Positions 1-28,546 of a stretch of DNA of 28,546 nucleotides are shown one piece after another. The translations under genes were made by a program, and so were the position numbers. The notes beneath the pieces are model-generated. The model was given only the letters and a program-made list of their open reading frames with translations. It was not told the origin of the DNA and ran no database searches. How positions within the stretch are numbered: position 1 is the stretch's first letter; each line of letters begins with the position of its first letter. Source of the DNA: Pilasporangium apinafurcum (lineage: Eukaryota; Oomycota; Peronosporomycetes; Pythiales; Pythiaceae). The stretch is from NCBI GenBank assembly GCA_001600495.1, contig BCKE01000089.1:1-28546 (forward strand). The letters are read 5' to 3'.

Positions 1-49
1 CGACGACAGCACACATGGTGGCGACCACAATAGACTTGCAACCCTTCAT
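1..49 (-). CDS. Secreted Gly/Tyr-rich protein paralogue, 5' end only
   Basis: Partial gene running off the left edge. The reverse complement from 49 to 1 encodes MKGCKSIVVATMCAVV, identical in DNA to the first 49 bases of the gene at 14482. The shared sequence extends into the 5' UTR to about position 100, with one mismatch seen (G for A near 96). The residues form the start of a signal peptide, so the product is probably secreted like its relative. Whether the Gly-Tyr repeat follows cannot be seen. It lies in inverted orientation about 13.4 kb from the other copies. Function unknown. Confidence 0.75.
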   Translation of the reverse strand, partial: MKGCKSIVVATMCAVV

Positions 50-107
50 ATCGGTGAACTTGAGGAAGATGAAGCTGACTTGGACTTTGTACTTGCTTGG
101 CAGAAGA

Positions 108-125
108 CAAATAGCACAATGGAGC
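108..125 (-). promoter_or_regulatory. Oomycete-type Inr/FPR core promoter of the 1-49 gene
   Basis: On the minus strand the sequence reads GCTCCATTGTGCTATTTG. This resembles the oomycete core promoter (GCTCATTYYNCAWTTT) with one extra base. It lies about 60-75 nt upstream of the start codon at 49, the same position as the better match upstream of the 13522 copy. Confidence 0.45.
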
Positions 126-145
126 AAGTAAATGCGCATGAAAAT

Positions 146-972
146 TTCCAGCACACCAAAGGGCGAAGGATGTGTGTGAAAAGAGAATAATTTTGATGAG
201 AGAACGACGATGACAAGAAATCAATAAAGAATGAAGTTAAGGTTTTCTAACATTAATAGCAGTCTTCGTGGTCTATTGTGCTTGATGTGTGCAAAGAGAT
301 ATGCATCTAGTGATAGGAATAGTATCAATCTAGGTTGGCGTGCGACACATCACAACGAGAGAGCTCGATGATTATCTTTTCGTATATCGAATACATCATA
401 ACACATCTCATATTTCACTTTCTTGCCTATGTCCACATCATTTTTTTAACAAGACAATTTCTCTGACAAAAGTCAAACTATTTTCATTGCAGAAGACGTA
501 TCGGTAACTCAATAGTGACATAGTCTGCACCATTACGATCACATAGCCATGTACGTAGTTGTGAAGGTTAATTCGATTAGTTTAGCTATGGTATATGTAG
601 ATCCTTACACCACTATCCAACCAAAACGCTGACGAACGGATAACCATTGGAGCCTTTTGACCACTTTTTGTTTGAATTCGTTTCAAATAATTAATATTTC
701 ATTATTTGTGGGTGGAGCCGGGTATGAACAGCTTGGGTTTGCGTTCGGGGCATATATCAGCAGATCGATGTGACTAAGTTGATCTAGTTCATCAACAGAC
801 ACGAACGCTAGTTCCGCTACACAGGATTGACTTATGTCTGTATCGGCATGGTCAGATTAATTGTACTTAATATTTGTTGAAACTAACACCATCATATCTA
901 GCTCTTTTCATGCTCCAGCAAAAGAGTCAAGGCAACTTGAAATCATATTTCTACTGCATTTTCCGTCTATGT
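146..972. other. Intergenic, no gene recognised
   Basis: AT-rich, with stop codons in all frames and no protein or RNA gene that I recognise. It contains the upstream region of the leftward gene at 1-49 and the 3' flank of the leftward methyltransferase gene ending at 973. Confidence 0.6.
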
Positions 973-1672
973 TCATCTATCGCTGCCGGTTGCTGTTTTT
1001 TCACTCGTAGTTGTTGTTTTCATTATCGTTGCTGAATTTTCCTGCGCTGTCTGAGTCGCAATGGGGATATTTGCCCACACTGCAAAACTATGCATGATAA
1101 TCGAAGCCGCTACCGTCACATTTAACGATGCAGTGCCACCTCCATATTGAGGAATGTACACGAAATCGTCACAAATTGCGACCTGTGCGGCATTCATACC
1201 GCTTCCCTACATCCATCAATCAAAGGAATCACATTGATACGAGAGCATAACCAACACAACGCGCTCATAACAGCATCCGTCATTCGCCAAGCCATTTGAT
1301 ATCACAGTTTACCTCATTGCCCATAATGAATGCCGTATCTCCGACAAATGGTTGGTCCAGAATGCTTTTGGCATCAGCCATGATCTCCACACCAACGATA
1401 CGAATATTACGTTCGCGACAATATGCTCGACACTCTTGCAGCGACTGTATCCGTGTAATCGGATAACTCAGTGTACTGAGGAATGCTGCATGTTCGTCAA
1501 AATCGAATTTCTTTTGGCCGACCACCAACACTTGACTCACGCCAAATGCTGATGCACTGACTAGCATATTCTTGATATTCTTGGCTTTTTGTACATTATT
1601 GACGATCAGTATTTGTTTCCATACGCATTTCGTTTTGGCAACAGCGCCATCGAAAGAGACATTGTCTACCAT
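973..1672 (-). CDS. SpoU/TrmH-family RNA 2'-O-methyltransferase, two exons
   Basis: Two exons: 1313-1672 and 973-1206. They are joined across a 106 bp intron (1207-1312; donor GAG|GTAAAC, acceptor GATGTAG|GGAAGC) to give 197 residues. Splicing restores the SpoU signature: residues 115-124 read FIMGNEGSGM, followed by CDDFVYIPQYGGGTASLNVTVAASI. This is the family's motif 2 / motif 3 region (NE-G...IPM...SLNVSVA), which builds the trefoil-knot SAM site. The N-terminal part (ILIVNNVQKAKNIKNMLVSASAFG) matches the usual SpoU opening. The family methylates ribose 2'-OH in tRNA or rRNA; the target here is unknown. The protein is single-domain with a short Thr/Ser-rich tail of about 30 residues. It is divergent from the gene at 1954, with 281 bp between the starts. 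Confidence 0.85.
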
Positions 1673-1953
1673 GTCTTGGCTCTAAAGCTCTTCAGGAGTA
1701 CTGACATTGGATGGCGCAAATGAACCTACCCGTTAATTGTTCGTTAACTGTATCAGCAATCCGGTTTTGAACCGGACAAAAAGGATTGGCGTCGTTTCGT
1801 ATCCGTTAAATGCCAATCATTAATCCTTATTTTTGTATATTATATAACATTATCCGGATAAACGTATACTTTCCTTGACTAAACCTGATTTTTTATCATA
1901 GTGCAACCCTGGTTTCCAAACCGCAAAAGGAAACATCAGTTGAGGAAACACTC
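1673..1953. promoter_or_regulatory. Divergent promoter region with two CCGG-centred dyads
   Basis: This 281 bp spacer separates two divergent starts. It holds the dyad TCCGGTT-TTG-AACCGGA (1760-1776), the perfect palindrome TTATCCGGATAA (1850-1861) and three CGTTAA hexamers (about 1731, 1742 and 1804). A minus-strand Inr-like TTCATTTGCG (about 1716-1725) could start transcription of the methyltransferase. No strong core promoter was seen for the rightward gene. Confidence 0.4.
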
Positions 1954-4236
1954 ATGGATGCAAAAATGGGTGAACGGTATGCTGTTGACCATGGCGGATT
2001 CTTTAGACGCTCACTACACACTGCAGCAAGAAGCATGAGCAACACCAATAGTAACGTAGAAGCAGACAATGTGGCGCGCTCGTTACATGCTACTACACTA
2101 CATGAACATTACGAGAACCACGAGGATGAAGAAGAGGACATGGGTAGCGAAAGCTCGGCAACCGTAGATGAGTTGACTGATGCGGAAACCATGACGACGT
2201 CGACTCTAGCAGGAAGCGATGAGCGAAGCGGTACTCCAGAGATGAGTAAACACGACGATGCCGTGTTCTCAGCGAAGAAGCGGAAATTGAGTGCAACAAG
2301 ATCGAAAGTACCGACACCACGAGGTATTTTAGACCATCCAGGTCTGGGTGAGGAAGAGGAAGAAAGAAATGTCCACGAAGGGGAGGAAAAAGAAGAAATG
2401 ATAGATGATGACAGCTGGATGATACGTCCGTCTCCTTCTGTACGATCAAGCCCACAAAACCAAGAAAAGAATATCAGTGAGGACGAAGCAAAGGCAAGCA
2501 ATCCCAACAGTCACAATGAAAACGAGAAAAGTAACAACAAAATCGACAACATCACAGACAATTCTTCACCTTCCACACCGTCAGCTGTTCCAACAGCATC
2601 GGCAACGTCCAATATTCCAGCAGCGTTTCAAGCAACAATCGCATTTGCGTCACCTCGTGACTTTTTTGTACCTACTGAGACAGAGGGAGACACTAATCAT
2701 GTAGTGTGCACACTCTGTCAAGTGACCATCGGAAGTCGTGTTTATAGCCTCAAACGCCACCTCTTTCGCCATCATCCTCAGGTATTTCGAGTTGATGCGG
2801 CACACAGAAAGTCATCTGTGGAACAAAGCAAACGCCTGGAAGGAGTTTCAGGGATGGCGAGTGTTATCAAACTCAAAGAAGAAGCGACTAGCACGGCGAA
2901 GCACACCAAAAGGAAAGGCTCGACAAGTGGGGACGGCTACGACGAAACGCGAATCGAGAAGATGAACGAAGCATTTGTGGAGTGGTTACGATCCGACATT
3001 ATTCCAATGAAAGCAGTTGAAAGCAAACTTTTTCGCGAGTTCCTGTCTATTGTCAATCCAACTTTCAAACTTCCACAGGTAATTGTGCAACCGAGAGTAT
3101 TGGCGAAAGATAGTGGTGGAATTATGGAAAAGAAACGCTACATGCAAGGATTGTGCATTCAAGGAAACGGCGGACCAGCAGAATTGCTGACCGATCTTGT
3201 TATCCCAACCCCAAAACCTGATGAGGCGTTGATCAAAGTGTTACGTGCTGGTATATGTGGAACTGATCTGCATATGATAAATAATTACAAGCCTGGGTAC
3301 AAAGGTGTACTTGGCCACGAATTTGTGGGCATCGTTGAACAACTTGGAGCTTCTTTTTCTAACGATGAAGCTGCGTACCAAACGTGGATGGGCAATCGAG
3401 TGGTTGGTGAAATCAATATTGTTTGCGATGGTGAGGACTGTAAGACTTGCAGAGACGCCATGGCTACGGACGTTAAAGCAGAATCTCCCAGTAGTGTATC
3501 GTCTTCTCTACTACTTGGGCGACGACAAGTCAAGAGACGCAATCATTGCCCAAATCGGGCATGTCTCGGTATTGTAGCCAAGAACGGTGCTTTCGCTGAG
3601 TATATTACGCTACCGGTTGCGAATCTGCACGTGGTTCCTGATTCAGTTGTGGATTCACATGCTGTATTTGCTGAACCACTGGCGGCAGCGTGTCGCATTG
3701 TTGAGCAACGAATTATTCGCCCGACAGATAATGTTGCCATATTAGGCGATGGCAAGCTTGGGCTACTCGTTGCAGAAGTGTTGCATGCTTTGCATGTGGC
3801 GAACAGTGTCACATTGGTGGGGAAACATCACGAAAAGCTCGCGCTTATGAAAAACGTTGTCACAGCTACGTACGAATACGAGCCTTCGCTTGCGCAATCG
3901 TTGCATGAAGCGTTTGATGTATGTGTGGAATCAACTGGTAGCCCATCAGGGATTCAAACGGCACTGCAATTACTCAAGGTGAATGGTACCATGATCATGA
4001 AGTCAACTTGCTCCACGCAGCGATCGCCTGTGGACATGGGAATGGTGCAGGCGAAACGGATACGCGTGGTTGGTTCTCGTTGCGGCCCAATTCCCATGGC
4101 GCTGGAACTCTTACGTGACAAAAAAGTGGACATGCAGAAATACATCCACGGCGTTTATCCTTTAGCACGCGCTGAGACAGCTTTGGTGCATGCTGCGCAA
4201 CGTGGCGTACTCAAGATCCAACTGATACTTGTGTGA
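1954..4236 (+). CDS. BED zinc finger / hAT fragment fused to a zinc alcohol dehydrogenase
   Basis: One open frame of 760 residues. Residues 1-240 are acidic, Ser/Thr-rich and likely disordered. Residues 252-274 form a BED-type finger (C252-x2-C255-x13-H269-x3-H273). Residues 341-375 (FVEWLRSDIIPMKAVESKLF, then FLSIVNPTFKLP) match the start of hAT transposases. From about 398 to the end is a medium-chain dehydrogenase: GICGTDLH (C435) and GHE (H455, E456) are catalytic-zinc ligands, the structural-zinc cysteines are in CDGEDCKTC and NHC, and ILGDGKLGLL is the Rossmann NAD(P) loop. The structural-zinc loop carries roughly 25 extra residues between its third and fourth Cys. An internal Met (3124) sits just before the dehydrogenase and could start a separate protein. 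There is no frame break at the join, so this may be a domesticated transposase-enzyme fusion. The substrate is unknown. Confidence 0.8.
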   Translation: MDAKMGERYAVDHGGFFRRSLHTAARSMSNTNSNVEADNVARSLHATTLHEHYENHEDEEEDMGSESSATVDELTDAETMTTSTLAGSDERSGTPEMSKHDDAVFSAKKRKLSATRSKVPTPRGILDHPGLGEEEEERNVHEGEEKEEMIDDDSWMIRPSPSVRSSPQNQEKNISEDEAKASNPNSHNENEKSNNKIDNITDNSSPSTPSAVPTASATSNIPAAFQATIAFASPRDFFVPTETEGDTNHVVCTLCQVTIGSRVYSLKRHLFRHHPQVFRVDAAHRKSSVEQSKRLEGVSGMASVIKLKEEATSTAKHTKRKGSTSGDGYDETRIEKMNEAFVEWLRSDIIPMKAVESKLFREFLSIVNPTFKLPQVIVQPRVLAKDSGGIMEKKRYMQGLCIQGNGGPAELLTDLVIPTPKPDEALIKVLRAGICGTDLHMINNYKPGYKGVLGHEFVGIVEQLGASFSNDEAAYQTWMGNRVVGEINIVCDGEDCKTCRDAMATDVKAESPSSVSSSLLLGRRQVKRRNHCPNRACLGIVAKNGAFAEYITLPVANLHVVPDSVVDSHAVFAEPLAAACRIVEQRIIRPTDNVAILGDGKLGLLVAEVLHALHVANSVTLVGKHHEKLALMKNVVTATYEYEPSLAQSLHEAFDVCVESTGSPSGIQTALQLLKVNGTMIMKSTCSTQRSPVDMGMVQAKRIRVVGSRCGPIPMALELLRDKKVDMQKYIHGVYPLARAETALVHAAQRGVLKIQLILV

Positions 4237-6552
4237 TAAAGACCTTACATATGCAACAGCGTACTGTACTTTTATCCTGTCTAATGGGTGGTGTTCTGGC
4301 ATCCTTATCGCCTTGTTTTTCTAGAAGCAAACGCAGTCGCCATTAAGTGATATAGTCTGGAATTTTTGCGGAAATTTGTCTCCCCGCAATTGCTGGAGGT
4401 AGCTCAGTATTACCTACCATTCGAGCGCTTGTTAAAATGGAACAACTATAGAATCAATTCTGCAAACAGCACGAGGAATTTTTAAAAAAAATTTTTAATG
4501 CTGCCTTGGTCCACTCTTTGCACTCATCGAAATGGCCACATTATCTGGGAATTTTCTTGATATGGCAGGTACATGTTTATGCATGATGGAGCAAGGTCAT
4601 CAGACAGGTGTGTGGAGCTTGGCATCATACAGGAGAAGGCTTCACAGATGAGCTCCAACTCGCTCAATGGTGCTGTGCGGACCAGTGGCTGGCGCCAACA
4701 ACCAATTGAACTCGATGTGGTGGTAGGAGGGAACGTGGGAGAGAAGAGCGCAGGATGGGCAACGGGTACACGTTCGATAATTTGTATCAGCAAAAAATGA
4801 TTCATAAGATATTATTACTTCCATTCGTCCAACGTAACACGGCATCACAGGAATAAAGGCGGACAAGAGAAAAAAGAGATAAAGACACTGGAATATGCTC
4901 AATAAAGCAAACGTAAAAGCAAGACAATCAACCATGTTTGACATTGATGGAAGACCAAGTTTGTGATCGCGAAAAAAAGCAAGAAGAAATGCAGGAAGGA
5001 TGAGAGCGAGAGGGTGATTGTGCCTTTCTCTTTGTCACCTGAGTGAATAATATGCTCCCTATGTCGATATTCGTTGAGCCATTTTTGAGCATCAACGTTT
5101 CTTAGCCATCTGGCTCGTTTCTGTGCATTTTGATTGGCAAAAGAATATAATAACTTAAATAAGTATCAAGACACTTGTTGGGGCAAATGAGCATGCAGGT
5201 CAAATGGTCACTGAAGACTGAATGATGCTGTAGTCTCACTTCTTCACTTTGCATATACTGTAAGAGGGTACGCTTTTCTCAGGCGATTCTTATGCGGAAT
5301 GGAGTGCATGGCTTCACAGTGATGCGTGTACGTTTCGAATTTAATTCCCTCCAGCATCTGTAATCTGTAACCGATCGAATGGCATCATCATACATTAAGT
5401 TTACTATACAATTCCTTGTACTGATATAATAAAATGATGGTGGGTGGATATGAAGACAAGATACACCCACACGCCAAAAAAAAACGATCTTTTTTGTGTG
5501 CAATCTGTTCTTTGTTGACGGGTACTTTTCTCAAATGGCTCCTCTGCCAGATAATTCGCAATTGGTGAACGTTCCGAGCAATTTCGATTCAATGAGTGAC
5601 GGGGCAAAAATATGCCAAGACTGTGGGATGCGAAGGGGGGAGCAAGTCCGGTCTTTGTCGATTAGCATGGTCACGGCTTCCAATCGGGGATGGTATATGC
5701 TTCTCTTTTTGTTTGTTGTTCTTGATGTCACCCAGATTCCATTCTTCACTCAATCACATTTCAATACGTTCAGTTATCGCCTTGAATATCCAGATACCTG
5801 GATTGTTGAATTGATCGACAGTTATTTTTTACTCATACCTCCATCATCATCTTCCTTGTTTATAGTTCATGTGAGCCATTCACTGCGAAGATCTCGTTGC
5901 GCTATGCACGCCATACGGTAGCTTTCGCACAGTTTGTCTCGCATTAGTATTGGAAAAAATCAATAAAAAAATCCGAAGATTTGCAACGGTCAGTAAAAAT
6001 ATCCACCCAATCACATGCGACAAAATTAGTTTTCCTGCTTTCTCATTGGTGAAAACCACCATCACAAAAAAAGGAAGTATGGGTTAACTCTGTGTATAGA
6101 GAGAGAGTTGGATCTGCTGTAACCCTCATGCAGCTCCAACGTCACTCTCCACACATTCTCACATCCTTTTAAATAAGAACTTCACCAATAAGAACATCGT
6201 GTTTGATATGTGCTTAAATATATTCTTTAGTAAATTATTATAAAATTGTCATTATAGCCAGGATACCACCGTCAAACGGGGCTGCTCCACCTCAGGTTTT
6301 ATTCCTGGTGGCTCCTTTCCTTCTGCAGGTTGCTGGAAAATGCTGCAGAGTGGAGGAGGGAGTACGACGAACCAATCAGCGCCCCGAAACGCACTTGAAC
6401 CAGCACCACGCACCTGCGCGGCTTTCCTTCTGGTACCCTGGAGCTCCAACCGCATCCTCCTTCCCTGCTCCAGTCCGTCACACCACCCAGCTCCAGGTCC
6501 CAGTCAGATTCACACACACAAAATACACACACAGATACGCGCTGCATTAAAT
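4237..6552. other. Long intergenic region, no gene recognised
   Basis: About 2.3 kb with only short overlapping frames on both strands. None resembles a known family, and none shows paired splice sites joining into something recognisable. The segment 6250-6540 is richer in GC and CA repeats and probably belongs to the upstream region of the gene at 6611. Confidence 0.5.
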
Positions 6553-6553
6553 C

Positions 6554-6570
6554 CATCATTATTCATTTTT
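6554..6570 (+). promoter_or_regulatory. Oomycete Inr/FPR core promoter
   Basis: CATCATTATTCATTTTT matches the oomycete core promoter GCTCATTYYNCAWTTT at the Inr (TCATT) and the flanking CA(A/T)TTT element. The expected transcription start is near 6557, leaving a 5' UTR of about 54 nt before the ATG at 6611. Confidence 0.6.
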
Positions 6571-6610
6571 CCCCTTTCAAGCCAAGGGCGTGTCAAATAA
6601 TCACAACAAT

Positions 6611-7321
6611 ATGGTGTCGCAAGATTATTCGTCGACGTCTGGCGCAGATCTCCTGTCGTCCTATGGCAAGCGCTCGCATAGTGTCATGACCCAGCAACAC
6701 CAAGCGCTGGGAGAGAGCATGTCCTTAAATGGCATGGTCGACCCTTCACAAAAGCGCTCACCGTTGCTTTGCGGCTACCCGAGCAAGAAGTGCTGGAGCT
6801 GGCGTGTCGAAAAGCGCAATGGTGAGTTACACAAGTTTTGTGAATACCACCGACAAAAAGCCAACACGAATCAGCGCCGCATGGAACAACGACGCAAGCA
6901 AGGTCGCCCGAATGCACGCTCGAACGCGACTTCTTCCTCTCCCGCTGCGCCGACCACCCCATCCAATACAACTCCTTCGTCCACCCGTGCCGCTCCTAAT
7001 CTCACTGTCAACTGTAAGCCTTTGGTGCTGACGAAGACCGAAGCTTCGCTCTTTGGTTCTTCGTCCATAGCGACGCCCACGGGCAGTCCACGTGGTGTGG
7101 ATTCCTTTAATAGCGCTGTGTCAACCACCAGCTTGGATACACCACCGATGTTCAGTTGGATGGACATGGATTTGGATATTGGCATGGATGCCGCGGTTGA
7201 GTATATGATGTACGACAACGCTATCGAAATGGAACCCTCGGACAAGCCTGTAGATCTTTACGAAGAAGATTTATTCTTCCTCGAGCATTTTATCGATGAA
7301 ATTTCGCGCAGTATGCTGTGA
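6611..7321 (+). CDS. WRC-like Cys3-His nuclear protein, hypothetical
   Basis: 236 residues from the first ATG (6611); the frame is open upstream to a GTG at 6590 but has no earlier ATG. The conserved-looking core is C54-x6-C61-x15-C77-x2-H80, followed directly by a basic stretch (HRQKANTNQRRMEQRRKQGR). The C-C-C-H plus basic arrangement recalls the plant WRC motif (C-x9-C-x10-C-x2-H), with different spacing. A Ser/Thr/Pro-rich middle follows, then an acidic, Met-rich C-terminus (FSWMDMDLDIGMD and ...DLYEEDLFFLEHFIDEI) that would suit a transactivation region. I infer a DNA-binding regulator. I cannot assign it to a named family. Confidence 0.75.
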   Translation: MVSQDYSSTSGADLLSSYGKRSHSVMTQQHQALGESMSLNGMVDPSQKRSPLLCGYPSKKCWSWRVEKRNGELHKFCEYHRQKANTNQRRMEQRRKQGRPNARSNATSSSPAAPTTPSNTTPSSTRAAPNLTVNCKPLVLTKTEASLFGSSSIATPTGSPRGVDSFNSAVSTTSLDTPPMFSWMDMDLDIGMDAAVEYMMYDNAIEMEPSDKPVDLYEEDLFFLEHFIDEISRSML

Positions 7322-9322
7322 AACAGTTGGATATGAGGTTTTGTCCCTCTACTCATTTCTGTCATGATTCGACGGACAAATTTTAAAGGTGTTCTCAAGA
7401 GCATTCATCCGCCATTACCGCTTCGCTGCACCCATTGAGGCGGAGCTTCGGCAGCCATCAGCATCTTCAGTTTTCTTTTTTATTGTTGCATGGTGAACCA
7501 AGTATCAAGCGATTTTAGGAAGGGAAGCAAGCAGCAACTGACTCATCAGCCACCATTGCCCATTGACGTCATTTCCCGATGAGTGGTGATGCAGTCGCAC
7601 TTTGCATCCTCTTCCATTCTGTAAGTTAAAGCATCCTAAAGCAGTTTTTTTAAAGTAAATTTGAGTAGTGTCGAAGTAAAGTGATCACTGTGTACTGTAT
7701 ATTGAAATGCATTTATATTTATCAAATTGAAAGTCTTTTGTGAATAAAAATACCCGCCTTCGATAGTATCCTTGCGATTGCCATAAATTTCTGCTTGGTG
7801 TCGATTCCTTTGACTTGATATTGATACGCAGGACTGAGACATGCACATGATCTTCTAGGTACTCTGATGTATTCCATGATAGCAGGTTGCCGCGGGTTAC
7901 TAAATTCTCTGGCGATAGTGGCTGGGAGTGGCACTCATGGTACATTCCCTTGGCATTTTCTCACCCACAAATGGTTTTTTATCGATAGCCTTCATAGATT
8001 AATACCATTAAAGCATTTCCTATCGGAATATTGAACGATATAATTTATAAAAGTATTTTATGAACACTGTTGTATTTCTTAACAAGCAATCCGCGAGCCA
8101 ACGGTGCCAGTTTTCAGTTGTTTTCCTAAACTCAAAAAATCCGCAACTGCCTTTTAGCACATAATATTTTGGCATAGGATAGTTTTTTATTTGTAATGAT
8201 GAACAAAGCAAACAGCGTTCAAATCGAACTAGTGGTTGTCGAGTAATTAGCAGTCAAAGATGAGTATTCGCTTCCATTTTGGCATTGTTTTAGCTTGATG
8301 GTCATCGTTTTTATTTCTTTTGATTCATAATTCGTTTCATATATGTCATTTACCCTAACCATATTGAATAAAATGAGCTCTAATATTGTCAAGAGTGTTT
8401 GTCGTCCAAGTAATTTGGCGGCAATCTTCGAGTTATTGGTGCAATACTGTTGGTGTCTTAAGCCACTCTTCAGCACTTGAGTTCCATACTATGTGCTACA
8501 GAGTATATCATTGGACAAAAATGGTATTGTGGTATTTTTTATGTTCTGAACGACCTTGAGAATCGCAAAATCGATGACCATCTGACAGAAAATGCAAATT
8601 TTGTCGTACCAGTTCTCCTCTCTGGATGCTACGACTTGGATAATAATCACGGGAAACAAGTTTTCTTGGACGGATCTGTTTCGAACTGCCACACATTTTC
8701 GTAGAGCACGAATAGCGGATTTTTTGGATTTTGGCCAACCTAAGAATTAGGCTGTTTTTGGCTCCCTTGACTTGCGGATTGCTTGTTAAAAGTATTATGT
8801 TAAAACCTAAGATACACTCTATAGTTTCGAATAGCGTTAAAGTGAGTAAAAAAACTTTCAGGTTACCATGTCTTAGTCGCACGTCAGACATCCGACACCC
8901 TATCAGCTAACCCAGAATTCTAATACAAAAACCATGTGGTCGTATAAAAAATCAAATCTGCGAAAAATACCACACCTATACCTAGATACCTTACCAGCAT
9001 ACTCTAAAGAATAGCATACACTTGGTTCACAAGATTTGAGGTGATCGAGGACGATCTTCGAGAGGCATCACCGTTATTTAGATGTGAAGTGAGTATGCTT
9101 CGAAGAAAATGCGGGCCACCTGACTTCAGTACGTATGATCAATTGATCGTACTCTCGTAGATTGTATTCCAAGCGGAAAGGGATAGGACAGCGGAGATCT
9201 ACCTGGTAGCAAATAGTATCAGCCACTACACCTCACGCATTCATTTGTGCTTTCGCTCTCCTTAATTCATTTTTCCAAGTGCGTGCCAACACTCAAGTCC
9301 GTCATTAATTACTATAAGTCAG
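7322..9322. other. AT-rich gene-poor region, possible decayed transposon sequence
   Basis: About 2 kb, visibly more AT-rich than the flanking genes. The minus strand has several medium frames (8508-8891, 8219-8476, 7685-7945) with no motif I recognise. A minus-strand TGTCGGATGTCTGACG beginning at 8897 resembles the TGT(T/C)GGA start of Copia-type LTRs, but I see no second LTR, primer-binding site or coding match. Best read as unassigned, perhaps repeat debris. Confidence 0.35.
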
Positions 9323-9340
9323 AGCTCAAAGCATTTTGGC
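9323..9340 (+). promoter_or_regulatory. Possible core promoter (FPR-like)
   Basis: AGCTCAAAGCATTTTGGC contains the FPR part (CATTTTGGC) exactly as at 13457, with a degenerate Inr (GCTCA). It lies 41 nt upstream of the ATG at 9381. Confidence 0.35.
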
Positions 9341-9380
9341 ATTACGCCGCACATTATTGCTGGTAGAAAGTAATCCGTAA

Positions 9381-10760
9381 ATGATGCCAACAACGATGAC
9401 CAACACCGAATGGACTACCTGCGGAAGAAAGTTGCTTAAGGATGGCGAGACGTTTTTCATCCGTGGTATCAATTATGCACCGACGCCCATTGGCAAACCT
9501 GGGCGATTGGATATGCTGGGCGACGAGCGAATATTTCAACGCGATCTGAAGCATCTGCGTGCGATGAATGCCAATGCGGTCAAGACTTATGATTTCTATA
9601 GCTACGTTAATCACTCGGGGTATTTGGATGCGGCGTACAACAACGGGGTTGATCCAATTTATACGGTATTTTCTATTTGGATTGACCAATCGCTCATGGA
9701 ATCTTCGACTTCCATCGACAGCAAAGAGTTCAAGGAAATGGTGGCCAATTACCACGACATGGCCAAGTTGACAGGTGGTCATCCAGGCGTGATGGGGTAC
9801 TCTATTGGTGGAGAAATGAACAGTATCACGGTCATTAATGATGCTGCTTTCTGGGAAAAGTTTGAGGCATTGACCACTGCTGTGCGTGAAGGGCTCGCAG
9901 CTAACAACCACGCCAAAAAGATCATCACCACGACGTTTGTCGATGATGGTGGAGCCTCCTTTACTGCAGGCGAGCAATATAACGCTGATGTCGACATGTG
10001 GGGCTCAAATGTCTACCAGACAGACTATCCTGGATCAGTCATCCCAAAGTATATGCTCGTGCCTGGTGAGAAACCGTTGCTGGTATCCGAATATGGCTCG
10101 CCGTATGCTTCGAATAAGGGCATCGGTGATTCTATGCAGCTGAACTTAGTTGCAGATTTTCTTGTGCAGCAAACTTTGGCCATGCAAGATAATTATGAAC
10201 TGAAGGATCCGTTGAAAGAACAGGTTCTCGTTGGCGGCTTTGTGTTTGAGTACAGTGATGAATGGTGGAAATCGGGTAACAATTACGAGCATAACCTCGG
10301 TTTGGTTAAGAACGGCGAGTTTCCGTTGGGATACTTGTCAGAGGAATACTTTGGACTCTTCAGCGTACTCCCAACTGAAGAAGAAGGAGTCGATACCGTG
10401 CATCCTCGTCCTACCGTCGCATTGTTGACGAAGACATGGGAACAAGGATTGCTCATGGGCGAAGGTGTGCAATACGCCGAGTGCGCGGAATCAATTACCA
10501 TGCAGCAGTTGTTGCGCACTCCAAATTCGAATAACTCTGAGTTCGATGGGATGCTGGGGAATCTGTTCACTGTAACTGCGCTATGTGCCATGATAATGGC
10601 ATTGGTGGTGCTGATCCAAACGAAAACGCGTCGTGCTCGCTACAGTCGCCTCAGTTCACCACGATCACATGGGAGAATGCGCTACGATAGCAAATCTTTT
10701 CATACACCTACGCTGAGCCAGCACCAGCAAGTTCTGGAAGAAGAAGGAGCAACGATTTAA
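9381..10760 (+). CDS. GH72-like beta-1,3-glucanosyltransferase, membrane-anchored
   Basis: 459 residues, one exon. The pattern fits a clan-A TIM-barrel glycosidase closest to the Gas1/GH72 transglycosylases, which elongate and branch cell-wall beta-1,3-glucan. Seen: FFIRGINYAPTPIG (26-38), RDLKHLRAMNANAVKTYDFY (54-73), a candidate acid/base Glu in GYSIGGEMN (E145) and a candidate nucleophile Glu in LLVSEYGSP (E237). A transmembrane segment (about 395-413, LFTVTALCAMIMALVVLI) is followed by a basic RRARYSR stop-transfer and a cytosolic tail. There is no N-terminal signal peptide. A TAA at 9378-9380 lies in frame immediately before the ATG, and no splice acceptor occurs between it and the domain, so a hidden signal exon is unlikely. 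Family assignment is by motif only; another GH family is possible. Confidence 0.65.
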   Translation: MMPTTMTNTEWTTCGRKLLKDGETFFIRGINYAPTPIGKPGRLDMLGDERIFQRDLKHLRAMNANAVKTYDFYSYVNHSGYLDAAYNNGVDPIYTVFSIWIDQSLMESSTSIDSKEFKEMVANYHDMAKLTGGHPGVMGYSIGGEMNSITVINDAAFWEKFEALTTAVREGLAANNHAKKIITTTFVDDGGASFTAGEQYNADVDMWGSNVYQTDYPGSVIPKYMLVPGEKPLLVSEYGSPYASNKGIGDSMQLNLVADFLVQQTLAMQDNYELKDPLKEQVLVGGFVFEYSDEWWKSGNNYEHNLGLVKNGEFPLGYLSEEYFGLFSVLPTEEEGVDTVHPRPTVALLTKTWEQGLLMGEGVQYAECAESITMQQLLRTPNSNNSEFDGMLGNLFTVTALCAMIMALVVLIQTKTRRARYSRLSSPRSHGRMRYDSKSFHTPTLSQHQQVLEEEGATI

Positions 10761-11071
10761 AGTGTTGATGGTTTTCTTCATGGTGATTCTTCTCTTTTTT
10801 GGTGCTTGGTATGTGACATGTGAGCGGCTCATCAAGTGTTCTTAGACCCGTTCGTATTTAGATTTTTAACAGTTGCATATCGGTTAATTTCACTATGACG
10901 ATTTTTGGGGTCAATTCTGAGTTTTTATCCAATCATATGTTTGATCTATTTATTAAAATTATTTTATTGGTTGAAATGATGATAAATTGCATCCTCCAGT
11001 CATATAGAGCGCCTTGAAACGGTGTAATTGAACGCAATCTCGCAAGAAAATCGAAAAGCGCATCGACGAAA

Positions 11072-12472
11072 ATGGATGAAGAAGGACCACAAGTAAGTAA
11101 ATGAGAGCAAATAGCAGCGACTTTACTACCATGGATGTCTAACTGGTGCAACTGTGGTTCGTCATCGTTTCGCTATTTATGTATGTAGATTCGTGTGAAA
11201 TTCGTCACGAGCAATGCCGCCATCCGCGTCACAGAGACGCCATTCGCGGTGCCATTGAATCTCAACCGCCAAGGGCTGTCGCAGGTCGTCAACCACTTGC
11301 TCAACACGTCGACACCACGGCCGTTTGATTTTTTGATCGATGGGGTGTTTCTACGGTCGTCACTAGAAAAATACTTGCAACAACATCCACTAGTGTCAGA
11401 AGAGGCGTTGCTGACATTGGAATATGTTGAGGCGCTGCCTGAACCGGAGAAGAAACAGGAAACGAACCACCCAGATTGGGTTAGTGCGGTTGGTGTTGCG
11501 AAGGACACGATCGTCACAGGTTGTTACGATGGTGTGCTGCGTGTATACGACTTTGCAGGTGAGAACTTAGCGTCGGTGAAGGCGCATCATGGAGCGATAA
11601 AGGCCATCAGTATCCAACAATCACTCTCTAATCATCACGAGTACTATATCACGACGAGTGGGAAGGACCAAATGGGGCAATTGTGGCTCTTCCATGACAA
11701 AACCAAGCAATTGACAGCTGTAGCGGCGTTGACTGGTCATTTAAACAGCGTCGATGCCATTGCTTTGCATCAGTCAACCGCCAAGATCGTCACGGCCAGT
11801 TGGGATAACACGGTACGTGTGTGGAAAACCCCGCACACTGGTGAAGCAGACCCCACAGATGATGCTCAACCGAAGAAGAAGCAGAAAAAGAGCTCCTCTG
11901 CAGTTAGCAGTGCTGTCACCTTCCGTCAAATTGAAGCAGAAATGGTGCTGATTGGACATACCAGCTACGTCAGAGGCGTGGCTTTCCACCCTCAGCAGGA
12001 CCATCAGCTCGTTTCAGCCGGTAGCGACCGAACTGTACGATTGTGGGACCAAGTCACGCAGTCATGTATCCACACGATGGCTGGTAATCGTGCGATCACC
12101 GATGTTAGCATCAACAACAACGGCTTGGTGCTTACCTCCCATCCAGACCACTGCGTGCGGCTATGGGACCCTCGTGCAAGCCAAGCGGGGGAGAGTGTCG
12201 TGCAGCGCACGTTCCACTCGCACAAAGAGTGGGTGAGTGCCGTGGCGTGGCAGCCTGAAAACAATCATCTGTTTGCGTCCTGTGGATACGACGGTGCCGT
12301 GAAAGTGTGGGATATGCGATCTGCGATCCCATTACATACAGTGGCTGCACATGACGGCAAAGCGCTAGCACTGGCGTGGCGGACAGAGACGAATAAGGAT
12401 GCATCAGCAATGCATCAAGCAGCGTTTGTGAGTGGCGGAGAGGACAAGCAGATGAAATTCTTTAGCGTATAG
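11072..12472 (+). CDS. YTM1: Ribosome biogenesis protein WDR12/Ytm1, two exons
   Basis: Exon 1 is 11072-11092 (MDEEGPQ; donor CAA|GTAAGT), followed by a 96 bp intron and exon 2 at 11189-12472 (acceptor TATGTAG|ATTCGT), giving 434 residues. The N-terminal NLE domain (about 7-95) is diagnostic: IRVKFVTS, TPFAVPLNLNRQGLSQVVNH, PFDFLIDGVFLRSSLEKYL and LTLEYVEALP. A WD40 propeller follows (blades ending VRVWKT, VRLWDQ, VRLWDP, VKVWDM) with a Lys-rich insert (QPKKKQKKSSS) between blades, likely a nucleolar signal. In the PeBoW complex (Pes1-Bop1-WDR12; yeast Nop7-Erb1-Ytm1) it supports 27S pre-rRNA processing, and its NLE domain is the ligand pulled by the AAA ATPase Rea1/Midasin. The tiny first exon supplies the start missed by a plain open-frame call. 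Confidence 0.92.
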
Positions 12473-12770
12473 AGGCAAGACAGAGCATGTGGAATGAAAG
12501 ACGTCGATCATATATCTCACCGAAAACTCAAGCAACAGTAAATACATATCAACGTCGATAGAGAGTCATCTGGTGTTCTAATTCTATTTGATAGTAAAAG
12601 TGCCTTGGCGTAAGCAAGCATAGGAACACTTTCTGTTCTTCTTAAAGCAGACCTGACTCACCACATCCTAAAACACTATTATGCAAATACATACATATGT
12701 CCTTTTCTCCATATGTGAAGTGTAGACAGAAACGTTCGACGTCTCTGCTCAGGCAATTCACTTTTGTGCG
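12473..12770. other. Intergenic, nothing recognised
   Basis: This 298 bp spacer lies between the convergent 3' ends of the Ytm1 gene and the small minus-strand gene. No RNA gene or repeat was noticed. Confidence 0.5.
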
Positions 12771-13094
12771 CTACGCGATATCTCTTTGGCACTTTTCGTC
12801 GAACATGCACAGCACCACCCACTTGTTAGTGATGATGATTGGAAGTTTCATACTGCCAGATATTGGGATACACAGGAAATATTCAGATTCGGTGTCTATG
12901 GGTTGCGCTGGACAGTCATTCTTGTTGGATAGCTCAATTAGCTTAGCCACAACTTCGCCTGTGGCCATTGTGGGTTGAGTGACCACCCCAGTCTTCAAGC
13001 ATTCTTCACTGATCATCAGTCCTAATTCCTATCCAATCTACTCGTCGAAATATTTTTTTCATTGAGACTTGGATCATGTTTCACCTTGGAACAT
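12771..13094 (-). CDS. Small roadblock/LAMTOR5-like protein, two exons (tentative)
   Basis: Exon 1 is 13085-13094 (ATGTTCCAAG) and exon 2 is 12771-13021, joined across a 63 bp intron (donor AAG|GTGAAA, acceptor GGAATTAG|GACTG). The product is 86 residues beginning MFQGLMISEECLKTG. The order of hydrophobic strand, G-x2-A helix (ATGEVVAKLIELSNK), strand (YFLCIPI) and final strands (LPIIITNKWVVLCMF) suggests the roadblock/LC7 fold of LAMTOR5/HBXIP, a Ragulator subunit of similar size (about 91 aa) at the lysosome. The usual first helix is missing, so either an upstream exon is unseen or the resemblance is coincidental. A core-promoter match 22 nt before the ATG supports a real gene. Confidence 0.4.
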
Positions 13095-13115
13095 AAGATA
13101 AAAATAAAGTTATTT

Positions 13116-13131
13116 CAAATCACCAATGTGC
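13116..13131 (-). promoter_or_regulatory. Core-promoter-like element before the small minus-strand gene
   Basis: The minus strand reads GCACATTGGTGATTTG. It matches 11 of 16 positions of GCTCATTYYNCAWTTT with the same spacing of CATT and ATTT, and lies 22 nt upstream of the proposed ATG (13094). Confidence 0.4.
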
Positions 13132-13446
13132 TGAGATCTACATGGAACATTCAATAAAATTACACTAAAGAGGCGTTGCAAACAATACAACTACTGATAC
13201 TGGCAAAACAGTACACCCTTTTCACTCGCACAGGATATAAAGTCTCAACACTATCCATCGATCGATAGAATTTCTCTTGCTAAGAGAATATCCGACAGGT
13301 CTGACGATGCTTTGTACATCTCACTCAGTTTCAGGTCTATAGAATAGAAAATATTAGTGACGTCTTCGTTTCATTCTCTTGGCAGTCATTTCCATGCAAA
13401 GGCACCTTTCATCATAGTGTGCACACAGGATGGTCTGTTTAAATTG

Positions 13447-13462
13447 CCTCATTACGCATTTT
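13447..13462 (+). promoter_or_regulatory. Oomycete Inr/FPR core promoter, near-perfect
   Basis: CCTCATTACGCATTTT matches GCTCATTYYNCAWTTT at all but two positions. It is the best core promoter in the window. The start codon of the Gly/Tyr-rich protein is at 13522, giving a 5' UTR of about 70 nt. Confidence 0.75.
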
Positions 13463-13482
13463 GGCGTCGACCAAACAAGTAC

Positions 13483-13577
13483 AAAGTCCAAGTCAGCTTC
13501 ATCTTCCTCAAGTTCACCGATATGAAGGGTTGCAAGTCTATTGTGGTCGCCACCATGTGTGCTGTCGTCGTCATGAG
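13483..13577 (+). repeat. 95 bp direct repeat, left copy at gap edge
   Basis: Identical to 14443-14537; both copies abut the N run. It covers 39 bp of 5' UTR and the first 56 bp of the coding sequence. Confidence 0.95.
13522..13577 (+). CDS. Secreted Gly/Tyr-rich protein, 5' end cut by assembly gap
   Basis: ATG at 13522 opens MKGCKSIVVATMCAVVVM and stops dead at the run of N. The visible bases are identical to 14482-14537. This is either the true start of the gene completed at 14482-15003 (if the gap is a failed overlap) or a second tandem copy. It carries the core promoter at 13447; the other copy has lost its promoter to the gap. Confidence 0.7.
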
Positions 13578-14442
13578 NNNNNNNNNNNNNNNNNNNNNNN
13601 NNNNNNNNNNNNNNNNNNNNNNNNNNNNNNNNNNNNNNNNNNNNNNNNNNNNNNNNNNNNNNNNNNNNNNNNNNNNNNNNNNNNNNNNNNNNNNNNNNNN
13701 NNNNNNNNNNNNNNNNNNNNNNNNNNNNNNNNNNNNNNNNNNNNNNNNNNNNNNNNNNNNNNNNNNNNNNNNNNNNNNNNNNNNNNNNNNNNNNNNNNNN
13801 NNNNNNNNNNNNNNNNNNNNNNNNNNNNNNNNNNNNNNNNNNNNNNNNNNNNNNNNNNNNNNNNNNNNNNNNNNNNNNNNNNNNNNNNNNNNNNNNNNNN
13901 NNNNNNNNNNNNNNNNNNNNNNNNNNNNNNNNNNNNNNNNNNNNNNNNNNNNNNNNNNNNNNNNNNNNNNNNNNNNNNNNNNNNNNNNNNNNNNNNNNNN
14001 NNNNNNNNNNNNNNNNNNNNNNNNNNNNNNNNNNNNNNNNNNNNNNNNNNNNNNNNNNNNNNNNNNNNNNNNNNNNNNNNNNNNNNNNNNNNNNNNNNNN
14101 NNNNNNNNNNNNNNNNNNNNNNNNNNNNNNNNNNNNNNNNNNNNNNNNNNNNNNNNNNNNNNNNNNNNNNNNNNNNNNNNNNNNNNNNNNNNNNNNNNNN
14201 NNNNNNNNNNNNNNNNNNNNNNNNNNNNNNNNNNNNNNNNNNNNNNNNNNNNNNNNNNNNNNNNNNNNNNNNNNNNNNNNNNNNNNNNNNNNNNNNNNNN
14301 NNNNNNNNNNNNNNNNNNNNNNNNNNNNNNNNNNNNNNNNNNNNNNNNNNNNNNNNNNNNNNNNNNNNNNNNNNNNNNNNNNNNNNNNNNNNNNNNNNNN
14401 NNNNNNNNNNNNNNNNNNNNNNNNNNNNNNNNNNNNNNNNNN
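13578..14442. other. Assembly gap, 865 N
   Basis: Unsequenced. The 95 bases directly left of it equal the 95 bases directly right of it, so its size and even its existence are doubtful. Long frames drawn through it are meaningless. Confidence 0.98.
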
Positions 14443-14537
14443 AAAGTCCAAGTCAGCTTCATCTTCCTCAAGTTCACCGATATGAAGGGTTGCAAGTCTA
14501 TTGTGGTCGCCACCATGTGTGCTGTCGTCGTCATGAG
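14443..14537 (+). repeat. 95 bp direct repeat, right copy at gap edge
   Basis: Right-hand copy of 13483-13577, offset by 960 bp. A third, inverted copy with one mismatch occupies the first roughly 100 bases of the window. Confidence 0.95.
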
Positions 14538-15003
14538 TGGAACTATGGCGAGTGAATCAACAACCAGTGGCACAGTCACTGCTGCCAATGTGGAAAGCAG
14601 CACAGTCGCAAAGACAAATGGAGTTCAGGAACAAGCGAGTGTGAACAATGCAAAGACTGAGAGTAGTAATCTGAGAAAGACTGAGGGTTACGACGACTAT
14701 GACGATGACTACGGGTATGGAGGATATGGAGGATATGGAGGCTATGGAGGTTATGGAGGTTATGGAGGATATGGAGGATATGGAGGCTATGGAGGCTATG
14801 GAGGTTATGGAGGATATGGAGGCTATGGAGGATATGGAGGCTATGGAGGCTATGGTGACGGCGTGTATGACTATTACGGCAAGGATGGCTATGACTATTA
14901 CGGCAAAAATGACTACTACGGCAAGAGGGACTATGGCTACTATGACAATAAGAAGTATGGCTACTATGACAAGAAGAACTACTATGGCGGATACAACTAT
15001 TGA
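14482..15003 (+). CDS. Secreted Gly/Tyr-rich repeat protein
   Basis: 173 residues, one exon, start at the conserved ATG. The N-terminus MKGCKSIVVATMCAVVVMSG is a convincing signal peptide with likely cleavage after about residue 22 (TMA|SES). A Ser/Thr-rich propeptide-like stretch leads to an acidic DDYDDDYGY, then 15 exact Gly-Gly-Tyr units, then a Lys/Asp/Tyr tail (DYYGK three times, GYYD twice, ending YYGGYNY). There are no Cys in the mature part. Such composition is typical of extracellular structural or adhesive proteins and Tyr-crosslinked wall proteins, but no family is assigned; an effector role is conceivable and unproven. It is convergent with the uronate enzyme gene (235 bp between stops). 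Confidence 0.85.
   Translation: MKGCKSIVVATMCAVVVMSGTMASESTTSGTVTAANVESSTVAKTNGVQEQASVNNAKTESSNLRKTEGYDDYDDDYGYGGYGGYGGYGGYGGYGGYGGYGGYGGYGGYGGYGGYGGYGGYGGYGDGVYDYYGKDGYDYYGKNDYYGKRDYGYYDNKKYGYYDKKNYYGGYNY
14719..14853 (+). repeat. 9-bp coding minisatellite, 15 units (Gly-Gly-Tyr)
   Basis: Fifteen in-frame units of GGA-GG(A/C/T)-TAT. The only variation is the third base of the second codon, which is always silent. Copy number is expected to vary between strains. Confidence 0.95.
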
Positions 15004-15238
15004 GCGTAGCCTGCACGGATGCCAGTTGCGTAATAGGATATGGCAGTGTATCGGCATGTAGCATGGACCAATGCGAATGAACAGAATATATGCAATGTGA
15101 GCTAGTAAATGAAAATATTTGTTGTGCTTCATTTTGTGCTCATTGGGATGAACGTGAACCTTCAGTATGAACATACATGCTATGGCTGGGATATTAACCA
15201 CTTAGGGTTGAGATTTTTCACTAGCACTCACTCAACAT

Positions 15239-18200
15239 CTACTCCTTGCTCATAAACTCCTCGTAGCTCTGACCGAAGAGCCGCTGGACGTCGCGCTGCA
15301 CGTCACTCTTGGAGATTTTCCAGCCCGTGCTCGCCATCTTGTCATACATGTCCACCAACACTTCGCCAATGATCTCACGCGAGTGACGCCACTTGTAGAT
15401 CAGCTGATCCAGCACACGCGCGTCTGAGTGCTGACTCGTGAACGCCGTGCCCAGAATCTCAATGCGCATGCGCGTCAGTTCATCGATGATCGACGGGTTG
15501 TTGCAATACCACCAGCAGCCGTATAGATGCAGATTACGGAACTTGTTGGCGGTCACCGTCACTTCGTGCTGGTTCACACGCGAAAGGAACGTCGCCAGGA
15601 ATTTCACCTTAGGGAACCTACGACACAATTTGATCAGAATGTCGACGTTGCTGGGCTTGACACCATCACCCGCCACACCCAAACGAGAGTTGATAGGACG
15701 CACGCTATCGAATTTCAGTGCGATCGGCAGCTTCTTCGCTTCTGCCAGTGGCAGCAACACCTTCAGCAACAGATCTGCACCGGTAGGTAACTCGTTCTCA
15801 GGGGTCACAGGTGCATCATCCGATGGATACTCAAAGTGAATGGGAACACTCGACATGAAATATTCGGGCTGCATGATGTTGATCCATTTCTCTAGATACG
15901 CACGCGCACCGTCCAAAGTGTATGGCAATTGAAACACGTCCAACGCTGGTTTCATTGACTGCCAATCACCTAACAAGATCTGATCCACACGCAGCGCCGA
16001 GCGAAAGTACTTGCGTGACCATTTTGGTGGCTCAGTGTTGTTGGCCGGATCACCCAACCAATGTCGCGCTTCTTCTGGCTCAAATGGGATGTTGGTCATC
16101 ACCGCATACTTGAGACCAGCGAGTCGGAAGACCGTATCAACGTATTCTTCTGAGTTTTGTTCCTTGAACCACGCCTGGATACCGGCCAAGTCACGTTTTT
16201 CCATCAAATGGCCCAATCCAAGTGCTTGGATGGTTGTGATCACTCCCCGACAGGCTTCCGAGATAGGGGATCGATCAATGAACAAGTGCTGCCAGATCAG
16301 TTCAGCCTGTTTCTCTTTTGAATAAGTATTAAACTCTTCAATCTCAATTGGGGCTGTCATCATGTACTCCGCTACCAGATAGTGGTATGTGAGCAGCTCA
16401 TTGATTCCCCACAGCATCAACTTCCCGTGAGTTGGTGGGAACAAATGTGTGTGCACATCAATCACATTCACAGTCGCCACCGCTTCGCGCACATACGCCG
16501 CGACTTCCTCCTTCGTGCTCAAGTACTCGCTGGTGTGGTGATTGCGCAACACATCACTCAACGTTTCCAGAGCACTCTGCTTTCCAGAGATCATACGCTG
16601 ATAGAGCGCAGCGACATCGGCTGCGAACGACGCGTAGACTTCGTTGGTCAAATCAAAATCCTTCACTGAGCTAAGCACCGTGGCCACTGCTACACCGACA
16701 CCGCTGGATACTTCGGAGGATGGTTCGGCTTGGGTAGGTTTCGTAAAGGTGTTACTGCTGCTCTTGCTGGCGGCAAACACATTTCGGCTTGCATGAAGCA
16801 GTAATTTTGCGATTTTTCCGTTTTCCCCATCGTTGAACTCATATTTCCCCGTTGAGATATTGGCAGACAGACCTGTGTCGTACTTCCATGTCTTTTCACT
16901 CATCGAGAAAATTGGTGTGTGGTCCTGAATCGGGTCCATTTCACCGACAAACACAGGGGAAGCAGTCATGTCGTCTCGCTTGGCATCTTCCTGCACTGGT
17001 GTCAAGAACCGCAAGATGGTTGCAGTCGCAAACGCCATAAACACGCTAGGACGATACATTGGATCGTTTTGCACGTTTGCGACAACGCTGCAGAATAACC
17101 GTACATGATATCGAAGTAGTGCATTCTGCGTGACCCAAAAGTTATCGAGACCAAAATGGCGATGTTTCATGCGAGGGATCCACTCTTCGTACATTTGCTG
17201 CGCGTCATCTTGTTGCACACCACGGGCTATCAGCGATGGCAAAATGTCCTTTTTGTACAGTAGATCCAAGTATTCGCCAATGATTGGGTAGTCCTGGAAC
17301 TTGTTGGCGGTTCTCAATCGTGAGAGCGCGAGCAGGTAGACCATCGCGGAGTTAACGGCATTCCCCAAACAGAACTTGAGCAAATGGTCTTTCTCGAGTT
17401 GCCCAGGGATCGTGCGAATGTGAGCACCAGGCTGTGCACGAAACGCGTCAGCGTCCAATGCACCCTGCAAATCCTCAATGACCACCGCTTTCTTCGGCCA
17501 GGGCTCCGTCAACGGCACGAGTGGGTTGCCTGCGCGATGCGACGTCAATCGGTCGACCATTGTGTTGTGAAAATGCACTTTGGCGGTCAAGTACGCATAG
17601 AATGCGCTCACATCCTGCGGTTTGCCTGTCCAGTCTGCAGCAAACACCAGACTATACGAGCAAGTTGTAGACGTACAGCACATCGTTAGCATATCAACGC
17701 TGTGATTAGATGCATATCTCAAATTTGCTACCGTTTGATGGTATCGCCATTGGATGGCAGGTTGTCCGTGTTGATAATGGACAAGATATTGTCTACCAAA
17801 CATATAACATCAAATGATGAGTAAAAGATACAACTACCTCATCAACGTGGTATTCTAAAATAATTACCTGGAATGGATTGAAATGCGTGGAATAGGAACT
17901 CAGCGAGGTCACGGATGACAGTACTGCCCTCGGTGAGACCGGCTTCGGTTACACCAAAGCCAATATAACGCAAGTTTGGCAACTTGCTCGGCAGTTCCAT
18001 GAAGGCAGCGCGGCCAGCGGCGGTGCCCAATGAGCCAACAGCTACAGACCAACAACCAATAGTAAATACAAGTCAACTTCCTCTACTCAGCGACAAGCAA
18101 CAACCTAGCAGATGCTATGCAGAGCACCAACCTTCCAACTCCAAAATCTCGGTCTTGATCTTTCCCTCAGCATCAATAGTGTCCACTTCGTACTTGCCCT

Positions 18201-18465
18201 TTGCAGGTACACACGCATTGGGGAAACTCGCGCCTCGCGCTTGTGCGACAATGACTTTGCTGCCAACACCAATGAGCGTGGGCACTAGCACAGCACGCTA
18301 ATCAGAATTGAGATCCACATGTAAATGATCATCAATCACATCAAAAATATCAATGTTGCGCAAGAACGGTGTAATTTCCGAGCTCCTTACCAGAAAGCGA
18401 CCACTGCCAATGCACACCGCCTGGGTGGCACTATTGAATTTGTCTCCGTGCAATGGTTGGAACAT
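15239..18465 (-). CDS. Fused uronate/polyol dehydrogenase + uronate isomerase, leftward copy
   Basis: Five exons: 18391-18465, 18132-18297, 17868-18041, 17732-17792 and 15239-17651. All have GT-AG introns of 75-93 bp, giving 962 residues. The open frame that starts at 17803 reads through an intron and is not the true start. N-terminal half, UxaB/UxuB/mannitol-dehydrogenase type: AVCIGSGRFLRAVLVP (nucleotide loop), IGFGVTEAGL, NTDNLPSNG, FHNTMVDR (187-193) and K251-x4-N256. The last residue of the K-x4-N-x2-H signature is Asn (259), not His. C-terminal half, uronate isomerase of the amidohydrolase fold: VIDVHTHLFPP with metal-binding H559 and H561. Together these would interconvert uronate and ketouronate (such as galacturonate and tagaturonate) and reduce the latter to aldonate; exact sugars are not known. 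The start MFQPL is shared with the rightward copy, where it is the first ATG. Confidence 0.85.
15667..16855 (-). repeat. Inverted repeat arm A (at least 1,189 bp)
   Basis: The reverse complement appears identical to 27358-28546; coordinate pairs sum to 44213 throughout, with no indel. It lies inside exon 5 and covers the linker and most of the isomerase domain. Upstream of 16855 the copies diverge abruptly. The lower end is set by the window edge, so the true arm may be longer. Confidence 0.93.
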
Positions 18466-18935
18466 CTTCTCACAACTTTCTTCGCTTGTGTCTTGCCTTC
18501 TCTTGATCGGCGGCAGATCAACTTGACCAATGAGCTTCTCAACACAAACAAATCCTCAACGATTGACACACTGTGAGAGCGGTTTCTTGTATCCATATGG
18601 TTGGGCGTATCCATGTTTTATACCCCAATCGCAAGTGAATAAACCTTATCGAGCATGTACAGTATTTTTACAGTAAATTATCTCTAATAGTGAAGATACC
18701 AATATTACTGTTTTCAAGTTGAGCGGTTTGACAAATCAATCAAGACGATGAAAATGACTTTGTTCATGGTTGCTTACTGCTTATTTTGTTCAAAGTAGTC
18801 GCTTTTACTGAGGGGATTTCAAGTTGACTTACACTCAAAAAAACTAAAGCGGTCCCGCTGATACGTCACAATAACAACCCTCGTTGCGCTTCACTCTTTC
18901 TGTATCGTAGATTTGAAATTTGGGATTTTGGACTT
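18466..18935. other. Spacer upstream of the leftward fusion gene
   Basis: Short spacer with no separate gene seen. The minus-strand frame 18387-18614 overlaps exon 1 in another frame. A minus-strand Inr-like TTATTCACTTGCGATT near 18630-18645 could be the transcription start. Sequence from about 18466 to 18535 resembles the equivalent upstream part of the rightward gene, so the N-terminus or 5' UTR may be conserved here. Confidence 0.4.
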
Positions 18936-21900
18936 TCAAATGTTTAATTCCTGTTCATTGTCATCAAAATCGGGCTCATGTTCCGGTTGAAGTGCTGCTG
19001 TTTTACTTATAGCCGCCGCTTCTCCTGTTTCACGACCATGCACATCGTATTCCGACATAAGTTCCGTCAACGATCGACGGTAGTGCCTCAGTTCAGTCTC
19101 CGTAATCTCCTGCTGACCAATCGGCACACCCATGACGATGTCTGAAGTACGGTAGTCGGCCTCTTCGGAGCAGAACGAGCCGGACGAATCCGAGTACGTC
19201 GTACCAAATGCGACGTGTTCCACACGAGTCGATTTATCACATTTATTCTTGGTGGGCTGTGATGTCTCTGAAGCTCCCACTGAACGCAATGGAGACGCCG
19301 AGGAATCATGATCCTTCGACTTTGGATGGTCATAGTTATTCGCATTAGTCACTTGTGACTCCTGCATCGTCGATGTCGTCACAGTGACGCGACTATCAAG
19401 ACTCAGTCGGTCGTCCGCATGGAAGTGGTCATCCTTACGCATGAGGTGCGGAAGATCAATCAAGTCCACCTCACTAAAGGAATCCGAATCACCGCCCTCC
19501 ATCATAGAATTGGGCCGTGACAACGCTGGAAAACGTTCGCTGCTGTTCACACTGCCGTAGGTTGTATCGGCGGCATGTGACCGCGCTTCCGAGTGTGGTG
19601 GTGAGTGAAAATTTTGCCGGATAAAGCTGTGGCGAAGTGATGTATGTGGATGTGGGCCATCCTGTCGTGAATAACCGTTAGCGCTTTGCGACATTCTTGA
19701 ATCAGGGCGATGCACGTATCGGTTGCTGGCAGAGGATTCAACAAAACTTGCCGATCCTGCAGTGTACTCCTGAAAAGCCTGAGAGGAAATGTCCGCCAGA
19801 TTACGATACGCTGGATAACTGCCATTACGCGGACCTGCCACATCACCAGGTCCAAATGAGTGGTGCCGAGGCGCACTTCGATGTCCACCACGTCGATCAG
19901 GTACACCAGGAGATCTCCTGTCGTTCAGAGATCCCCCAGCACTCTGAGGTCCATAATACGGTGGAGGCATACGACGATCGTCCATATATCCACGGTGTTG
20001 CTGAGGAGCTGAAGCGTACCGCGGCAGACGCTGTGAGCGCTGAGGATGATATTGCGGGCTGCCATTACGCTGATCATAGTGGAGATCCGGTTCCTGATTG
20101 TGATCAATCTCGTTGGCGTAGATCGCCATCATTTTGCGCAGAGCTGCTTGTCGCGTGTCTTCACTTACATGGAAATTCGGTCCACGTTCGCGCTCATACA
20201 TGCGCATTGCCGACATGGCCATTTCAAGTGCTTGGTTCTCCACATCGCGTCGAATCGGTTCTGATCGAAGTTCTGTATGACTGCGATGCCGCCGAGCATG
20301 GTTGTCGACTGGAGGGCGACTGCTGCTATCAGACCGAAACGATTGTCGTCGATTTAGCGCTGATTGGGGTGGTGGACGATACGGTGGTGGTGGTTCATCA
20401 TATCCAAGGCCAGGATTCTCACGGTGGCCATTGTGGTTGTTGTAAGGACGACCTGCTTGTCGCTGGTAGGCTGCGATAGCACGAGGGTCGTAGTAATCTG
20501 GAGGGGGGCCACTTGGGTACCCATTCTCACGAATATAACCACGATCACGCTCTGTCGACAACTTTCTCGCCAGTTGATAGTCTTCTTCGTATCGTTCATT
20601 ATCTGCACCCTCTGACATGAACGACATGCCCCGGGATTCATCATTTTGAGGTAGTTGCTGTTTATTCTGTTCTCTAGGATGCGCGGTTTGTTCACGATTG
20701 TGTTGGCTGAGGTGATCCATCGTCAATTCTGAACGACGCACTGGAGCCCCCATGGAATCCCCCAACCCTGTATTGTTGGATCGGTCACTTGGTGGAGCCG
20801 CATAGCGCACCATATCGACAACAATGTCATCTCCCCAGTCCGAACTGATCCGAATTGAGTCGAGTGTATCCTTGCGGCCACGCATCGCGATTTCTTCATT
20901 GTAAATAGGATCGTTAGATCCATGGCTCAATTGACGGAAGCGTGTGCCATCATCACGGGAACTCGTACGTGATGGGCCGGAACGATTGTCATCATCACGA
21001 GACGATCGACGCGATGATCGCACACGAGTACGACCACTTTGGGGGGTCATCATCGTGTTTTGTGTGGCGGCATAGAGTTCTCGTTGATGCTCGTACGCGA
21101 TTTGTTCCTGTAGACGTATGTCTTCGTGTCGCCACTCTTGTGAATCGTTAAGCCCACGTATCAAGTCGTTATCTTCACTGTCATAGGCGTCCTCGTAGTG
21201 ATTGTATGTGTGATCAAATTCACCTTGCCATTCGACACCAGCATCCATGGGCAATGTCGTTGTGCCTGACTCATTTTCCTCGCCATTCTCTTCGCCTAGG
21301 TGTGTGGTGGTATTGCGTTGCGATTCAAACGCCTTGTTCAGCTGCTTGGCCTCAACCATGTCTGCCATCTCACCTGGATCTTCGTTCTCAATATAGTAAT
21401 CCTGCTCTTCAATGGAAAAATTGCGACTAACCATCGACTGTCCGTCACGGTCTTGTGATGAAGGAGATGCATCGTAAAGCGGCGTGATATCCTTAACTCG
21501 CTTCACAGTATTTCCATTCCCTTCGCTGTCATCGCCAAACACGACCGTTTCCGAACATTCCATGCAAATCCGTACTTTCTTCGGTCCCACACCAGCGTGA
21601 TCCAGCAAAAAGAAGTGCCCGCAGTTGGTACACACGACTTTGCCGCACTTCCGACAGCGACACTTGCGATGGAAGAGCCCAAACTTGTTTTCACACATCT
21701 GACAGCGCTTGACACCTTCTTTCGTAGGTAATTCCAGGTCACCAAGCAATCTACTGTTGTGAAGGCGCTGCATCTGAAAATACTTGTTGACTTGTGCGAT
21801 GTTCTTGATGCGGCGCTTCATGACCAGGATCTTCATCCAATTCGGCGCATTCCCCTTAATATCCAAGTGTAATGTATGGATCGCATCGACGCACCCTTTG

Positions 21901-22697
21901 TCACTCGACTCGATAAAGATAAACCCGGATCGATAGAAACTTGCGCGCACCAAGCCATGGGATTTGTTCAGTCGCGGACAAAATGGTAACCGAATCGAGT
22001 GTAAACTGCGGACCCACCCGCGTTTCTTGGTGTTAGTGTCAATGAATTCGTCGTGGCATTCTAGGTAACAAAAATCGCGATTTCGTGCCAATTTAGACGG
22101 TGATTCAATTGCAGTCCATTTCACAGCGACGTAATGCTTCGGATTATCTTCGGTCGGCCGAGCCAACTCACAGAGCGTTTTCTGATCCATTACATCTTTC
22201 CCCACAGTCTGCGTGAAGCCGTTAATCTTCGTGGGTGTGTCGAGTTTAAAGAAATCCGCGATTTCGTCAATCGACGCGTATATCTTGGTCGCACCGCGCA
22301 AGTACGTGAGCGATTTGGACTCGGGTGAAGATTCGTCGACGCCCTGATACACTTCCACCCCATCTTCAGAAGATAGATGCACCCAGTTCATCGGGCCGCC
22401 TGACCTCCGTGAGTAGTAGACGACTTCCTTGCATGCGCGCTTCGCCAAACCTGTGAGGTACTTGATCTCTTTTGTGTTTAACTGCGGTACTTTAAAGAAG
22501 CTGTCTGGTAAGGGCAGCTTACCCATTCCCGCGCCGCCACCAGAACCGATAGATCCACTCGAAGACCCCACCTGTGCCGCAATATTCTTGCTTTTAGTCT
22601 TGGCACTGGTGTTGTTGGAGCTGATACGGTCGTTCTTTAAGCGATCTGCGCTCTTTCGATTGCCTATGGCTCCCGCATTATTGCCGGCGGAAGACAT
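18936..22697 (-). CDS. START-FYVE domain protein
   Basis: 1,253 residues, one exon. A basic Ser/Asn-rich N-terminus (1-60) is followed by a START-like lipid-binding domain (about 75-315; WVHLSSEDGVEVYQGV, YLRGATKIYASIDEIADFF, VKWTAIESPSKLARNRDFCYLECHD, a C-terminal helix near NWMKILVMKRRIKNI). Then comes a FYVE-type finger (332-381): C332-x2-C335, C348-x2-C351, C356-x2-C359, C378-x2-C381. Its basic patch reads HRKCRCRKCG, not the canonical R(R/K)HHCR, so PI3P binding is uncertain. The remaining 850 residues are low-complexity, rich in Arg/Ser/Asp/Gln/Pro, and likely disordered. START-FYVE proteins are a large stramenopile/oomycete family thought to bind membranes and lipid. An Inr-like element lies about 60 nt upstream of the ATG. 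Confidence 0.9.
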   Translation of the reverse strand: MSSAGNNAGAIGNRKSADRLKNDRISSNNTSAKTKSKNIAAQVGSSSGSIGSGGGAGMGKLPLPDSFFKVPQLNTKEIKYLTGLAKRACKEVVYYSRRSGGPMNWVHLSSEDGVEVYQGVDESSPESKSLTYLRGATKIYASIDEIADFFKLDTPTKINGFTQTVGKDVMDQKTLCELARPTEDNPKHYVAVKWTAIESPSKLARNRDFCYLECHDEFIDTNTKKRGWVRSLHSIRLPFCPRLNKSHGLVRASFYRSGFIFIESSDKGCVDAIHTLHLDIKGNAPNWMKILVMKRRIKNIAQVNKYFQMQRLHNSRLLGDLELPTKEGVKRCQMCENKFGLFHRKCRCRKCGKVVCTNCGHFFLLDHAGVGPKKVRICMECSETVVFGDDSEGNGNTVKRVKDITPLYDASPSSQDRDGQSMVSRNFSIEEQDYYIENEDPGEMADMVEAKQLNKAFESQRNTTTHLGEENGEENESGTTTLPMDAGVEWQGEFDHTYNHYEDAYDSEDNDLIRGLNDSQEWRHEDIRLQEQIAYEHQRELYAATQNTMMTPQSGRTRVRSSRRSSRDDDNRSGPSRTSSRDDGTRFRQLSHGSNDPIYNEEIAMRGRKDTLDSIRISSDWGDDIVVDMVRYAAPPSDRSNNTGLGDSMGAPVRRSELTMDHLSQHNREQTAHPREQNKQQLPQNDESRGMSFMSEGADNERYEEDYQLARKLSTERDRGYIRENGYPSGPPPDYYDPRAIAAYQRQAGRPYNNHNGHRENPGLGYDEPPPPYRPPPQSALNRRQSFRSDSSSRPPVDNHARRHRSHTELRSEPIRRDVENQALEMAMSAMRMYERERGPNFHVSEDTRQAALRKMMAIYANEIDHNQEPDLHYDQRNGSPQYHPQRSQRLPRYASAPQQHRGYMDDRRMPPPYYGPQSAGGSLNDRRSPGVPDRRGGHRSAPRHHSFGPGDVAGPRNGSYPAYRNLADISSQAFQEYTAGSASFVESSASNRYVHRPDSRMSQSANGYSRQDGPHPHTSLRHSFIRQNFHSPPHSEARSHAADTTYGSVNSSERFPALSRPNSMMEGGDSDSFSEVDLIDLPHLMRKDDHFHADDRLSLDSRVTVTTSTMQESQVTNANNYDHPKSKDHDSSASPLRSVGASETSQPTKNKCDKSTRVEHVAFGTTYSDSSGSFCSEEADYRTSDIVMGVPIGQQEITETELRHYRRSLTELMSEYDVHGRETGEAAAISKTAALQPEHEPDFDDNEQELNI

Positions 22698-22742
22698 AGC
22701 GAAATACGTTCACTCTCTTCTTCTATAACGTTAAAGCGAAAA

Positions 22743-22762
22743 TAAAAACTGGAGAAATGAAG
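22743..22762 (-). promoter_or_regulatory. Core promoter of the START-FYVE gene
   Basis: The minus strand reads CTTCATTTCTCCAGTTTTTA. It has a clear Inr (TTCATTTC) followed by a T-rich FPR-like CAGTTTTT, about 60 nt upstream of the ATG at 22697. Confidence 0.5.
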
Positions 22763-22928
22763 AACGTGATAGCTGGCGTCACTTCCTCCAGAACGGGAAA
22801 GAAGGACGACGTGTTTACTCACAAGTGAACGTCGAAATTCGTTCACAACGCAAGTGAGTCTTGACGAAAGTATTCGACGAACGAATATGGAGAAAAGAAA
22901 GAAATGACTGCCTGACAGACTCTTCACT

Positions 22929-22959
22929 CACACACACACACGCTGTCTCTCTCTCTCTC
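22929..22959. repeat. Compound CA/CT microsatellite
   Basis: A CA run (22929-22941) is followed after a few bases by a TC/CT run (22946-22959). It lies upstream of the START-FYVE promoter. Confidence 0.9.
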
Positions 22960-23062
22960 GAGTGTCAGCGTGAGTAAGTCCCATCTGGCGCGACCCATCT
23001 CCCCCACTGTTCCACCGTCGCCAAAGCGGTAGGTATCAATTACATTAAAAAAATCATCGCTA

Positions 23063-23212
23063 GGGTGACGGATCCGGTAGGAACCCGAATCGGATCGAAA
23101 ATCGTGTGGTGAAACAGTAAATTATAGTAAAAATTTCCAAATTCGAACCCTATTTTACAAATCAAAAGCCCAATTTCGAATCCGATCCAGTTTGGGTTCG
23201 CTATTGCAACCC
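23063..23212. mobile_element. Possible 150 bp MITE
   Basis: The segment starts GGGTGACGGATCCGG and ends TATTGCAACCC. Its arms share an imperfect inverted repeat: GAACCCGAATCGGATCG (23081-23097) against CGAATCCGATCC and GGGTTCG (23178-23200). Another GAACCC lies in the middle. There is no coding capacity. No convincing target duplication was found, so the boundaries are provisional. Confidence 0.4.
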
Positions 23213-23959
23213 ATGAACAGTCAGATGATGAATCAGTTTAGAGAGGTATATTCTATATCATAGGTTAAAATGCAGTAAAGAAGGTGACAAATGACAAAGC
23301 AAAAATCGAGATGTGATGGAGACACAAAGATTAAAAAAATACCGCTGTGGAATCAGTTTTTGCCATCAAAGGGGCCGCTATCGCCTCCAATTGCACACGC
23401 AGCAACCAAATACCATTCGATTTTTTTTGTCTATCGTTCGCCTACTATATCGTCTCTGCATCCACATGTTGAGTTCGCCGCAGTCCGCATCTTCAGCATT
23501 TTTTGTATATCAATTACGGGGTTCGTGGTTTTGTCGAAAAGCACAGCGGTCGTACGTCAGTTGACAGAAACGGTGGAGAGTAGGTCTACTAGGCCCAGGT
23601 GGTCGTTTGACGATGAGACTACTGAGTCCCTTGTTGTGGCAGCTCTGATAAAGCACCCACGCTTCATTTGCAAAGCAAATGCTATGCACTTGATGTCGAA
23701 TTGTAGAAGGTCTATCTCGAGCCGACTAGCTAACGATAAACGATGTGCATCGCAGTTGTGACAAAATCATGTTGCTTCGAGATAGTCCCTCCCCCCATTC
23801 CCCACCCACATTCCTACGATATCACCAGCGACAAAGAATGAACAACGATGAGAGTGACTATGCTTACCACGCCTTCAAAGTAAGAAGAAAATTGTTTGGT
23901 TCAACATAATCCACCAACATACATGCGGATCATGCTTCAGGATACGTGTGACATTGATT
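23213..23959. other. Intergenic; one unassigned 156-codon frame
   Basis: The plus-strand frame 23291-23761 (156 codons) has a C-terminal part (PRWSFDDETTESLVVAALIK) faintly like the Trp/acidic start of Myb/trihelix-type DNA-binding modules. The first half looks non-coding, and no splice model was convincing. It could be transposon debris. Confidence 0.3.
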
Positions 23960-24015
23960 TTAACCTTTATTTCCCAGGTGTCCTCTACCACGCGTGGTAC
24001 AGAACACCTGGGGAA
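23960..24015. repeat. Left terminal palindrome of the transposon
   Basis: TTAA, then CCTTTATTTCCCAGGTGT pairing with ACACCTGGGGAA (24004-24015). Inside is the perfect 14-mer TACCACGCGTGGTA (23986-23999). As RNA this would form a long stem with a 4x4 internal loop. Confidence 0.85.
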
Positions 24016-24071
24016 AATAATTACACTCATCCGTTTCCGGAATCATAGCAGTGAGGTTGTTTATCACCTCA
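23964..24071 (-). ncRNA. Candidate Fanzor guide-RNA (fRNA/omega RNA) scaffold
   Basis: The segment from the Fanzor stop codon to the element end, on the gene's strand. It holds two hairpins: TGAGGT/ACCTCA (24052-24071, overlapping the stop) and the large terminal palindrome (23971-24015). Known TnpB/Fanzor guide RNAs come from this position and take their guide from the flank just outside the element, here 23959 downward. Placement is by analogy; expression is unknown. Confidence 0.4.
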
Positions 24072-25070
24072 GTTTTTGATTTCGAGTACCAATTCATTCT
24101 CTTTCCTCGTGAACGCCTCGAGTCTCCTCTTTTTCTTCATTTGGTCGATGAATAGTCTCAAAATGTTGATTGCGGCGTTGATGTCACGGTCCCACAATGT
24201 GCGATGGCATTCACTATTTTTGCAGTGTCGCACACCATAAAGACCGTCACTGACAACTTTTCCGTCAAGGACGAACCCCTTCATCTTCTTGTGACAANCA
24301 CAACACAGCTTGCTCGTCCTNAACTCGTCCACATCANCAACACGACACCTGGAACCAATTTTCTTCTCTAGGGTCGTTGTGGGAACAGCAATGTTTCCTT
24401 TAGCTGAGCTTGTGCAACTTGCGTTTCCATACGCGAGAATCTGGCCGAATAAGCTATACTGAGTTTGGGCGCTTGTGTGAGCCAGCAGTGAAACAGCACT
24501 CTTGATTATCTTGCCTTGGCGCTTTTCGAAACAGTCACTGTTGTGAAGACGTATCTGCAAGCGCATCCACTTACACAACCAGGAGTAGAACGTCAATCGG
24601 TTGCTGACTTGAAAATTCTGCCTTACTTGTTGAGCGATCATAACCAACATCTGACTCATATAGGGTTTCTTCTCTGTTGGTTCATAAACTGAAGGGTGCT
24701 GGGCCATGTAAATATTCTGACTGGTCTCCAAGTCAGAATGAACCTTTCCGCTGCCGGCCAAGTTGGCTATTGCAGATGTGCATCGATTGAAAAAGTTATT
24801 ATCCAATGGAGGGAGTTCTTCGCCAGCTTCCAATAATCGCAGAAAATGGACGGATGCCAGCATAGATGCCTCACATGCTATTCTTGAACAAAGTCGCACA
24901 GCCTCATCAATCTTTTCCGCCATTTGTTTCTCGTTGCAAAACTTTCGCCGCCCAGTCTTCACAGTGGTGTATACGCTTTACTTTTGTCGAACTTTCCGTT
25001 CCGCAAAACCCGGACGGGCTCTTCGCTTTTTAGTGGTGTTCTCTTCAATACCATCGCTCGTTGATGCCAT
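24069..25070 (-). pseudogene. Fanzor1 (eukaryotic TnpB-like RNA-guided nuclease), degenerate
   Basis: ATG at 25070 opens a Lys/Arg-rich start (MASTSDGIEENTTKKRRARPG) that meets an in-frame TAA at 24978-24980. The same frame then stays open to 24069. Numbering from the GTG codon at 24962 (297 residues): a Fanzor1-like helical N-terminal region (about 20-140), then YGNASCTSSAKGNIAVP (178-194), DVDE-RTSKLCC (210-221; RuvC-II Glu and first zinc Cys pair), RHCKNSEC (245-252; second pair) and LWDRDINAAINIL (RuvC-III, RD motif). This fits the family pattern [TS][TS]xx-C4 finger-RD. The RuvC-I Asp should lie at least 125 residues before the TS and is absent; the sequence jumps near 170-176, suggesting an internal deletion. 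Three N bases (24298, 24321, 24337) fall in the catalytic part. Intact relatives cut DNA guided by an RNA from the element's end; this copy should be inactive. Confidence 0.85.
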
Positions 25071-25086
25071 TTTAGCACAACATTAA

Positions 25087-25466
25087 AAAACAAGGACGCC
25101 TCGTAGTTGGTTTGATTTTTTCGGTGCCTTTGATTATGCTGTTTCTCAAAGCTGCAGTTCTTTCTATCTTGACAAATGGTGTTGAAGTAACACTTAATGG
25201 ATGGGTACTAGGACGTGAGGTGGTAAATACTTGAATTCAATACGCTTCGCTATTGAGAAACCGGAAACGATTCATTCAAGAGTTGATTTTTCTAACTCCA
25301 TATATCTTAACCTTTTTTCTCCATCCAAGGTGTATAATTTCATTTTTCTGGAAACGCGATTGATCGTCAGCATGGTCTTTCAAGATGATTGCACACGCAG
25401 CAAGAGCCACCAAGGAGTCTCTCCATCCAATGAATCCTAAAGTCTACTCTCAAGGCAATCTTAGTT
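25087..25466. other. Fanzor-upstream part of the transposon, no gene recognised
   Basis: Lies between the Fanzor start and the right palindrome. Short frames on both strands show no transposase motif. It may hold the Fanzor promoter; no clear Inr was seen. Confidence 0.4.
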
Positions 25467-25527
25467 TTAATCTTTATTCCCCACATCATTTCTACAACGC
25501 GTTGTACAAGTGGGGAATAAAGGTTAA
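25467..25527. repeat. Right terminal palindrome of the transposon
   Basis: A 61 bp palindrome: TTAAtCTTTATTCCCCAC (25467-25484) pairs with GTGGGGAATAAAGgTTAA (25510-25527) around the perfect 14-mer TACAACGCGTTGTA (25493-25506). It has TTAA at both edges, so this end alone resembles a complete miniature element. Confidence 0.85.
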
Positions 25528-25776
25528 AACATCTGTAATTAGTGTCATTTAGAGAATTGTACCAGTTGACAACGGACTCGTTATGGGTTACACCATCCAA
25601 GTGTAACCTCAGCCTTCAACCCATAAAACCTTATTCACGAGGTTTTTTACCCATCACCACTGTCATCATTGCTTAGTGACTGAAGAGCTCCAATTGGATC
25701 TGGCAGCAGATCCACAAAGGAAGTGGAGACGAATCACGGCAGCTAAAGGAGAAGAGGAAGCGAAAGGAAGAAAACG

Positions 25777-28546
25777 ATGTTCCAGCCACTGCAAGGCGCA
25801 TTCTCCGACGATACTAGGGCTGTTTGCATTGGCAGTGGACGTTTTCTGGTACTATATTTTGTCACATTTTTAAGGTATTGATGGACAGCTTTTGATGGCA
25901 TAAGTTCGTCTGTTGTTGATCAATGATAGCGAGCGCTGTTGATACCGGTGCTCAATGGCGTGGGGAGTAATGTGATCGTGGCTCAAACGCGCAGCACGGA
26001 CTTTGCTACCACCTGCAGTCAGGCAAAGGGCGTGTACGAAGTGGACATCATCCAGCGTGATGGCAATGTTCATACAGAACAAGTGACGCTTGCAGGTAAC
26101 TAACGCAAAAGGTATAACTGAAGACGAGTCGACTGTATACTAAAAGTGTACTTTTTCGTTTATTAAATGTGTAGCGGTGGGTTCTTTAGGCGACGCAAAC
26201 GGTCGTGTTGCGTTCATGGAGCTGCCCAGCAAATTGCCGCTGCTGCAGTATATTGGTATGGGCGTCACGGAGAGCGGGATCGCAAAAGGCAGCAGTGCCA
26301 TCATTGCACTGACTGAATTCCTTTACCGTTGTTTCCAAGCGATTCCTGGTGCGTCTGTGATATCTTAGAGACATATGATTATGTACTCTTGTTTGATTCG
26401 TGACTATTTGGTACTGGATGCAGAAAATGTGCTCTCAGTAATCAACACCGATAATTTCCCGTCCAATGGATCTACCATTCGAACGTAAGTCTATATTTTA
26501 ACTGCTATATTACTTGTGTCATTTTTTAGTGATAATTTATTGTTGTGTTGCTAATGCGTCTGTATAGATTGGTGCTGGAGACGCAATGGAGCAATGGACC
26601 GAGCGATCTCACCGCATTCCATGCGTACTTGAACAGAAAAGTCCACTTCCACAACACCATGGTCGATCGCTTGACGTCCCATCGACCAACTGACACGCAT
26701 GTGCCATTGACAGAGCCTTTACCAACGAAAGCGTTGGTCATTGAAGACTTGCATGAGGTTTTGGACAAAGCGAAATTCAGCGCCTTACCCGGTGTGATCA
26801 TTCGCACGAAAGCTGGTGATCTTGAGCGTGACCATTTGCTCAAGCTCAGCGTGGCCAATGCAGTCCACACGGCGATGGTGTATATCTTGGCACTTTCACG
26901 TGTGAAGAACACTCGTCACTTGCAGGAACTTCCCATTGTCCGCGAGTTTTTGGATTTGCTTTTCAACAAGGATATCATCCCATCACTTGTGAGTCGTGGG
27001 ATCTCCAAGGAGGAAGTACAGAGTACGTACAATGAATGGATGAGCCGCGTGGAGCACAACTACTTCGGATTGGATCCTTTTTGGGTGGGGCAAAACGCGA
27101 TATTCAAGTATAATGTGCGGTTATTCAGTAGCGTGGCTGCACTGGTGGCCAAGGATGCCAACTATCGCCCCAGTATATTCATGGCGTATGCAACCGCCAT
27201 CATTTTGCGGTACTTGACGCCAGTACAAGAAGATTCCAAGAAGAATGTGACCACGGCTGTCTTTGTGGGTGAAATGGACCCGATTCAGGACCACACGCCC
27301 ATCTTCTCTACAACTGAGAAAACATGGGTATATGCGAACGGATTGACAGCAAATGTATCAACGGGGAAATATGAGTTCAACGATGGGGAAAACGGAAAAA
27401 TCGCAAAATTACTGCTTCATGCAAGCCGAAATGTGTTTGCCGCCAGCAAGAGCAGCAGTAACACCTTTACGAAACCTACCCAAGCCGAACCATCCTCCGA
27501 AGTATCCAGCGGTGTCGGTGTAGCAGTGGCCACGGTGCTTAGCTCAGTGAAGGATTTTGATTTGACCAACGAAGTCTACGCGTCGTTCGCAGCCGATGTC
27601 GCTGCGCTCTATCAGCGTATGATCTCTGGAAAGCAGAGTGCTCTGGAAACGTTGAGTGATGTGTTGCGCAATCACCACACCAGCGAGTACTTGAGCACGA
27701 AGGAGGAAGTCGCGGCGTATGTGCGCGAAGCGGTGGCGACTGTGAATGTGATTGATGTGCACACACATTTGTTCCCACCAACTCACGGGAAGTTGATGCT
27801 GTGGGGAATCAATGAGCTGCTCACATACCACTATCTGGTAGCGGAGTACATGATGACAGCCCCAATTGAGATTGAAGAGTTTAATACTTATTCAAAAGAG
27901 AAACAGGCTGAACTGATCTGGCAGCACTTGTTCATTGATCGATCCCCTATCTCGGAAGCCTGTCGGGGAGTGATCACAACCATCCAAGCACTTGGATTGG
28001 GCCATTTGATGGAAAAACGTGACTTGGCCGGTATCCAGGCGTGGTTCAAGGAACAAAACTCAGAAGAATACGTTGATACGGTCTTCCGACTCGCTGGTCT
28101 CAAGTATGCGGTGATGACCAACATCCCATTTGAGCCAGAAGAAGCGCGACATTGGTTGGGTGATCCGGCCAACAACACTGAGCCACCAAAATGGTCACGC
28201 AAGTACTTTCGCTCGGCGCTGCGTGTGGATCAGATCTTGTTAGGTGATTGGCAGTCAATGAAACCAGCGTTGGACGTGTTTCAATTGCCATACACTTTGG
28301 ACGGTGCGCGTGCGTATCTAGAGAAATGGATCAACATCATGCAGCCCGAATATTTCATGTCGAGTGTTCCCATTCACTTTGAGTATCCATCGGATGATGC
28401 ACCTGTGACCCCTGAGAACGAGTTACCTACCGGTGCAGATCTGTTGCTGAAGGTGTTGCTGCCACTGGCAGAAGCGAAGAAGCTGCCGATCGCACTGAAA
28501 TTCGATAGCGTGCGTCCTATCAACTCTCGTTTGGGTGTGGCGGGTG
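25777..28546 (+). CDS. Fused uronate/polyol dehydrogenase + uronate isomerase, rightward copy (3' end missing)
   Basis: Exons 25777-25848, 25930-26095, 26175-26348, 26424-26484 and 26568 to the window edge. Introns are 75-83 bp, at the same positions and phases as in the leftward copy. The start MFQPL is the first ATG after a possible Inr near 25634; codons upstream resemble the other copy, so a longer N-terminus is not excluded. Dehydrogenase half: AVCIGSGRFLRALLIPVLNG, IGMGVTESGI, NTDNFPSNG, KVHFHNTMVDRLTSH, and an intact K-x4-N-x2-H (KLSVANAVH). Isomerase half: VIDVHTHLFPP and onward, identical to the other copy. About 430 bp to the stop is missing. The Fanzor transposon ends 250 bp before the start codon and may affect expression. 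Confidence 0.85.
27358..28546 (+). repeat. Inverted repeat arm B (at least 1,189 bp)
   Basis: Partner of 15667-16855, with arms facing each other across 10,502 bp. Identity begins sharply at TCAACGGGGAAATATGAG (27358) and continues to the window end. Confidence 0.93.

Follow-up and report, generated by a model that had tools for sequence, protein, structure and literature searches.

The element at 23964-25523 of the window (the window being the whole 28,546-nucleotide stretch of Pilasporangium apinafurcum DNA that was analysed) is probably a dead copy, with an internal deletion, from a family of Fanzor1 DNA transposons that is present in many copies and apparently non-autonomous. Members of the family would have been moved in trans, with RNA-guided cutting of empty sites. 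The dozens of copies in this genome, with deletion classes that keep the presumed RNA part and asymmetric flanks, allow computational tests of a 'cut the empty site' model of how Fanzor1 nucleases benefit their host transposons. The closest published case is the TTAN-flanked Fanzor1 element of insect viruses, itself unassigned to a transposon class.

The element is a discrete unit of 1.56 kb bordered on both sides by TTAA tetranucleotides (23960-23963 and 25524-25527). Its ends are inverted copies of CCTTTATT(T/C)CCCA, the left one (CCTTTATTTCCCA) and the right one read in reverse (CCTTTATTCCCCA) being identical at 12 of 13 positions, which bears out the initial annotation as far as TTAA on either side and 13-base inverted ends are concerned. 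As a description of the termini, however, the 13-base repeats were incomplete, since both ends are hairpins of 55-60 bases; an inverted pair of 24 nt (88%) is formed by 23958-23981 and 25506-25529. The ends shared by the family read TTARCCTTTATTCCCC. The features discussed below are:

23960..23963, no strand: left TTAA flank (TTAA at this place in 16 of the 39 paired copies).
23964..23976, plus strand: left terminal inverted repeat CCTTTATTTCCCA (sequence read, inverted-pair search, end counts).
23964..24018, no strand: left-end hairpin, which lies 3' of the gene and may be the final stem of a Fanzor guide RNA (inverted-pair search, fold z -5.29, covariation).
23960..24072, minus strand: candidate guide RNA, the guide presumably being the flank at 23959 and lower (fold, covariation; analogy with the excerpts of PMC10432273 and PMC10711439).
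24069..24962, minus strand: truncated Fanzor1-type open reading frame, 297 codons; zinc finger and RuvC-III end kept, RuvC-I absent (ORF list, translations, profile matches).
24430..24449, no strand: junction of a ~0.9 kb internal deletion relative to longer copies, element position 471-490 (copy alignments).
25467..25523, no strand: right-end hairpin, which lies 5' of the gene and has no observed compensatory change (inverted-pair search, covariation).
25511..25523, minus strand: right terminal inverted repeat (sequence read, inverted-pair search).
25524..25528, minus strand: right flank TTAAA, which is TTTAA from the gene side; proposed target-adjacent motif TTTAN (flank counts).

The gene, initially read as a Fanzor1 with its C-terminal signature, is indeed of TnpB/Fanzor type, but it is not whole, about 0.9 kb being missing by comparison with 13 longer loci. 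Residues 205-267 match PF07282 (Cas12f1-like_TNB) at 1.2e-7, above the cut-off, and residues 207-269 match the NCBIfam model guided_TnpB at 1.3e-7 with 31 bits against 100, below the cut-off of that model. The C-terminal zinc-finger and RuvC-III region of TnpB/Fanzor proteins is thus present, and the complete RuvC D-E-D triad (DPG, alternative E) is absent from the window copy, which has no RuvC-I. It is the family, rather than the window copy itself, that is Fanzor1-like. For a 427-residue stop-free stretch in another copy (L059), the best match among solved structures is the Spizellomyces Fanzor (1.4e-6), while Guillardia Fanzor1 matches the window reading frame at 0.066.

A search of the same genome with the element, of the kind that the initial annotation had advised for its two ends, uncovered a repeat family. 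The 36.5 Mb assembly (136 contigs) holds 315 candidate places for the window element, of which the best 40, window included, were scored; apart from the window itself they are 87-93% identical to it. End-to-end copies account for 23 of these 40 (22 of the 39 others plus the window), the rest being incomplete on the left, on the right or on both sides. The 17-base end, with at most one mismatch, occurs 516 times (247+269), as against 0+0 for a reversed control pattern, and this count and the repeat places together show that the window element is not a product of chance. The short form with the same junction is found in 39 of the 40 scored places (38 of the 39 others plus the window), the long form at L047 alone.

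Longer copies and further deletion classes were revealed by 20 right-end places fetched with their flanks, in a genome search in which the best 40 of 156 candidates were scored. Thirteen loci hold ~0.88-0.91 kb of extra sequence at element position 471-490, and two other deletion classes were recognized, 646/1124 (L056, L058 and L061) and 306/1222 (L060 and L064). Translation of 10 longer copies showed that in several of them the added sequence encodes a mid-protein part with the RuvC-I motif (e.g. GLDPGRKKIF), and that others have VDEF-TSK, zinc-finger and RD-NAA stretches; a single open frame throughout was found in none of the 10. Since RuvC-I lies in the extra stretch, the window copy and the multiplied short subfamily to which it belongs have lost part of the catalytic site. 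Selection on the gene is not clearly seen in the codon-position counts of changes among present copies. Singleton changes at codon positions 1/2/3 number 33/29/28 (long copies) and 39/42/28 (short copies) in the C-terminal part, and 36/29/38 (long) and 53/58/52 (short) in the N-terminal part, near-even distributions that point to decay of the copies observed. Among the variants common to several short copies there is only a slight third-position excess (55/60/73 in the C-terminal part, 65/52/73 in the N-terminal part).

The two end hairpins differ in their pattern of change. Modest compensatory change is observed in the left hairpin, 3' of the gene: in an alignment of 31 of the 39 two-ended copies (30 distinct rows, eight copies with hairpin deletions being left out), there are 27 two-sided changes against 14.3 in shuffles, a value reached by 2 of 500, and the covariation score is reached by 1 of 500, a kind of score that relatedness inflates. 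Neither the number of pairs with two-sided changes (6, where shuffles give 5.9) nor that of further pair types is elevated. In the right hairpin, aligned in 36 of the 39 copies (three with a longer loop left out), no two-sided change was seen, against 1.0 in shuffles. The stretch that begins at the stop codon and takes in the left hairpin has a folding z-score of -5.29, much of which the palindrome alone would yield, and small preceding stems appear in the centroid structure. According to the available part of PMC10711439, Fanzor1 guide RNAs come from the 3' end of the gene, include the inverted repeat and duplication, and extend ~15 bases into the flank.

Flanks were compared over 61 loci, the anchors being found for 60 on the left and 59 on the right and a recognizable end being absent in 17 left and two right cases; this left 40 end pairs, of which L035 was dropped as misplaced, giving 39 paired copies. 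Among these, the tetranucleotide is TTAA on the left in 16, on the right in 25 and on both sides in 11, and left and right tetranucleotides agree at all four bases in 15 and at the first three in 25. A clean TTAA duplication is thus rejected by the copy-by-copy comparison. Because the copies are old, decay accounts for part of this inexactness, and the departures from TTAA are position-specific, the base adjoining each end being the one that varies. TA is found at both ends in 36 of 39, which is compatible with TA, NTA or TTAA, and TAA on the right in all 39 (56 of 57 when all right ends are counted). The base outside the tetranucleotide is lopsided, with A at right +5 in 33 of 39 as against the mirror-image T at left -5 in 15 of 39 (Fisher p 5e-5); this would be unexpected from a symmetric transposase, and an extended right-hairpin stem could explain it. 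Identity between the bases at left -4 and right +1 is seen in 28 of the 39 copies, where permutation predicts 20.1 (p 0.0015); the test covered 100 position pairs, two others of which fell below 0.02, about the chance level. The comparison of empty and filled sites, also advised at the outset, could be made for one insertion, a short copy inside a mariner-type element, where an empty relative found with the joined flanks has four bases, CTGG; the size is the expected one, but the match to TTAA is poor, with three of four bases different.

On the reading that we favour, a transposase that recognizes the common 13-17 base ends would have moved the copies in trans. An intact Fanzor1 would have used an RNA from its own 3' end, with the left hairpin as its last stem and the left flank as guide, and would have cut the empty site adjoining a TTTAN motif, the break then being repaired from the copy that holds the element. 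The 'ghost' loci of Spizellomyces would have their counterpart in those deletion copies in which the RNA part is retained. The compensatory changes of the left hairpin and the flank asymmetry speak for this reading; the modest size of the hairpin signal, the absence of a throughout-open frame in the longer copies translated, the poor fit of the empty site to TTAA and the 17 of 60 left anchors that lack a recognizable end speak against it. The available part of PMC10432273 gives TTAAN as the target-adjacent motif of Guillardia Fanzor1.

The transposase searches did not identify the mobilizing enzyme, and none is assigned. That a TA-type (mariner) transposase, or a still unnamed DDE transposase, did so, with TA as the duplication and the next base as part of the inverted repeat, is a possibility to be taken seriously, if short of probable. 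It agrees with the TA at both ends of most copies, with the 59 DDE_3 stretches present in the genome and with the published cases of PUl-1 and PUl-4 in Pythium ultimum, where Fanzor1 lies in elements that have mariner ends (PMC3627910, in excerpt). However, none of the four DDE_3 genes read near copies (L071-L074, 2.5-3.1 kb each) is enclosed by the family ends. One of these, at L071:742-3045, is a mariner-type element that has its own, different inverted ends and an open 333-codon transposase stretch and is interrupted by a 1.07 kb Fanzor-derived copy, so that one larger element comprising both Fanzor and mariner gene is rejected. Against the same reading, the base adjoining the left end does not behave as though simply inherited with the inverted repeat, its 12 G requiring 11 changes with no clustering on the copies' tree (weakly resolved, with no shuffle control). 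That G is associated with a C of the inner arm, being found in 11 of 25 cases as against 1 of 13 (p 0.03). Another DDE_3 stretch lies near a copy at C7:591696.

That a piggyBac-type transposase mobilizes the element, which would then be a non-autonomous piggyBac-like element with Fanzor1 cargo, can be entertained only tentatively. The initial annotation had seen a transposon with piggyBac hallmarks, and the part that holds is that a Fanzor-type gene is carried between inverted ends and TTAA flanks, both ends being present in 39 copies, whereas piggyBac itself is not established. The ~13-base inverted ends starting with CC are of piggyBac form, and the TTAA/TTARCC ends, end palindromes, four-base footprint at the one empty site and agreement between left -4 and right +1 all speak for this reading; against it are the small number of copies with exact TTAA on both sides and the position-specific departures. 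The expected DDE_Tnp_1_7 transposase with the same ends did not emerge. A six-frame genome search (E 0.001) gave three loci, each read with ~1.5 kb on both sides, and around them neither TTAA-flanked inverted ends nor, at up to three mismatches, the family ends were found, bar one three-mismatch match in L069; these loci are thereby rejected as autonomous partners. One of them, L068:1420-3042, is a piggyBac-type gene with a 540-codon open frame and no inverted ends found; it is possibly domesticated, which is a guess. The DDE_Tnp_4 (6) and DDE_1 (11) matches were read by eye against the 100 of 516 end matches listed, and none lies within ~5 kb of these ends. TTAA is also the target of Kolobok and Sola3. 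For this reason, and because Fanzor1 elements with TTAN duplications and 13-base ends have been published (PMC3627910, in excerpt), TTAA alone does not single out piggyBac. The resemblance is genuine as to form; in substance it is unproven. A limited literature search, in the parts available of PMC3627910, PMC12324416, PMC10711439, PMC10432273 and PMC11423790, found no report of a piggyBac-Fanzor1 element. Nor does the element have the asymmetric terminal repeats and insertion after a T-rich site of Helitron2, its inverted ends being symmetric and bordered by TA on both sides.

A second large family, here called family B, has the 17-base end of the Fanzor1 element as its own left end. In the best 40 of 294 candidate places scored, the match at this end begins within query bases 1-11 in all 40, and the end reads TTARCC in 9 of the 11 rows aligned. 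Another 20 exact end matches were sorted by eye into the Fanzor1 family (11), family B (6), a family C (2) and a solo hairpin (1). Family B places include L096-L102, L066:2591-2996 and L041:358-480. The family encodes a TnpB-type protein different from that of the Fanzor1 family (PF07282 8e-14, HTH_OrfB_IS605 2e-7) and, upstream of it, a remnant of a serine recombinase, found in family B only, that resembles IS607 transposases (NF033518 2.5e-9). This is the only recombinase gene found joined to the 17-base end, and family B's IS607-type enzyme might on that account have moved the Fanzor1 element in trans. We nevertheless consider this improbable. The stretch is below the cut-offs of both NCBIfam (37 of 110 bits) and Pfam (PF00239 0.0078, 16.8 of 23.3 bits), two other pieces gave no Pfam match, and a PF00239 search of the genome gave three places, none of them a known family B place. 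Moreover, the right end of family B, GAGG or near it, has no inverted repeat and is followed by TTA in 6 of 20 places read (of the 39 other scored places), unlike the Fanzor1 element. IS607 elements, with serine recombinases and in known cases with Fanzor2, are described without inverted repeats or duplications (PMC3627910, in excerpt), whereas the Fanzor1 element has inverted ends.

The end common to family B and the Fanzor1 element is notable, and a chance insertion may have picked it up. It would be a bolder proposal, on the unlikely side in our judgement, that sharing the motif-side end TTARCCTTTATTCCCCA is a molecular link between Fanzor1 elements and an IS607-type TnpB/Fanzor2-like family, one recombinase or end having been passed on, and that the TTTAN lopsidedness is the footprint of the Fanzor motif on surviving insertions. 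Such an end bears on the proposed origin of Fanzor1 from IS607-borne Fanzor2, for which few intermediates are named in the available part of PMC10711439; in the accessible portion of the 2023 NAR paper, no Fanzor1 was seen in IS607 elements. Two Fanzor1 copies (L013:563 and L107) start exactly where a family B element has its right end.

Finally, an account in which each hairpin is a small insertion of its own, next to a piece of Fanzor with which it has nothing to do, is highly improbable and, as a general account, refuted. Three solo hairpins without Fanzor interior are known (L095:72-137, L120 and L121, flanked by TTAA/TTAG-like tetranucleotides), but in 39 copies the gene or one of its deletion forms is enclosed by both ends, and 16 of 18 further hairpin places fetched have a Fanzor-side interior.

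The family, trans-mobilized and empty-site-cutting on the reading that we favour, can be set beside several published systems, described here from excerpts of the articles cited. The insect-virus elements (SFav-1, HVav-1 and kin, with the SfAV Fanzor) likewise have Fanzor1 only, 13-base inverted ends, TTAN flanks and no known transposase, and their inverted repeat and duplication are predicted to lie within the guide RNA (PMC3627910, PMC10711439). Compared by description only, they are viral and have reported TTAN duplications, whereas here there are a cellular genome, many copies, hairpin ends and no clean duplication. Spu-1 of Spizellomyces punctatus has inverted ends, full, partial and Fanzor-less ghost loci that keep the RNA part, a conserved 5'-side motif and no transposase found between its ends (PMC10432273), all as here or, for the RNA part, as proposed here; it differs in its CATA motif and 30-base ends, as against the TTAA-like flanks and hairpin ends of the present family. 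Guillardia theta Fanzor1 has a TTAA(N) target-adjacent motif similar to the one proposed here (PMC10432273, PMC11423790), but its locus is reported, in the literature available, as seemingly without the inverted repeats found here. PiggyBac-like elements share TTAACC ends, ~13-base repeats and palindromes near the ends (PMC12324416, a preprint, in excerpt), whereas no linked DDE_Tnp_1_7 gene was found here and the flanks are not a clean TTAA duplication. PUl-1 and PUl-4 are also Fanzor1 in inverted-repeat elements, one of them without a transposase (PMC3627910), and differ in their TA duplication and mariner ends, a comparison made by description and not by end sequences.

A few observations lie beside this argument. 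A scan of viral contigs for relatives gave three pattern matches and no confirmed relative. Several left-truncated copies start within the left hairpin, and another family (L091:121-261 and L087) has 38 bases in common with the Fanzor1 right end and then diverges. Two long copies on contig C7, L051 and L054, roughly 27 kb apart, are 99.9% alike over 1803 bases, which may reflect recent duplication or gene conversion; other pairs compared are ~83-93% alike. In the window itself, 15239-17803 and 26545-28545 carry long open reading frames on opposite strands with long identical protein stretches, which, judged by eye, make up a gene duplication flanking the Fanzor copy on either side.
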